Translations under genes and position numbers: made by a program
Notes under the pieces: model-generated
What the model was told of the DNA's origin: nothing
Databases searched by the model: none
What the model saw: only the letters and a program-made list of their open reading frames with translations
Shown: positions 1 to 64,000 of the stretch, piece by piece
Layout: every line of letters begins with the position of its first letter
Numbering within the stretch: the stretch's first letter is position 1
Assembly (NCBI RefSeq): GCF_900089775.1
Contig: NZ_FLOB01000002.1
Location: 248,001 to 312,000 of the forward strand
Direction: 5' to 3'
From: Marinomonas spartinae
GTDB taxonomy: Bacteria > Pseudomonadota > Gammaproteobacteria > Pseudomonadales > Marinomonadaceae
Length of the DNA stretch: 64,000 nt

Positions 1-85
1 AATGCTTCGCAGAAGCTATTTACTAGGATAGATAATCTGTCTTTATTCAACAAAATTTGATGGGTGACTTGGAAGGTAGTGAGTG

Positions 86-1627
86 ATGTCAGCGTTTCAA
101 GTGGAGTCATGCTTTGGTGTTGAGTTGAATTCGGGATTCTTTAATCTTGATGAGATTATTGATCAATTTGGTATTAGAAGTGAGGTTCTTAATCACAAGC
201 GTATTCGTAGCCTGATACGAGCACAAGGGAAAAAAAGTCGTATTGTCAGTGTAGCAATGCGTCAAGTGATCTTTGATTTAGTAAAGCCCGCATTAGAAAC
301 AGATCTGCTACCCTATGACCCTTCTTTTACTTTTGAAAAACTACTGAATACAAAGCGAGAGCGTTTATATGATGCACAAGAGCGCTTTCTGTTGCTTTGT
401 TATTCGATGACTCAAGGGAAAACGGTAAAAAGCTTAAAAAAATTACACGCCTCATTAACCACCAAAGATTGGCGTGATAAAGCCAATGAAGGTCGCAGCC
501 TGTTTAAATATTTCCGTCAAGAGCTTGATGATAATACCCGTGAGTACATTCTCGCCTATAAGGCGAAGCAAGGGGATAAGGTAAAGCAAGTTGAGGAAGA
601 GGTGGATGAGTCTCAGAAAAACGCATTAGCTTCTGTGCCTTCGCGACGTCGAAATAAGGTTAGTTTAGCGGAGAAAAAATTAGCGCCGACTTCATTTAAT
701 GATGAGGTTGTTAAAGCCCTAAAGCTTTTTGAGGATGGTTATCTTTTGCTCAGGGAGCAGACGGACATCGTTAAAACGGGCTCACCATTAGATGTGGATA
801 AACTAAGAGACTTTTGTCAGCGCTTGATTCAGTCTCATACCCGTAACTCCTTTGCTCTGCTTGCTATTCGCCATATAAAAGATGCCTCTACGTACCTAGA
901 GCAACATGCAATCGGGGCGGCCGTACTGGGGATTCATTTTGCCAAAGCCTTAGCATTGTCTGCACCCTATATCGAAGCTATTGCATTGGGTGGGCTACTT
1001 TTTGATCTGGGGCGTTTTCGTTTGCCTATGGCCATCAGTCATAAAGCAGGAAAAATGACAGAAGCCGAATTTGACTTGTTTCGAAAGCACATCACCTTTG
1101 GTGAGCAAATGTTTAAGCTAAGTGACAACATTCCCAAAGTGGTTTATCAAATGTTGATCGATCATCACGAAAGAGTGGATGGCGCAGGGTATCCCCATGG
1201 CAAGCAGGATCAAGAGATCTCTGTATATGGGAAAATAGCTGGCATTATCGACGCCTATGATGCCTTGACCTCACAACAAGTTCATAAGCCGTCCATGGGG
1301 CCATTACGGGCGCGCCAGCAGCTAATAAAAGAGGCTGGACTGGCATTTGATAAATCTCTTTTAGGCGTTTTTCTCAAAAGCATCGGAAGAATACCGGTCG
1401 GTTCTTGTATTGTGCTATCTAATGGTCGTGTGGGGTTTGTATTGACCTTAAATGCTTCTTTGGAGCCTGCCTTAATTCGTCAAGTATATAGCTTGACCCA
1501 TAAGAGCTTCATTACAGTATCGGATATTGATTTGAGTAAGCCTGGCTATTCTCAGGAGAGTACTAAAATTGTCAGAGACATTGCCCCTCAGTCTTTAGGG
1601 ATCCAATTTATTAACTACCTCGCTTAA
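86..1627 (+). CDS. HD-GYP-like protein with a degenerate HD motif
   Basis: The protein (513 aa from ATG 86; a GTG at 83 is the alternative) has an N-terminal half of about 260 residues that I do not recognise, then an HD-GYP-like domain at roughly residues 265-420. HD-GYP proteins normally hydrolyse cyclic di-GMP. The second half of the signature is intact (DHHERVDGAGYP, DAYDALTS). The defining HD pair is changed to Phe-Asp (LLFDLGRF instead of LLHDIGK-), near residues 306-307, and the Lys that normally follows is Arg. Loss of this metal-ligand His suggests weak or no phosphodiesterase activity, so it may sense or scaffold instead. A GGAAGG ribosome site at 71-76 fits the ATG. It lies just upstream of the flagellin genes, which suggests a motility role (inference). 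Confidence 0.8.
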   Translation: MSAFQVESCFGVELNSGFFNLDEIIDQFGIRSEVLNHKRIRSLIRAQGKKSRIVSVAMRQVIFDLVKPALETDLLPYDPSFTFEKLLNTKRERLYDAQERFLLLCYSMTQGKTVKSLKKLHASLTTKDWRDKANEGRSLFKYFRQELDDNTREYILAYKAKQGDKVKQVEEEVDESQKNALASVPSRRRNKVSLAEKKLAPTSFNDEVVKALKLFEDGYLLLREQTDIVKTGSPLDVDKLRDFCQRLIQSHTRNSFALLAIRHIKDASTYLEQHAIGAAVLGIHFAKALALSAPYIEAIALGGLLFDLGRFRLPMAISHKAGKMTEAEFDLFRKHITFGEQMFKLSDNIPKVVYQMLIDHHERVDGAGYPHGKQDQEISVYGKIAGIIDAYDALTSQQVHKPSMGPLRARQQLIKEAGLAFDKSLLGVFLKSIGRIPVGSCIVLSNGRVGFVLTLNASLEPALIRQVYSLTHKSFITVSDIDLSKPGYSQESTKIVRDIAPQSLGIQFINYLA

Positions 1628-1846
1628 TGCTTCTCCCCCTTATGTACACTGAATAGCTCGTATCACAATTGTCTGTTTTTTGTCATGAGTCTTTTTGCTA
1701 ACAACGGATTATTTGTAGTAGATTGCAAATAAGGCCGAAGTGCTTAATTTTTGTACATAGCTTTGCGTACTCTACTGACTTTCTTGTCCTTGTTGTCTTT
1801 AAGTGTAAAGGATTTTGAGGAAAGCAGAAAAAATAGAAAAAAAAGT

Positions 1847-1873
1847 TAAAGATTGCAAATAGAGTGTCGATAA
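1847..1873 (+). promoter_or_regulatory. sigma-28 (FliA) promoter of first flagellin gene
   Basis: TAAA at 1847-1850, exactly 15 bases, then GTCGATAA at 1866-1873, close to the FliA consensus TAAA-N15-GCCGATAA. It lies about 120 bases before the flagellin start. The rest of 1628-1993 holds no gene I can support. Confidence 0.8.
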
Positions 1874-1993
1874 AGGGTATATGGAGTTTGATAACACAAT
1901 TCAAACGAGCATTTGGTAGATCGCTGTATATGTGGATGCCAAGTTGATTTTACAGCGTTATCTCTCTTTTTTTATTATTTAGGAGAAAGCAAA

Positions 1994-2884
1994 ATGGCTT
2001 TATATGTAAACACAAATACTTCTTCTTTAAATGCTCAGAATCAGCTAATGAAATCGGGTAAGTCATTGGATACTGCGTACCAGCGTCTATCATCTGGTTA
2101 CCGCATTAACAGTGCTGCTGATGATGCTGCTGGTTTGCAAATCAGTGATCGTTTGACTTCTCAGGTGAATGGCCTGAATCAATCAGTGCGAAACGCGAAT
2201 GATGGTATTTCTGTTGCTCAAACCGCTGAAGGTGCGTTGAACGAAACAACCAACATGCTACAGCGTATGCGTACTCTATCCATTCAATCTGCTAATGGAT
2301 CAAACAGTGATAAAGACCGTGTTGCGATGCAGCAAGAAATGGGGCAGCTTTCTAAAGAGATAAACCGTGTTGCCAGTACGACGACCTTTGGTGGACGTAA
2401 CCTGCTTAATGGTACTTACGCTGGTGTCTTTCAGGTTGGTGCAGACTCTAACCAAACCATTAGTTTTACACTGGAATCTGGTGGTAATGCGAATTCCATT
2501 GATTATTCAGGAAATGGTGGTTTTACCATGTCTGGGTTGTCAAGCGGTGCAGCAACACCTCAGGTCTCTAAAGATACCGCATCAATTACCACCATGGGTA
2601 ATGCGCAAAGTATGATCAAAGTTATTGATACTATGATCGCGGCAGTAGACTCTAAGCGTGCTGAGTTAGGTGCGGTACAAAACCGATTCTCCTCTACTGT
2701 GAATAACTTGAGTAATATTACCGAAAACGTATCAGCTGCACGTGCACGTATCAAAGATACTGACTTCGCCAAAGAAACGGCTGCTTTAACCAGTGCTCAA
2801 ATTCTTCAGCAAGCTAGTAGTAGTATTCTTTCTCAGGCTAACCAACGTCCTCAAGCGGCTTTGTCTCTATTGGGTGGTCGTTAA
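1994..2884 (+). CDS. fliC: flagellin (filament subunit 1)
   Basis: Flagellin polymerises into the flagellar filament outside the cell after export by the flagellar type III apparatus. The 296-residue product has the conserved N-terminal D0/D1 region (starts [18 protein letters not shown]; contains [17 protein letters not shown]) and C-terminal D1/D0 region (ends ALSLLGGR), with only a short central domain near residues 160-205. The start is the ATG at 1994, behind an AGGAGA ribosome site at 1981; upstream codons in frame are not flagellin-like. A paralogue follows about 690 bases downstream. Transcription is predicted from the sigma-28 promoter at 1847. Ser/Thr residues in the central domain are plausible sites for the glycosylation encoded downstream (inference). 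Confidence 0.95.
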   Translation: MALYVNTNTSSLNAQNQLMKSGKSLDTAYQRLSSGYRINSAADDAAGLQISDRLTSQVNGLNQSVRNANDGISVAQTAEGALNETTNMLQRMRTLSIQSANGSNSDKDRVAMQQEMGQLSKEINRVASTTTFGGRNLLNGTYAGVFQVGADSNQTISFTLESGGNANSIDYSGNGGFTMSGLSSGAATPQVSKDTASITTMGNAQSMIKVIDTMIAAVDSKRAELGAVQNRFSSTVNNLSNITENVSAARARIKDTDFAKETAALTSAQILQQASSSILSQANQRPQAALSLLGGR

Positions 2885-2909
2885 TTAGCATTAGATAGCG
2901 AGTGAAAGT

Positions 2910-2930
2910 AGTACCCTAGGTACTGCTTTT
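2910..2930 (+). terminator. short hairpin after flagellin 1
   Basis: AGTACC/GGTACT stem of 6 bp with loop CTA, followed by GCTTTTCTTCTCTT. It lies 26 bases after the flagellin stop. Small, but in the right position for a first terminator. Confidence 0.5.
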
Positions 2931-2988
2931 CTTCTCTTAAATTTATTTATTTCAAGCGGCTCCTATTCTCTTGGGGAAAGCGGCTTTT

Positions 2989-3020
2989 GGCCAGATGAAA
3001 GTGTTTCATCTGGCTTTTTT
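2989..3020 (+). terminator. Rho-independent terminator after flagellin 1
   Basis: Perfect 11-bp stem GCCAGATGAAA / TTTCATCTGGC with a GTG loop, followed by a run of six T. A classic intrinsic terminator that separates the two flagellin units. Confidence 0.9.
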
Positions 3021-3488
3021 GTGCCTAAAATTTGTGTTTTCTGGAGGTTTGCATTTGATAACGAGTGATTAAGTGGAGCTAATACAATACCTGCGGCTGC
3101 GCGCTTTTGTCTCTGGCATGTTAGGCGGATATTTTTCTGTCGCTTGATAGTGTCTGATTTTTATAACATCTGCGTCAGGTGGGTTTTACACTCATTACTA
3201 TTTCGTCGCACCTGCTACTTTGGTTCATAGGGATATGTCTGCCTGTCGATGTTGGATGTATCGATTTCGTGTGTCTATTGGTTCTTTTCGTTTAGAAGGG
3301 AGGGGGCTCCCGTTAGGCTTTTTGTAGTGATAACGAGTCTATTATGCTTCGTTTTTACATTATTTAGACGGTTTTATTGGTCAGGAAATAAATGAAAAAA
3401 AATCATTTATATTAATCAGTTAGGAATATTTTTGCCGATTGAGGTGAAGGTTTTTGCCTGTATTGGGTAAATAAATGCCATGAAACAG
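3021..3488. other. non-coding stretch between flagellin genes
   Basis: I see no gene with coding features on either strand. The short string GATAACGAGT occurs twice (about 3058 and 3329), without an evident function. The stretch ends at the second sigma-28 promoter. Confidence 0.5.
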
Positions 3489-3515
3489 TAAAGTTATTGA
3501 TGTTCTCGTCGATAT
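3489..3515 (+). promoter_or_regulatory. sigma-28 (FliA) promoter of second flagellin gene
   Basis: TAAA at 3489-3492, exactly 15 bases, then GTCGATAT at 3508-3515. It has the same spacing and the same GTCGAT variant as the promoter of the first flagellin gene. It lies 56 bases upstream of the second flagellin start. Confidence 0.8.
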
Positions 3516-3570
3516 TAAGGACGAGTGCTGCTTTTTTGCAGGAATTGTCGAAAACTTTAGGAGGCTATTT

Positions 3571-4452
3571 ATGGCTCTTTATGTAAACACGAATGTTTCA
3601 TCTCTGAATGCTCAGCGTCAGTTGATGAAGTCAGGCGACACGCTAGATGTTGCTTACCAGCGATTGTCTTCTGGGAAGCGTATTAATTCGGCAGCAGACG
3701 ATGCCGCAGGTTTACAAGTATCTAACCGTTTAAGTTCTCAGGTGAATGGGTTGAATCAGTCTGTGCGAAATGCGAATGATGGTATTTCTGTCGCACAAAC
3801 GGCAGAAGGCGCATTGGATGAAACAACTAATATGCTTCAGCGTATACGTACTTTGTCATTGCAAGCCTCTAACGGTTCAAATAGCGATGAAGATAGGAAA
3901 GCCATACAGCAAGAGGTGGGACAACTATCGAAGGAAATTAACCGGGTTGCGTCGGATACTACGTTTGGTGGAAGAAACTTACTTAATGGCACCTACAATG
4001 GCGTCTTTCAGGTGGGTGCTGACTCGAATCAAACGATCAGTTTTAATATGACGAATGCTGGTGCCACTGGGTCTATTGACTTTGCTGGGAATGGTGGCTT
4101 TACTATGTCAGGTCTGTCAAGTCAGGCCTCTTCCCAAGTTAGCATCACTACGGCATCGGTTACGTCCATGACGAATGCGCAAAGTATGGTTTCCGTCATT
4201 GATACGATGATTTCTGCAGTGGATTCTAAGCGTGCGGAATTGGGTGCAATACAGAACCGTTTCTCGTCAACGGTTAATAACCTAAGCAACATCACTGAGA
4301 ATGTGACCGCTGCGCGTGCCCGTATTGAAGATACGGATTTCGCGAAGGAAACCGCAGCGTTAACAAGTGCACAGATTTTGCAACAGGCTAGTTCGTCTAT
4401 CTTATCTCAAGCAAATCAGCGCCCGCAAACAGCGCTGTCTCTATTGAGATAA
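3571..4452 (+). CDS. fliC2: flagellin (filament subunit 2)
   Basis: A second flagellin of 293 residues, strongly similar to the first over both terminal regions ([37 protein letters not shown]). The central variable part near residues 160-200 differs in length and sequence. Its C-terminus is SLLR, lacking the GG before the final Arg in the first copy. AGGAGG at 3560 lies before ATG 3571. It heads a likely unit with flaG, fliD, fliS and the glycosylation genes, partly separated by a hairpin at 4463. Two flagellins in tandem suggest a mixed filament or different expression levels (inference). Confidence 0.95.
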
Positions 4453-4462
4453 TTTCACATTA

Positions 4463-4493
4463 TAGAAAGCTGAGGGGCTACCTCAGCTTTCTA
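4463..4493 (+). terminator. hairpin between flagellin 2 and flaG
   Basis: Perfect stem TAGAAAGCTGAGG / CCTCAGCTTTCTA with loop GGCTA. The T content downstream is low, so it may be a partial terminator or mRNA-stabilising hairpin that raises flagellin over the downstream genes. Confidence 0.7.
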
Positions 4494-4515
4494 TGTGTTA
4501 TGAGAGGTTCAGACT

Positions 4516-4935
4516 ATGTCGATCAGTTCAAGTGATATTTCTAAACATACGTTAAGTTCATTACCGATAAGGCCCGAACAGCGTAATTCTGATAATTTTC
4601 ATGTACGGAATCAGTCAGAGGCTAAAGTTGTCCAGACTTTGTCCGATACCAATAAAACAAATAAAGAAGATTCGAAAGAACAAACCTTTTCAGACAAGAT
4701 AGAGCCAAATCAAGTAAAACAAATGAACACCAAGATGGCTCAGTTGAATTTTCATCTATCGTTTGAAATGAGCAAAGACAGTAATGAAAAAATCGTCAAG
4801 GTGATCGACCAAACCACGGGGGATGTTGTTCGTCAAATTCCTTCGGAAGAGTTTATAAAAATGTCGAAGCGGATTGATGATATTATTAGTCAGCTACGTG
4901 ACATCAAAGGTACCATTGTCAACAGCAAAGTATGA
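4516..4935 (+). CDS. flaG: FlaG family flagellar protein
   Basis: A 139-residue protein with a Lys/Asn/Ser-rich variable N-terminal half and a conserved FlaG C-terminal half: LNFHLSFEMSKDSNEKIVKV, then DQTTGDVVRQIPSEEF, then a terminal helix. FlaG proteins occur beside flagellin and FliD and affect filament length; the mechanism is not settled. It starts at ATG 4516, 64 bases after flagellin 2, and is followed by fliD after 42 bases. Confidence 0.9.
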   Translation: MSISSSDISKHTLSSLPIRPEQRNSDNFHVRNQSEAKVVQTLSDTNKTNKEDSKEQTFSDKIEPNQVKQMNTKMAQLNFHLSFEMSKDSNEKIVKVIDQTTGDVVRQIPSEEFIKMSKRIDDIISQLRDIKGTIVNSKV

Positions 4936-4977
4936 TTTGATATATTTAGTAATTTGTAATGCATCAGGAGAGTAGAT

Positions 4978-6420
4978 ATGCCAGTTGGCTCATTGGGTAT
5001 GGGATCGGGTCTAGACTTGGACTCTCTCGTCAAAAAAATGGTGAGTGCTCAGCGAGACCCAAAAGTTAAGCTGTATCAGGACAAAATCCATGGCTATGAC
5101 GCTAAATTATCTGCTCTTGGGACAGTCGGTGCATCGATAGACAAATTCAAATCATCCGTGGAAAAACTGAATAACAAAGAAAGTTTTGAAGGGCGTAATA
5201 CGCAGATTGATCAGCCTGACGACAAAAAAGTATTGGATGTTACTGCGGGCCCGACAGCGTCAAACTCTTCTTATGAAATCAGTGTAGATCAGACGGCTAA
5301 AGGTAGCCGAATCATATCTAAACCCAATATATTTCATTCTGAGAGTGATGTAATTACGGCTCGTGGTGGAAAGTTGAACCTAAGTGCTGGTAATGAATCA
5401 TTTTCAGTAGATGTGGACCCAGGAACGACTCTGGCCCAGTTAAGAAAGAAAATTGATAACGCCAAGGATAATTTTGGGGTCTCTGCCAACATCATCGATG
5501 ACGGAAAAGGTCATTTGTTTTTTACTGTTACGTCAGATAAAGAAGGCGATAATAACTCCATCAGTATTACCAATACAAAGACCCCGTTGGGCAAACTACC
5601 CATTTCAGATACGTTAACAAAAGACGGTAAAGATACCTTAGAAAAGCCTCCTGTTAATTCGGATGGTTTGTCATTAGACAGTGTGTCTACCTCAGGTTTA
5701 TCTGCTGGCATGGTCATGCTGCAAGGAGATCAGGCCCGTGATGCAATGATCACAGTGGATGGTATCCAAATTCGTAATGATAGTAATAAATTTGATAAGG
5801 CAGTATCCGGTTTAACCATTGATGCACTGGCATTAACAGATAAACCGACCAAGGTGAATGTGACGCAGGATGAGAAATCCGTTAAGGACACTATTCAGGG
5901 GTTTGTCTCGTCATACAATGAATTAATTGGCGTTTTAAAAAAGAGTACCTCCAAGGGGGCTGTGCTAAATAGCAATAGTATGATTCGAAATTTACAGTCT
6001 TCTTTAACGAATAGTTTAATGATGACTCATGCTGGTCCTGGTAAGTTGAATAATATTTTTGACTTAGGTGTGAAAATTGGCAACGACGGAACATTAAGTC
6101 TCGATCAAAATAAGCTCGATAAAGTCATGTCCACAAGTTATGACGAGCTTCCTGGTTTGTTTACGGGTAACGATGGCTTGGCAAAATCCCTTGAAAAAGT
6201 TCTGGATAACTATACCGGTAGAGATGGAATGAATGCCACGTTAAAGAACTCTATCGAAAAGTCGAAAGATGATACTGAAGAAACAATGAAGAACTTTGAA
6301 CATCGAATGAAGAGTTATGAGTCATCATTGCGAGATAAATTTACACATTTAGACTCTCGGCTTTCTGAGATGAAAGCACAAGGGAACTATCTAAATAATG
6401 CACTAGAAAAAATGAAGTAA
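4978..6420 (+). CDS. fliD: flagellar filament cap protein FliD
   Basis: FliD forms the cap at the filament tip and guides folding of exported flagellin. The 480-residue product begins with the conserved GLGSGLDLDSLV-type segment (here GSLGMGSGLDLDSLVKKMV), carries the internal flagellin hook-like repeat region near 60-300, and ends in a helical FliD C-terminal domain (about 300-480) rich in Lys/Glu/Asn. The length is usual for the family. A good AGGAGAG site precedes ATG 4978. It sits between flaG and fliS, the standard order. Confidence 0.92.
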   Translation: MPVGSLGMGSGLDLDSLVKKMVSAQRDPKVKLYQDKIHGYDAKLSALGTVGASIDKFKSSVEKLNNKESFEGRNTQIDQPDDKKVLDVTAGPTASNSSYEISVDQTAKGSRIISKPNIFHSESDVITARGGKLNLSAGNESFSVDVDPGTTLAQLRKKIDNAKDNFGVSANIIDDGKGHLFFTVTSDKEGDNNSISITNTKTPLGKLPISDTLTKDGKDTLEKPPVNSDGLSLDSVSTSGLSAGMVMLQGDQARDAMITVDGIQIRNDSNKFDKAVSGLTIDALALTDKPTKVNVTQDEKSVKDTIQGFVSSYNELIGVLKKSTSKGAVLNSNSMIRNLQSSLTNSLMMTHAGPGKLNNIFDLGVKIGNDGTLSLDQNKLDKVMSTSYDELPGLFTGNDGLAKSLEKVLDNYTGRDGMNATLKNSIEKSKDDTEETMKNFEHRMKSYESSLRDKFTHLDSRLSEMKAQGNYLNNALEKMK

Positions 6421-6449
6421 CGTTTAAACTGTAATAAATGGGGTTGTTT

Positions 6450-6884
6450 ATGTACGAGAAAAAAGGGATTCATGCTTATAGACAAGACTCTTTGAAGTCT
6501 GATTTGGCATCAGCTGATCCTCATCGAGTCATTCAGCTCTTGATGCAAGGAGCTTTAGAGCGTTTGGCGCTTGGTAAAGGGTTCATAGAGCGGGGGGACT
6601 TGCAAGGTAAAGCTACAGCATTGACCAATGCCGTTGAAATTATTAATGGCTTGCGTGATGCTTTGGATCGCGATACTAACCCAGAGCTTGTCGATAATTT
6701 AGACTCCCTGTATGACTATATGACGGTCAAAATCAATGAGGCCAGCGCAACACGTGATACTAGCATTATTGATCATGTGATGGAGTTATTGCTACAGGTC
6801 AAAGGGGCTTGGGATCAAATCTCTGAAGCGGATAAACAGAAAGCCTATGCTGATAGAGCGGAAGCCCGTGTGGGTATTGCTTAA
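6450..6884 (+). CDS. fliS: flagellin export chaperone FliS
   Basis: FliS binds newly made flagellin in the cytoplasm and prevents early polymerisation. The start chosen is ATG 6450 (MYEKKGIHAYRQDS, 144 aa), matching the usual short FliS N-terminus and lying 5 bases after GGGGT; an ATG at 6438 would add four residues without a ribosome site. Conserved features include DPHRVIQLLMQGALERL and the all-helical body ending in ADRAEARVGIA. It overlaps the next gene by the TAATG junction at 6882-6886, showing translational coupling. Confidence 0.92.
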   Translation: MYEKKGIHAYRQDSLKSDLASADPHRVIQLLMQGALERLALGKGFIERGDLQGKATALTNAVEIINGLRDALDRDTNPELVDNLDSLYDYMTVKINEASATRDTSIIDHVMELLLQVKGAWDQISEADKQKAYADRAEARVGIA

Positions 6885-7177
6885 TGCTGGATACGGCCTA
6901 TCTTGTCGAATTGACGGATGAGCTAGAAGCGAGTGTTCAAGGCCAGGATGTTGATAGTATTTTACAGTTTTGTGAGCAACATGATGCGTTTATACGATCA
7001 ATCCAGCCTTCGAATGATGCAGGTGTGAATCAAGCGATTAAAGAGTTTGCTCAAGTTCATCAGCGTGCGCTTGAGCTGGTTGAGAATCTTCATACTGTCA
7101 TGCAAAATGAGCTTTTTAAATCAACTAAAACCCGTCAAGGTGTGATCCAGTACAAGGGCGTAAAGCATGCAAAATGA
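6884..7177 (+). CDS. fliT: FliT-like flagellar chaperone
   Basis: A small acidic all-helical protein of 97 residues, in the position usually occupied by fliT after fliS. FliT binds FliD and, in enterics, FlhDC. Sequence similarity to FliT is weak by eye, so the call rests mainly on size, predicted helices and context. It overlaps fliS at its start and the Maf gene by 11 bases at its end, so the three genes are probably cotranslated. Confidence 0.6.
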   Translation: MLDTAYLVELTDELEASVQGQDVDSILQFCEQHDAFIRSIQPSNDAGVNQAIKEFAQVHQRALELVENLHTVMQNELFKSTKTRQGVIQYKGVKHAK

Positions 7178-9275
7178 GGGGCAATGGGCCGACACCGTGC
7201 CAACGGAAGAGTATCTTTCTCTTTTGCAACAAGGTCTTCACCGTATAAAAGAACACGAGTCAGAGCTCAATAATCGATATGCTAATAATATGGCCGTTTT
7301 TGCTGAGGTGATGCCGCATATCTATGAAGCGTTTCAATCCTATACACCAGATAACCCTTTTTTCTATATGGAAGCAAACGGCGACCTGAATCTTTTTCGC
7401 AAAGATGTTGGTGTGCCCTTTTTTTCCGATGAGCCTAAAAAACAATCACAAAAAAAAGTCTTGGCCTCACTTCGCTCTCCTAATAAAACATTTTTAAATT
7501 TAGATAAAACAGAGAATCACCCAAGCCGTCACGTGTTTTATAGCAATAAAATGATGGATGTGGCTTCTGCGCAAGCTCAAGGACTTGCTAAACAAGAGAG
7601 CATAACCCAGTTCGTGGGATCCGCCGTTTTTTTTGGCATTGAACTTGGTTATCAGCTAGAAGCTTTTCTTGAGTGTCGGGAGGTGAAGCATCTTTATCTA
7701 TATGAGCGAAATTTAGATTGTTTTTATTACTCCTTATTTGCAATTGATTGGCTACCGATACTGGAAAAGTTTAATCGAGATGGTCGCACCATTTATTTTT
7801 CTCTAGGTGTGGATGCTGAAGATTTTACGGATAAATACATACTTCAGTTGGCCGAAAATGGTTATTTTATGGCGCCGGAAACCTTCTTGCACGTTGCCTA
7901 CAGTAGTCCTGAAAACAATCAAGCTATCCACTATTTTAAACAACATTATGTTCGTCAGGTGATGGGGTGGGGGTTTTTTGACGATGCATTGATTGGCATT
8001 GCTCAGGGGCTGCGATCTTTACCCAATACTCGTTTAGCTCGTTTTAAAGGGCGTAATGAGCTCCCGAAATGGGTATTGGATATCCCTGTTTTTATCTTAG
8101 GTAATGGGCCATCTCTTGATCAAGGTATTGACTTGGTAAAAGAGGTGCGAGATCAAGTCCTAGTGATTAGTTGTGGTTCCACCATCAACACGCTTAAAAA
8201 ACTGGGTGTCACGCCAGATATTCATGTGGATATCGAGCGCATGAAGCAAACCGTCGACAAGTTTGTTTTTTTGGATCAAGACTATCTAGATCAGATCTGG
8301 GGGCTGTCTGTTGATGTAATGCACCCCGAGTATTTTCAATATTTTAAGCATTCTGGTATGGGGCTAAAGCCTGGGGAGGCCATTACAACCTTGATTCTGC
8401 ATCAAGCCCGTGCCCAAGGAGATATGGAAGAGTATGTTCAGCTAAACTTTTGCAATCCAGTGGTTGCTAACTTGGCGTTATCTTATGTGCACTTGTTTGG
8501 CTTTAATACAGTTTATTACCTTGGGGTCGACAATGGTTTCAAGGACAAAGGCAGTCACCATTCTATCCACAGTGGTTATTATAAAGATGGCAAAGAGTCC
8601 GGCTTTCAGAGTTTTCAAGATGCCTCTTTAATTCAACGTGAGGGTAACTTTGGTGATGTGATCTATGCGACAAATATTATGGATACATCTCGGGTTCAGT
8701 TAGAGTCCTTAACGCGGCTTTTGAAGAAGCGTCGAGGGTTTAATAGCTATAATTTATCTGATGGCGCGAAAATCGAAGGGGTTGAGCCACTCAAACCAGA
8801 GGATCTAATGATATTAGATCCTAAGATTGACCACAAAACCGTGATTCAGCTACTGGATCAATGTTTTTTTACCGAACCGCCAGCCAGTGTGCTAAAAGAG
8901 GCGCCAGAAACGCTCATTTCTATCGAAGATTTTTATAAAATAGCTAAGCTTTTGCAGCAAGGTTGGGATGATACCGTCACAACCCGTGAAGCCGTATGTG
9001 ATTTATTGTGGTCCCATCACCGTAGACTGTTTTTTCTTCGTGCCAGTGTACATTGCCATATTCATGATTTGCTTATTGGTTCCTTTACCTATTCCGCCTT
9101 CTTGATCATAAAGTTTATTTTCGCACACGAGGATGAGGCTGAAGCCGTGCGTCGTGCACGTAAGATGTTTGATGTTTGGTGTGAATTTTTAGACGAAATG
9201 CCAAGCATGTTACAGCAGGCGTCTGACTTTATAGACAAAGGTAATGATCACCTTATAACCTTTTACAACGGTTAA
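7167..9275 (+). CDS. motility-associated glycosyltransferase (Maf, MAF_flag10/DUF115)
   Basis: Maf proteins attach nonulosonic acids such as pseudaminic acid to Ser/Thr of flagellin in the cytoplasm before export. The 702-residue product has the central MAF_flag10 domain at about residues 300-500. This includes a nucleotide-sugar-binding core (PVFILGNGPSLDQG, VISCGSTINTLKKLGVTPDI, VDIERM) and a conserved GVDNGFKDKG segment. The flanking regions are helical and less conserved. It directly precedes pseI (2 bases between stop and start), which ties it to pseudaminic acid as the sugar donor (inference). Confidence 0.88.
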   Translation: MQNEGQWADTVPTEEYLSLLQQGLHRIKEHESELNNRYANNMAVFAEVMPHIYEAFQSYTPDNPFFYMEANGDLNLFRKDVGVPFFSDEPKKQSQKKVLASLRSPNKTFLNLDKTENHPSRHVFYSNKMMDVASAQAQGLAKQESITQFVGSAVFFGIELGYQLEAFLECREVKHLYLYERNLDCFYYSLFAIDWLPILEKFNRDGRTIYFSLGVDAEDFTDKYILQLAENGYFMAPETFLHVAYSSPENNQAIHYFKQHYVRQVMGWGFFDDALIGIAQGLRSLPNTRLARFKGRNELPKWVLDIPVFILGNGPSLDQGIDLVKEVRDQVLVISCGSTINTLKKLGVTPDIHVDIERMKQTVDKFVFLDQDYLDQIWGLSVDVMHPEYFQYFKHSGMGLKPGEAITTLILHQARAQGDMEEYVQLNFCNPVVANLALSYVHLFGFNTVYYLGVDNGFKDKGSHHSIHSGYYKDGKESGFQSFQDASLIQREGNFGDVIYATNIMDTSRVQLESLTRLLKKRRGFNSYNLSDGAKIEGVEPLKPEDLMILDPKIDHKTVIQLLDQCFFTEPPASVLKEAPETLISIEDFYKIAKLLQQGWDDTVTTREAVCDLLWSHHRRLFFLRASVHCHIHDLLIGSFTYSAFLIIKFIFAHEDEAEAVRRARKMFDVWCEFLDEMPSMLQQASDFIDKGNDHLITFYNG

Positions 9276-9277
9276 TT

Positions 9278-10297
9278 ATGTTCGAACAAGACCCATTTAT
9301 TATTGCCGAGCTTTCTGGCAACCATAATCAAGACTTTGAGCTAGCGAAGGCAATGGTTCATGCTGCTGCCAAGGCTGGTGTTGATGCCATTAAATTGCAG
9401 ACGTACACACCTGATACCATGACGCTTAATGTGCGACGTGATGAATTTATGGTCTCAGAAAGTGATAGCCTGTGGAAAGGGGATAATCTTTACGACCTAT
9501 ATGCCAAAGCATCAACCCCTTGGGAATGGCATAAACCCTTGTTTGAGTTAGCAGAATCGCTTGGCTTGGTGGCGTTTAGCTCGCCTTTTGATATCAGTGC
9601 GGTGAATTTTCTTGAGTCTCTCAATGTGCCGATATACAAGATAGCCTCGTTTGAAATGACTGATATCCCATTGATTCAAGCCGTGGCGAGAACCAATAAG
9701 CCGATTATTATGTCGACTGGCATGGCGACGTTTGCTGAAATAGAAGAAGCCATTGCAACCATTCGTGCAATCGGTAATAACCCCCTGACATTGCTAAAAT
9801 GTACCAGTACTTACCCAGCAAGAATTGAGGATTCAAACCTGATGACCATGGCGGATCTTGCTAAGCGTACAGGCTGCCAAGTGGGATTATCCGATCATAC
9901 ACAGGGATTAGGGGCGGCTGTTGCTGCGACGGCACTAGGTGCAACCGCAATAGAAAAACATTTTGTATTGGATCGTTGTGCTGGTGGTGTCGATGCGGCT
10001 TTCTCTATGGAGCCGTCTGAAATGGCAGCGTTAGTAAAAGCATGTCGTGATGCAAAAGCCGCATTGGGGCGTGTTGTTTATGGTGGTTCTGAGGCCGAGC
10101 AAGCAGCGAAAAAATATCGTCGTTCTATCTATATCGCACAGGACTTGCCAGCAGGGACGGTACTTGGCGAGACCCATTTAAAAATTATCCGCCCGTCTTT
10201 TGGTCTAGCGCCTAAGTATTGGCCAGAGGTGTTAGGAAAAGTACTGAAAGTGGATGCCATAAAAGGTCAGCCACTGGCGTGGAATATGATGGAATGA
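9278..10297 (+). CDS. pseI: pseudaminic acid synthase PseI
   Basis: PseI condenses phosphoenolpyruvate with 2,4-diacetamido-2,4,6-trideoxy-L-altrose to form pseudaminic acid. The 339-residue enzyme has the NeuB-type TIM barrel (FIIAELSGNHNQDFE, GVDAIKLQTYTPDTMTLN, KIASFEMTDIPLI, EKHFVLDR) and a C-terminal SAF domain from about residue 280. The LWKGDNLYDLY segment is characteristic of PseI rather than sialic acid NeuB. Its stop overlaps the pseG start (ATGA at 10294-10297). Confidence 0.93.
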   Translation: MFEQDPFIIAELSGNHNQDFELAKAMVHAAAKAGVDAIKLQTYTPDTMTLNVRRDEFMVSESDSLWKGDNLYDLYAKASTPWEWHKPLFELAESLGLVAFSSPFDISAVNFLESLNVPIYKIASFEMTDIPLIQAVARTNKPIIMSTGMATFAEIEEAIATIRAIGNNPLTLLKCTSTYPARIEDSNLMTMADLAKRTGCQVGLSDHTQGLGAAVAATALGATAIEKHFVLDRCAGGVDAAFSMEPSEMAALVKACRDAKAALGRVVYGGSEAEQAAKKYRRSIYIAQDLPAGTVLGETHLKIIRPSFGLAPKYWPEVLGKVLKVDAIKGQPLAWNMME

Positions 10298-11277
10298 AAG
10301 CGCTGATTCGAGCTGATGCGGCCATAGAAATAGGTATGGGGCATCGTGTTCGTTGTCAGGCGTTGGCCAGCGCCTTTGAGCGATTAGGCTGGACGTGCCA
10401 GTTTGTTGTTCACCATCGTTACCGGCAGTTCGCCTCGGATCACGATCTTTTGATTGACTGCGAAGAGGATTTGTTGTCATTGGCGGAACAGGCAGATTTG
10501 GTGATTTTAGACCACTATGGTTATCAAGCGGATAATATAGCGCGTTTGTTTCAAGTACAGCCAAACCTGTTGGTCGTAGACGACATGAATGACAGAGGCA
10601 TCTTTCCCGCTAAGTGGCTAGTCAATCCACTCAATCAAGTGTATTCCTCCCAAGTTGCCATGCCTCTTACTGGCGGACAATACGCCTTGTTACGTTCCTC
10701 TTTCTCACAGCATTACTCTGAGTCGATCACCCCAGATAGATTGCTCTTGACCTTGGGGGGGACTGATCCATTGGCGCTGACCTTACCTTTGCTTAAGGCT
10801 TTAGAAAAGACCGGATTTTCATTAGACAAGGTGCAAGTGATGCTGGGTAAGAATGCCAGAAATAGCGCAGAGGTGCTTGCTTATTGCGAGGAAAAACACA
10901 TCGCTTGGCGGCAAGGCGTGAGTGATGTCACTCCATTAATGCGTCAAGCAAGAATGGCTATTTCTGCGGCGGGTGGTACCTTGTTTGAATTGGCTTGTAT
11001 GGGGGTACCAACGGTGTTTGCTCAAGTGGCAGAGAATCAAACTCGCTCTCTAGAGCAACATGTTCCAATGACTTGGTGTGATGCTGTTCGGTTTGATGAC
11101 GTTAGCGAAAAACAGCAAGTGGAACGCATCGAGCATCTTATTCGTCTAGTGATGATCTATTGGCAGGATGACACTTGGCTGACCAAGGCCAGGAAGATCG
11201 CTCGGAGTCTTGTTGATGGCAAAGGAGCTGATCGTGTTGCCAAAACGGTCCACCAAGAATTCTCAGTGATGATATAG
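10294..11277 (+). CDS. pseG: UDP-2,4-diacetamido-trideoxy-altropyranose hydrolase PseG
   Basis: PseG removes UDP from the altropyranose intermediate to give the substrate of PseI. The 327-residue product has the GT-B-like fold with the N-terminal RADAAIEIGMGHRVRCQALA motif (catalytic GMGH-R region) and LTLGGTDPLALT in the second domain. ATG 10294 overlaps the pseI stop; the longer frame upstream would encode unrelated residues. Its 3' end overlaps the convergent pseF by 15 bases. PseG is sometimes fused to the acetyltransferase PseH, but not here. Confidence 0.92.
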   Translation: MKALIRADAAIEIGMGHRVRCQALASAFERLGWTCQFVVHHRYRQFASDHDLLIDCEEDLLSLAEQADLVILDHYGYQADNIARLFQVQPNLLVVDDMNDRGIFPAKWLVNPLNQVYSSQVAMPLTGGQYALLRSSFSQHYSESITPDRLLLTLGGTDPLALTLPLLKALEKTGFSLDKVQVMLGKNARNSAEVLAYCEEKHIAWRQGVSDVTPLMRQARMAISAAGGTLFELACMGVPTVFAQVAENQTRSLEQHVPMTWCDAVRFDDVSEKQQVERIEHLIRLVMIYWQDDTWLTKARKIARSLVDGKGADRVAKTVHQEFSVMI

Positions 11278-11991
11278 CGCCATTAGTTGTGTTAATCGTT
11301 GCCAATCTTCCTCTGTATCCAAATCTTGAATGCGATGTCTTGGTAACATGATAGGTTTGGATTTTGCGCCAAAAATAACACCATCCTCTAGCCAGTCTTG
11401 AACACTGGCCCAGTAAAACTGCCCTGCATCATGAATGGCTTCCGTTAAATCTTGCGAACGTTTGGCAATGTGCTCTGGAAACATTGGTGCAAGTTGGCCA
11501 TTCTGATCGAGGTGCAACGCTCTTTGAATAGGAAAGTCAAAGGTACAAGCAGAGAAGCAAAATGTAGCATTTTCCAAGCCATTAAAGCCTTGTTGTAAGT
11601 CTTCTGGGGTTAAAAGTGGGCAGGTTGCATAGATCAAGCAAGCTTGGGTAGGGCGTTTGGAGTCATCAAGGGACGATTGTTTGATCAACATACGTAGAGC
11701 ATGTTGCATTACTGGGGTCGTTCCTGTCATGTGATCAGCCAAGTTGCGTGGGCGCATAAATGGAATGTCAGCACCGTATTCTCGTGCGACTTCAGCTATT
11801 TCCTCATCATCTGTCGATACGACAATGCGATCAAATAGGCCAGACGCTTTCGCCACCTCGATGGAATAAGCCAACAAAGGTTTGCCGTTTAGCAAACGAA
11901 TGTTTTTTCTTGGTATCCGTTGGGAGCCACCACGGGCTGGAATCACGGCTACCCGATGGTGATTTTCTTGTAGAAGGGCGATGTCTTTCAT
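11263..11991 (-). CDS. pseF: pseudaminic acid cytidylyltransferase PseF
   Basis: PseF activates pseudaminic acid as CMP-Pse, the donor for Maf. The 242-residue protein has the CMP-sugar synthetase N-terminus (VIPARGGSQRIPRKN), GKPLLAYSIEVA and IVVSTDDEEIA, a DxD-type metal region. It is the last gene of the minus-strand pseB-pseC-pseF arm, starting 2 bases after pseC. Its tail overlaps pseG on the opposite strand. Confidence 0.93.
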   Translation of the reverse strand: MKDIALLQENHHRVAVIPARGGSQRIPRKNIRLLNGKPLLAYSIEVAKASGLFDRIVVSTDDEEIAEVAREYGADIPFMRPRNLADHMTGTTPVMQHALRMLIKQSSLDDSKRPTQACLIYATCPLLTPEDLQQGFNGLENATFCFSACTFDFPIQRALHLDQNGQLAPMFPEHIAKRSQDLTEAIHDAGQFYWASVQDWLEDGVIFGAKSKPIMLPRHRIQDLDTEEDWQRLTQLMALYHH

Positions 11992-11993
11992 GG

Positions 11994-14271
<2,278 letters not shown>

Positions 14272-14296
14272 TTAAGTGATCAGCCGATCAGACTTG

Positions 14297-14866
14297 TTAA
14301 GCATCATTCGTTTGACGCGAGATACAGCCAGCAACATGATCATTTACCATGCCTGAGGCTTGCATAAAAGCATAGCAGGTTGTGGGGCCGAAGAAACGGA
14401 AACCACGTTTTTTCATATCTTTCGAAAGGCGAGTCGATAATTCGGTTACAGCAGGAACGTCAGAGAGTGAAGAGGGGGCGGTGTCGATTACTTGGTGATC
14501 GCTAAAGGCCCAATAATAGTCACTAAAAGAGCCAAACTCTTCAGCGATGGCTAAAAAGGATTGCGCATTGGCAATCGTTGCTTCGATTTTTCCTCTATGG
14601 CGGACGATACTAGGGTCTTGCACCAGTCTCTCGACATCGTCTGTGGTCATTTTGGCCACTTTTTCTGGATCAAACTGATGGAAGGCGGCTCGATAACCTT
14701 CACGTTTTCGTAAAATTGTTATCCAGCTTAGACCTGCTTGGGCACTTTCCAGTACAATGCATTCAAATAAGGTTGGGTCGTCATAAATGGGCTTTCCCCA
14801 TTCATTGTCGTGATACTCTATGTATTCGGGTGAACTTAAACACCAACTACAGCGTATTGCTTCCAT
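14297..14866 (-). CDS. tag: DNA-3-methyladenine glycosylase I
   Basis: Tag excises 3-methyladenine from alkylated DNA. The 189-residue protein carries the family start RCSWCLSSPEYIEYHDNEWG, whose Cys and His are zinc ligands. It also has GLSWITILRKREGYR, the RHRGKIEATIANAQ helix and the C-terminal NDHVAGC zinc half-site. It is transcribed away from nudF and stands alone. Confidence 0.95.
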   Translation of the reverse strand: MEAIRCSWCLSSPEYIEYHDNEWGKPIYDDPTLFECIVLESAQAGLSWITILRKREGYRAAFHQFDPEKVAKMTTDDVERLVQDPSIVRHRGKIEATIANAQSFLAIAEEFGSFSDYYWAFSDHQVIDTAPSSLSDVPAVTELSTRLSKDMKKRGFRFFGPTTCYAFMQASGMVNDHVAGCISRQTNDA

Positions 14867-14993
14867 TGACTTGACCCCTTAATCGTATTTTCTTGGCGCT
14901 GTCTTGCTTTTTGAATCAGCATACCCTGTTATGAAAATTCGTAAAGAAAAATGATTGCGTGGCATCAATGGACAGAGACTAACGGGATAAACC

Positions 14994-15611
14994 ATGAGCT
15001 TTAAGCCAACTTATACTAAAAACGATGTGGAAATTCTAAACGACGAGTGTGTTTACAAAGGTTTTTTTGAGTTTCGTAAATTGACGTTAAAACACAAAAA
15101 GTACAATGGGGAATGGAGCCAACCCATGGTACGAGAAATGATGGTACGCAGTGATGCAGTTTGTGTTTTGTTGTTTGATCCAGTGGCAGATAAGGTGCTA
15201 TTGATCGAACAATTTCGCCCAGCAGTCTATCAAAAGGATTCTCCATGGTTGATTGAGCTTGTGGCGGGTATGGTTGAGAAAGGCGAAAGTGACGAAGACG
15301 TGGCGCGCCGTGAAGCGCTTGAAGAAGCAGGTGTGACCATTAAGCGCCTTGAGTACATGTTTAAATTTGTGCCATCTCCAAGCGGGTTGTTGGAATACAT
15401 TCGTATGTACGCTGGAGAGTTTGATGCGGGTAAGGTCAATCCAGATGAAACCCATGGTTTAGACAGCGAGCATGAAGACATTAAACTGCACTTGATGAGT
15501 GCGGATGAGGCGATTGCTTTATTGGATGATGATATCGAAAATGCCAGTACCATCATGGGATTACAATGGTTTGCACTAAATAAACAGCGCTTGCTTGCTT
15601 GTTGGAAATAA
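14994..15611 (+). CDS. nudF: ADP-ribose pyrophosphatase
   Basis: NudF hydrolyses ADP-ribose to AMP and ribose 5-phosphate. The 205-residue protein has a full Nudix box (GMVEKGESDEDVARREALEE, then AGV) near residues 87-109. It also has the SPSGLLEYIRMYAGEFD stretch typical of ADP-ribose-active members. It begins the conserved nudF-yqiB-yqiA-parE gene order. Confidence 0.93.
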   Translation: MSFKPTYTKNDVEILNDECVYKGFFEFRKLTLKHKKYNGEWSQPMVREMMVRSDAVCVLLFDPVADKVLLIEQFRPAVYQKDSPWLIELVAGMVEKGESDEDVARREALEEAGVTIKRLEYMFKFVPSPSGLLEYIRMYAGEFDAGKVNPDETHGLDSEHEDIKLHLMSADEAIALLDDDIENASTIMGLQWFALNKQRLLACWK

Positions 15612-15796
15612 AAGATAGTGCGTATTTGGTAAGCTGGCATGGTTGAATTTGTCTATACTGTCTCGATATAGACATGTTTTATGAGATAGGATTCAATCGT
15701 GCTAAGCTCATCATAAAGTGATTAGATTTTAGTCAACGTGTTTAACTTCTAGATGTTTAACCCCAGATAGTGTAACGAAGGAAAGTCGTTTTTATA

Positions 15797-16270
15797 ATGA
15801 CCAAGGTGATAAAGAGAATGCCAAAGTATGTTCCCGATTTAACCAGTTTGCAGATGCTCGGCGAATTAAATTATCGCCGCGTAGCGAAACTGATGCGCGG
15901 GCATGAAAGTGATACTCAGTGGCATTTTTCCATTCATAGTGCTGGGGATCAAGAAAGTCGCTTGCGTTTGACGCTTGGCAACGAGAGTCGTTTCACCACA
16001 GATGTGGCATTAGAGTTTGGCCCTGAAATCAGAAATAAGCTGTTATTTGAAAGCAAACTGAATATGACCATTCGCCTTTATCATGATGTGGGGATTGCGG
16101 AAATTACCGATGGGCATCGCCAATACAGTGGCGCTTATCCTTATCCCAATGATGCAATGTACCATAGGGATGAAAAATTCCGTTTGAATCAGCAACTAGC
16201 GGATCTACTCGAGCTATGTTTAAAGCATGGTCATCGTTTATACGAAACCACGTATTTTCAATTTGCCTAA
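15797..16270 (+). CDS. yqiB: DUF1249 protein (YqiB-like)
   Basis: A 157-residue DUF1249 member of unknown biochemical role, conserved between nudF and yqiA/parE in gammaproteobacteria. Visible features are YVPDLTSLQMLGELNYRRVAKL near the N-terminus and the MYHRDEKFRLNQQLADLLELCL helix. ATG 15797 has AAGGAAAG about 11 bases upstream; an internal ATG at 15818 would start closer to the E. coli form. Confidence 0.88.
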   Translation: MTKVIKRMPKYVPDLTSLQMLGELNYRRVAKLMRGHESDTQWHFSIHSAGDQESRLRLTLGNESRFTTDVALEFGPEIRNKLLFESKLNMTIRLYHDVGIAEITDGHRQYSGAYPYPNDAMYHRDEKFRLNQQLADLLELCLKHGHRLYETTYFQFA

Positions 16271-16309
16271 TGGTTTGTTCGCATAACCGCGAATTTTAAA
16301 GGTTGTAGC

Positions 16310-16897
16310 ATGAATACCTTATTGTATATTCACGGTTTTAATAGCTCGGAATTGTCTGAAAAAGCCACCCTATTGGCACAAGCGATACGTCAACATGGCG
16401 TGCAAGAGGCGGCGTTTTTAGCACCTCGTTTGGTATGGCAGCCAGCCAAAGCTTTGGCTCAGTTAGAGGCGATGATAACCGAACAGCATTCCCAAGGTAA
16501 TCGAGTGACCTTAATTGGCAGTTCACTTGGCGGCTTTTATGGTAGTTATTTAGCGGAAAAATACCAAATTCACTGTATTTTAGTGAACCCCGCTGTACAA
16601 GCACCGACTCTATTAGTCGAGCATCTTGGGCCTCAGTATAATCCGTACACAGACGAACATTATGTACTTACTCAGGCGCATATGGCTGAACTGCAAGCTA
16701 TGATGGTCGCTACCCCGACCCCTTCCCTTTATTGGCTAATGGTACAAGAGGGCGATGAAACACTGGATTACCGTGCCGCTTTACAGACTTTTCCTGAAAC
16801 CGCCCGTTTAACTCATGAGCTAAATGGCAGTCATCGTTTTGAGGGCTTTGAGCGCTTTACAGATGATATTCTTCGCTTTGCCAATATCATTGTTTAA
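16310..16897 (+). CDS. yqiA: esterase YqiA
   Basis: A compact alpha/beta hydrolase of 195 residues (UPF0227/YqiA), an esterase acting on short acyl esters. It has the oxyanion region LLYIHGFNSSELSEKA, the nucleophile elbow GSSLGGFYGSYLAEKY, an acid in EGDETLDYRAA and a late His in NGSHRFEGFERF. It is 39 bases after yqiB. The cpdA gene commonly found between yqiB and yqiA in enterics is absent here. Confidence 0.92.
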   Translation: MNTLLYIHGFNSSELSEKATLLAQAIRQHGVQEAAFLAPRLVWQPAKALAQLEAMITEQHSQGNRVTLIGSSLGGFYGSYLAEKYQIHCILVNPAVQAPTLLVEHLGPQYNPYTDEHYVLTQAHMAELQAMMVATPTPSLYWLMVQEGDETLDYRAALQTFPETARLTHELNGSHRFEGFERFTDDILRFANIIV

Positions 16898-17081
16898 CGT
16901 GTCATTTCATCTCAGTCTCTACATAGCGGCTTAGAAAATATAAAAGAGGATCACACAGCATGTTTTAGCTATTTCACAGTACTGAACAGCAGTGATAGAC
17001 TTCGGGTCATATTTTTACATACCCACTCGATAGTGTGCTTTACTCCACTATCGCAATCTCAAATTGGAAGAACAAACACGC

Positions 17082-18983
17082 ATGTCTGCTAAAGAATATA
17101 ATGCTGGATCGATTGAGGTTCTAAGCGGTTTAGAACCTGTCCAAAAACGCCCTGGAATGTACACTGACACCACTCGTCCTAATCATTTGGCTCAAGAAGT
17201 GATTGATAACTCCGTGGACGAAGCCCTTGCTGACCATGCTGACCGTATTGAAGTTATTCTTTATAAAGATGGCTCGTTAAGTGTGGAGGATAACGGACGA
17301 GGTATGCCAGTAGACATCCACCCAGAAGAGGGGGTATCTGGTGTCGAATTGATCCTGACCAAACTGCACGCGGGCGGTAAGTTTTCTGGCGATAACTATC
17401 AGTTTTCTGGCGGTTTGCATGGTGTGGGGGTCTCTGTAGTAAACGCCCTATCTACCTCTTTAGAAGTCTGGGTAAAACGTGATGGCAAAATCCACCATAT
17501 TGCCTTTGCTGACGGCTTTAAAACCGTTGAATTAAATGAAGTTGGTACGGTTGGTAAAAAGAACACGGGGACCAAGCTGAAATTTACCGCTGATGGGAAG
17601 TACTTCGATAGTCCTAAATATTCCCTATCACGCCTAAAACACTTACTTAAAGCCAAAGCCGTATTGTGCCCTAGCTTACATGTCATTTTTATCGATCAAA
17701 GTGGCAGCGAAGAAGTACGTGAGGAATGGTTCTACGAAGATGGTTTAAAAGATTATCTTATTCAAGCGAACGCAGGGTTTGAGTTATTGCCAGAAGAGCC
17801 TTTCCTTGGTGGGTTAACAGAAAAAACACAAGGGGTGGATTGGGCTGTGCAGTGGCTTCCCGAAGGGGGGGAGCTGATTACCGAAAGCTATGTTAACTTG
17901 ATTCCTACCGCTCAAGGCGGTACCCACGTCAATGGTTTACGTACGGGCTTATTAGAAGCCATTCGAGAGTTCTGTGATTTCCATAACTTGCTGCCTCGTG
18001 GGGTAAAGTTGACCGCAGAAGACGTGTGGGATCGTTGTAGCTACGTCCTATCGGCAAAGTTACAAGAGCCACAGTTTTCAGGCCAAACCAAAGAACGTTT
18101 ATCATCTCGTCAGATTGTTCCTTTTATTTCAGCCACTGCGAAAGATGCCTTTAGTTTATGGCTAAACAAACATGTGGAGGATGGGAAGAAAATTGCTGAT
18201 CTTGTCATCAACAGCGCGCAAAAGCGTCTGAAAGCCAGCAAAAAAGTGGTACGTAAAAAAATCACCCAAGGGCCAGCGCTCCCCGGTAAATTGGCCGATT
18301 GTGCGGGACAAGACTCCAGTCGCAGTGAATTATTTCTAGTGGAAGGGGATTCCGCAGGTGGCTCTGCCAAGCAAGCCCGTGATAAAGACTTTCAAGCGAT
18401 CTTGCCATTGCGCGGTAAAATCCTCAATTCATGGGAAGTGGAATCTAGCCAAGTTCTTGGCTCCCAAGAAATACATGATATTTCTGTTGCCCTTGGGGTG
18501 GATCCTGGAGAAGAAGACTTATCTGGTCTACGCTATGGAAAAATCTGTATCCTAGCCGATGCCGACTCGGATGGACTGCATATCGCCACCTTGTTATGTG
18601 CTTTATTTGTACGCCATTTTTCCAGCCTTGTGAAAGCAGGCCATGTATTTGTCGCCATGCCGCCCTTATATCGTATCGATTTGGGTAAAGAGGTTTCTTA
18701 TGCCTTAGATGACGAAGAAAAAGACATCATCCTGCATAAAATGGCGGCAGAGAATAAGCGCGGTACGCCAAACGTACAGCGCTTCAAAGGCTTGGGTGAA
18801 ATGAATCCATCGCAACTGCGTGAAACCACTATGGCACCAGACACCCGTCGCTTGATTCAACTGACCATGGATGACCCCGTCGACACTGGCGAATTGCTCG
18901 ATAAACTGCTCTCTAAAAAACGTGCTGGGGATCGTAAAAGCTGGCTAGAAACCTACGGTAACCTAGCTATTGTAGAAGTGTAA
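17082..18983 (+). CDS. parE: DNA topoisomerase IV subunit B
   Basis: ParE is the ATPase subunit of topoisomerase IV, which unlinks daughter chromosomes. The 633-residue product has the GHKL ATPase domain (QEVIDNSVDEALADHADRIE, DNGRGMPVDIHP, LHAGGKF, GGLHGVGVSVVNALS). The TOPRIM domain follows (LFLVEGDSAGGSAKQARD; DADSDGLHIATLL) and then the QRFKGLGEMNPSQL segment. The start is taken as ATG 17082; a TTG at 17064 could add six residues. parC is not in the window. Confidence 0.95.
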   Translation: MSAKEYNAGSIEVLSGLEPVQKRPGMYTDTTRPNHLAQEVIDNSVDEALADHADRIEVILYKDGSLSVEDNGRGMPVDIHPEEGVSGVELILTKLHAGGKFSGDNYQFSGGLHGVGVSVVNALSTSLEVWVKRDGKIHHIAFADGFKTVELNEVGTVGKKNTGTKLKFTADGKYFDSPKYSLSRLKHLLKAKAVLCPSLHVIFIDQSGSEEVREEWFYEDGLKDYLIQANAGFELLPEEPFLGGLTEKTQGVDWAVQWLPEGGELITESYVNLIPTAQGGTHVNGLRTGLLEAIREFCDFHNLLPRGVKLTAEDVWDRCSYVLSAKLQEPQFSGQTKERLSSRQIVPFISATAKDAFSLWLNKHVEDGKKIADLVINSAQKRLKASKKVVRKKITQGPALPGKLADCAGQDSSRSELFLVEGDSAGGSAKQARDKDFQAILPLRGKILNSWEVESSQVLGSQEIHDISVALGVDPGEEDLSGLRYGKICILADADSDGLHIATLLCALFVRHFSSLVKAGHVFVAMPPLYRIDLGKEVSYALDDEEKDIILHKMAAENKRGTPNVQRFKGLGEMNPSQLRETTMAPDTRRLIQLTMDDPVDTGELLDKLLSKKRAGDRKSWLETYGNLAIVEV

Positions 18984-18990
18984 TGACAAA

Positions 18991-19032
18991 ACTGAGACCT
19001 TTGTCATTGACTACATGGCAAAGGTCTTCAGT
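18991..19032. terminator. hairpin between parE and nrtR
   Basis: ACTGAGACCTTTG pairs with CAAAGGTCTTCAGT apart from one bulged base, followed by GATTTTCT. It lies between convergent genes and probably stops transcription from both sides. Confidence 0.7.
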
Positions 19033-19054
19033 GATTTTCTGTTGTTCTTAATGA

Positions 19055-19777
19055 CTAGGCATCTAAGTTTCTAATAAACGTAAAATCTTTAACGCCTTCT
19101 TTTAAGCGATACGCCATAGAAGGTCTTCCTTTTTTGTCGGCAGATCGTAACCCAACTTCTTCCATTAAATCGGCTTGTTCGACACGTCGGCGGAAGGATT
19201 TTTTCTGGATTGGCTTATCAATCAGGACTTCTAAGCAATGTTGCAGCTCTGGTAAAGTAAACTCTTCGGGCAGTGCGTAGGCTGGCACCATAGAATAGAG
19301 GGCTTTTTGTTTCAATCTTTCTCTTGCCGCTTTCATGATCTCTATATGATCAAACGCCAGATCCATTTTCAACGCTTCTTCATACATTTCCCAGCGAACA
19401 TCAGAAACGTTATCCACAAAGCTTTGGCAAGATTGCAAAGCCACTAGGGCGGTGTAAACGACGGTCACTGACCAGCCTCTGGCGTCTCTTTGATTATTGC
19501 CGACACTTATCAGCTGTTCTATATAAGGGGCTTTCACACCGGTTTTTTCTTGTAGCTTGCGTTGTATGGCCTCTTCTAAAGAGGCGTCTTTTTCTTCATC
19601 TACAAAGCCGCCAGGTAAGGCCCATTTACCTTTTTCGGGATGTTCACAGCGTTCCGTTAGTAGTACTAACAGCTTTCCGCCATGAAAAGTAAAAATCGCT
19701 GCATCCACGGTCATCAAAGGGGCAAGATATTCTCTGCGATCATACTTTTTTAAAAACTCAGCTTCTGTTTCTTGCAT
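19055..19777 (-). CDS. nrtR: NrtR family NAD-metabolism repressor
   Basis: NrtR proteins combine an N-terminal Nudix fold with a C-terminal winged helix, sense ADP-ribose and repress NAD-salvage genes. The 240-residue protein has the Nudix fold at about 20-150. The Nudix box is altered at catalytic positions (GGFVDEEKDASLEEAIQ, then RKLQEKTGV, in place of RE-LxEE), as is usual for ligand-binding rather than catalytic NrtR. The winged helix lies at about 155-235 (SFRRRVEQADLMEEVG). It is divergent from the prs-nadV operon, with two operator-like palindromes between them. Confidence 0.92.
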   Translation of the reverse strand: MQETEAEFLKKYDRREYLAPLMTVDAAIFTFHGGKLLVLLTERCEHPEKGKWALPGGFVDEEKDASLEEAIQRKLQEKTGVKAPYIEQLISVGNNQRDARGWSVTVVYTALVALQSCQSFVDNVSDVRWEMYEEALKMDLAFDHIEIMKAARERLKQKALYSMVPAYALPEEFTLPELQHCLEVLIDKPIQKKSFRRRVEQADLMEEVGLRSADKKGRPSMAYRLKEGVKDFTFIRNLDA

Positions 19778-19820
19778 CTTTTTCTCAATAAAACGGTGTA
19801 TTTAATATTTATTGTAGCAA

Positions 19821-19841
19821 ATAGTGTCCTTAAGACAAAAA
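19821..19841. promoter_or_regulatory. second, imperfect NrtR operator
   Basis: ATAGTGTC-N5-GACAAAAT: the left half matches the strong operator and the right half keeps GACA. It is centred 35 bases from the centre of the perfect site and 34 bases before the nrtR end of the spacer, well placed for autoregulation. Confidence 0.6.
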
Positions 19842-19853
19842 ATATATTGACAC

Positions 19854-19878
19854 ATATAGTGTCATTAGGACACTATAT
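19854..19878. promoter_or_regulatory. NrtR operator, perfect palindrome
   Basis: A 25-base dyad with 10-bp perfect arms: ATATAGTGTC, five central bases, then GACACTATAT. It lies 29 bases before the prs-like start in the divergent spacer of nrtR. The NrtR assignment follows from the position and the resemblance to known NrtR boxes with GTGTC arms. Confidence 0.8.
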
Positions 19879-19906
19879 AAAAAAACAGAGATAATGGAGT
19901 GTCAAA

Positions 19907-20737
19907 ATGAGTATTCGAGTCATAGCAAATCAACATGAAGTATTGGATGTTACCTTCCTGACCTTTTCGGGTGGTGAGCGACATGTTCAGTTGCCAGGAA
20001 CCTCTCAGTCTACCGTCCGTCAAATAGATCTGAGCGCTCGTCTTCAAAGTGCAACCGATATTATGGATTTGTTATTGCTAGTGAACGCGCTACGTCACAA
20101 ATTTGGCGCGGATATGGTGATAAACATTACTCTCCCTTACTTACCTTATGCTCGACAGGACAGGGTGTGTGCAGAAGGGCAGGCGTTCTCATTAGACGTA
20201 TTTGCAGGGCTACTGAATAGTATGGAGTTCAGTAACATAACAGTATGGGACTGCCATAGTCAGGTAGGAATAAATCTGACACGGGCGAAAAATATAACCC
20301 CCGAGAAAATCATTGCGGCAAGCCCTGCTCTGGTAACGTTATTACAATCCGCAAACAGTGTATTGGTTTGTCCTGATAATGGCGCTAAAGCGCGTTGCTC
20401 TGCCATTAAAGCGTTTTTTGATTTGCCTAGCATGATCCAGTGCACCAAGCAGCGTGATCCAAGTACTGGGAAAATTACCCAAACGACGGTGGATGTTGAC
20501 AGTCTTGTAGGAAAAACGGCCATTATCACCGACGACATTTGCGATGGTGGCTTCACTTTTATCAAGATTGCAGAACAGCTTAAAGCCAAAGGAGCAGAAA
20601 AAATCGTGCTCTATGTCACCCATGGTATTTTCAGCAAAGGTGTCGAAGTCTTTGATGGTTTGATCGACGACATTTACACCAGCAACAGTATAGAGCGGAC
20701 AGTCGTCAGCCCAAAAATCAACGTCATACAATATTAA
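19907..20737 (+). CDS. prs2: ribose-phosphate pyrophosphokinase-like protein of NAD salvage
   Basis: PRPP synthases make phosphoribosyl pyrophosphate, the cosubstrate of NadV. At 276 residues this is shorter than housekeeping Prs (about 310). It retains PYLPYARQDRVCAEGQAFSL, VCPDNGAKARCSA and the PRPP loop region VGKTAIITDDICDGG. Pairing with nadV under an NrtR operator points to a dedicated PRPP supply for nicotinamide salvage (inference from context). A GGAG site lies at 19896. Confidence 0.88.
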   Translation: MSIRVIANQHEVLDVTFLTFSGGERHVQLPGTSQSTVRQIDLSARLQSATDIMDLLLLVNALRHKFGADMVINITLPYLPYARQDRVCAEGQAFSLDVFAGLLNSMEFSNITVWDCHSQVGINLTRAKNITPEKIIAASPALVTLLQSANSVLVCPDNGAKARCSAIKAFFDLPSMIQCTKQRDPSTGKITQTTVDVDSLVGKTAIITDDICDGGFTFIKIAEQLKAKGAEKIVLYVTHGIFSKGVEVFDGLIDDIYTSNSIERTVVSPKINVIQY

Positions 20738-20762
20738 TGTCACAGTAAAGCAGGAGGTTTTT

Positions 20763-22241
20763 ATGAACCCATTAACCGCAATTGACTTTTACAAAGCCGA
20801 CCACAGACGCCAATACCCTGCGGGGACAGAGTATGTGTATTCCAATTTTACGCCCAGATCTTCTCGTTTAGCTCCTGTTCTTGAAGGGTTTGACGATCGA
20901 GTGGTATTTGTCGGACTGCAAGGTTATATCAAGCGCTTTTTAATAGACACCTGGAATGAGAACTTCTTTAACCAACCAAAAGAGAAGGTGGTGGCGAAAT
21001 ACAAACGTCGTATGGACACGTCCTTGGGGGAAGGAGCTATTCCGGTGGACCACATCGAAGCACTGCACGATTTGGGTTATTTACCATTGGAGATTAAGGC
21101 ATTGCCTGAAGGCAGCCGAGTCAACATTAAAGTGCCCATGTTCACCATTGTGAATACCTTGCCAGAGTTCTATTGGCTAACCAATTATTTGGAAACCAGC
21201 CTAAGTGCCGAGATATGGAAGATATGCACCACTGCAACCGTTGCCTATGAGTACAAACGTCTATTAAACGACTATGCACAAAAGACAGGTGCGCCAATGG
21301 AGTTTGTGCCATTACAAGGACATGATTTTAGCTTCCGTGGCATGAGTGGCATGATGGACGCCGCCCAATCTGGTATGGGGCACCTGACTAGCTTTATCGG
21401 TACTGATACCGTGGCCGCGATTGACTACGCCGAAGATTATTACAATGCACAAGGGGTGATTGGCGTCTCAGTGCCAGCCACCGAACACAGTGTGATGTGC
21501 ATGGGCACCCAAGAGGGTGAAATTGACACCTTCCGTCGCTTGATCACGGAATTATATCCTCGGGGCGTTGTGAGCATTGTATCTGATACATGGGACTTTT
21601 GGCAGGTGATTTCTTGCTATGCTCGTGAATTGAAACAAACCATCTTAGACCGTGAAGAAGATGCACTTGGCCTAGCAAAAGTGGTTTTCAGACCCGACAG
21701 TGGTGATCCTGTCAAAATCATCGCAGGAGACCCAGAGGCTGAACCTGGCTCTCCTGAATACAAAGGCGCGGTAGAGTGTTTGTGGGACATCTTTGGTGGC
21801 GACATCACCGATAAAGGTTACAAAATGCTGAATCCAAGAGTGGGATTAATTTATGGCGATTCCATTACACTGAAAAAAGCGCAAGCCATCCTTAAGGTTA
21901 TGGAAGAAAAAGGCTTTGCTTCAAGTAATATCGTGTTGGGAGTGGGAGGGTTCACCTATCAGTACCTGACCCGAGACAGCTTTGGCTTTGCCATGAAGGC
22001 CACCTGGGGGCAGGTAAATGGCGAAGGAAGAGAAATCTTCAAGGACCCAATTACCGACAGTGGTACCAAAAAGTCTGCAAGGGGCCTATTACGAGTAGAA
22101 AAAACTGAGAATGGCTTTGAGTTGTTCGACCAGCAAACACCCGAACAGGAAAAACAAGGGGAATTGAAAACGGTATTTAAAAACGGCTCATTGGTCATAG
22201 AGCATTCTCTTATGGAGATTAGAGAACGTTTAAAGGACTAG
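20763..22241 (+). CDS. nadV: nicotinamide phosphoribosyltransferase
   Basis: NadV converts nicotinamide and PRPP into nicotinamide mononucleotide. The 492-residue length is that of bacterial and animal NAMPT. Visible motifs are DFYKADHRRQYPAGTEYVYS, LQGHDFSFRGMSGMMDAA, PATEHSVMCMGT, VVFRPDSGDPVKI, GLIYGDSITLKKAQ and VLGVGGFTYQYLTRD. It starts 25 bases after the prs-like gene with a strong AGGAGG, forming a two-gene NrtR operon. Confidence 0.95.
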   Translation: MNPLTAIDFYKADHRRQYPAGTEYVYSNFTPRSSRLAPVLEGFDDRVVFVGLQGYIKRFLIDTWNENFFNQPKEKVVAKYKRRMDTSLGEGAIPVDHIEALHDLGYLPLEIKALPEGSRVNIKVPMFTIVNTLPEFYWLTNYLETSLSAEIWKICTTATVAYEYKRLLNDYAQKTGAPMEFVPLQGHDFSFRGMSGMMDAAQSGMGHLTSFIGTDTVAAIDYAEDYYNAQGVIGVSVPATEHSVMCMGTQEGEIDTFRRLITELYPRGVVSIVSDTWDFWQVISCYARELKQTILDREEDALGLAKVVFRPDSGDPVKIIAGDPEAEPGSPEYKGAVECLWDIFGGDITDKGYKMLNPRVGLIYGDSITLKKAQAILKVMEEKGFASSNIVLGVGGFTYQYLTRDSFGFAMKATWGQVNGEGREIFKDPITDSGTKKSARGLLRVEKTENGFELFDQQTPEQEKQGELKTVFKNGSLVIEHSLMEIRERLKD

Positions 22242-22373
22242 AACGAAGCGTGAGGTAGCTTGAGCTTGCCTCGTAGATCTAAATTGCCGTCGGAGTTTTC
22301 ATTAGGTATGGTGTAAGTTCTAACGTCATTATTAAAATCAACTCGGATGTCGAAAGCTTATAAGGAGATTCTT

Positions 22374-22835
22374 ATGCTAAAAGTTTATGTTTGGTTAAAA
22401 GACGATAAAAATGTAGGTCATGCTTCACTTTCGTTTGGTTCGAACTATGTGAGTTTCTGGCCAGAGGATGGTGCAGGTAAAAAGGATCTTAAAATTAAAA
22501 GAAGTCATCCAGGCTCTTTTATAGATGCGTTACATGAAGATATTCGTAATGAGGGAGGTCGGCAGCCTACCATTGTTATGATAGACAAGATCGACAGTGA
22601 GAAGTTAGAAGATTTTATTCTTGATATTCAGCGTAATACACCTCGCTATCAGTTGGCAAAATTTAACTGTTCACATGTGGTCGCTGATTGTCTAAAAGTA
22701 GCTTGTGGTAAAGAACCAAGTTTTCAGCCGAGTGCTCAAGAGTATGGCCGACTAGGTAAATTAATGGGGCGTGGTATCTGGACTCCTCATCAGATTTTAA
22801 TGTATGCACAAGAGCTATCAGACCAGCAGGGGTAA
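22374..22835 (+). CDS. papain-like Cys/His protein, unknown function
   Basis: A 153-residue protein without signal peptide that I cannot name. It has GHASLSFG at residues 15-22 and FNCSHVVADCL at 97-107. An early His plus a later N-C-x-H with a second Cys resembles the circularly permuted papain-like folds (LRAT, PPPDE, NlpC/P60-like), in which that His and Cys (His16, Cys99) are catalytic. The start is ATG 22374 behind AAGGAG at 22361-22366; the longer frame adds nine residues with no ribosome site. It precedes an HDAC-family gene by one base after the stop, so the two are probably cotranslated. Confidence 0.6.
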   Translation: MLKVYVWLKDDKNVGHASLSFGSNYVSFWPEDGAGKKDLKIKRSHPGSFIDALHEDIRNEGGRQPTIVMIDKIDSEKLEDFILDIQRNTPRYQLAKFNCSHVVADCLKVACGKEPSFQPSAQEYGRLGKLMGRGIWTPHQILMYAQELSDQQG

Positions 22836-22836
22836 T

Positions 22837-23766
22837 ATGAACGTTATTTACAGCAAACACTTCAATATCTCTTTGGGCTTACTAAATTATCTTCACCCTT
22901 TTGATGGGCTTAAATTTGGTCGTATCTATGAGTCATTAAAAAATCGTGATGATATAACTTTTATAGCACCTGCTGAGCCAGTGGATATGGCGATTGTTGA
23001 TGAGTTTTTGTCTAGCATGATGAGAAAAAAAGTTAGGGACGAAGTGTTTATATTTCGAGCGCTTGAAGTGCCTAAAATCCCTTTTGTAAGCTTCGACTTT
23101 TTGGATCGTAAAATTCTTAATCCCATGCGCTGGGGCGTTGCTGGAACGATCTTTGGAGCGAAAAAAGCACTTGAATTAGGTGGTGTATATTGGAACCTCT
23201 CTGGTGGTTACCATCATGCCATGCAGCAAAACATGGAAGGGTTTTGTATTTATAATGATATAGGGATTTGTTATCAGCAATTACTAAAAAGTGGAGAGAT
23301 TCAACCAGATGACAAGATCCTTATCATCGATACGGATGCTCATCATGGTAATGGCAATGGCTACACCTTTATGGAAAACCAAAACGTCACTATTTTGGAT
23401 GTGTATAACGCGGGTATTTACCCCACGTCAGGTTATACAAGAGAGCGCGTCGATATTCCGGTTCCCTTACCACCTGGAACGGATGGCGAGACCTATTTAT
23501 CTAGATTCGCTGAAGCGTTAGATAAAATAGAGGGCACTTATCGTCTGGCGTTTGTTGTCGCAGGGACAGATACCTTAATGACGGATAAATTAGGAGGACT
23601 TTGTCTAACCATTGATGAGGTTGCGAAGCGGGAAGAAATGACCTTAAAGTCATTGGCGAAGTATGCTATCCCAGCGGTAGTTCTCGGCGGTGGTGGTTAT
23701 TCCAAAGACAGTGCTAAGAGTGTAATACAAGCTATTTCTCATTGTACTGCATTGACGTTAGCTTAA
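22837..23766 (+). CDS. histone deacetylase family amidohydrolase
   Basis: A 310-residue member of the HDAC/AcuC/amidohydrolase superfamily, zinc hydrolases that remove acetyl or related groups from lysine, polyamines or small molecules. Key residues are visible: GGYHHAM with the His pair 126-127, GFCIYNDIG, the zinc site DTDAHHGNGNG (Asp167, His169) and Asp245 in VAGTDTLM, then GGGGYSKDS. It is cytoplasmic, with no signal peptide. The substrate cannot be told. It follows the papain-like gene immediately. Confidence 0.85.
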   Translation: MNVIYSKHFNISLGLLNYLHPFDGLKFGRIYESLKNRDDITFIAPAEPVDMAIVDEFLSSMMRKKVRDEVFIFRALEVPKIPFVSFDFLDRKILNPMRWGVAGTIFGAKKALELGGVYWNLSGGYHHAMQQNMEGFCIYNDIGICYQQLLKSGEIQPDDKILIIDTDAHHGNGNGYTFMENQNVTILDVYNAGIYPTSGYTRERVDIPVPLPPGTDGETYLSRFAEALDKIEGTYRLAFVVAGTDTLMTDKLGGLCLTIDEVAKREEMTLKSLAKYAIPAVVLGGGGYSKDSAKSVIQAISHCTALTLA

Positions 23767-23924
23767 TCACGCGAATAGCTGGGCTGAGAAAGAGCTAAGC
23801 GATCACACTGTACGGTGCCTCATGAGTCGTTACTTTTATAAGTGGTTTATCTTATTGATAGCATTTTTCTGCAGGCAAATTTACGTGAATCGCGTTAAAA
23901 TAGAAGGAACACACATGAAGCGGA

Positions 23925-24554
23925 ATGCAGTCAATGTCTGAGAATGAAGACCAAAGTGTCATAAGTGAAGAAGAGTTATACGAGCGATTAGACTATTACC
24001 TGTCTGCCTACGGGTGCGAGCGTTCCTTGCTGTGTGTGTCTGAGTTAGATGGTTTTCTAACCGCTATAGGTTGCAGTGCGCAAGAGCTGGCTCCAGATCA
24101 ATGGCTTGCCACCATTTGGGGCGCAGAAGAAGATCAACCTGAATGGCTAACACAAGAGGAAGAAGACGAGTTCCTAAGCCTTGTGTTGATCATGTATATG
24201 GAAACCATGAATGCCCTGATTCATGGTGAGATTTCACCCGTCTATCTAGAACAAGAGTTAGAGGGTGAGTTTAAGTTAGTGGTTGAAGAGTGGTGTCTTG
24301 GTTTTGTACGTGGTGCTCGCTTGGCAGGTTTAGGGTTAGACGAAAGTAATCGTGATTTTTACAATGAAGTACTTGCGCCCGTGCGTCTCTTTGGCACTTC
24401 AACTGGCTGGAAAAAGTTGGAGAATATGGTTGAAGAGGAAGTAGACTTTTGGCGTGATACCATCGAACCGTCAATCTTACGCTTAGCACAATTTAACCAC
24501 CCTGAAATCCAAGGGGCACAACAACAGAATGAAAAACCGCATACCTTGCATTGA
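23925..24554 (+). CDS. UPF0149 (YecA/YgfB-type) family protein
   Basis: A 209-residue acidic, helical protein with the UPF0149 pattern: LDGFLTAIGCSAQEL near the start, WCLGFVRGARL in the centre, and a late helix. No SEC-C zinc motif follows. The family has no firm biochemical role. ATG 23925 and 23934 are both possible. The best-placed ribosome site (AGAAGGAAC at 23902) is nearer to an out-of-frame ATG at 23915 that opens an eight-codon frame overlapping the gene start. Confidence 0.85.
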   Translation: MQSMSENEDQSVISEEELYERLDYYLSAYGCERSLLCVSELDGFLTAIGCSAQELAPDQWLATIWGAEEDQPEWLTQEEEDEFLSLVLIMYMETMNALIHGEISPVYLEQELEGEFKLVVEEWCLGFVRGARLAGLGLDESNRDFYNEVLAPVRLFGTSTGWKKLENMVEEEVDFWRDTIEPSILRLAQFNHPEIQGAQQQNEKPHTLH

Positions 24555-24623
24555 AGCATTTCAAGTTAGCAGTCTTGGCTGGTAATAGCGTGTTGTTTAA
24601 ATCTGTATTTGAATATCGATCAT

Positions 24624-24663
24624 AAAAAACCGCGAGAGGCTCAGTTGACCTTCGCGGTTTTTT
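24624..24663. terminator. bidirectional Rho-independent terminator
   Basis: Perfect 12-bp stem AAAAAACCGCGA / TCGCGGTTTTTT with a 16-base loop, between the convergent YecA-family and aminotransferase genes. The A-run and T-run allow it to work on both strands. Confidence 0.9.
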
Positions 24664-24680
24664 GCTATTTTTGGGTAAAA

Positions 24681-25877
24681 TTAACCAACAACCTTCACAA
24701 TACTTTCGCACAAGTAATCGATATTGTTATCACTCACACCAGCGATGCTCATACGGCCTGTATCGGCAATATAGATCGAGTAGTCGTTACGTAGAGCGTG
24801 AACTTGCTCCAGAGTTAAACCTGAGTAAGAGAACATGCCGCGCTGGTCTTTGACAAAGCTGAAGTCTTTGCTCACACCAGAAGTGGCTAATTTTGCAACT
24901 AACTTTTCACGTAGGCCATTGATGCGATTGCGCATCTCGGCGACTTCTAGTTCCCATTCCGCTTTTAGTTCTGGATTGCTCATAACGGTATACACGACTG
25001 CTGCACCGTGTGCTGGTGGCATAGAATAGTTGGCGCGAATCGCTTGGCCAATAATAGACAATGCCGCATCGGCTTCGTCTTTGGTTTCGGCAATCACGCT
25101 TAAACCACCACAGCGCTCGCGGTAAATGCCAAAGTTCTTTGAGAACGAGTTGGCGATTAACATATCTGGCACACGGGCCGCCATATAACGAAGGCCTGCT
25201 AGGTCTTCATCTAAGCCATCGCCAAAGCCTTGATAAGCCGCATCAACCAATGGCAATAAACCTCGCTCGTTGACAAAATCTGTTAGGGCTTTCCAGTGAT
25301 CGAGTTGTAAGTCAATACCGGTTGGATTGTGGCAGCAAGCATGTAGTAATAAGACATCGCCTTCTTTAACTTCGGCTTTCAGAGTCGCCATCATATCGTC
25401 AAAGCGCAGTCCGTTTGTTTCAGGGTCGTAGTAAGGGTAATCTTTGACCTCGACACCAGCAGAATGAAAAATAGACTTATGGTTTCCCCAAGTCGGATCA
25501 CTCACCCATAAACGCGCATCTTGCAAATTCGCGCTGATAAAGTCCGCCGCCACTTTTAAAGCGCCGGTACCGCCGGGTGTTTGTGTTGAGCGAATACGGC
25601 CAGAGCGGATCAACTCATTCCCTTCACCCAATACTAGGTTTTGAATAATGGGCTCAAATTCAGACGCACCAAAAATCCCTAGATAACTTTTTGAATCCTC
25701 TTGCTCAAGCAGTATCGCTTCGGCTTTTTTTACCGTGTTTAAAATTGGCGTATTACCAAAATCGTCTTTATAGACGCCCACACCCAAATCAATCTTCTTT
25801 GGGTTAGGATCATTCTTATGGGCAATGATAAGGGCTAACAGCGGGTCGCCAGAAACGGCTTTAAGGTGCTTGAACAT
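24681..25877 (-). CDS. aromatic amino acid / aspartate aminotransferase
   Basis: A class I PLP aminotransferase of 398 residues, closest in pattern to TyrB/AspC, which exchange amino groups between aromatic amino acids or aspartate and 2-oxoglutarate. Motifs are LGVGVYKDDFGNTPIL, TQTPGGTGALKVAADF, HACCHNPTGIDL, DAAYQGFGDGLDEDL, and NSFSKNFGIYRERCG with the PLP Lys. The start ATG 25877 matches the family N-terminus MFKHLKAVSGDPLLALI; the longer frame adds 25 unrelated residues. Confidence 0.93.
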   Translation of the reverse strand: MFKHLKAVSGDPLLALIIAHKNDPNPKKIDLGVGVYKDDFGNTPILNTVKKAEAILLEQEDSKSYLGIFGASEFEPIIQNLVLGEGNELIRSGRIRSTQTPGGTGALKVAADFISANLQDARLWVSDPTWGNHKSIFHSAGVEVKDYPYYDPETNGLRFDDMMATLKAEVKEGDVLLLHACCHNPTGIDLQLDHWKALTDFVNERGLLPLVDAAYQGFGDGLDEDLAGLRYMAARVPDMLIANSFSKNFGIYRERCGGLSVIAETKDEADAALSIIGQAIRANYSMPPAHGAAVVYTVMSNPELKAEWELEVAEMRNRINGLREKLVAKLATSGVSKDFSFVKDQRGMFSYSGLTLEQVHALRNDYSIYIADTGRMSIAGVSDNNIDYLCESIVKVVG

Positions 25878-26044
25878 GATAAATATGGAGTCCTTGTTGT
25901 TGGTCACAGCAAAATGACTGCGAATTGGTCGTTGCTTTAGTTGCCTCTTCATTTTGCCGTTTTTATGGCAAAATACAATGTAAAATCTGCGGAAATGTTA
26001 CCCTGTCTGTAAAGAAAAAAAGACAGCCCAATAAGAGCTAAATT

Positions 26045-27223
26045 ATGTCCTCATTACCTGCCACTTTCCAACACATTGATGGTTGGCTAAGAGCCCATCA
26101 GTCTCTTTGGAAAATCGATACCTTTGTTGATTTAGACATTCCTTGGAAGAGGGGCTATCCCGAACTGGCACGCTATTTGGCTCGCGTTCGTTTAGCTGAG
26201 AAAGACGCCGATCGTAAAGCGGATTTGATCGAACACTTTCCCTTTCTTGCTCCTTGTCAAACCTGGTTGAGGGCTCCCTCCCTGAGTCGCATCATGGAGC
26301 GCGACAAAGCCGTACCAAGCTATTTTTCTGTGGGCATCAAAGGGCGAAAGTGGCAGCAGATAACCGCTTTTGCTAACGTTACCCCCATTGCTGAGGACTA
26401 CCTTGAATGGTGTGCAGGTAAGGGGCATTTAGGTAAATTACTGGCCTTTCAAGGCAATACAAAAGTCCACAGCCTAGAATGGCAACAAAGCTTGTGTGAT
26501 GGAGGAAAACAAGATGCAGAGCGTCTCAACCTACGTCAAACTTTCAGCCACGCAGATGTGCTCAAAGGAGAAGGGCGCTCAGCATTAGCGAATGCTCACT
26601 GCGCTGTTGCGCTGCATGCCTGTGGGGATTTGCATCTTGAACTGATTAAACAAGCCGTGGCCGCTAAGACCCCCGTTTTGTGCCTTTCTCCCTGTTGCTA
26701 TCACCTTACTAAAGATGAATTTTATCAGCCATTATCGCAAACCGCCCAACAATCGCCATTGATCTTGCGCCAAGCCGACCTGAAACTTGCGGTTAAAGAA
26801 GTCGCCACCGCTGGCGCACGGGAACAACGCCTCAAACAACTCGAACTAACCTACCGACTAGGGTTTGATTCCTGGCAGCGAGCCGCCCGTCAACAAGGTG
26901 ATTACCTGCCTGTGCCCTCGGTACAAAAAGCCATACTGACACAAGGCTTCGATGCTTTTTGTCACTGGGCCGCCAAGCAAAAAGGTCTTACGGATTTCAT
27001 TGCAGCCAATCCATTCGCAGAATTCGAATCTATCGGCGAAGCCAGAGCAAAACAGGTGCAAAAGCTGGAAACCATCAGTCAACTGTTTCGCCCTGCACTG
27101 GAGTACTGGCTCATCCTAGACCGTGCCATATACCTAGCAGAAAACGGCTACCAAGTGGAGATCGGCACATTCTGCGAGAAAAGCCTCACCCCAAGAAACT
27201 GGATGATCAGGGCAACTCGTTGA
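26045..27223 (+). CDS. SAM-dependent methyltransferase-like protein
   Basis: A 392-residue protein of the Methyltransf_32-like group. The SAM-binding segment is EDYLEWCAGKGHLGKLLAF, with an acidic residue after the next strand (HSLEWQQSL) and a VALHACGDLHLELI strand. A Cys-rich LCLSPCCYHLT motif follows. The substrate is unknown; homologues include eukaryotic RRNAD1-type proteins. It is divergent from the aminotransferase. Confidence 0.8.
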   Translation: MSSLPATFQHIDGWLRAHQSLWKIDTFVDLDIPWKRGYPELARYLARVRLAEKDADRKADLIEHFPFLAPCQTWLRAPSLSRIMERDKAVPSYFSVGIKGRKWQQITAFANVTPIAEDYLEWCAGKGHLGKLLAFQGNTKVHSLEWQQSLCDGGKQDAERLNLRQTFSHADVLKGEGRSALANAHCAVALHACGDLHLELIKQAVAAKTPVLCLSPCCYHLTKDEFYQPLSQTAQQSPLILRQADLKLAVKEVATAGAREQRLKQLELTYRLGFDSWQRAARQQGDYLPVPSVQKAILTQGFDAFCHWAAKQKGLTDFIAANPFAEFESIGEARAKQVQKLETISQLFRPALEYWLILDRAIYLAENGYQVEIGTFCEKSLTPRNWMIRATR

Positions 27224-27348
27224 TGAGTCAGTAAATGGGTAAACGAAGCATGGATTGATCTAAATACTAAAGGACGCCAATTGCTATTTGGCTACCGTAG
27301 AAAACTGCGCTACATTGCTAGACCTTCAATGGTAAAGGAATTGTCAGA

Positions 27349-28176
27349 ATGGAAGTGGGGCAGCGCTACTGGATGATAGAGCTATTGGCTTTTTGGGAAG
27401 GGCAGATCAATACCACCCCCTTAATAAAAAGCTTTGGATTAACGCGTCAAAGTGTTAGCCCACTCTTTAAGCAATACCAAGAAGCAACGGGTAATGGTCT
27501 AGTTTACGATACCAAACAAAAAGCCCACATAATCACCGATCACTTTGAGCCCCATTATATTGACCAAAGCGTTGACGAATATTTTGATTGGTTAAACTAC
27601 GGCAAAATCCCCACCTTTTCTAATACCGCCACTGAATCCACCCAACACAGAATAGAAGCCCTAGCACGCTTTGTCTCACCGCAAGTCATGCGCCCCTTAT
27701 TAAAAGCCGTTAAAGATAAAACCGCTGTGGATTGCGAATATCTATCCGTTTCCAGCAGCGACCCGCAAGGTCGTTTGATTTACCCCCATAGTTTTGTGAA
27801 AACCGCCGGACGCTGGCATGTGCGTGCTTACTGCGACATGCGACAGCAATTTCTAGACTTCGTTCTGAGCCGCTTTCAGAGCGTCGACTACGATGGAAAA
27901 ATCGCCGAACAGACCGCACAACAAGACACCCTGTGGAATACTCAAGTCACATTGATTCTTGCCCCTGACTCCCGCCTTACCGACAAACAAAAACGCGTCC
28001 TTGAAAACGACTATGGTATGACAGATAGGCAACTTCACATCACCACCCGTGCTGCCCTTGTCAAATACACCCTAGATGACTTGCAAATAAAAACCAAAAT
28101 GCTCGAAGCCAACCCGCAAGCTCAGCAACTGGTATGTGTTAACTACGCCGACATAAAACACTGGTTATTTGACTGA
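27349..28176 (+). CDS. WYL-domain transcriptional regulator (BrxR/CapW type)
   Basis: A 275-residue protein with an N-terminal winged-helix region (about 1-70, INTTPLIKSFGLTRQSVSPL) and a WYL domain (about 125-195). The WYL domain carries the family pattern YPHSFVKTAGRWHVRAYC with FLDFVLSRF; a C-terminal WCX-like extension follows (about 200-275). This three-part layout is that of BrxR/CapW regulators, which repress defence operons and are thought to sense nucleic acid or nucleotide signals of infection. It lies 136 bases upstream of cas1 on the same strand, so it may control the cas operon (inference). AAAGGA precedes ATG 27349. Confidence 0.8.
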   Translation: MEVGQRYWMIELLAFWEGQINTTPLIKSFGLTRQSVSPLFKQYQEATGNGLVYDTKQKAHIITDHFEPHYIDQSVDEYFDWLNYGKIPTFSNTATESTQHRIEALARFVSPQVMRPLLKAVKDKTAVDCEYLSVSSSDPQGRLIYPHSFVKTAGRWHVRAYCDMRQQFLDFVLSRFQSVDYDGKIAEQTAQQDTLWNTQVTLILAPDSRLTDKQKRVLENDYGMTDRQLHITTRAALVKYTLDDLQIKTKMLEANPQAQQLVCVNYADIKHWLFD

Positions 28177-28312
28177 TTGAATGATGAAAAACAGGATTTC
28201 ACTTAAGACCTGTCAAATTACTTTACCTGTGCAAAACGACAGCATTGTGGGATTGAGAGAAGCAAGGCACAGTGGATACAAGGCAAATAACTAGAGCGAG
28301 AAGGGACAAACA

Positions 28313-29365
28313 ATGGAACAGTTCTCACCATCGGATATGAAAACCATATTGCACTCCAAGCGAGCCAATATGTACTACCTCGAATACTGTCGGGTGATGC
28401 AAAAAGATGGTCGAGTCTTGTATCTCACGGAAGCGCTTTCTAATAAAAAGTCAGGAGAAAACCAATATTTTAATATCCCAATAGCCAACACAACAGTGTT
28501 ACTACTTGGTAATGGTACCTCGATCACCCAAGCCGCCATGCGCATGTTGGCTCAAGCAGGTGTATTAGTTGGCTTTTGTGGTGGCGGTGGAACGCCACTC
28601 TATATGTCGTGTGAAGTAGAATGGTTTACCCCGCAAAGCGAGTATCGCCCCACCGAATACCTTCATGGTTGGTTGCAATTTTGGTTTGATGATGAAAAAC
28701 GTCTGGATGCCGCGAAAACTTTCCAAACAGCGCGCCTCGATTATCTAGAGCGTATTTGGACAAAAGACAAAGACCTAAAAAGTGAAGGCTTTACACTCCA
28801 AGATGCCTCATTGCAAAGCGCTTTTGAAACCTTTCATAACCGAACTGATGCAGCAGCTAAACAGTCCGATTTATTACTAACCGAAGCACAACTGACTAAG
28901 GCTTTGTATAAATACGCCGCGAATGCGGTCAGCATTGATGACTTTACACGTCAACACGACTCAAATGACAAAGCCAACGATTTCCTCAACCACGGCAACT
29001 ATCTTGCCTACGGTTTGGCTGCTTGCTGTTTGTGGGTGCTTGGCATTCCTCATGGTTTTGCTGTTATGCACGGCAAAACTCGACGTGGGGCTTTGGTCTT
29101 TGATGTGGCGGATTTGATAAAAGACGCCATCGTTTTGCCTTGGGCCTTTGTCTGTGCCAAAGAAAACGCCACAGAACAAGAATTTCGTCAGCAAATTCTA
29201 CAAAAATTCACCGACCATAAAGCCTTAGATTTTATGTTTGAGACGGTCAAAAGCATGGCATTACATCTTGGTAGTTCATCAAATAAGCAAAATGACTTCG
29301 AAGAACAAGAGACACTTGTAGGTCGTTCTTTAGAGAGACAAAACGACGAGGATACCGAACGATGA
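28313..29365 (+). CDS. cas1: CRISPR-associated endonuclease Cas1, type I-F
   Basis: Cas1 is the integrase that, with the Cas2 part of Cas2-3, inserts new spacers. The 350-residue protein has the type I-F N-terminus (FSPSDMKTILHSKRANMYYL) and GNGTSITQAAMRMLAQAGV. The catalytic C-terminal region has HGNYLAYGLAACCLWVLGIP, then VMHGKTRRGALVFDVADLIK with its conserved His and Asp. It is the first cas gene, overlapping cas2-3 by ATGA at 29362-29365. Confidence 0.95.
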   Translation: MEQFSPSDMKTILHSKRANMYYLEYCRVMQKDGRVLYLTEALSNKKSGENQYFNIPIANTTVLLLGNGTSITQAAMRMLAQAGVLVGFCGGGGTPLYMSCEVEWFTPQSEYRPTEYLHGWLQFWFDDEKRLDAAKTFQTARLDYLERIWTKDKDLKSEGFTLQDASLQSAFETFHNRTDAAAKQSDLLLTEAQLTKALYKYAANAVSIDDFTRQHDSNDKANDFLNHGNYLAYGLAACCLWVLGIPHGFAVMHGKTRRGALVFDVADLIKDAIVLPWAFVCAKENATEQEFRQQILQKFTDHKALDFMFETVKSMALHLGSSSNKQNDFEEQETLVGRSLERQNDEDTER

Positions 29366-32300
29366 TGGTGACCTTTGTTTCCCAGTGCGAAAAAAACTCA
29401 CTCAAAAAGACCCGACGTGTATTAGATGCCTTTGCCAATCGAATCGGTGACAACACATGGCAAACCCTGATTACCGAAGACGGCTTGCTTACCGTCAAAA
29501 AAATGCTGCGTCAAACCGCCAGTAAAAACACCGCCGTCAGTTGCCACTGGATAAGAACCCGTGCCAGAAGTGAATTACTTTGGGTGGTGGGGAATAAGAA
29601 TAAGTTTAATGAACAAGGTATCGTGCCAGTTAATTATACCGAAGGTGATATTGGGCAGTTTATGGACAAAGAAAAGTGGCAGAGCTTGGCAGTAATGAAA
29701 AATGCGGTTGCTATTGCCGCACTTTTTCACGATTTTGGTAAGGCAAATATTTTATTTCAGCAAAAACTAAAAGGCGAAGGTAAGAATAAATATGAACCTG
29801 TAAGGCATGAATGGGTGTCACTAAGAGTTTTTCAGGCATTTGTTGGGGACAAAACAGATGAGCAGTGGCTAATAGCGTTAACAGAGATAGATAAAAACCA
29901 TAGTGATGATATTTACCAAGACGGTATTAATGATGGAAGAAATAACCCATTAGTTAATTTGCCTCCTTTTGCTCAGTTAGTCGGTTGGTTAATCCTTAGC
30001 CACCATAAATTACCTTTTGTGCCTAGTTGGAAGAAGACGTTAACTCCAGAAACCTCGCCAGCAATTCTGCATAAAAATGGAGTTAGCCCACTAAACAGTT
30101 GGTTTGCTGAAGAGTTACAGGTTTTCTGGAATTCTTATAATTTTAAAAATGAAGATAGCCAAAGCTTTTTACACGATAACTGGACGTTTCATAGCGAAGG
30201 TTTGCCGTATAAAAGCACCAAGTGGCGGCTTAGAGCTATAGAAGCAGCAGATAAAGCTCTGCAAAATGTTAAACAACTCTCCGCTAAAAGCCTTTTACAT
30301 GACGAATTGTTTACCAGTCACCTTGCTCGAATGGCTTTGATGCTTGCCGATCATCATTATTCAGCGCAGAAAGAGACCACGCCAGAGTGGCAAAGCCCTA
30401 ATTATAACGTTTTTGCAAATACTGACAGAGATACAAAAGCACTTAAACAACAGCTTGATGAGCATTTAATTGGTGTGGCTAAACACGCAGTAGATATTGT
30501 AGGTGCTTTGCCACAGCTAAAAGGCAGCTTACAGGCGTTGGAAGATAATGAGTTTTTAAAAAGCACCAAAGCTGATGATAAATACGCTTGGCAGATTGCA
30601 GCACAAAAAGTGGCATTAGATATAAGTGAATCCAGTAAGAAACAAGGCTTCTTTGGTATTAATATGGCTTCGACAGGTAAGGGGAAAACGCTTGCTAATG
30701 CCAAAATTATGTATGCCTTGGCGAGTAAAGAACAAGATTGTCGCTTTACCGTCGCACTGGGTTTAAGAACACTCACCCTACAAACAGGCAGAGAATATCG
30801 TAAGCAGTTAGATTTAACCGCAGAGCAATTAGCGATTGCCGTAGGCGGCTCAGCTTCTAAAGCCTTGTTTGAAAACGAGCAACATAAAAAAGCACCTGAT
30901 GAAAGCTTCGGCACAGGCAGTGAGTCGGTTGAAGACTTTTTAGATCCAGACTTATATGTTGATTATGATTTATCAGGTGTAGAGCACAGTTTACATAGTT
31001 GGACTGGCGCTAACCCACGAATTGAAAAGCTAGTGCAAGCGCCCGCGTTGGTTTGCACGATTGACCATTTAATCCCTTCGACGGATGGCACCAAAGGCGG
31101 TAAGCAAATAGGGCCGATGTTAAGGCTTCTCACTTCAGATTTAGTTATTGATGAGCCCGATGATTTCGGCTTAGAAGACTTACCTGCTTTGTGTCGGCTG
31201 GTTTATTGGGCTGGCATGTTAGGGAGTCGCGTTTTGCTTTCTACCGCCACTATGCCACCAGACTTAGCTTTTGCTGCTTTTCAAGCATATCAAGCTGGTT
31301 GGGCTGAATATGCCAAAGTGAATATTGCTGAATGGAACAAAAGCGTTAACTGTGCTTGGTTTGATGAGCGTCCAAAGGGCGGTGCTCATAAAGCGGAAGT
31401 TCGAGAATTCTCTAGCTTTAAAGAGCAACATGAAAAGTATGTTAAAAAACGAGAGGAATATTTAAGTTATGGCCTAGAAAAACACAAAGCTGAGATTCTT
31501 GATAACCTAACAAGAACTGACAATATCTACGTCAATTTTGCTCAAACCATTATGCAGGGCGCTCTTGCCTTGCATAAAAACAACCATGTAAAGCTGGATG
31601 ATAAACAGGTGTCAATTGGTTTAGTGCGTATGGCTAATATCAACCCAATGGTTGTCGTCACTAAGGCTTTATTAAACTTACCCGCACCTGAAAATACACA
31701 TATACATTTATGCGTATATCACAGTCGTTATCCTTTGGCAGTGCGTTCTTACCTTGAAGGTGAGTTAGACCAAATACTGAATCGCAAGGAAAACTGGCCA
31801 CCTCAAAACCTCCAGAATCTAGTCAACAAAACAGCAGCAAAAAACCAGCTATTTATTGTATTAGCATCACCTGTAGCAGAGGTTGGGCGTGACCACGATT
31901 ATGATTGGGCAATCATTGAGCCAAGCTCCATGCGCTCCATTATTCAGATAGCAGGGCGGGTGCTAAGGCATCGAGATCAAGTTCCAGAGCAAGAAAACAT
32001 TCTATTAATTAACCAAAATATCAAACAGCTTAAAGGCTGTGAACGCTGTTTTAATCAACCGGGTTTTGAAGTAGAAAATTTAAAACTTAAGCTGAATAAA
32101 CATACGTTAAGAGAAGTATTGGATAAATCACAATATCAATCGATCAATGCAGTAGAAAGAGTGATTAAAAGCAAACAACCACCGCTAGAAAACTTGGTGT
32201 CACTAGAGCATGAAGCATTAAGTAGAAAGGTTAATGAAAGAAGTCTTACCGCCTTTTGGTGGAAAGAACAGGCACATTGGTGTGGTGTATTGCAAAACTT

Positions 32301-32652
32301 ACAAGTCTTTAGAAAATCCGCCAAAGATGAAGCTTTGTATTTGCTTTATAAGAATAATGAGTTGATGTGGGAGTGGAAGAATGAGGCGGTTTTTTCTCCT
32401 AAAATGGGGGCGCTCTCAGGGGCTGGTATTTCGATAAAAGAAGAACCTGCCATTATGCCAGCTGAAGGCATCAGCTTTTGGTTTGATTTAAACCCACACC
32501 GTATATACGCAGAATTAGCCAACGATTTTAATACCAGCGAAGAAGAAGCTTCCCAGCTTTTTGGCGAGTTAAGGCTGGTTAGCTACAAAAAAAATGACAT
32601 AAACGAATACAGATATTTTTCTAATTTAGGAATTTACCAAGAGGTGCAGTGA
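29362..32652 (+). CDS. cas3: type I-F Cas2-Cas3 fusion helicase-nuclease
   Basis: Type I-F Cas3 carries Cas2 at its N-terminus and acts in both adaptation and target degradation. In 1096 residues I see a Cas2-like segment (about 1-95) and an HD nuclease (AALFHDFGKAN, His123-Asp124). Helicase motif I is STGKGKT near 437-443, the DExx box is VIDEPDD near 597, then LLSTATM and a motif VI-like IIQIAGRVLRHR. All key residues read are present, so it looks active. It overlaps csy1 at TGATG (32650-32654). Confidence 0.95.
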   Translation: MMVTFVSQCEKNSLKKTRRVLDAFANRIGDNTWQTLITEDGLLTVKKMLRQTASKNTAVSCHWIRTRARSELLWVVGNKNKFNEQGIVPVNYTEGDIGQFMDKEKWQSLAVMKNAVAIAALFHDFGKANILFQQKLKGEGKNKYEPVRHEWVSLRVFQAFVGDKTDEQWLIALTEIDKNHSDDIYQDGINDGRNNPLVNLPPFAQLVGWLILSHHKLPFVPSWKKTLTPETSPAILHKNGVSPLNSWFAEELQVFWNSYNFKNEDSQSFLHDNWTFHSEGLPYKSTKWRLRAIEAADKALQNVKQLSAKSLLHDELFTSHLARMALMLADHHYSAQKETTPEWQSPNYNVFANTDRDTKALKQQLDEHLIGVAKHAVDIVGALPQLKGSLQALEDNEFLKSTKADDKYAWQIAAQKVALDISESSKKQGFFGINMASTGKGKTLANAKIMYALASKEQDCRFTVALGLRTLTLQTGREYRKQLDLTAEQLAIAVGGSASKALFENEQHKKAPDESFGTGSESVEDFLDPDLYVDYDLSGVEHSLHSWTGANPRIEKLVQAPALVCTIDHLIPSTDGTKGGKQIGPMLRLLTSDLVIDEPDDFGLEDLPALCRLVYWAGMLGSRVLLSTATMPPDLAFAAFQAYQAGWAEYAKVNIAEWNKSVNCAWFDERPKGGAHKAEVREFSSFKEQHEKYVKKREEYLSYGLEKHKAEILDNLTRTDNIYVNFAQTIMQGALALHKNNHVKLDDKQVSIGLVRMANINPMVVVTKALLNLPAPENTHIHLCVYHSRYPLAVRSYLEGELDQILNRKENWPPQNLQNLVNKTAAKNQLFIVLASPVAEVGRDHDYDWAIIEPSSMRSIIQIAGRVLRHRDQVPEQENILLINQNIKQLKGCERCFNQPGFEVENLKLKLNKHTLREVLDKSQYQSINAVERVIKSKQPPLENLVSLEHEALSRKVNERSLTAFWWKEQAHWCGVLQNLQVFRKSAKDEALYLLYKNNELMWEWKNEAVFSPKMGALSGAGISIKEEPAIMPAEGISFWFDLNPHRIYAELANDFNTSEEEASQLFGELRLVSYKKNDINEYRYFSNLGIYQEVQ

Positions 32653-34085
32653 TGACTGAAGAAGTTAAGATTAATAGTTGGCGTGATGTAATAATTTTGT
32701 TTTTTCAGACAAAAGTAAACACATCCGCTTTAGCTAAAGCGAGTAAGTATATAGAAGATAATTCTGCAAAGCTTAAAATTGAAAATAATGCAAAAAAGCG
32801 GGAGCGACTTTCAATTTCAATAGAAGAAAAGAAGTTGGATTTTGAAAATCTAAAAGACAACCCGGATGAAATAATAGAGTGGCTAGATGGGAACACAGTA
32901 AAAAAAATATCAACTGGAAATAGAATAATTAAATCTACTCATCCTTTAAAATTCAGTCATAGCTCAGCACCCAATGACGGAGTTTTAGTTGATTATGAAG
33001 ATGAATTACCTTTGTTAAATACTGCTTCTATTTCGAACGATTCGAAAACTTTCGATATGGCGCATAATAATGGTGCATTAATAAGTATCTCTAGATTTTT
33101 AGCATTGACTTATGGTGGAGTTTCTATTTATGACTTGATCTTGGAAAATGACTTTTGTTTTTTAGATGGTTTTTATAAAAATAAAGAACAACTTGAAATA
33201 TGGAAGTTAGGCTTTTCAGAGCTTGTAGAGAAAAGAAGCATAAAATCAGCAAGTTTTACGAAGCAGATATATTTTCCTGTGAATTGTGAAAGCTATCACC
33301 TACTAGCTCCATTGACTTCATCTACACTTGCCGAATCAATTTTTACTAAAATAACAAGTGTTAAATACAAAAAAAAAGCTGATTATTTCTATAGCGACGG
33401 TTCTTTAAGCCCGAGGCTCATAATACCAAAAAATAAAAATGCCGTTATTAGAGTTGGTGGAAACAATCCACAGAATGTATCAATGCTAAATAGAGGTAGA
33501 AACTGGAAGCCCTATAAAGATTCAACGAGTTCTTATGGTGTTGTCTATGTGGTTTCATCTGAGCCTCCAGTATGCTATTCACAACTAAAAGCACCCACCT
33601 ACAAAGAAAACTTTTTTTATGAATTATCAAAAAATTATGAAGTTAAAGAAACTATTCAATATTTGGCTGATTTTCTAATCCGATTTGAAAACTTACAACT
33701 CAGCATTAAAGACCCTAAGCGTATGCGCTGGGTTAATGATTGGATTGAAAACCTAGCTGATGAGGTGCTGGTTTATGTTAAGACTATACAAGACTTGCCA
33801 CCAGGTTGGTCTGCCAAAGAGGGGATTAAATTAAAACCAGAGCACCAAGTTTTATTAGATTGTTATCGCCAAGATGACGATTTTTTAGCGATTAAAAACA
33901 GTAGCGATTGGCAGGCGGTCATCATCCAAGACTTTGCGGCTTGGCTGAATAATCGCCTAACAAGAGCAAATGAAAAATTTACACCACAAGATGCACATAC
34001 CAAGCTGTGGAAGAAAATTTTCAAAGCTAATTTTAGAGAAGAATTTGATACCAAAGGATTAACACCGCAGGAGGAAAAAGCATGA
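32652..34085 (+). CDS. csy1: type I-F Cascade large subunit Cas8f (Csy1)
   Basis: Csy1 recognises the PAM and caps the crRNA 5' end with Csy2. The 477-residue protein matches Csy1 by position and by WYxx-like patterns in the C-terminal half (GGNNPQNVSMLNRGR, PKRMRWVNDWIENLADEVL, PPGWSAKEGIKLKPEHQVLLD). The N-terminal 100 residues are charged and helical. I chose ATG 32652 over GTG 32649. The gene is AT-rich compared with the surrounding housekeeping genes. Confidence 0.92.
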   Translation: MTEEVKINSWRDVIILFFQTKVNTSALAKASKYIEDNSAKLKIENNAKKRERLSISIEEKKLDFENLKDNPDEIIEWLDGNTVKKISTGNRIIKSTHPLKFSHSSAPNDGVLVDYEDELPLLNTASISNDSKTFDMAHNNGALISISRFLALTYGGVSIYDLILENDFCFLDGFYKNKEQLEIWKLGFSELVEKRSIKSASFTKQIYFPVNCESYHLLAPLTSSTLAESIFTKITSVKYKKKADYFYSDGSLSPRLIIPKNKNAVIRVGGNNPQNVSMLNRGRNWKPYKDSTSSYGVVYVVSSEPPVCYSQLKAPTYKENFFYELSKNYEVKETIQYLADFLIRFENLQLSIKDPKRMRWVNDWIENLADEVLVYVKTIQDLPPGWSAKEGIKLKPEHQVLLDCYRQDDDFLAIKNSSDWQAVIIQDFAAWLNNRLTRANEKFTPQDAHTKLWKKIFKANFREEFDTKGLTPQEEKA

Positions 34086-35260
34086 GCCAGTACTTATTAA
34101 TTGAAAGAATTAAGGTGCAAAACGCTAATGCAGCCTCTGGTTTTACTTGGGGCTTTCCAGCCATAACCAATTTTTTAGGTTTTAGCCATAATTTATGTAG
34201 AAAATTAACAGAAGATTCTAGTCTGAACAGTTTATCTCTGGGTGGATGTGCAGTTATTGCACACAGTAGTCATTCAAATACGTTCGAAGTAGAAAATGGA
34301 CTGTTATTTTCTCAACATAGGGGAACTAGTTATTTAGATACAACAAATCCAGCAGATACATACAAATCACCATCTATTATTGAAGAAGCCAAAATGAATA
34401 TGACAGTTTCTTTATTAATCCCTGTAGAGGGTTACTTAGGTGGTTTACAGGAATTATTGAAGGAATTTATTAAAAACGCGTGCCAAATACAGCGTTTAGC
34501 CGGTGGAACTGTGTTGTCAGTAGCGAATGTAGATATTATTGATTTGGCTAAGGACGAACAGCTTAAAAGTATTAGAAGAAAACTATTACCGGGCTTTATT
34601 TTGCAAAATAGATCCAGTTATTTAGCAGAGCATTTTTCAATGCTTAAAGAGAGTAACCCCAAAGCAGAGTTACTTGATGCGTGGTTTGATTTTATTGCCT
34701 TGAAGCAAGTAGCTAGGCCAGCCTGTGAGTTGTTAGATAGACACTTGGCTGACCAGGCTGAAAAATCAGAACCTCTTTCGTTGTTAAATGATATCTGGCT
34801 TGAACATAAAAGCCAGCCGTACCAACAAGAAAACCTACCTAATGAGCTAATTACTTACTTTGCAGAACAGCAAGAATGCATTGATCCTAAAATTTTAATG
34901 CAATGGCAAAACTACTTAGAGCCAAATGAAAAAACATCGGCTAATTGGGAATACGCCAAAAAACCACAATCGGGTTATTTAGTCCCAATAATGACGGGTT
35001 ACAAAGCCATTACTGACGTTTACCCAGCAGGTGAAATTGATGGTGCTAGAGATTCTGAAACAGATCTATGTTTTGTAGAAGCTGTACATTCTATTGGTGA
35101 ATGGCAAAGCGTACATCGTTTAAAAAAACTAGAGCAATGGCAAACCAGTGTGTGGCGCTATGCGCCTTATGAAAAAGATTGGTACATGTGCCAGCAAGGC
35201 GTAGTAACTGAAAACCAAGCATTACCCACCGAATCATCAAGCGATGAAGTTTATTACTAA
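34082..35260 (+). CDS. csy2: type I-F Cascade subunit Cas5f (Csy2)
   Basis: Csy2 binds the 5' handle of the crRNA together with Csy1. The 392 residues begin YLLIERIKVQNANAASGFTWGFPAITNFLGF, a Csy2 hallmark. FILQNRSSYLAEHF lies in the middle and SGYLVPIMTGYKAIT near residue 300. It is somewhat longer than the about 330-residue P. aeruginosa protein. It overlaps csy1 by ATGA at 34082. Confidence 0.93.
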   Translation: MSQYLLIERIKVQNANAASGFTWGFPAITNFLGFSHNLCRKLTEDSSLNSLSLGGCAVIAHSSHSNTFEVENGLLFSQHRGTSYLDTTNPADTYKSPSIIEEAKMNMTVSLLIPVEGYLGGLQELLKEFIKNACQIQRLAGGTVLSVANVDIIDLAKDEQLKSIRRKLLPGFILQNRSSYLAEHFSMLKESNPKAELLDAWFDFIALKQVARPACELLDRHLADQAEKSEPLSLLNDIWLEHKSQPYQQENLPNELITYFAEQQECIDPKILMQWQNYLEPNEKTSANWEYAKKPQSGYLVPIMTGYKAITDVYPAGEIDGARDSETDLCFVEAVHSIGEWQSVHRLKKLEQWQTSVWRYAPYEKDWYMCQQGVVTENQALPTESSSDEVYY

Positions 35261-35278
35261 TTTAAAAAGGAAATACCT

Positions 35279-36259
35279 ATGACTATACAACTACCAAGTA
35301 TGCTAGCTTTTGAACGAAAACTAGAAACATCTGACGCTTTGATGTTTTCAGGTGAGTGGGAAAGTATTACATCTGATGAAAAATGGCAGGATATTAAAAT
35401 CAGTAAGCGTTGGAATAGATCTACAAAAAGTGCTGAAGGAACAAAAGAAGGAGAGATGAGTGAAGCTAACCCTGTTTCTCAAGGAGCCGAGGATGCCAAT
35501 CTACCTCAGAAACATGACACTCTAAAAGTAAGCTTTAGTTTGCGTGTAGTGGGCAACCTTGGTGTCCCTTTTGGTTGTAACTCGCCAGCTTTTAGTAATG
35601 CAATTAAGGCTAAAACAGCTGCTTTTAAAGAACGTGAAGGTATTAATACGTTGGCTTATCGTTATGCTTACAACTTGGCCAATGGCCGTTTTTTATGGCG
35701 TAATCGTGTTGGAGCAGAAGAAATAACGATTTTAGTTAAAGCAGGTGATAACTCCTTCACATTTAATGCGTATGACTTTTCTTTAAATGAGTTTGAAAAA
35801 TCTAGCGAAAATGCAGATCTGCAAAAGCTAGCAGCAATCATTGCTGAGGGTTTACAAGGTGACCAACAAAGCTTTGTTCTCGTTGAAGTGGATGCTTTTG
35901 TAAAACTAGGTCATCAGCAACATGTGTTCCCCTCTCAAGAAATGAACATGGGTGAAAAGGGCAAGGTCTTATTTAAACTTGGAGGCTGTGCTGCTATTCA
36001 TAACGTAAAAATAGGCAATGCTGTTCGTACTATTGATACTTGGTATAACCGTTATGAAGAATACGGGCAGCCTATTGCTATTGAACCCTTCGGTGCTGTT
36101 ACCCAAATTGGTGACGCTTTCCGTAAAAACAAAAAAGAAGGTGACTTATATTCATTAATGATTGATTGGGTAAACGGCAGTGAATTAGTACCAGAACAAC
36201 AAGCGTATGTTATGGCTAATTTAATTCGCGGTGGTGTGTTCAGTAAGTCATCTAAATAA
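35279..36259 (+). CDS. csy3: type I-F Cascade backbone Cas7f (Csy3)
   Basis: Csy3 is the repeated backbone subunit that coats the crRNA spacer. The 326-residue protein has the family start MLAFERKLETSDALMFSGEW. RYAYNLANGRFLWRNRVGAE lies in the core, and EPFGAVTQIGDAFR and the terminal LIRGGVFSKSSK region follow. An 18-base gap with AAAAAGGAA separates it from csy2, consistent with separate strong initiation for a high-copy subunit. Confidence 0.95.
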   Translation: MTIQLPSMLAFERKLETSDALMFSGEWESITSDEKWQDIKISKRWNRSTKSAEGTKEGEMSEANPVSQGAEDANLPQKHDTLKVSFSLRVVGNLGVPFGCNSPAFSNAIKAKTAAFKEREGINTLAYRYAYNLANGRFLWRNRVGAEEITILVKAGDNSFTFNAYDFSLNEFEKSSENADLQKLAAIIAEGLQGDQQSFVLVEVDAFVKLGHQQHVFPSQEMNMGEKGKVLFKLGGCAAIHNVKIGNAVRTIDTWYNRYEEYGQPIAIEPFGAVTQIGDAFRKNKKEGDLYSLMIDWVNGSELVPEQQAYVMANLIRGGVFSKSSK

Positions 36260-36271
36260 AGGAAGTCAACT

Positions 36272-36877
36272 ATGCGTTTTTATCAAGAAATAACCCTTAT
36301 AAAAACGCCTGAGATTTCACCCTATTTTATCTGGGGAAAGCTCTACATGCAGTTGCATTTGGCATTAGTAGAACAACAAAACCCAGATAAAACAGTGAAT
36401 ACTGGCGTTAGTTTTCCTGAGTATAAATATATCCAAAAAGAAGATGGAGTGTTTGCCAGCTTAGGCTCAAAGTTAAGAGTGTTTGCGAATACCGAAATTG
36501 AGTTACAGCAACTTAACCTAGTCAAATGGTTAGATCGTCTAACTGACTATGTACATATAAAAAGCGTTGCAGAGGTGCCAGATAATGTGCAGGGTTATGA
36601 AACCTTTAATCGTCGTTGTAAATCTGGCTCACCAGACAAGCATATTAGAAGGCGAATGAAACGTCATAATGAAACATGGGAACAAGCGGCAGAATTTTTT
36701 AAAGGCTACAACATGGAAAAAGCCGATAAAGATCTGCCTTTTATTCGAATGAAAAGCCTACATAGTGATAACGAGTTTTGTATGAGCATCACTAGAAAAG
36801 AAGCTGAGTTGTCCAATAAACACGTTATGTTTAACACCTACGGACTGAGTGCAGAAGGTGTTTTACCCAAGTTTTAA
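36272..36877 (+). CDS. csy4: type I-F crRNA endonuclease Cas6f (Csy4)
   Basis: Csy4 cuts the CRISPR transcript at the 3' base of each repeat hairpin and stays bound. The 201-residue protein has the catalytic-type His at residue 29 (YMQLHLALV), the Arg-rich helix RRRMKRH that grips the RNA stem, and RMKSLHSDNEFCMSI with the conserved Ser region. It ends with YGLSAEGVLPKF. It is the last cas gene, 130 bases before the array. Its recognition surface should be read together with the unusual repeat hairpins downstream. Confidence 0.95.
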   Translation: MRFYQEITLIKTPEISPYFIWGKLYMQLHLALVEQQNPDKTVNTGVSFPEYKYIQKEDGVFASLGSKLRVFANTEIELQQLNLVKWLDRLTDYVHIKSVAEVPDNVQGYETFNRRCKSGSPDKHIRRRMKRHNETWEQAAEFFKGYNMEKADKDLPFIRMKSLHSDNEFCMSITRKEAELSNKHVMFNTYGLSAEGVLPKF

Positions 36878-36918
36878 CCAATAAAATTTGCTCTTTAAAA
36901 AAATACTTTAAAAACAGA

Positions 36919-36990
36919 AAGTTACAACATGCAGAAAAAACATTGGTAAAAACGTCTATTTTTACCTAACGGCATGTTGTAACTTGTTTT
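36919..36990 (+). promoter_or_regulatory. nested inverted repeat in the CRISPR leader
   Basis: Between csy4 and the first repeat there is a perfect 14-bp outer dyad (AAGTTACAACATGC at 36919-36932 with its complement at 36972-36985). An inner perfect 8-bp hairpin lies within it (GGTAAAAA / TTTTTACC, 36945-36966). The outer stem is followed by TGTTTTTTTG. It could be the terminator of the cas operon, a leader recognition structure for integration, or both. Confidence 0.75.
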
Positions 36991-37007
36991 TTTGCAACTA
37001 GACTATT

Positions 37008-39978
37008 GTTTGCCGCCGAGCACGCGGCTTAGAAATGTTTGCTTCCTCAATGTTGCAATAAGTTCTTGTTTGCCGCCGAGCACGCGGCTTAGAAATGTAA
37101 CGCCTTGGCAGATGTACAAGGCTCAGCGTTTGCCGCCGAGCACGCGGCTTAGAAAACAAAAGCATTATCAAATCGTGATACACCAAGGTTTGCCGCCGAG
37201 CACGCGGCTTAGAAAAAAAACGATGTCACGAATTACAGTCTTCAGGGGTTTGCCGCCGAGCACGCGGCTTAGAAAAAAAACGGCTTGATGGGGTGTCATA
37301 TCAATCAGTTTGCCGCCGAGCACGCGGCTTAGAAATGAAAGTCTTTCTGAAAACCACTGAGTGTCTTGTTTGCCGCCGAGCACGCGGCTTAGAAAACCAA
37401 GAAAGACCAGGCGAAAGAGGTGTGGAAGTTTGCCGCCGAGCACGCGGCTTAGAAACAGATAAAGTAAAGGATGTGTTTGATGAGTAAGTTTGCCGCCGAG
37501 CACGCGGCTTAGAAAAGAGCCAGAGGAACCAACAAAGAGCGCATGTTGTTTGCCGCCGAGCACGCGGCTTAGAAAAAATACACCGCGTCTTTTTTGCGCT
37601 CTTGGCGGTTTGCCGCCGAGCACGCGGCTTAGAAAATACGACGAAACCTTCTATTTATCGCATGTACGTTTGCCGCCGAGCACGCGGCTTAGAAAGGATA
37701 TAACTTCATTCTCGTTTAGCAAATAAAGTTTGCCGCCGAGCACGCGGCTTAGAAAATTTTGGTAAATTCGTCTTCGATGAGTATGTTGTTTGCCGCCGAG
37801 CACGCGGCTTAGAAATCATCAATGACAGTAAGCCCCAGCCCACTAACGTTTGCCGCCGAGCACGCGGCTTAGAAAATCTCCTGAACCATTACCGATGAGA
37901 TCTGATAGTTTGCCGCCGAGCACGCGGCTTAGAAAAGTTAAAAAAAGACCTGCAAAATCTAAAAAATGTTTGCCGCCGAGCACGCGGCTTAGAAAGCCAA
38001 GCACTGAGCGTTCAGCCGAGATTGAATGTTTGCCGCCGAGCACGCGGCTTAGAAATAATACCGCAAGCCATGAAAGGCAAGCCAGCTGTTTGCCGCCGAG
38101 CACGCGGCTTAGAAAGATTGATTCTAAATTTCCATCTCGCGACAGCCGTTTGCCGCCGAGCACGCGGCTTAGAAATATCTCGAAAGTATGGTAGCGGTGA
38201 ACCAGTAGTTTGCCGCCGAGCACGCGGCTTAGAAATTTAGGGGAAAACTTATGGCGCGCTATTTGTCGTTTGCCGCCGAGCACGCGGCTTAGAAAAAGAG
38301 ATTGAAAAGCTCAACTTCTGGCTCAAAGTTTGCCGCCGAGCACGCGGCTTAGAAAAGTTTGCGGATGATGGCGTATTCCAAACCCACTGTTTGCCGCCGA
38401 GCACGCGGCTTAGAAATAATAACCCCAAAAATGGTAGAGACCGTATTTGTTTGCCGCCGAGCACGCGACTTAGAAACAACGCTCAACAACGTCGAAAACT
38501 ACACCAACGTTTGCCGCCGAGCACGCGGCTTAGAAACGTTGGACTTTGCAACAGCAGAGGGCCAGCCTGTTTGCCGCCGAGCACGCGGCTTAGAAAAGTA
38601 GCGGGGCTCACAGAAAGCGTTAATCTTCGTTTGCCGCCGAGCACGCGGCTTAGAAACTGTGGCGTTTTGACTGTCACGTAAGCTCCGAGTTTGCCGCCGA
38701 GCACGCGGCTTAGAAAAATAAGCGCAAATGTTACGCTTATTGGTAATTGTTTGCCGCCGAGCACGCGGCTTAGGAATGGCGCAGTAATTGACCGTCTTTT
38801 TATCGAATGTTTGCCGCCGAGCACGCGGCTTAGAAAACATCCCGATATTCGTCATCACGATAAGCACGGTTTGCCGCCGAGCACGCGGCTTAGAAACTTA
38901 CGCGGTTGTAGAAATGAAAAGTTTAGACGTTTGCCGCCGAGCACGCGGCTTAGAAAAATAAAATCCAGCGCCTCAGCCATGCCCAACTGTTTGCCGCCGA
39001 GCACGCGGCTTAGAAAGACCACGCGAACCAGCGAGAGTTTGATGTGTTGTTTGCCGCCGAACAGGCGGCTTAGAAAAAGAAGCTCATTACTTCTTCAGGT
39101 TTACTCATTCTTCACCGCCGAACAGGCGGCTTAGAAATTGCTCCGCTCCCCAGCAAATACAGACAAAAGCTTCACCGCCGAACAGGCGGCTTAGAAATAG
39201 GCTATTAGGATTAATCACCCCTTGCATCTCTTCACCGCCGAACAGGCGGCTTAGAAAAGCATTCAAAACCATGTGTTAGAACTGATGAACTTCACTGCCG
39301 AACAGGCGGCTTAGAAATTTGTTGATGGACTCAAGATAATCACCTTCTTCTTCACCGCCGAACAGGCGGCTTAGAAAAGCAGTGTTCCACCTTGCCCCAT
39401 CTTCAAAGCCTTCACCGCCGAACAGGCGGCTTAGAAAGAGGAGGATGTTAGGCGTAATCGTGAAATGATCTTCACCGCCGAACAGGCGGCTTAGAAAGCG
39501 AGCGGGTATGGTCGTTTCTTGCAATGGTTCTTCACCGCCGAACAGGCGGCTTAGAAATTGTGGCTGATTGAATCCACCTTGCTGTTGCCCTTCACCGCCG
39601 AACAGGCGGCTTAGAAAATGCGTTTGTGCGCAAGTTTAGATCTGGCGCAACTTCACCGCCGAACAGGCGGCTTAGAAAATAGTCGGTCGCCAACAGCGCC
39701 AAAGCCTTGGCTTCACCGCCGAACAGGCGGCTTAGAAAGAGACAGCGCGCCATTTTTTAGATTAGGTCAACTTCACCGCCGAACAGGCGGCTTAGAAATA
39801 ATGGTGACACGGTGGGGGATTTCATGTTGCCTTCACCGCCGAACAGGCGGCTTAGAAATGAAATTTCACTTGCGGCATATGCAAGGCTTCCTTCACCGCC
39901 GAACAGGCGGCTTAGAAAGAATACCACCGCACCGATGCGGCGGCTCATTTCTTCACCGCCGAGCACGCGGCTTAGAAA
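37008..39978 (+). CRISPR. type I-F CRISPR array, 50 repeats, 49 spacers, two repeat types
   Basis: Repeats are 28 bases and spacers 32, except three of 33 (38356-38388, 39077-39109, 39618-39650). Leader-side repeats 1-34 (from 37008) begin GTTTGCC and contain GAGCACGCGG. Repeat 35 (39049-39076) has the left half of that type and the right half of the next. Repeats 36-49 (39110-39918) begin CTTCACC and contain GAACAGGCGG. Repeat 50 (39951-39978) combines the CTTCACC start with GAGCACGCGG. All end in TTAGAAA except one with TTAGGAA (38749). Other single variants are G20A at 38449 and C7T at 39290. The cas operon lies immediately upstream, so the leader is on the left. No duplicate spacers were noticed by eye. 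Confidence 0.97.
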
Positions 39979-40046
39979 AACGGGTCTAGATTAACGTTGC
40001 GAAGTTCCGTATGATTTTGGCCTGCCTATGGAAGAGGGATCATATT

Positions 40047-41219
40047 ATGACTTGGAAACACTCAGGGAAAGTTGAGGCATTTGACGAGATTGGCTTAGAT
40101 CAGCAGATGGCACAGCAGTATGGTTTGGCATATAACCCTGCAGATCTGATGAGTGCGCGTATTTTTATTTCTCGTCAAGCGCTTGCTATGCTAGCAAGCC
40201 TTAACCATTTCGATCAGCAAAAAGTGATCAAAGAAATCGCTTTTGTCTGTAATAACCCCAATAGTTGCAGCTCCACTAAGCACAGCTTAATGCCATTTAA
40301 GCGCTTCTATCGTACAAAAGATCAGTTTCGTTCTTATCATTACCTAATTGACTTTAAAATCACGAAAAATGATCAAGTAGTTATTCATGATATCTATCTT
40401 GATCAAACGCTTGTTGGTCCAAAGTCGAGACACCGTTTAGAACGTAATATGCTTTACAATGTTAAACGAATAGGTGGCCGTTTTAATGGTGCTCTGGATG
40501 ACGATGATCTTAAGCGGTCAATAGGGGCGTGGAGTCAAGATTTAGAAGCAGAGAGTCAAATATCTAATCAACATGCTGCTGTTAATGGTATGCAAAATGA
40601 TTTGAATAAAGCAACATGGTTAATGGGGGCACATTTGGATGCAGCCTATCCGAATGATGACTTTGATACTTATACATTATTTCATAATCCGACTGATCGC
40701 ATGTTTTATGATGTGGTCGAATGCGTTTTCGATAAGCGCCAAGGCACGAAATCACAGAATGCGCAACATCTAGCCGCCATATTTTATCAAAATCAGTAAC
40801 AGGGCAAAAAAGTTAAATGGGTTGTTCATAGTCAAGGGGCAATCATCTTTACGGCAGCCTTAGAAGAGTATCGAAAGTGCTATAGTGTCTTATTAACATC
40901 TCAACAAGTGGCTATACATGCTCCTGGTGCCTATGTACCTCGTTTAAAGTTAGCCGCTAACCAACTAGGAATGAAGGTTAATCAACCAAAAAGTAACCCT
41001 TTTGACCTTGTGCCAAATATCGCTGGAGCAAATAACCTATCACCAAGTAGTTTAGTCCGCAGTTTAAAGTTTTTTGGTTTAACCTTTTTTGGAACTGAAC
41101 TGACTAGCCCCCATACCTTACCCTATTTAGGTCTTGAGTCTTATCATGCTCAGTTAAGAATGGCGGGCAATCATCGTAGAGCACAAGATATATTAAATTA
41201 TATAGAAAAGAACACTTAA
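40047..41219 (+). pseudogene. alpha/beta hydrolase-like effector, interrupted by an in-frame stop
   Basis: One reading frame of 391 codons is broken only by TAA at 40797-40799 (codon 251); it resumes in the same frame and ends at 41219. The second half begins QGKKVKWVVHSQGAIIF, a hydrolase nucleophile elbow (Ser262). A candidate catalytic His is in SPHTLPYLG (His356). The first half includes a FHNPTDRMFYDVVE strand region and an N-terminal part I do not recognise. Start ATG 40047 has AGAGGG nearby; there is no good start for the second half. Followed by three immunity-like paralogues, it resembles a lipase-type toxin whose active site is cut off by the stop. Family naming is inference. Confidence 0.65.
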
Positions 41220-41255
41220 TGTGCTCTTTTCTAATCTTATAAAAAGGCCTTTTAT

Positions 41256-42047
41256 ATGATTTTCAAGAAAATATTGCATGGATATCGTGGAGGTATTAAA
41301 CGAAAACGTTCCTCTCATACCTCTTTTCATTTGGACGGTGGTTTTAACTTAATTTTAGATTTGCCTATATGTAATCCACCAAAAACATTTAGTTCAAAAT
41401 GGATGGATTACCCTTTCACAGAGCCAGGTTGGTTTGAAAGTAATTATAGCCAAATAGGTCATGCTAGGTATATACCAGTGTGTGAATATTATTGGTTTTA
41501 CTATCCTATCGTTCCTACTCCATTTCGAGGGGAGCTAGGTCATTTACGTCTTAATTTCATGGTTGAAAAAATAACTGAAGATGTTAGTAATGTAGATGAA
41601 CTAGGTGACGCAATATTGTCTAAGTACAATGAATATTATAATTCATCCATTATTGGGAAGTATTTATTAGGATATAACACTGAAATAATTGAATCTGTGG
41701 AAGAATTCTCGGCTTGTCGAACAACACCACTTAATGAAGAAGAAAAAAAAGAGTTAGTGCAATTTCGTATTAACAAGGGTGGCTTTCCTATAATTAATGA
41801 GTTTGAAAAGAAAACATACAACAATGTAGATTGGGTTAAAATCAAGGAAATACGTTCAGAAGGTATGAAGAAGAAATATTTTTATGCCACCTTGCTAAAT
41901 AAAGGATTCTACTTGTTGGCTAATTTTACATTAGATACGAATATGTCCCACAGTGGTAAAAAGTGGTACAAAGATGCTGAGGCTTCTATTCCCCGCTTAA
42001 TGGAAGGGATTAAACTAGAGTTTTTAGATGATACGGAAAAAACATAA
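41256..42047 (+). CDS. tandem paralogue 1, immunity-like protein
   Basis: A 263-residue protein with no signal peptide or membrane segment, of a family I cannot name. It is the first of three similar tandem genes. Shared marks are a start with GYRGG, the WFESNYSQIGHARYIPV block, GELGHLRLNF, and the C-terminal NMSHSGKKWYKDAE followed by SIPRLMEGI. AT-rich composition and the position after a broken hydrolase toxin gene suggest a cytoplasmic immunity protein (inference). It overlaps the next gene by 20 bases. Confidence 0.7.
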   Translation: MIFKKILHGYRGGIKRKRSSHTSFHLDGGFNLILDLPICNPPKTFSSKWMDYPFTEPGWFESNYSQIGHARYIPVCEYYWFYYPIVPTPFRGELGHLRLNFMVEKITEDVSNVDELGDAILSKYNEYYNSSIIGKYLLGYNTEIIESVEEFSACRTTPLNEEEKKELVQFRINKGGFPIINEFEKKTYNNVDWVKIKEIRSEGMKKKYFYATLLNKGFYLLANFTLDTNMSHSGKKWYKDAEASIPRLMEGIKLEFLDDTEKT

Positions 42048-42849
42048 GACTTTAATTAGGTCTATAAGACAGCTGTTTTTTGGCTATCGAGGCGGTCCAG
42101 ATTTCAACTGCTTAGAACAGAAAAGCTTCTATTTGGACAGTGGATTTAATCTTATTTTAGAACTGCCTAGAAATAACCCTAAAAAGTTAGCTTCGTCTAA
42201 ATGGAAAGACTATCCCTTTACTGAGTCAGGATGGTTTGAGAGTAATTATAGTCAAATAGGTCACTCTAAATACATACCTGTATACGAAGCTTACTGGTTT
42301 TTTTGGCCGCTTATTCCAACTCCTTTGAGAGGCGAACTCGGTCATCTACGTATTAATTTTAGTGTATCTAAACTTTCTAAATCGGTAAATAACTGTCTTG
42401 AACTAGGTGAAGAGGTATTAAAAGAATATAATGATTACTATAACTCACCAATTATTGGGAAATACGGCTTAGGTCATAATGCAGAAATTATAAATAAGGT
42501 AGATGCTCACTCTGAACGTAGGGCTATACCATTTAGCGAAGAGGAAAGAAAAGAGCAAATTGAAATTAATATGAAAAATAGAGGGTATCCTTATCTCAAA
42601 GAATTTGACTGCTTAGAGATTAACGGGGTTGATTGGATTAGATATGTTGAAATAAAATCGAGCGATTTTAAGAAAAAAAATGTATATGCTAGTCTATTAG
42701 GTGATGAATATTATTTGTCTGTTGAGTTTTATTTATCAACTAATATGTCGCATAGTGGTAAAAATTGGTACAAAGATGCGGAGGATTCCATTCCTAGGTT
42801 AATGCAGGGAGTTAGTTTACAGCCTTTAAATGCAAATACCAATAAGTAA
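42028..42849 (+). CDS. tandem paralogue 2, immunity-like protein
   Basis: A 273-residue second copy, with an N-terminus ten residues longer before GYRGG. It is the most diverged of the three at the C-terminus (SVEFYLSTNMSHSGKNWYKD). It keeps the ESNYSQIGHSKYIPVYEAYW block and GELGHLRINF. The only ATG with enough upstream sequence is 42028, inside the end of paralogue 1, so translation is probably coupled. Confidence 0.7.
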   Translation: MIRKKHKTLIRSIRQLFFGYRGGPDFNCLEQKSFYLDSGFNLILELPRNNPKKLASSKWKDYPFTESGWFESNYSQIGHSKYIPVYEAYWFFWPLIPTPLRGELGHLRINFSVSKLSKSVNNCLELGEEVLKEYNDYYNSPIIGKYGLGHNAEIINKVDAHSERRAIPFSEEERKEQIEINMKNRGYPYLKEFDCLEINGVDWIRYVEIKSSDFKKKNVYASLLGDEYYLSVEFYLSTNMSHSGKNWYKDAEDSIPRLMQGVSLQPLNANTNK

Positions 42850-42856
42850 AAGGACT

Positions 42857-43648
42857 ATGCTTATTAAGAAGCTACTATATGGCTATCGTGGTGGGGTAAA
42901 TTTCAAATATTTTTCTCAGGAGTTTTATACTTTAGATGAAAAGATTAAAGTTGATTTGAACTTGCCGATATGTAACCCAATAAAGCCAAAAAAAGCCAAA
43001 CTTGTAAACTATCCACTTTCTAGTTCTGACTGGTTTGAAAATAATTATAATCAAATATTGCATTCCAAATATATTCCAATACATGAAGCCTACTGGTTTT
43101 ATTGGCCTGTTATACCAGTTCCTTTTCAAGGCGAATTAGGTAATTTGCGTCTCAATATTACTGCTTCTAAGGCTATGTCTCCAGTATCTAATATTGATGA
43201 GTTGGGACTAATCATATTAAAAGAATATAATGAGTATTATAATTCCCCTGTGATAGGTAAGTACTTTAAGGGGCATAATGTGAAGTTGGCTAATAATATG
43301 AATCAGGAGCTGGATAGGCGAGCAACAAAATACTCTAGGGAAGAGAGAGAAGATCTTATAGCATCTTGTATCTTTGAATCTGGTTTTCCTGAAATTAACC
43401 ATTTCGAAAAAAATAATGTTAATGGTATAAAATGGGTTAGATACATTGAAGGAGGATCAGACGTTATGCAAAAAAAGTATGTGTATGCCACACTATTAAA
43501 TGAAGAGTTTTATCTTCTGGCTAATTTTACATTAGATACGAATATGTCTCACAGTGGTAAAAAGTGGTACAAAGATGCTGAAGCTTCTATTCCCCGATTA
43601 ATGGAAGGAATTAATTTAGAATTTTTAGATGTGATTGAGAAAAATTAA
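42857..43648 (+). CDS. tandem paralogue 3, immunity-like protein
   Basis: A 263-residue third copy. I chose ATG 42857, with AAAAGGA just upstream, because MLIKKLLYGYRGG aligns with paralogue 1; ATG 42830 is possible. The middle differs from the other two, yet its last about 110 bases of homology match paralogue 1 almost base for base (around 43527-43640 against 41927-42040). That pattern fits recent gene conversion or unequal duplication. Confidence 0.7.
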   Translation: MLIKKLLYGYRGGVNFKYFSQEFYTLDEKIKVDLNLPICNPIKPKKAKLVNYPLSSSDWFENNYNQILHSKYIPIHEAYWFYWPVIPVPFQGELGNLRLNITASKAMSPVSNIDELGLIILKEYNEYYNSPVIGKYFKGHNVKLANNMNQELDRRATKYSREEREDLIASCIFESGFPEINHFEKNNVNGIKWVRYIEGGSDVMQKKYVYATLLNEEFYLLANFTLDTNMSHSGKKWYKDAEASIPRLMEGINLEFLDVIEKN

Positions 43649-43717
43649 AACCGATTATATCTATTAAAAAGCTATTTATTCCATGGATATGATGATAAAT
43701 CAGATTTTAAACGGTCA

Positions 43718-43855
43718 TAACAGGAGGCTTAGAAAGTACCCTCCCCAAATTTATGACAAACAATTGCCTTCACCGCCGAACAGGCGGATTAAAAATTACT
43801 CCATTCCGAAGGAGATTAGCGTCAACACTTTACTGTCGCAGATGCGGCTTAGGTC
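43718..43855 (+). CRISPR. relic of a CRISPR array end: three degenerate repeats, two spacers
   Basis: A right-hand repeat half (AACAGGAGGCTTAGAAA, ending 43735) is followed by exactly 32 bases. A repeat at 43768-43795 then differs from the array's distal type at two positions (CGGATTAAAAA). Another 32 bases follow, and a third repeat at 43828-43855 keeps 20 of 28 positions. The orientation and phase match the main array 3.7 kb upstream. The first unit lacks its left half, so the cassette boundary probably lies near 43718. Confidence 0.85.
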
Positions 43856-43863
43856 AGGTCGAT

Positions 43864-44628
43864 TTATCCCCAGTTGATTTCGGCAAGGGATTCGAAGCTG
43901 GGTTTGGCAAAGTAGTAGCCTTGGAATAGGTGGATTCCCATGTCTTCTAGGGTGTGGTATTCGGCTTGTTTTTCGATGCCTTCAGCGATGATGGTGATAT
44001 TAAGATCGTTAAATAGGTTGATGAGGTTTTTGACGATGGTTTGTCGGGTTTTGTCTTGGTCGATGTTTCTGATCAAGGCGATGTCAATTTTGATGATGTC
44101 GGTTTGTAGGTCAGCAAGTTGATTGAGGCCATTGAAGCCAGCGCCAAAGTCGTCTGTGGCGGTGAGAAAGCCTTGGTCTTTATAGTATTCGATGATGGAT
44201 TTTAAGTGCTGGCTATCGATAATTTGTTCGTTTTCGGTGAATTCAAAGATGATTTTTTCTTGCGGAAATTGGTATAACTCGGCGGCGTTTAGTGTGGTGC
44301 GCAGGCACAGTTCTGGCTTGTAAATGGCGTTGGGCAGAAAGTTGATGCTTAAGCGGCTGTCGGTTGTTTGTATGCCCAGTTCTGAAGCCAATTTGATGGC
44401 TTTTACGCGACAGCTCTGGTCAAAACGGTAGAGGTTGGTTTGGTTAACGTTTTGCAGGACTTGATAAGCACTTTCTTGGTTGAGCCCCCGCACGAGCGCT
44501 TCTTGTGCGTAGATGCTTTTGTTCTTGGTGTTAATAATGGGCTGAAACGCCATAGTGAAGTCAAACTCAAGATCGCAAGCGTTGGCGCATTGGGTGCAGC
44601 CAAGTGGTTTAAAGTCTGTTTGTCTCAT
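43864..44628 (-). CDS. EAL-domain protein with N-terminal Cys cluster
   Basis: EAL domains hydrolyse cyclic di-GMP. The 254-residue protein is almost only an EAL domain, and the usual catalytic motifs are present: QEALVRG (Glu43), INFLPNAIY, FEFTENEQI, TATDDFGAGFNGL, IIKIDIALIR, IIAEGIEKQAEY and LFQGYYFAKP. An N-terminal GCTQCANACD segment places Cys at residues 11, 14 and 18, which could bind metal or respond to redox state (inference). Its stop lies 9 bases from the CRISPR relic, convergent with the cassette. Confidence 0.9.
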   Translation of the reverse strand: MRQTDFKPLGCTQCANACDLEFDFTMAFQPIINTKNKSIYAQEALVRGLNQESAYQVLQNVNQTNLYRFDQSCRVKAIKLASELGIQTTDSRLSINFLPNAIYKPELCLRTTLNAAELYQFPQEKIIFEFTENEQIIDSQHLKSIIEYYKDQGFLTATDDFGAGFNGLNQLADLQTDIIKIDIALIRNIDQDKTRQTIVKNLINLFNDLNITIIAEGIEKQAEYHTLEDMGIHLFQGYYFAKPSFESLAEINWG

Positions 44629-44876
44629 TGAGTTTAAGCCTCTTTTGTTAAGTGGTGACGCTTTATCAGGTGATGCTGCCTTTTATACCTCGACAAGATT
44701 CTAGGGTGGTTGTGCTTGTGATGCGAATCAAGAGTCTTTTAAATTGTAAGTGACCTTTTAGCGGATTGTCCTTTTGTTTTGTGTGATCTTTTGTTTTTAT
44801 GGACAGGGGTGAATGGTTAAGTGAAACATGAGTAGGGCAGTGTTTATCATGAAAACTTGATAAAAAGGAGGGCGTG

Positions 44877-45611
44877 ATGTCGTATCTATTCCTACCTGGT
44901 TTGTTATGTGATGCTGCTGTTTGGCAGTCAGTGTTGTCTCCGTTTCCTCGTGATGAGGTGTCGGTGGTGGATTATGGGGATGCCGATTCCATAGAAGCCA
45001 TGGCGGAGGCCGTGTTGCAATCGTCCCCAGAGCGTTTTGTTCTGGTGGGGCATTCTATGGGAGGCTTGGTGGCGTTAGAGGTTTGTCGTCAAGCACCGGA
45101 GCGCGTGAGTCATTTGGTTTTGTTGGATACGGGCTATAAGGCGCTTCCGAAAGATCACAAAGGGGAGCAGGAAAAAGCCTCTCTGCTCGCTTTGCTGGCA
45201 CTGGCTAAAGAGCAAGGAATGGCAGCAATGGGGCGCCAATTGCTAGCGGAGATGGTTCATCCAGATCGCTTAAAGGACGATCCTTTGGTCTCGTCTATAT
45301 TAGCGATGATGGAGCGGCAAACGTTGGCAACCTTTACGGCTCAGGTCAATGCATTGGTACAGCGTCCCGATGCGACTTGTGTGTTACGTGAGGTGGCGTG
45401 CCCTGTATTATTGATGTGTGGTCGTCAGGACAGTTGGACCCCTGTTTCGCTGCATGAGGCGATGTTGTTGCTGGTGCCGGATGGCGAGTTGCATGTGATC
45501 GAGGAATCGGGGCATGTGACGCCCATGGAGCAGCCGCAGGCGGTGGTCAGTCAGTTGCAAGCTTGGTTAGCGCTTAATCAAGCAGATAAAGAAAGAGAAA
45601 GCCTAATTTGA
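44877..45611 (+). CDS. alpha/beta hydrolase
   Basis: A 244-residue alpha/beta hydrolase. The nucleophile elbow is GHSMGGLVALEV (Ser near 62), the acid lies in LMCGRQDSWTPVS, and the His in ESGHVTPMEQP. These are the classical triad and spacing of small esterases and lactonases; the substrate cannot be inferred. ATG 44877 follows AAGGAGGG; GTG 44874 is an alternative. A terminator follows. Confidence 0.9.
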   Translation: MSYLFLPGLLCDAAVWQSVLSPFPRDEVSVVDYGDADSIEAMAEAVLQSSPERFVLVGHSMGGLVALEVCRQAPERVSHLVLLDTGYKALPKDHKGEQEKASLLALLALAKEQGMAAMGRQLLAEMVHPDRLKDDPLVSSILAMMERQTLATFTAQVNALVQRPDATCVLREVACPVLLMCGRQDSWTPVSLHEAMLLLVPDGELHVIEESGHVTPMEQPQAVVSQLQAWLALNQADKERESLI

Positions 45612-45632
45612 TAATAAATTAGGCTTTTTTTA
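45599..45632. terminator. Rho-independent terminator
   Basis: AAGCCTAATTT / AAATTAGGCTT stem with loop GATAAT and a T-run, between the convergent hydrolase and pirin genes. Confidence 0.92.
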
Positions 45633-45671
45633 TTTCTGTCAGATTGGCCAAAGTCATCCGATATAAGGAGG

Positions 45672-46382
45672 TTAGTGCGCCGCTTCAACTAGGTCAAACA
45701 CTAGGGCTTTGACAGTGTCTTGTCCTGTATTGTGAAGTTGCACTTTGCCCTCTTCGGTGATTTTTGCACCGTCGCCTGGATGGAGTACTGTTCCATCTTG
45801 TAGGGTCAGTTCGCCTTCAATTTGATGAATGTAGAGACTGCGTTTGTTTTCCACATTTAGATCCTGTGCTTTGTCAGCCGATAAGATCAATTGATGAAGG
45901 CTGGCATTTTGCTTGATGCTTAAGGTGCCGTCGCGGCCATCAGGGGTGATGACGGTGGTTAGGCCTTCTTGTTGACCAAAATCCTTTTGTTGATAACCAG
46001 GTGTACCACCAAATTCGTTTGGTTGAATCCAAATTTGTAGGAATTTTAGCGTCTGCGAATCGGAGGCGTTGAATTCGCTATGGTAGATGCCTTTGCCAGC
46101 GGACATCAGCTGGAATTCCCCAGCGGGTAGTTCTTTGATATTACCAGTACTGTCTTTGTGAGCTATACGGCCTTGTAGTACGTAGCTGATAATTTCCATG
46201 TCTTTGTGACCATGGGTTTCAAAGCCTGCGCTTGGGGTGACGGTATCGTCGTTGATAACACGCAGATGTGAGAATCCCATGTGTTTAGGGTCATAGTAAT
46301 GGCCAAATGAAAAAGTGTGGTGACTGTTTAACCAACCGAAGTTTGCGGTGCCACGATCCTCTGCTTTTCTAATGGTAATCAT
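45672..46382 (-). CDS. pirin family protein
   Basis: A 236-residue bicupin pirin. The metal-site motifs FGHYYDPKHMGFSHLRVIN, HGHKDMEIISYVLQG and SAGKGIYHSEFN in the first cupin are intact. Bacterial pirins can act as quercetin dioxygenases or stress-linked oxidoreductases; the role here is unknown. AGGAGAAGC precedes the start. It is divergent from a LysR gene, which may control it. Confidence 0.92.
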   Translation of the reverse strand: MITIRKAEDRGTANFGWLNSHHTFSFGHYYDPKHMGFSHLRVINDDTVTPSAGFETHGHKDMEIISYVLQGRIAHKDSTGNIKELPAGEFQLMSAGKGIYHSEFNASDSQTLKFLQIWIQPNEFGGTPGYQQKDFGQQEGLTTVITPDGRDGTLSIKQNASLHQLILSADKAQDLNVENKRSLYIHQIEGELTLQDGTVLHPGDGAKITEEGKVQLHNTGQDTVKALVFDLVEAAH

Positions 46383-46560
46383 ACTGCTTCTCCTAATAGT
46401 GTGTTTGTGGCGAGCAGGATGTATGCCTGTTGTGAGCTTGTGTTAAGTCACGTCGCCTAAGGTATAGAAGCAGTGTAGGCGTTAAGAAAGGCAAAGAAAA
46501 TCGGAAGCTTTTGAGGTAGTATTTCAAAAATATTGAAGGCCAATGGATAAGGGGGTGTTT

Positions 46561-47466
46561 ATGGCTCATGCGGTTACGTTAGAGGCATTACGGGTATTGG
46601 AGGCGATTGAGCAATTTGGCAGTTTTGCTGCCGCTGCGGATGCATTGTATAAAGTGCCGTCTGCCTTGACCTATACGATGAAAAAATTAGAAGAAGATTT
46701 AGGCGTTAGTTTGTTTGATCGCTCTCGCCAACGGGCGGTGCTTACCCCTGCTGGACGGCTTGTGCTTGATAAAGGGCGAACGATATTAGACGCCGCAGCG
46801 CGCTTGGAGGATTCGGTTAAGCAGTTAGAGTCTGGCTGGGAGCCAAAGCTGCGTATCGCTCGTGATACGGCGTTGCCAGAGTTGCCATTATTGACGGTAG
46901 TGGGGGCGTTTTTGGCGCAAAACCGTCCAGTGCAGATCAGTTTATCGGAAGAAGCCATTGCGGGGGCTTGGGATGCTTTGCAGGATGATAGGGTGGATTT
47001 GGTCGTCGGAGCATCGGGGGATTTGCCCAAAGGGCGCTTTCATACTCGCCCAATTGGCGAACTTGAGTTTGTCTTTACAGTGGCACCGACTCATCCGCTA
47101 GCGTTAACAGAAGGCCCCATTACTGCAGCTCAGCTGCGTGAACATCCGTCGATTGTGGTGGCGGATTCAACCAAGATTTTACCACAACGGGATTCTGGCC
47201 TGTTTGAAAGCCGCCAGGTGCTTCGAGTCGATAATATGATGAGTAAAGTTCAGGCCTTGTGTTTAGGGTTGGGCGTGGGATATTTGCCGAGGCACTTTGT
47301 CGATCATGAAGTGATGTCTGGACGGCTGGTTATCAGAGAGTGTGAACTACCAAGACAGAATCACATGAGTTATATCGCTTGGCGCAAAGATGACCCAGGC
47401 CGAGGATTAAGCTGGTTTATTGAGGCTTTAGCAGCACAAGATTGGCAGCTATTGAAGGTTGAATAG
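46561..47466 (+). CDS. LysR family transcriptional regulator
   Basis: A 301-residue LysR-type regulator. The N-terminal helix-turn-helix is EQFGSFAAAADALYKVPSAL, followed by the linker helix and a substrate-binding domain from about residue 90. ATG 46561 follows AAGGGGGTG; ATG 46543 would add six residues. It is divergent from the pirin gene, a common layout in which the regulator controls its neighbour (inference). Confidence 0.92.
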   Translation: MAHAVTLEALRVLEAIEQFGSFAAAADALYKVPSALTYTMKKLEEDLGVSLFDRSRQRAVLTPAGRLVLDKGRTILDAAARLEDSVKQLESGWEPKLRIARDTALPELPLLTVVGAFLAQNRPVQISLSEEAIAGAWDALQDDRVDLVVGASGDLPKGRFHTRPIGELEFVFTVAPTHPLALTEGPITAAQLREHPSIVVADSTKILPQRDSGLFESRQVLRVDNMMSKVQALCLGLGVGYLPRHFVDHEVMSGRLVIRECELPRQNHMSYIAWRKDDPGRGLSWFIEALAAQDWQLLKVE

Positions 47467-47525
47467 ACGCTAACGCATTATTTCTTGATGATAAAATGGT
47501 TGCTTAATGATAAGAAGGACGTGTC

Positions 47526-48479
47526 ATGTTGTCGTTGTCTGTTTCGATTGTTCCGATTTTTTTATTGCTGATGATAGGCGCATTGTGCCAGCGCTGGCGT
47601 TTTCCAGCAGACGGCTTTTGGAGTGGTGTCGATAAGCTGGCTTACTGGGTGCTATTTCCTGCTCTGCTATTCAGTAACACCTCGACAATGGATTTTTCGA
47701 ATCCTTTGCTATTTCGTTATGGGTTGATCTTATTGTTGGCTATGGCTGGGACGGCAGTGTTTGTCTTTGCTTGTGCTTTTATGCTTAAGGTGAAAGCGCC
47801 TGTCACCTCATCTATGCTGCAAGCTGGGGTACGCTTTAATACGTTTTTGACACTGGCATTGGCGTCCAGTTTGTATGGCGCGCAAGGTTTAACGCTGGCA
47901 GTGCTCGGAGCGTCTGTGTTGATTCCATCCATTAATGTGTTTGTGGTGGTGTCGATGGTGTTGCTGCATGGTAAATCAACGGCGTTACAACGAGGAAAAG
48001 CTGTGCCGTCCCTTTCCCAATTGGTGATTAATGCGTTAATACGTAATCCTCTGATTGTTTCTATCGTGCTAGGAGCGGGGCTGAATTTGGCTGGGCTAAC
48101 GCCCATACCGCTGGTCTCGGATACGGTGTCCATTTTAGCGAAGGCGGCGTTGCCAATGGTATTATTGGCGGTGGGCGCCAGTGTGCGTTTTGAGGTGATT
48201 CGTTCGGTAGGCATGACGTTTGTGTGGTCGGCTGTGGCACGTTTTGTGGTCTTTACCGGGTTGGTGGCTTTGTCATGTTGGTGGTTGGGTATAACCGGTG
48301 TGCCTGCCTTGGTGGCGATCTTGTTTGGTGTGGTGCCAACGGCGGCCTCTGGGTATGCTTTGGCGCGGCAGCTAGGTGGAGACAGTGAGCGCATGGCGGC
48401 GTTTATCACCTTACAAACGTTACTTTGTGTGGTGACCTTGCCAGTGAGTGTGTTATTGAGCCAGCACATCTTTGGTTAG
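47526..48479 (+). CDS. AEC family transporter
   Basis: A 317-residue inner-membrane protein of the auxin efflux carrier family, with about ten hydrophobic segments and the paired five-helix layout. The start is SVSIVPIFLLLMIGALC and the RNPLIVSIVLGAGLN segment opens the second half. The substrate is unknown. It is coded 59 bases after the LysR gene, so the two may be coregulated. Confidence 0.88.
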   Translation: MLSLSVSIVPIFLLLMIGALCQRWRFPADGFWSGVDKLAYWVLFPALLFSNTSTMDFSNPLLFRYGLILLLAMAGTAVFVFACAFMLKVKAPVTSSMLQAGVRFNTFLTLALASSLYGAQGLTLAVLGASVLIPSINVFVVVSMVLLHGKSTALQRGKAVPSLSQLVINALIRNPLIVSIVLGAGLNLAGLTPIPLVSDTVSILAKAALPMVLLAVGASVRFEVIRSVGMTFVWSAVARFVVFTGLVALSCWWLGITGVPALVAILFGVVPTAASGYALARQLGGDSERMAAFITLQTLLCVVTLPVSVLLSQHIFG

Positions 48480-48482
48480 TTG

Positions 48483-48513
48483 GTTAGGATGGCAGGGCAT
48501 TTGCCATCCTAAC
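48483..48513. terminator. hairpin between convergent AEC and yjfF genes
   Basis: Perfect 12-bp stem GTTAGGATGGCA / TGCCATCCTAAC with a 7-base loop. There is no long T-run, but the position just after the AEC stop fits termination. Confidence 0.65.
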
Positions 48514-48561
48514 GCTTACTTGCGACATAATATGTGAATATGTATCAGGTGTGATCCGTTG

Positions 48562-49533
48562 TTACGTGGCAGGACTGCGTTTTTTAGCCCAGAAAACAAT
48601 GGCTTTTTGCAGCAAGATAAAAAACAGCAAGAGGCCGCCAATGGCGAGCTTAGTCCACCAACTATTGAGGCTGCCATCAAAGGTAATAAGGGTTTGAATC
48701 ACACCTTGGATCATGGCTCCTAAAAAAGAGCCGAAGACATAACCGACTCCGCCTGTTAACAATGTGCCGCCGATGACAACCGCTGCAATGGCGTCTAATT
48801 CCACTCCTACGGCGGCTAAAGGGTAGGCGGAGCTAGTGTAGATGGCAAAAATCACCCCAGCCAGAGCGCTGTATAAACCACTTAAGGCATAGATTTTGAC
48901 GGTGGTTTTTTTGATGGGGACCCCCAGTAAGGCGGCCGACTGTTTGTCGCCGCCAATGGCATAGACGTTCATGCCAAAGCGTGTGCGACGAGCGATCAAA
49001 ATCCCTACAACTAAGAGCACCAACATCGCCATGGCAATAAAGGTTAAACCGCCACGCCCTGGCACACTAACATAGATGTCAGATAGGGCTGTGATAAAAG
49101 GGTGGTTAATTGGGACGGCATTTAAATTGATTAAATAGGCGAGCCCTCTAAAGAGAAACATACCCGCCAAGGTGACAATAAAGGGCTGAATCTCAAATAC
49201 AGAAATAATCATGCCCATGATGGCGCCAAAGGCGGTGCCGACAATCAGAGAGATGGCGATGGCAAGGATAGGATGAATGTGCAAGCTAGTGATCAGATAG
49301 GCCATTAACACACCGATGAAGGCGATCATGGATCCGACGGAAAGGTCGATCCCACCCGATAAAATGACAAACGTCATTCCCACTGCGGTGACGATTAAAA
49401 AAGCGTTGTCTGTTAATAGATTGGTGAAGACAAGGGTGTCGCGAAAGCCTTTGTATTCATACATGCCAAACCCATAAAGTAAGAGAAACACGGTGAGTGT
49501 GGCGAAAATAGGAAGATTACGCTCGTTGATCAT
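48562..49533 (-). CDS. yjfF: sugar ABC transporter permease (YjfF-like)
   Basis: A 323-residue permease of the RbsC/YjfF group, with about ten membrane segments and the conserved TFVILSGGIDLSVGSM loop and AIGGDKQSAALLGVPI region. In E. coli YtfQRT-YjfF imports galactofuranose. It is the last gene of the operon, overlapping ytfT by 4 bases. Confidence 0.9.
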   Translation of the reverse strand: MINERNLPIFATLTVFLLLYGFGMYEYKGFRDTLVFTNLLTDNAFLIVTAVGMTFVILSGGIDLSVGSMIAFIGVLMAYLITSLHIHPILAIAISLIVGTAFGAIMGMIISVFEIQPFIVTLAGMFLFRGLAYLINLNAVPINHPFITALSDIYVSVPGRGGLTFIAMAMLVLLVVGILIARRTRFGMNVYAIGGDKQSAALLGVPIKKTTVKIYALSGLYSALAGVIFAIYTSSAYPLAAVGVELDAIAAVVIGGTLLTGGVGYVFGSFLGAMIQGVIQTLITFDGSLNSWWTKLAIGGLLLFFILLQKAIVFWAKKRSPAT

Positions 49534-50651
49534 TGATCTGCTCTCCCATGATTCTGAGATGATGTACTGTTTTGTCCTTTTTTAGGGTTTTGCCGTCTTT
49601 TAGATTGGAAGCGTTTTGATAACCATTGCCTTGTGGTGGGGGATTGAATAAGCAACACCGCCAGAATGATGGTGGCTTTAACAACCAGATTGTATTGTAC
49701 AGGTAAACCGCTGGTTAAAATCGCGGTGGTAAGGGTTTGAATAATCAATACGCCAATAATGGTGAGCCCTAGGTAGATGCGTCCACCCGCGAGGGAGGCC
49801 CCCGCGAGCACGACGGCAAGAATGGCATCCAGTTCGAGCCACAGGCCAGCATTATTAGCATCCGCTCCGCGAATATCGGCTGCGATGATAATGCCACTTA
49901 AGGCGGCGCAAAAGCCGGAAAATATATAGGCAGATAGTACCAATAGGCGTGCTTCAATGCCGACTAATCGACTGGCTCTAACATTGGCCCCGACGGCTTC
50001 AATAAACAACCCCAGTGAGGTTTTACGCATCACGACTATGGTCAGTATGATCATACCAAGGGCGATCCACACTCGAATGGGAAAGGCTAAAAAGAATTCA
50101 TTACCAATGGCATTAAGCGCCGTTGAATGAAAGGTAACGATTTGCCCTTCGGTAATCATTTGGGCAATGCCTCGCCCAGCCACCATTAAAATAAGCGTGG
50201 CAACAATGGGTTGAATATTAAAGATCGATACCAACAGGCCGTTCCAGAGTCCGCAGACTAAGCCACTGCCCAGTGCGCAGGCAATGACGATCCAGACAGG
50301 CCAATCTGTGTTTACCGTGAGTACGGCGGTGACTGCACCGGAAATAGCGATGACGGCACCGACAGATAAATCGATGCCTCGTGTTCCAATAACGACTGCC
50401 ATGCCCAGAGCCACTAAGGCCGTTGGGGTGCCGCGATGGAGAATATCGATTAAGCTGCCATATAGATGACCGTTGACAAATTTAATCTCTAAAAAGCCGG
50501 GTGTGATCAGAGCGGTAACGCTAAGAATCAGCAACAGGGAGACAAAGGGGGCAAGGGTTTTAGGCTGCTTCTGCAGCCGTTTTAATAGGTGTTGTAATGC
50601 GTGATGTTTTTTCATATTGGTGGCTTTTATGGGAGGTCTAATGTCTATCAT
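49530..50651 (-). CDS. ytfT: sugar ABC transporter permease (YtfT-like)
   Basis: A 373-residue second permease with AVVIGTRGIDLSVGAVIAIS and EAVGANVRASRLVGIEARL. The tail after the last helix is long, basic and Gln/Ser-rich (about 25 residues). Start 50651 is favoured by GGA upstream; an ATG at 50615 is possible. Two different permeases in one operon are typical of the Ytf/Yjf system. Confidence 0.88.
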   Translation of the reverse strand: MIDIRPPIKATNMKKHHALQHLLKRLQKQPKTLAPFVSLLLILSVTALITPGFLEIKFVNGHLYGSLIDILHRGTPTALVALGMAVVIGTRGIDLSVGAVIAISGAVTAVLTVNTDWPVWIVIACALGSGLVCGLWNGLLVSIFNIQPIVATLILMVAGRGIAQMITEGQIVTFHSTALNAIGNEFFLAFPIRVWIALGMIILTIVVMRKTSLGLFIEAVGANVRASRLVGIEARLLVLSAYIFSGFCAALSGIIIAADIRGADANNAGLWLELDAILAVVLAGASLAGGRIYLGLTIIGVLIIQTLTTAILTSGLPVQYNLVVKATIILAVLLIQSPTTRQWLSKRFQSKRRQNPKKGQNSTSSQNHGRADQ

Positions 50652-50662
50652 AGCGTGTCCAT

Positions 50663-52237
50663 TTAGCTCGCAATGGTATGAAGGATAGCTTGTTCTGAGA
50701 CATTGCTACCGCGCAACTCAGCGACTTTGTGATGATCTTTCATAACCACCACACGGTGAGCAAACATGACTAACTCTTCGAGTTCGGATGAGGCCACTAA
50801 TAGGCCCATACCTTGTTCGCAAAGCTCTTGCATGATTTGGATAATTTCGTGATGCGCGCCAATATCAATGCCTCGGGTGGGTTCGTCTAGAATAAGCAGT
50901 TTTGGATGGGTAATCAGCCAACGCGCGAGAATGACTTTCTGTTGATTACCGCCACTTAATTCGCCCACGGGTTTGTCCATATCTGGGGTTTTTATGGCTA
51001 GGCGTTTGATCATATCGTCAACCAGTTTTTTCTGTTCAGACATGGCAATGGAGCGCCACCAGCCTTTGCTGGCTTGTAAGGCCAGAATCATGTTTTCACG
51101 TATGCTTAACTCGGCCACGATGCCGTCTAATTTACGATCTTCTGGGCAATAGCCCATTCCCGATTGAATCGTCTGACGCAGCGACTTTTGTATTAGTGAG
51201 GTGGGCTCAGCTGTTGGCTTTGCTGATGACTCTGGTTGGAGTGTAATGAGACCTTGATCTGGCTTTGTCGAGCCATAGGCCAGTTCGCATAACTCGGTTC
51301 GTCCCGAGCCCAGTAAGCCGGCCACACCGACAATCTCACCGGCATGTATGGTCAAATCAAGGGGATGTAGAAAACGTTGTTTTCCGACACATTGCATGGT
51401 CAGTAGTGTGTTTTGAGGCTTTCCAGTGGCTTGATGGTCGCTGGAGGTGGCAAGATCGTCTAACGATTTACCAACCATATGGCTGACAAGGTCGGAACGG
51501 CTTAATGAGGCGGTAGGAAAAGTTCCCACGCATTCGCCATTGCGTAATACCGTGATAACGTCAGTGATGTCATACACTTGGTCGAGAAAGTGGGTGACAA
51601 AAATAATGCCCATGCCTTGGTTTTTGAGTTGAGTCATCAAGCTAAAGAGCTGCTTGATTTCACTGGCATCAAGGCTGGCGGTCGGTTCGTCTAAAATCAG
51701 CAGTTTTGCCTCATTGCTTAGGGCCCTGGCAATGGCGATAAGTTGTTGTATGGCAATGGAGTAGCGGTCGAGTTGTCGGGATGGATCGATATTTTCCAGT
51801 CCCACTCTGGCCAATAGGGCTCTGGCGCGTGCATCGGCTTTTTTCCAGTTGATTAGGCCAAAGGATTTTTCCTGTTGCTGTAGGGTTAGGTTTTCAGTGA
51901 CCGACATACTGGGGATTAAATTGACTTCCTGATAGACAGTGCTTATGCCTAATTGCTGAGCATGGCCGCTATCACGGGCGTGGATGGCTCGGCCATCTAG
52001 CTTTATATCGCCCTCGTCTCTTGGGTGGACGCCTGTGAGGACTTTGATAAGGGTCGATTTCCCTGCGCCGTTTTCGCCGAGCAAAGCATGAATTTCTCCT
52101 TTATTCACTTGCAGGGAGACGGCGTTTAGTGCCTGCACACCTGTAAAGGATTTGGAGAGGGAACGAATTTCTAACAAGGCAGAGCGGTGATCGCTTGTCG
52201 TTCTTGAGTGGTCTTTTACATTGCTATGAGGTGCCAT
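50663..52237 (-). CDS. ytfR: sugar ABC transporter ATP-binding protein (YtfR-like)
   Basis: A 524-residue double ABC ATPase of the RbsA/YtfR type. The first domain has GENGAGKSTLIKVL, the RYSIAIQQLIAIARALS signature region and LLILDEPTASLD. The second has the altered Walker A GLLGSGRTELCEL, LSGGNQQKVILARWL and LLILDEPTRGID. An AGGAGCG ribosome site precedes ATG 52237. Confidence 0.92.
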   Translation of the reverse strand: MAPHSNVKDHSRTTSDHRSALLEIRSLSKSFTGVQALNAVSLQVNKGEIHALLGENGAGKSTLIKVLTGVHPRDEGDIKLDGRAIHARDSGHAQQLGISTVYQEVNLIPSMSVTENLTLQQQEKSFGLINWKKADARARALLARVGLENIDPSRQLDRYSIAIQQLIAIARALSNEAKLLILDEPTASLDASEIKQLFSLMTQLKNQGMGIIFVTHFLDQVYDITDVITVLRNGECVGTFPTASLSRSDLVSHMVGKSLDDLATSSDHQATGKPQNTLLTMQCVGKQRFLHPLDLTIHAGEIVGVAGLLGSGRTELCELAYGSTKPDQGLITLQPESSAKPTAEPTSLIQKSLRQTIQSGMGYCPEDRKLDGIVAELSIRENMILALQASKGWWRSIAMSEQKKLVDDMIKRLAIKTPDMDKPVGELSGGNQQKVILARWLITHPKLLILDEPTRGIDIGAHHEIIQIMQELCEQGMGLLVASSELEELVMFAHRVVVMKDHHKVAELRGSNVSEQAILHTIAS

Positions 52238-52339
52238 GGGTAAGCGCTCCTGTTAGGCCTACTTCATACGTCATTCACGCCTGTGAGCGCGCGTCATCCT
52301 AATGAGAAACAGGTGACGCACGCCCAAGGGGAAGCCACA

Positions 52340-53329
52340 TTATTTGCGTTTGTTATACTCTGCGGCGGCGGTATCAGGTAAGTACAGCGGGCCATTGGCT
52401 TTGATCCATTTAGGCACTGTTTTTCCTGCACGATAGGCAAGAATGGCATCAAAGGCAGGCGCCCCTAAATGTGGATTAAGCTCAATGGTGGCGTTACTTT
52501 CACCATCCATCATGGCTTTGAAAATATCTGGCACACCATCAATCGAGACGACAAGAATGTCTTTGCTAGGTTTGATTCCCGCTTCTTTCATGGCAAGAAT
52601 GGCACCTAAGGCCATGTCATCGTTATGGGAGAACAGGGCACAGATGTCTTTTTTAGGATTGCTTTCCGCTTTCAGGAAGCTTTCCATAACTTCTTTACCA
52701 CCCGCGCGTGTGAAATCTCCAGATTGAGAACGGATGATTTTCATATTTGGGAAATTGCTGATAACCGCATCAAAGCCTGCTTTGCGATCAATGGCCGCAG
52801 AAGAACCTACTGTGCCTTGCAATTCGACGATATTGCATTTGCCGTTGGTTTTCGCAGCTAACCAAGAAGCAGCAAGGGCGCCTTCTTCCCTAAAGTCGGA
52901 AGCAACTTTGGTGAGGTATAGGTCTGGGTTAGCATCCACGCCACGATCCACTAAGACTACGGGGATATGTGCTCGCTTTGCTTCTTTGAGCACTTGATCC
53001 CAGCCGGTTTCGACGACAGGGGCAAGCAAAATCCCATCAACTCCTTGAGCAATAAAAGAGCGCACCGCTTTGATTTGGTTTTCTTGCTTTTGTTGGGCGT
53101 CGGAGAATTTTAGATTGTAGCCACGGCGTTCCGCTTCGGCCTTGATGGATTCGGTTTCTGATGTACGCCAGCCGCTTTCGGAGCCGATTTGCGAAAAGCC
53201 AATGGTTAAGCTCTCTGCGCTGGCAGAGACAGAACACACAGGCAATGCGACACAGAGTACGGTCGTTAGGAGGTGTTGCTTGAGAGTGTCAAACCATGAC
53301 AAATGTTGACGTATTGAGCGATCGATCAT
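52340..53329 (-). CDS. ytfQ: sugar ABC transporter periplasmic binding protein (YtfQ-like)
   Basis: A 329-residue periplasmic binding protein with a signal peptide (basic start, hydrophobic LLTTVLCVALPVCSVSASA core, cleavage near residue 38). The type I sugar-binding fold follows (LTIGFSQIGSESGWRTSETE, GVDGILLAPVVETGW, LFSHNDDMALGAILAMKEAG). E. coli YtfQ binds galactofuranose; the ligand here is inferred from family resemblance. It is the first operon gene, about 100 bases before ytfR. Confidence 0.92.
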   Translation of the reverse strand: MIDRSIRQHLSWFDTLKQHLLTTVLCVALPVCSVSASAESLTIGFSQIGSESGWRTSETESIKAEAERRGYNLKFSDAQQKQENQIKAVRSFIAQGVDGILLAPVVETGWDQVLKEAKRAHIPVVLVDRGVDANPDLYLTKVASDFREEGALAASWLAAKTNGKCNIVELQGTVGSSAAIDRKAGFDAVISNFPNMKIIRSQSGDFTRAGGKEVMESFLKAESNPKKDICALFSHNDDMALGAILAMKEAGIKPSKDILVVSIDGVPDIFKAMMDGESNATIELNPHLGAPAFDAILAYRAGKTVPKWIKANGPLYLPDTAAAEYNKRK

Positions 53330-53499
53330 ACGAAATTCCTCTTATTTTTATTATTTTCCATGAGAGAGTTAGTGACTTACTAAGTTCTCTGACGTATTGA
53401 GGATAGAGTTCTCTATGAGGTGATTCAAATGCCAGTTGAGGGAATGAATATATCAATATTGGTATAACGAGAAGGGGGGAGAGTGTGTTTTGCAGAAGG

Positions 53500-53536
53500 T
53501 GACCTAAACCTCCCAAAGAGCAGGAGGTTTAGGTCA
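53500..53536. repeat. long perfect dyad upstream of ytfQ
   Basis: TGACCTAAACCTCC and its complement flank a 9-base loop (14-bp stem). No T-run follows on either strand, so it may be an operator or an RNA hairpin rather than a simple terminator. It lies 34 bases beyond the end of the oxidoreductase gene and about 170 bases before ytfQ. Confidence 0.65.
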
Positions 53537-53569
53537 GATGCTTAGGTTAGATATCAGCATTTTGCTCTA

Positions 53570-54610
53570 TCAGTGCTTGTGATGGTGGTGCTCATGATGG
53601 TGATGTTCCAAGTCTTCTTCGTAAAAATCCGGTTCTCCTGGATATTGAAGACCGATGTCTTGACGGACTTCGTCAAGGGTAGCGATCAGTTCTAGGGTGT
53701 CTTCCCAACGATGGTTTGGGCTTTCCAGTAGTTCTTCCATCAGGCAACGGTTAACTTCATCCACTTCGAATTGATAGCCAAGTCCTGGAAAATCAAACTC
53801 CACCGCGCGTTCTTGTCCTTCGTGATTGATCAAACGACAGGATTTTGCCATATACCAAGGGGAATCAATCTCGATGTAGCCTTTGGCTCCCGATAGGACC
53901 GCTCGGTTGGGGTTGCAAGAGATTAATGAGGCTTCCAAGGAGGCCAGTTGTCCACTGTTCCAGCCTAAGAGTAACTGCTCAAAAACATCCACATTGGTCT
54001 CACCAATAACGGCTTGGTTTTGGATAAAGTCGGGTTTGCCACACAACAATTGTGCTAAGAAGACAGGGTAAATACCAATGTCAAGCAAAGCGCCGCCGCC
54101 CATTTCTAGGTTCATTAAGCGATGCTCTGGATCGGTTGGTGCTAGAAAGTTGAAATTGGCTTGAACACTATGAAGCGTACCAATTTCCCCTTCTTCGACC
54201 CATTCAATCACTTGCTCTATGACGGGGTTAAAGCGTGTCCACATGGCTTCCATAACAAAGACTTCTTTTTCCGCAGCCAGTTCAAAGAGCTCCTGAGATT
54301 GTGCCTCGTTGATGGTGAAAGGTTTTTCACATAAAACAGACTTACCTGCCATAATGCAGGCTTTAGTCAGGTCAAAGTGCGACATGTGTGGCGTGGCGAT
54401 GTAGATCACGTCAACTTCATTGCTGTGGATCAAGGAGTAGTAATCGACAAATGCTAATTCAATGTCGAATTCTGCCGCAAAGTTGTCCGCTGAGGTTTTT
54501 TCCCGTGAGGCAACAGCACGCAGTTCACCGGATTTCGCATGGCAAAAGTCGCTTGCAAATAGGCGGGCTATGTTGCCTGTTCCAATGATTCCCCAGCGTA
54601 TCTGGTTCAT
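53570..54610 (-). CDS. Gfo/Idh/MocA family oxidoreductase with His-rich tail
   Basis: A 346-residue NAD(P)-dependent oxidoreductase of the Gfo/Idh/MocA family. The Rossmann motif is RWGIIGTGNIARLFASDF, followed by VIYIATPHMSH and the conserved GKSVLCEKPF. The middle GGGALLDIGIYPVFLAQLL belongs to the second domain. The substrate (sugar or trans-dihydrodiol type) is unknown. The last 11 residues contain nine His (HHHHEHHHHKH), a natural metal-binding tail. GGAGACACC precedes the start. Confidence 0.92.
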   Translation of the reverse strand: MNQIRWGIIGTGNIARLFASDFCHAKSGELRAVASREKTSADNFAAEFDIELAFVDYYSLIHSNEVDVIYIATPHMSHFDLTKACIMAGKSVLCEKPFTINEAQSQELFELAAEKEVFVMEAMWTRFNPVIEQVIEWVEEGEIGTLHSVQANFNFLAPTDPEHRLMNLEMGGGALLDIGIYPVFLAQLLCGKPDFIQNQAVIGETNVDVFEQLLLGWNSGQLASLEASLISCNPNRAVLSGAKGYIEIDSPWYMAKSCRLINHEGQERAVEFDFPGLGYQFEVDEVNRCLMEELLESPNHRWEDTLELIATLDEVRQDIGLQYPGEPDFYEEDLEHHHHEHHHHKH

Positions 54611-54686
54611 GGGTGTCTCCTTAATGTGAATGTCTGGTGAGCAGAGTCGTTTATATTAAAAATGGCTAGTCTGACGCTAATTGCTA

Positions 54687-55364
54687 TTATAGTCCACTGG
54701 CATTTTCGAGGCGCTCAATTCGCTCCAATAGGCTTAGGACTTGTTCTTCCAGGTCAGTGATTCGTTTGATAAGTGAAGGGGCTTGGTCACTTTGCTGGTG
54801 GCTGTGAGGCTCACCAAAGGTGGCGGTCACTGCCTTGTCTTGTTCATTATGCTCAGTGCAGAAGCATTCCCGATAACGTGACTCTCTTTTTCCAGGTTCC
54901 CTGGCCAGCTGCTCAACATAAGGGCCGCCCGTTTTTTCGTGAAGGCTTTGAAGCGCGCTTTCCACTTCGTCACGGCTTTGAAAGCCGTATAAGCGGCCAC
55001 TGCGTGAGCGTAATTCCCCAGGGGTTTGTGCGCCACGTACAAACAATAGACAGATAATCGCGGTTTCAGCAGGTGACAGTTGTAAGTCAGAAAATTCGGT
55101 ATTACAAAAGCGGTGTTGATATTTGCTAACACGACTATGGGAACCAGATATTTCTGTTACTAGGCCGCGATCCACCAATGCATCCAGAGCGTCTTGCACG
55201 TCTAATTCGCTGTACTGGGTGACAGGCTCACGGTTGGATTTTTGATTGCATGCGTTGATCAGGGCATTCAGGCTTAATGGGTATTGGTCTGGTGTGGTGA
55301 TTTCTTTTTCGATCAAACACCCAATAATACGCATTTCGATTTGGTTTATAGCGTGATAACTCAT
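54687..55364 (-). CDS. yceH: UPF0502 (YceH/DUF480) protein
   Basis: A 225-residue protein of tandem winged helices: MRIIGCLIEKEITTPDQYPL, NQKSNREPVTQYSE, LLFVRGAQTPGELRSRSGRL. A C-terminal coiled segment follows (about 190-220). The role is unknown. Start ATG 55364 has AGGGAA and matches the family; a longer frame into the next gene was rejected. Confidence 0.92.
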   Translation of the reverse strand: MSYHAINQIEMRIIGCLIEKEITTPDQYPLSLNALINACNQKSNREPVTQYSELDVQDALDALVDRGLVTEISGSHSRVSKYQHRFCNTEFSDLQLSPAETAIICLLFVRGAQTPGELRSRSGRLYGFQSRDEVESALQSLHEKTGGPYVEQLAREPGKRESRYRECFCTEHNEQDKAVTATFGEPHSHQQSDQAPSLIKRITDLEEQVLSLLERIERLENASGL

Positions 55365-55377
55365 AGTGTTCCCTATA

Positions 55378-56211
55378 CTATTTATCCCGTTTAATGGGGG
55401 GCTTGTTGTTGGATGTGGTATGGCCTGTTGCGACTGAAGAGGCAGCAAAGGGCATAACAATAAGGCTGATAAAAGAAGGCGGGGGAGAATAAGAGGGGCT
55501 GGGTAGGCCGATGCTTAGTTGTTCATCCCCGTTCAGAGCGCGAGTTGTATTACTGTGGAAACATCTGTCCCAAATGCTTAAGCAAAAGCCAAAATTGCTA
55601 TGGGCTTCTTGTGGAAGTCGCGAATGATGGATGCGGTGCATGTCTGGTGTGACGATGAGTGCGCGTACCCAAGGCTCAAACCTGTTGGGTAATCGGATAT
55701 TGGTGTGGTTAAACATGGCAAAACCATTAAGCAAAATATCAAATACTAAAACGGCAGCGAGGGGCACGCCTAATAGCCAAACTGCACAGGCTTTGATCAT
55801 CAACGACAGGATAATTTCAACTGGATGGAAACGAACGGCGGAGCTGACATCCAGTTCTGGATCGCTGTGATGAACTTTGTGAATACGCCACAACCAAGGA
55901 ATACGATGAAATAGTCTGTGCTGCCAATAAATAAGGGCGTCTAGAAACACTAAACTGAGAATAAAGATAAGCCAATAGGGAAGGTTGAGACTGTGTAGGA
56001 GTCCATTATTGCTATTGAGTAATGCAACAAGAGAAAGTAACAGTGGCTGTAAGAGTCTTACGCACAATGCATCGGTTAGCAATAGGGCTGCGTTGTGGCG
56101 CCAGCGTTGTGGTGCCCAGCGTAGTGGTTTACGCGGGCGTTGCCATTGCCAAGCCAGCAATATGCTAAGTAGCGTCAAGAAAATACCTATGCGTACGGTA
56201 AAATCGATCAT
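55378..56211 (-). CDS. sterol desaturase / fatty acid hydroxylase family protein
   Basis: A 277-residue membrane di-iron enzyme with several hydrophobic segments at the N-terminus and the family His clusters HRLFH, HKVHH and HRIHHSRLPQEAH. Such bacterial enzymes hydroxylate or desaturate lipids; the substrate is unknown. ATG 56211 is preferred to TTG 56214. yceH begins 14 bases downstream of its stop. Confidence 0.9.
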   Translation of the reverse strand: MIDFTVRIGIFLTLLSILLAWQWQRPRKPLRWAPQRWRHNAALLLTDALCVRLLQPLLLSLVALLNSNNGLLHSLNLPYWLIFILSLVFLDALIYWQHRLFHRIPWLWRIHKVHHSDPELDVSSAVRFHPVEIILSLMIKACAVWLLGVPLAAVLVFDILLNGFAMFNHTNIRLPNRFEPWVRALIVTPDMHRIHHSRLPQEAHSNFGFCLSIWDRCFHSNTTRALNGDEQLSIGLPSPSYSPPPSFISLIVMPFAASSVATGHTTSNNKPPIKRDK

Positions 56212-56386
56212 CAAGCGTGTCGCCTTTATGCGGACCTTTCTTTTGTCGTTATCTTGTCTTGTCAGTTGTTTCTATCTTAAACGCACCACTTCGTAATGGC
56301 ACGCTTTAATTGCGTTATGGTTGATCAGCCTCGAAAAAGATGATGGTCACTATTACGCTGTAGTGGGTCAGTTTATAGGTAGCAGG

Positions 56387-56779
56387 TCAATGTAAATGAT
56401 GCGCCTGTCGCTCACGATTGCGTTTTACCGCACTGGCTTTGATTTGGCTGAGTAGCTCAGTAAAGACATTGACATTGATCTCATTGAGGCGGTGAAACCG
56501 TAGGCAGTTTTCGCCAAATTGGGCATGATTTAGACGCTGGGCAAAGGAATAAAACAAGCTGGTATCTGAAAAATAGATGCATAGATGGTCTTGGCGAGCA
56601 GCGACCCCAAAGAGCCAGTCTGACTCTTGTTGGAAATAAGGGATGCCGAGGTCAAAAGAGAGCTCGGCATCTGGTGCTATTAGAGTCATTATATCAATGA
56701 TTTCATGCAAATCATCGCGCATTGCTGAGGCAGCGTGCTGAATATAATGATCGATAAAATTGCTTACAGGTGACGTCAT
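56387..56779 (-). CDS. DUF1801 family protein
   Basis: A 130-residue protein with the DUF1801/YdhG pattern: helical start, ELSFDLGIPYFQ, DWLFGVAARQDHLCIYF, CLRFHRLNEINVNVF. The function is unknown. It has a His-rich end (AHHLH). AGAGGTC lies before the start. Confidence 0.8.
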   Translation of the reverse strand: MTSPVSNFIDHYIQHAASAMRDDLHEIIDIMTLIAPDAELSFDLGIPYFQQESDWLFGVAARQDHLCIYFSDTSLFYSFAQRLNHAQFGENCLRFHRLNEINVNVFTELLSQIKASAVKRNRERQAHHLH

Positions 56780-56840
56780 CGTAATGACCTCTGTTAGGTG
56801 AGTTAATTTTTGCCTAACAGCCTGTTTTCAAAGAATAAAA

Positions 56841-57995
56841 TCATAAAATATTATTCTTTTTTAAGGCGACTTCAAGGCGCTCAATGGCTTGTTCAAGTTG
56901 ACGCATAGGACAACCAAAGTTTAAGCGAATAAAGGACGAATTACCAAATTCTTTACCATCCGATACGCCGACACCAGCCTCAAGAAAAAAATGATGAGGA
57001 TTATCAATATCTAAGGCCGAAACATCGATCCAAGCGAGGTAGGTTGCCTCAAGTTTTTGTATAGAAAACGGCGTTTTTTCCAGCCACTGTTGCAAAAAAT
57101 TACGGTTCTTGGTGAGGTAGCTCAGCAATGCTTGGTGCCATTGTTGACCTTCTTGATAAGCGGCCGAGGCGGCAACCAAACCAAGCATATTAGGGTAGGG
57201 TATTAAACCACTTTTAGCGTTGTTAAATGTCTGCCTTAGTTTTGCGTTTTCTATAACGGCAAAAGCGTAGCCCAATCCTGCAAGGTTGAAGGTTTTGCTA
57301 GGGGCCATTAATGTGATGGTACGATTTGCTGCATCCTCGTTCAAACTGGCAAAGGGGATGTGCTGTAAGTCATCAAAAATCAGGTCACAGTGGATTTCAT
57401 CACTGACGACCAGTAAATCATATTTTTTTGCTAGCGCATGGACTTGCGCTAATTCTTCTCTTGTATAGACAGTTCCGCCTGGATTGTGAGGGTTACATAG
57501 GAGAATCATTTTCGCATTAGCTTGCGCGCAGGCTTTTTCTAATTGATTGAAATCCGGTATCCAGCGGTCTTGCTGAATAGTCATGTCGACTGTTATTAGC
57601 TGACGTTGGGAGAGTTTTGGGGCTCTGTTCAGGTGGTAATACACTGGGCCTGGAACGATGATGCCATCATTTTCATTAGAAAAAGCTCTAACTGCCATAT
57701 GCAGAGCACAAACCAGCCCTGGTAGATGAAAAATAGCCGTTGGAGAGATGGACCAATGATATCGACATTCTAGATGGTTTAGGATGGCACTGTTTAGAGA
57801 TTTAGAGGCGTGGGTATAGCCAAAAACACCTTGATCAATGCGTTTATTTAATGCGCTTTTGATACATTCTGGCGAGTCAAAGTCCATGTCTGCGACCCAC
57901 ATTGGGATGACATGCTCAGGGTATTTTGCCCATTTATCACTTTGTGTTTGTGTGCGATCTATGAGGGTATCGAAATCAAATTGTGTTTTTTTCAT
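56841..57995 (-). CDS. patB: MalY/PatB family PLP lyase or aminotransferase
   Basis: A 384-residue fold-type I PLP enzyme of the MalY/PatB group (cystathionine beta-lyase-like, cleaving C-S bonds). It begins FDTLIDRTQTQSDKWAKYP with VIPMWVADMDFDSPECI. It also has LLCNPHNPGGTVYTREEL, DEIHCDLIF, MAPSKTFNLAGLG with the PLP Lys, and a final FIRLNFGCP. AAGGAAAAA precedes the start. It is divergent from betI. Confidence 0.92.
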   Translation of the reverse strand: MKKTQFDFDTLIDRTQTQSDKWAKYPEHVIPMWVADMDFDSPECIKSALNKRIDQGVFGYTHASKSLNSAILNHLECRYHWSISPTAIFHLPGLVCALHMAVRAFSNENDGIIVPGPVYYHLNRAPKLSQRQLITVDMTIQQDRWIPDFNQLEKACAQANAKMILLCNPHNPGGTVYTREELAQVHALAKKYDLLVVSDEIHCDLIFDDLQHIPFASLNEDAANRTITLMAPSKTFNLAGLGYAFAVIENAKLRQTFNNAKSGLIPYPNMLGLVAASAAYQEGQQWHQALLSYLTKNRNFLQQWLEKTPFSIQKLEATYLAWIDVSALDIDNPHHFFLEAGVGVSDGKEFGNSSFIRLNFGCPMRQLEQAIERLEVALKKNNIL

Positions 57996-58298
57996 ACGAT
58001 TTTTCCTTGTTAAATTATTTGAGCTCTATTCAATATTGGCTTGTCAATACTTTTTGTGTAAATTTTTCAATGCGTTATGTCGCATTTTTGTTGAAATTTT
58101 AATCATGATAGAAGCTTTTTTAAGCTGTATTTCCTTATTTTTTATCCTTAAGCGTCCCAAATATGCCAAAAAAAGATGTAAAAAAATTTTAAACGGTATT
58201 TTTTATATAAAAATCAATATCTTATGTTTGTTAGTGTGCTAATGTTTAGATTTGTCAAGGGTTGACCCTTGTTATAAAAACAGCCTAGTATGTTTTTC
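57996..58298. other. divergent spacer between patB and betI
   Basis: About 300 AT-rich bases with no supported gene. It holds the promoters of both neighbours and, at its right end, the BetI operator. Short open frames on both strands have no coding features. Confidence 0.5.
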
Positions 58299-58316
58299 AT
58301 TAAACGATTGTTTAAT
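58299..58316. promoter_or_regulatory. candidate BetI operator
   Basis: ATTAAAC-GATT-GTTTAAT, a perfect 7-bp dyad, 15 bases before the betI start. TetR-type BetI represses its own operon and binds dyads of this kind; the link is inferred from position. Confidence 0.6.
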
Positions 58317-58331
58317 AAAAAAGGATGCATT

Positions 58332-58910
58332 ATGCCAAAAGTTGGAATGCAAAAAATTCGTAAGCCTCAGCTTATTCAGGCGGCGATTGAAGCCATCAAC
58401 GAATACGGTTTTTCTGGTGCAACGGTCAGTATCATCGGTAAAAACGCTGGTGTTTCTCCTGCCATTATTAATCATTATTTTGGTGGAAAAAATGGTCTAT
58501 TCGAAGAAACCATGAAAAGTTTGATTCGTGAGTTTTTTGACATTTTGAGAACGCGGATTCAGCAGGCACATGATGCCAGTGCCAAAGAAAAAGTGATGGC
58601 CATCGTTCGAGCCAGTTTTAGCCAGTCTCAAACAAACCCTGAAGTCGTTAAAGCTTGGATGGGGTTTTGGGCTTCAGCCATGCATACGCCGTCATTGTAT
58701 CGACTACAGAATGTATACGCTCGTCGCTTGAATACGTCTTTGGTAGTGGTGTTACGAGATCACTTTGATATTGATGAGGCGCGAAACATTGCGCAGACGG
58801 TTGCCGCTTTGATTGATGGTATGTGGCTACGGGGTTCTCTTTCTGGCGGTATTGATAAGGCGCGGTCTGCGAAACAGATTCAAGCTTATTTAGACTTTGT
58901 TTTTAAATAA
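58332..58910 (+). CDS. betI: choline-responsive TetR repressor BetI
   Basis: A 192-residue TetR-family protein that starts MPKVGMQKIRKPQLIQAAIE, very close to known BetI. The helix-turn-helix is ATVSIIGKNAGVSPAIINHY, with FGGKNGLFEET after it. The C-terminal part has MGFWASAM and IDGMWLRGSLSG, typical of BetI ligand domains. It precedes choXWV. Confidence 0.93.
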   Translation: MPKVGMQKIRKPQLIQAAIEAINEYGFSGATVSIIGKNAGVSPAIINHYFGGKNGLFEETMKSLIREFFDILRTRIQQAHDASAKEKVMAIVRASFSQSQTNPEVVKAWMGFWASAMHTPSLYRLQNVYARRLNTSLVVVLRDHFDIDEARNIAQTVAALIDGMWLRGSLSGGIDKARSAKQIQAYLDFVFK

Positions 58911-59028
58911 GTTTTCAGGCCAATAGTTGGTCTTGAAAGGAGGTCGCAAGATATTTTCTTGCACCGCAATCTAGGGTAAGCATTGGTGCTTATTGCTTCA
59001 TGATGGGTTTTAAAAAAGAGGATAAGTT

Positions 59029-59973
59029 ATGTTAAAGAAGGCTGCTAAAACCGCATTGGTGGTTGGTATTGCCAGTATTTCTGGCTTAACGATGGCTGCA
59101 GGTCACAGTTGTTCGACGGTTCGTTTTTCGAATGTGGGTTGGACCGATATTTCTGCAACAACTGGATTAACGACTCAAGTGCTTCATGGCTTAGGTTACA
59201 AAACGACAATCGATCTTTTATCTGTTCCGGTGACTTTCTCGTCATTAAAAAATAAAAATATTGATGTTTTTCTAGGTAACTGGATGCCAACCATGAAATC
59301 CATTATTAAGCCCTATGAAAAATCTGGCGCGGTACAAGTGATTGGTCCTAATCTTGTGGGGGCGAAATACACCTTGGCTGTGAGTCGAGCTGCATATGAT
59401 GGTGGTGTGCACAGTTTCGCGGACATTGCCAAATACCGTAAAGAATTTAATGGCCGTATTTATGGCATTGAGCCGGGTAATGATGGTAATCGTTTGATCT
59501 CCGACATGATCAAGAAAAATGCCTTTGGACTGGGTAAATTCCAATTGGTTTCATCCAGTGAAGCGGGGATGTTGTCTCAGGTGAAACGAAATATCCGCCG
59601 CCATAAATGGATTGTTTTCTTGGGTTGGGAGCCGCACCCAATGAATACTGAGTTCAAAATGAATTACCTAAAAGGGGGGGATGATTACTTTGGTCCAAAC
59701 TACGGTGGTGCGAAAGTATATACGAATGTGCGTAAAGGCTACCTTCAAGAATGTCCAAATGTCGGTAAGCTTCTCACCAATCTTAAGTTCTCATTACCAA
59801 TGGAAAACCAAATCATGGGTTACATCATGAATGATGGTCAACAACCCTCTGCAGCGGCTAAAAAATGGCTTAAAGCAAATCCCGAAGTGTTAACTAGCTG
59901 GTTGGCTGGTGTCAAAACCAAGTCTGGCGGTAACGGTCTTGTGGCTGTGAAAAAATATCTTGGTGTGAACTAG
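59029..59973 (+). CDS. choX: choline ABC transporter binding protein ChoX
   Basis: A 314-residue periplasmic protein with a signal peptide (MLKKAAKTALVVGIASISGL, cleaved after MAA) and an OpuAC-type fold. Aromatic residues expected to cage the trimethylammonium group are visible (VGWTDISATT, FLGNWMPTMKS, GAKYTLAVS, FLGWEPHPMN). The upstream spacer (58911-59028) holds two small hairpins. Confidence 0.93.
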   Translation: MLKKAAKTALVVGIASISGLTMAAGHSCSTVRFSNVGWTDISATTGLTTQVLHGLGYKTTIDLLSVPVTFSSLKNKNIDVFLGNWMPTMKSIIKPYEKSGAVQVIGPNLVGAKYTLAVSRAAYDGGVHSFADIAKYRKEFNGRIYGIEPGNDGNRLISDMIKKNAFGLGKFQLVSSSEAGMLSQVKRNIRRHKWIVFLGWEPHPMNTEFKMNYLKGGDDYFGPNYGGAKVYTNVRKGYLQECPNVGKLLTNLKFSLPMENQIMGYIMNDGQQPSAAAKKWLKANPEVLTSWLAGVKTKSGGNGLVAVKKYLGVN

Positions 59974-60023
59974 TTTCTTTATGCATCTTAATTAATGCAT
60001 AAGGTTGTTAGTGAAAGGTATGT

Positions 60024-60050
60024 ATTGACGGTTTGCAATGAACCGTCAAT
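60024..60050 (+). other. intercistronic hairpin between choX and choW
   Basis: Perfect 10-bp stem ATTGACGGTT / AACCGTCAAT with loop TGCAATG, followed by A-rich sequence. It probably protects the choX message and so raises binding protein over the permease. Confidence 0.65.
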
Positions 60051-60076
60051 AAAAAAGATTAATTCGGGAGAAGACT

Positions 60077-60922
60077 ATGAATTGGCTAACGGAACATAAA
60101 ATCCCTCTTGGCGCATGGATGGAAACATTTGTTAATTGGCTAGTAAATAATGCCTCCAGTTTTTTTGACATGATTTCTAATGTATTAGGAACCATGATTA
60201 CATCTATGGTTGATGCCTTAATGTGGATTCCTCCGCTGGCTGTCGTTGCGATCGTGGTGGTGGGTGTTTGGTTTTTGCATAAGAATGTTGGTTTGATGGT
60301 GTTCATCGCCGCTTCCATGTTGCTCATTATGAATTTAGGTTACTGGCAGGATACGGTTGAAACTTTGGTGATGGTGATATCGGCGACGGCATTTAGTGTG
60401 CTGATTGGCGTACCTATCGGTATTGCTGCCGCCCATAGACCTTGGCTGTATATGATATTGCGGCCCATTTTAGATTTGATGCAAACCATTCCGACGTTTG
60501 TGTATTTGATTCCTACCTTGATTTTATTTGGACTGGGCTATGTGCCTGGTTTGATTTCTACGATTATTTTTGCCATTGCGGCGCCGATTCGTTTGACCTA
60601 TTTAGGCGTAAGCAAGGTGCCGAATGAATTGTTGGAAGCGGGGCTTGCTTTTGGTTGTACAAAATCCAAACTACTGTACAAGGTGGAGTTGCCTGCTGCG
60701 ATGCCAAGCATTATGGCGGGGGTTACCCAATGTATTATGCTGTCTCTATCTATGGTTGTGGTTGCTGCGTTAGTGGGGGCTAATGGTTTAGGACGCCCTG
60801 TGGTTCAAGCATTGAATACGATTAATATCTCGCAAGGTTTTGAAGCGGGTGTATCCATCGTTTTGGTGGCGATCATGTTGGATCGTATTTGTAAAACACC
60901 ATCAATGACTCGTGAGGGATAA
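60077..60922 (+). CDS. choW: choline ABC transporter permease ChoW
   Basis: A 281-residue inner-membrane permease with about six to seven membrane segments. The transporter loop is GLAFGCTKSKLLYKVELPAAM with MAGVTQCIMLSLSM. The DLMQTIPTFVYLIP segment is typical of ProW/ChoW. It is followed by choV after 2 bases. Confidence 0.93.
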   Translation: MNWLTEHKIPLGAWMETFVNWLVNNASSFFDMISNVLGTMITSMVDALMWIPPLAVVAIVVVGVWFLHKNVGLMVFIAASMLLIMNLGYWQDTVETLVMVISATAFSVLIGVPIGIAAAHRPWLYMILRPILDLMQTIPTFVYLIPTLILFGLGYVPGLISTIIFAIAAPIRLTYLGVSKVPNELLEAGLAFGCTKSKLLYKVELPAAMPSIMAGVTQCIMLSLSMVVVAALVGANGLGRPVVQALNTINISQGFEAGVSIVLVAIMLDRICKTPSMTREG

Positions 60923-60924
60923 TC

Positions 60925-62112
60925 ATGGCTGTTGTGAAAATTGAAAATATAGACATTGTATTTGGTAAAAACCTCGCTAAGACGCTACCTCTCATGGATA
61001 AAGGCCATGGCCGCGATGAAATTATTGGTATGACTGGGGATGTGGTTGGTGTACGAGATGCCAATATTGAAGTAAATGAAGGCGAAATTTGTGTTTTGAT
61101 GGGCTTATCAGGGTCTGGTAAGTCGACTTTGCTGCGTGCGGTGAATGGACTCAATAAAGTTGCCCGTGGTCGTTGCATGGTTCGCGATGGAGACAAGATG
61201 GTCGATATGGCTTCTTGTGATGATGCAACCTTGCGCCGTATGCGTACTCATCGAGTGTCAATGGTTTTTCAGAGTTTTGCTTTGATGCCTTGGCTAACGG
61301 TATTAGAAAACGTGGCGTTTGGTTTAGAAATGCAGGGTATGCCAAAAACCAAACGATTAGAGAAAGCGGAAGAGCAATTAAAAATGGTGGGGCTTGATAA
61401 ATGGGCTTCTAAATATCCAGATGAGCTGTCTGGAGGGATGCGTCAACGGGTAGGGCTAGCGCGTGCCTTTGCGATGGACACTGATGTGTTGTTAATGGAT
61501 GAACCTTTTTCCGCATTGGATCCACTGATCCGCTCTCAGCTGCAGGATGAGTTGATCGAGTTGCAAAAGCGCTTGAAGAAAACCATCATTTTTGTGAGTC
61601 ATGATCTAGATGAGGCTTTGAAGATTGGCTCTAAAATAGCCATTATGGAATCGGCTCGTATTGTTCAACAAAATACTCCTGAACAAATAGTCCTTAACCC
61701 GGCGACTGAGTACGTTGAGCGATTTGTCGCGCATACAAACCCATTGCATGTGTTGTGTGGTAATTCATTGATGACGCCAATTGCAGAGTTACCCATAAAG
61801 GATAACCGTTATTCTTTAACGGAAAACCTTTGGATGACGTTGAAAGAAGGTGAGTTTGTCGATGTGCACTCTGCTCAAGGTGACAGTGTCGCAACCGCTC
61901 AATGGGAAGAAGGAATGGCTATTGACGATCTTCAAGAAGGGGTTATCGTTCGTGTGCCAGAGACCATTAAAATGCGTGATGCAGTGGAAATTTGCTATCA
62001 ATCGAAGCAGCCTCTCTTGCTCGAAAATGCAGGGCAGTGTGTTGGTTTATTAAACGACCATAATTTCTACCATGCTTTGCTCGGTAAGCATTTTAGTCGT
62101 GATGACGTATGA
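60925..62112 (+). CDS. choV: choline ABC transporter ATP-binding protein ChoV
   Basis: A 395-residue ProV/ChoV-type ATPase. Walker A is MGLSGSGKSTLLRAVNGL, the Q-loop FQSFALMPW, the signature ELSGGMRQRVGLARAF, Walker B VLLMDEPFSALDP and the switch VSHDLDEALK. The C-terminal 100 residues form a divergent regulatory domain in place of clear CBS repeats. Confidence 0.93.
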   Translation: MAVVKIENIDIVFGKNLAKTLPLMDKGHGRDEIIGMTGDVVGVRDANIEVNEGEICVLMGLSGSGKSTLLRAVNGLNKVARGRCMVRDGDKMVDMASCDDATLRRMRTHRVSMVFQSFALMPWLTVLENVAFGLEMQGMPKTKRLEKAEEQLKMVGLDKWASKYPDELSGGMRQRVGLARAFAMDTDVLLMDEPFSALDPLIRSQLQDELIELQKRLKKTIIFVSHDLDEALKIGSKIAIMESARIVQQNTPEQIVLNPATEYVERFVAHTNPLHVLCGNSLMTPIAELPIKDNRYSLTENLWMTLKEGEFVDVHSAQGDSVATAQWEEGMAIDDLQEGVIVRVPETIKMRDAVEICYQSKQPLLLENAGQCVGLLNDHNFYHALLGKHFSRDDV

Positions 62113-62164
62113 CCTGTGTAAATAAACTGTTCTATACATAAGCATATGCCTGTAAAAACTTTCG

Positions 62165-62201
62165 CAAAGGCCTTTATAGTTCGACTATATGGGCCTTTTT
62201 T
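62165..62201 (+). terminator. Rho-independent terminator after choV
   Basis: AAAGGCC... pairs with GGCCTTT over a stem with a 2-base internal mismatch (TTATAGT/ACTATAT inner part, loop TCG), followed by six T. It ends the betI-choXWV unit. Confidence 0.85.
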
Positions 62202-62348
62202 CTATCAAAAGCAGTAAAAAAAGTTGGCATTTTACGTGCTTACAATGATTGATAAATATTAGGTATTGCAATGCCTGTTCGTGTCGGTATAGTCTGCCGA
62301 AATTATGACCACTACGATATTTATTATTGCTAATTCAAAGGAATCTGC

Positions 62349-63632
62349 ATGATCAAGCAAACCCTTTTTCCAATTTGGAGTCTACTTTTCGGTATTGCTA
62401 TTATCACGATGGCGAGTGCCTTACAGAGCTCGTTAATTGGTATTCGTGCCGCGATTGAATCGTTTGATACGACGGCAACGGGTCTGATTATGTCAGCCTA
62501 CTATTTAGGTTTTATTCTTGGTTCTCAGTTGGTACCTAATTGGGTTAAGAGCGTCGGTCATATTCGGGTGTTTGCTGCAGTGGCTTCTTTAGCTTCTGTT
62601 ACTATATTAATGCAATCTGTCGTAGTGAACCCATGGTTCTGGATGCTGATGCGTATGGGAACGGGCCTTTGTTATGCTGGTTTGTTCATTGTGACAGAAA
62701 GCTGGCTTAATGATATTGCGACGAATAATACTCGTGGACGTTTGTTTTCGATTTACGTTATCGAGATATGGGCCAGTCAAACCTTGGGGCAGTTTTTACT
62801 TAATGTCTCCTCGCCAAGTGGTTATGGATTATTTATTTTAACCTCTGTATTAATTTCCCTTGCGTTGGTACCTTTATTATTAGTTCGTACCCCATCGCCC
62901 ACCATTCTTGTACCAGAAAAGCTCAATATTCTTGGCCTGATAAAAACTGCTCCTTTGGGGGTAACGGGTGTCACTATTGCAGGTGTCACTTCAGGGGCGA
63001 TCTTGGGACTGGGGGCTCTCTATGCCCAGCGAATGGGCATGGATGTTGGCAAAATCTCGCTCTTTATTGGGGCTAGTTATCTCGGTGGTATGCTTTTACA
63101 GTGGCCAATTGGTAAGTTGTCTGATCGCCAAGATCGTCGAGTGACCATTCTTTGGGTTGGTATCGTGGGGGCCATCGGTGCCTTTGTTGTACCGCTTGGT
63201 GCGTCAATGAAGAGTGAAATTGTCATGATGGTTGGCATGTTCTTTATTGGTGCCTTTACCTTCCCGATGTATTCGTTGGCCTCGTCCCATATTAATGACC
63301 AGCTACGGCCTGAACAAATTCTCTCTGCGAGTAGTGGGATGATTCTACTTAACGGGGTTGGCGGGATTTGTGGGCCCTTGTTTGCATCCGCTTTGATGGA
63401 TTTGGTGCGTATTGATGCACTGTTTTGGTTTATTGCGGCGATGAACTTAACCGTTGCTCTGGTTGCCTTGTATCGTATCAATTACCAACCACCAATGATC
63501 ATCGAAGATCAAGGGGATCAAATTCAAGTGGCTCTGGCAGTCAGTCCGGTGGTGACGGCAGAAATGTTGGTCGAAGCCGACTCCTCTATTTCGTCACTGG
63601 AAGAGAGTCATGAGGTAGAGATTAAGCTATAA
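62349..63632 (+). CDS. MFS transporter (YcaD-like)
   Basis: A 427-residue major facilitator protein with about twelve membrane segments. It has the RMGTGLCYAGLFIVTESWLN and NNTRGRLFSIYVI segments seen in YcaD-like carriers, and GKLSDRQDRRVTI between helices 8 and 9. An acidic tail of about 45 residues follows. The substrate is unknown. AAAGGAATC precedes ATG 62349. Confidence 0.9.
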   Translation: MIKQTLFPIWSLLFGIAIITMASALQSSLIGIRAAIESFDTTATGLIMSAYYLGFILGSQLVPNWVKSVGHIRVFAAVASLASVTILMQSVVVNPWFWMLMRMGTGLCYAGLFIVTESWLNDIATNNTRGRLFSIYVIEIWASQTLGQFLLNVSSPSGYGLFILTSVLISLALVPLLLVRTPSPTILVPEKLNILGLIKTAPLGVTGVTIAGVTSGAILGLGALYAQRMGMDVGKISLFIGASYLGGMLLQWPIGKLSDRQDRRVTILWVGIVGAIGAFVVPLGASMKSEIVMMVGMFFIGAFTFPMYSLASSHINDQLRPEQILSASSGMILLNGVGGICGPLFASALMDLVRIDALFWFIAAMNLTVALVALYRINYQPPMIIEDQGDQIQVALAVSPVVTAEMLVEADSSISSLEESHEVEIKL

Positions 63633-63699
63633 GGTTTGCTTCTCATCGGCTCTTCAAGGCGCCATACAGTTGTCGTTGATCGTGTCTTTATTGATGCGA

Positions 63700-64000
63700 C
63701 TAAAACGATGATTGTGTAGCGATTTTTATGGCGATGATACTGATGAGCAGGGCATTTGCTCGATTAAACCAGCGCCAGAAACGAACGGAGCTTAGCCAGT
63801 TTGCACACAGGTGGCCGAGAATGGACAGTAATAAAAACCATATAATGGAGGCGCTAATCCCCCCAATAACAAAGAATAGTGTGCTGTCTGGAAACTGATT
63901 GGCCAAACTGCCCATTAAGACCATGGTATCTAAATAGAAATGTGGGTTTAACCAAGTGACGGCCAATGCCATTAAAAACAGGGGCCATATGGATAGACGC
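63700..64000 (-). CDS. LysE/ArgO family amino acid exporter (partial)
   Basis: The C-terminal 100 residues of a LysE/ArgO exporter; the frame stays open to the window edge, so the N-terminal part lies beyond 64000. The FLMALAVTWLNPHFYLD segment with the conserved Asn-Pro and Tyr-Leu-Asp is diagnostic. Three hydrophobic segments are visible. The family exports basic amino acids. Confidence 0.85.
   Translation of the reverse strand, partial: RLSIWPLFLMALAVTWLNPHFYLDTMVLMGSLANQFPDSTLFFVIGGISASIIWFLLLSILGHLCANWLSSVRFWRWFNRANALLISIIAIKIATQSSF

Follow-up and report, generated by a model that had tools for sequence, protein, structure and literature searches.

A switch of repeat type inside a type I-F CRISPR array of Marinomonas spartinae, a probable recombination seam

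A type I-F1 operon and its array of two repeat types

The window, that is the whole stretch of 64,000 nucleotides of the Marinomonas spartinae genome analysed here, carries a complete type I-F1 operon (cas1, cas2-3, and csy1–4), which a 130-nt leader joins to an array of 50 repeats of 28 nt with spacers of 32–33 nt (repeat listing of 37008–39978). Six NCBIfam models scored above their cut-offs in this one operon, those of cas1, of the cas2-3 fusion, and of csy1 to csy4, which identifies it as I-F1. The features are listed below; A and B denote the two I-F lineages of the genus and X and Y the two repeat types, all described further on, and repeats are numbered from the leader.

28313–29365, forward strand: cas1 (I-F, A lineage; TIGR03637), 84–95% identical in 10 other A genomes and 56–59% in 7 B genomes
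29362–29634, forward strand: Cas2 domain of cas2-3, end of the conserved adaptation block (nucleotide identity ends at 29634)
29635–32652, forward strand: Cas3 part of cas2-3, effector side (TIGR02562)
32649–34085, forward strand: csy1 (cas8f; TIGR02564)
34082–35260, forward strand: csy2 (cas5f; TIGR02565)
35279–36259, forward strand: csy3 (cas7f; TIGR02566)
36272–36877, forward strand: csy4 (cas6f), 201 amino acids (TIGR02563; model pLDDT 87), with split identity
36878–37007, forward strand: A-type leader, from its identity to A-lineage leaders, unlike the leaders of the orphan Y arrays
37008–39016, forward strand: R1–R34, X-type, with a G5-C21 pair and a C10·C16 mismatch (repeat listing, folding)
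39049–39076, forward strand: R35, hybrid X5′/Y3′, a putative crossover scar (repeat typing, hybrid pattern search)
39110–39918, forward strand: R36–R49, Y-type, with the canonical I-F hairpin (folding, Rfam RF01317)
39951–39978, forward strand: R50, terminal hybrid Y5′/X3′ (repeat typing), suggesting an earlier exchange
43708–43795, forward strand: two decayed repeats, the second Y-like, with a 32-nt spacer between them, past the gene cassette 40011–43648

Repeats R1–R34 are of type X (GTTTGCCGCCGAGCACGCGGCTTAGAAA), with two variants (G20A in R25 and A26G in R30), and R36–R49 are of type Y (CTTCACCGCCGAACAGGCGGCTTAGAAA), with one variant (C7T in R39). Between the two blocks, R35 (GTTTGCCGCCGAACAGGCGGCTTAGAAA), present as a single copy in the array, joins an X 5′ half to a Y 3′ half. 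A reading of the window from its letters alone (hereafter the sequence-only reading) had reported such a switch within one array, and the repeat listing bears it out. The differences that it gave, at positions 5 and 16, are both real, but X and Y also differ at positions 1, 4, and 13. It overlooked the terminal repeat, R50 (CTTCACCGCCGAGCACGCGGCTTAGAAA), which is the reverse hybrid, Y5′/X3′. R35 differs from its two neighbors by 2 and 3 substitutions and is the exact half-and-half of two repeat types known from other species, and the sequence of R50 also terminates the C17 orphan array and occupies the Y/X border of another genome of the genus, G030.

The end of the array is followed by a cassette (40011–43648) with genes for proteins of 262 and 103 amino acids and for three tandem paralogs of about 270 amino acids, for which we found no Pfam or PADLOC match. 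A related cassette, inverted relative to that of the window, lies behind the C17 orphan array (L009, 8736–10768); the two arrays both end in the same Y5′/X3′ hybrid, and in both the cassette comes next. Past the window cassette, further decayed I-F repeat remains lie at about 43828–43855, and the decayed I-F repeats on this side are the remnant of a once longer array at the site. The comparison of window spacers with phages returned one weak match, to Vibrio phage D478 (33 nt, 90.9% identity, E = 0.07).

Predicted hairpins and the Csy4 protein

X repeats are predicted to form pairs 5-21 to 9-17 around a 7-nt loop (−8.8 kcal/mol), with probabilities of 0.98 for pair 5-21 and 0 for pair 10-16, and Y repeats to form pairs 6-20 to 10-16 (−10.1 kcal/mol). 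Folding thus agrees with the sequence-only reading, which had given the distal repeats the canonical 5-bp stem (positions 6–10 with 16–20) and 5-base loop, and the leader-side repeats a 5-bp stem moved outward by the loss of 10-16 and the gain of 5-21, with a 7-base loop. A bulged 11-16 pair is a minor alternative in X repeats (P = 0.27); as main X structure it is 1.0 kcal/mol worse than the 7-nt loop, and we consider it less preferred. In R35, pairs 5-21 to 10-16 make up a stem of 6 bp (−13.6 kcal/mol). In R50 neither 5-21 nor 10-16 is possible, of these pairs only 6-20 to 9-17 are left, and the predicted minimum is a different, weak fold (−6.8 kcal/mol). The canonical I-F hairpin (5 bp from 6-20 to 10-16, 5-nt loop) is therefore absent from the 34 X repeats and from R50 and present in the Y repeats, and R35 has its pairs plus 5-21. 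The gathering cut-off of the Rfam family CRISPR-DR4 (RF01317) is reached by 15 of the 50 repeats, namely R35–R49, and by none of R1–R34, nor by R50.

For other genera, we considered the 27 csy4 loci that were the best matches of 58 matching genomes among 390 searched. The full repeat was resolved at 16 of them, several of which are close relatives, and the 11 with partial or no repeats were left out. All 16 keep the five canonical pairs, 10-16 included, and 9 of the 16 have G5-C21; the absence of the 10-16 pair was seen, in this analysis, in Marinomonas only. The loss of this pair is thus the true peculiarity of the X lineage, while a paired C21 is common. Another form within the genus occurs in a further array of G006, where the part covered (L050, 16920–19888) has 50 identical repeats (GTTCACCGCCGAATACGCGGCTTAGAAA) in which neither 5-21 nor 10-16 can pair.

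The model of the window Csy4 superposes on the Pseudomonas aeruginosa Csy4–crRNA complex (2xlk) with a Z-score of 22.2 and an rmsd of 4.1 over 187 aligned residues (VIA-align), and the protein is thus predicted to have the standard Csy4 fold. In the alignment it keeps the residues corresponding to P. aeruginosa H29, R102, S148, F155, and Y176, among which H29, S148, and Y176 are catalytic. Its identity to the Csy4 proteins of G039, G015, and G038 is 73–77% over residues 66–201 and 43–46% over residues 1–65, whereas these three proteins show an even identity among themselves, with no such split. The portion with the arginine-rich helix is thus the one linked to the leader, and a partial coupling of Csy4 to the repeat, through residues 66–201, which are encoded next to the leader, is possible from this comparison of sequences.

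The sequence-only reading had gone further and proposed that Csy4 may have changed its recognition together with the switch, the paired C21 placing the usual cut inside a helix. Several observations argue against this. In clade 1 of Csy4, the run of three basic residues in the arginine-rich helix lies one place later than in P. aeruginosa and in the B lineage, and G038, with a Csy4 of the same clade and the same helix pattern as the window, carries Y repeats only, 53 in number. Within clade 1, none of the arginine-rich-helix residues tracks the repeat type, and X repeats are also found with Csy4 proteins of another family, described below. Nor would a cut at a paired C21 be special, given how common this pair is in other genera and given that arrays of X architecture are reportedly processed in Marinomonas mediterranea MMB-1. 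In this strain, processing of the I-F pre-crRNA is reported to be efficient in vivo and to depend on Cas6f, with an expected cut site 8 nt from the repeat 3′ end (PMC5576922). We took G020 to be MMB-1 from its arrays of 52 and 37 spacers, about 250 kb apart, in which G5 and C16, that is, the X architecture, are present in 53/53 and 38/38 repeats. MMB-1 resembles the window in its genus, its clade-1 Csy4 (46% identical), its A-type Cas1 and leader, and its repeat architecture, but its two I-F arrays lack Y repeats and have U7-A19 where the window has C7-G19. A link between the position of P. aeruginosa Q104 and the 7-19 pair was also considered and rejected, as the clade-1 residues at this position (C, R, S, and H) do not track C7-G19 versus U7-A19.

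Taken together, the repeats of G038, MMB-1, and G006 would favor a Csy4 that needs pairs 6-20 to 9-17 and is tolerant on either side, and from G038 and MMB-1 we infer that the window Csy4 would process both forms. The P. aeruginosa Csy4 has a strict requirement for stem length, an argument against such tolerance in that protein. For the A lineage, a repeat without 10-16 may go along with a real difference in Csy4 recognition.

Two I-F lineages in the genus and their module borders

We surveyed 48 genomes of the genus, chosen after the pattern had been seen, and found Csy4 in 19 of them and a Cas1 match in 24. These matches were near-complete in 18 genomes, a fragment in one (G043), and only weak or short in 5. 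The near-complete Cas1 proteins fall into two groups, 11 with 84–100% identity to that of the window (lineage A) and 7 with 56–59% (lineage B). The leader follows the same division: the segment 36871–37007 is 74–92% identical to the leaders of 10 other A-lineage genomes and has no match at the 7 B-lineage loci. So does the first repeat, which is X-like in 10 of the 11 A genomes and Y-like in all 7 B genomes (Fisher p = 0.00025, for species that are not independent and data seen beforehand). The exception is G038, with an A Cas1 and an A-type leader, yet with Y repeats. In 14 of the 18 genomes (9/11 A and 5/7 B), a gyrB paralogue, presumably parE, precedes cas1 by less than 12 kb, genes of both the upstream and the downstream flank are common to A and B loci, and the five cas1-bearing genomes nearest by GyrB (95%) comprise three B and two A. 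X and Y are thus established repeats of two I-F lineages, which mostly occupy one chromosomal site.

The M. spartinae genome itself, assembled in 40 contigs, has only one cas1 but three I-F arrays. One of the two orphan arrays has 17 Y repeats followed by a Y5′/X3′ hybrid as its 18th and last, the other has 21 Y repeats, and the leaders of both are of the B type, unlike that of the window. At the same place, the sister genome G044 (GyrB 99%) lacks the whole 27292–43832 stretch and has instead three decayed I-E-like repeats and one decayed I-F-like repeat.

Near the same site, two other genomes have repeats of mixed I-E and I-F appearance, in which the I-E parts are presumed from the I-E repeat consensus. 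In G033 (L048, reverse strand, 15065–15212) an I-E-like repeat precedes a fused repeat with an I-E 5′ part and an I-F 3′ part, a form found by pattern search in 1 of the 48 genomes, and in G019 (L060, reverse strand, 1290–1338) an I-E-like repeat is fused to a Y-type I-F end. The G033 repeat gave rise to the idea that the X loop derives from an I-E repeat, which we dropped because X-type repeats with U7-A19 keep matching 6–9/17–20 arms.

Along the operon, DNA identity to A relatives covers cas1 and the Cas2 domain and stops at 29634 in five relatives; short patches aside, it resumes at the leader or, for G015, G039, and G038, at about 36470 within csy4. At the protein level, the Cas2 domain (first 91 amino acids) is 88–100% identical in 10 other A genomes and 54–60% in 7 B genomes, and the Cas3 part is 34–43% identical to those of the 13 other I-F1 genomes compared and has no match in G040, G033, G006, and G041. 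Between G040 and the window, identity reaches 94% for Cas1, 100% for the Cas2 domain, and 92% for the leader but 25% for Csy4, with no match of Cas3, Csy1, Csy2, or Csy3. The G040 effector (Cas7fv and Cas5fv) is that of type I-F2, or I-Fv, as described for Shewanella putrefaciens CN-32 (PMC4605320). This locus has the Cas1, Cas2 domain, leader, and X repeats in common with the window and differs from it in effector and Csy4. By identity comparison with the window, the loci of G033, G006, and G041 appear I-F2-like. X repeats thus coexist with two very different Csy4 families, the second of which, in G040 and the three I-F2-like loci, is only 25–26% identical to the window protein. It follows from these loci that Cas1, Cas2, the leader, and the X repeat move together. 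With the sharp Cas2/Cas3 border, the linkage of repeat type to Cas1, Cas2, and leader, and not to any single Csy4 family, suggests that the repeat is fixed by the adaptation machinery and not by the processing enzyme. The A-lineage cas1 of the G040 I-F2 locus (L046) has an internal stop at codon 187, and adaptation there may therefore be dead.

Mosaic arrays and the origin of the switch

Typing by the 5′ half (positions 1 and 5) and the 3′ half (position 16) covered 1,720 repeats in 23 arrays. One half could not be typed in 122 of them, and orphan arrays of other genomes were covered only at hybrid-pattern matches and in G020. Hybrids are rare (15 of the 1,720 repeats), and two hybrid pattern searches of the 48 genomes gave 5 and 8 places. 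Three hybrids (two in G019 and one in G003) have a leader-side neighbor that is not fully typed. In the other 12, five of which sit at array ends, the 5′ half agrees with that neighbor in 11 cases, the exception being R21 of G003, where a Y5′ hybrid follows an X repeat, and the hybrids with both neighbors fully typed agree on both sides in all cases (6/6). The 11 fully typed internal X/Y borders include 6 with a hybrid and 5 with none, and at the latter the crossover would have to lie in a spacer or in the 3′ part where the two repeat types are identical. Y blocks within X arrays occur in G039 and G015, with short isolated ones also in G040, and the type switches without hybrids at internal borders in G040 and G033. 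The B genome G030 displays the reverse mosaic, with 200 Y repeats, a Y5′/X3′ hybrid, and then five X repeats at the old end. G030, G033, and G040 are all given as one contig.

We also compared 1,630 spacers on both strands, from arrays clipped at stretch ends and with a few spacers N-masked. No spacer of the window array appears among the best 60 pairs listed, in which all 32-nt matches lie within one array and one long match consists of N letters only. Among the best pairs listed for these 1,630 spacers, none of the Y block was shared with a pure array of donor or ancestor type, and shared spacers were dropped as proof of a donor. No whole spacer in the pairs listed is common to different species, which suggests that the mosaics arose in separate events, and duplicated spacers or spacer blocks are frequent within arrays, consistent with recombination between repeats.

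We consider, with a probability of roughly 80%, that the repeat switch is a recombination seam, at which the cas genes, the leader, and the leader-side part of the array were replaced through a crossover inside a repeat. R35 is best read as the product of this crossover because mosaics recur and because hybrids so consistently take their 5′ half from their leader-side neighbor. The sequences show directly the blocks, the hybrids, the association of leader with Cas1, the synteny, the recurrence, and the module borders, to which the predicted Csy4 fold is added; we infer how the events followed one another, how the DNA entered, and that the window strain processes both forms. The ancestor would have had a B system, whose Y repeats would survive as R36–R49 and in the two orphan arrays, both of which have leaders of the B type. 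Incoming DNA with an A cassette, leader, and X repeats would have replaced the cas genes and the leader-side array, its right-hand crossover lying between positions 5 and 13 of a single repeat, the later R35. As new spacers would copy the leader-side repeat only, the upstream block would have stayed X. R50 suggests an exchange in the other direction, from A to B, which was probably earlier. The resident Csy4 would cut both forms after position 20, recognizing their common core (6-20 to 9-17), and the G5-C21 and C10-G16 pairs would be dispensable for it. The sequence-only reading was thus true and sharp as an observation, but the cause of the switch is likely a different one. The presence of hybrids of both polarities, their rarity, and the persistence of orphan Y arrays despite a single cas1 count in favor of the seam. 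Against it count G003 R21, the five borders without hybrid, the A Cas1 and leader of G038 beside its Y repeats, and the fact that, among the best spacer pairs listed, none points to a donor or recipient array. Moreover, X and Y are identical without interruption only at positions 6–12 and 17–28, which makes ordinary homologous recombination there inefficient.

Exchange or conversion confined to the genome's own arrays, with Y repeats entering an X array or the reverse and the cas genes left unexchanged, appears improbable. It could draw on the other Y-type arrays of the genome, and it would fit the short isolated Y blocks inside the X arrays of G040, G015, and G039, as well as the common block duplications within arrays. 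However, one-by-one conversion could not make 14 consecutive Y repeats with distinct spacers, and no spacers are common to the three arrays in the best pairs listed; an exchange of blocks between arrays is possible and comes close to the seam itself. Slightly less probable still is the origin favored by the sequence-only reading, in which three 5′ changes in a Y repeat gave R35 and two loop and stem changes then gave R34, copied forward while Csy4 co-adapted. Such a course would fit the order in which the repeats lie, with R35 as its single-copy intermediate, but three and then two substitutions leave no step between them, and they would have recreated exactly the repeat that the other lineage already has, in other species and next to a leader of its own. 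R50, at the oldest end, already has the X loop, the window leader is not of the type found at the genome's Y arrays, and the arginine-rich helix of clade-1 Csy4 does not follow the repeat type. R35 is thus a 6-bp mix, as claimed, but hardly a mutational intermediate, since it is an exact half-and-half of X and Y and since, in other species, block borders carry hybrids of either polarity. An assembly chimera joining two arrays through their repeats, conceivable in a 40-contig genome with several arrays of similar repeats, is very unlikely, as both chromosomal flanks match a single contig of G044, the sister genome (92–96% identity), none of the best spacer pairs listed links the window array to either orphan array, and mosaics are present in single-contig genomes.

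Compared with known systems, the locus is type I-F1 (csy) in its cas1, cas2-3, and csy1–4 genes, 28-nt repeats, 32-nt spacers, and predicted Csy4 fold, but its X repeats, without 10-16 and able to pair 5-21, fall below the CRISPR-DR4 cut-off, and its array is a mosaic of two lineages. In Escherichia coli, Almendros and colleagues reportedly described in 2014 an exchange of CRISPR-Cas functional modules, with cas cassettes replaced relative to arrays. The window differs from that case in its apparent crossovers inside repeats, which leave hybrid repeats behind, and in that one effector border is the boundary of the Cas2 and Cas3 domains. In literature searches of open-access papers, preprints excluded, none of the results listed dealt with hybrid I-F repeats of Marinomonas.

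Changes of repeat type within arrays could serve as a record of successive cas gene replacements. Tentatively, and at somewhat less than even odds, the array may serve as a seam for swaps of whole immune modules: Cas1, the Cas2 domain, the leader, and the repeat type would stay together as an adaptation module while effector genes, be it the Cas3 part, csy1–3, part of csy4, or an entire I-F2 set, are exchanged around it, crossovers in repeats, even between I-E and I-F, would join the new module to the old memory, and a Csy4 that reads a 4-bp core would keep both usable. The genus offers natural pairs, with Csy4 of the same clade next to X repeats, next to Y repeats, or next to both in one array, which would allow a direct test of the dependence of Csy4 on the repeat hairpin. 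A further peculiarity was seen in a reverse-strand array of G036 (L038), three of whose "spacers" are 108 nt long and nearly identical, and are perhaps a small mobile element inserted beside repeats.
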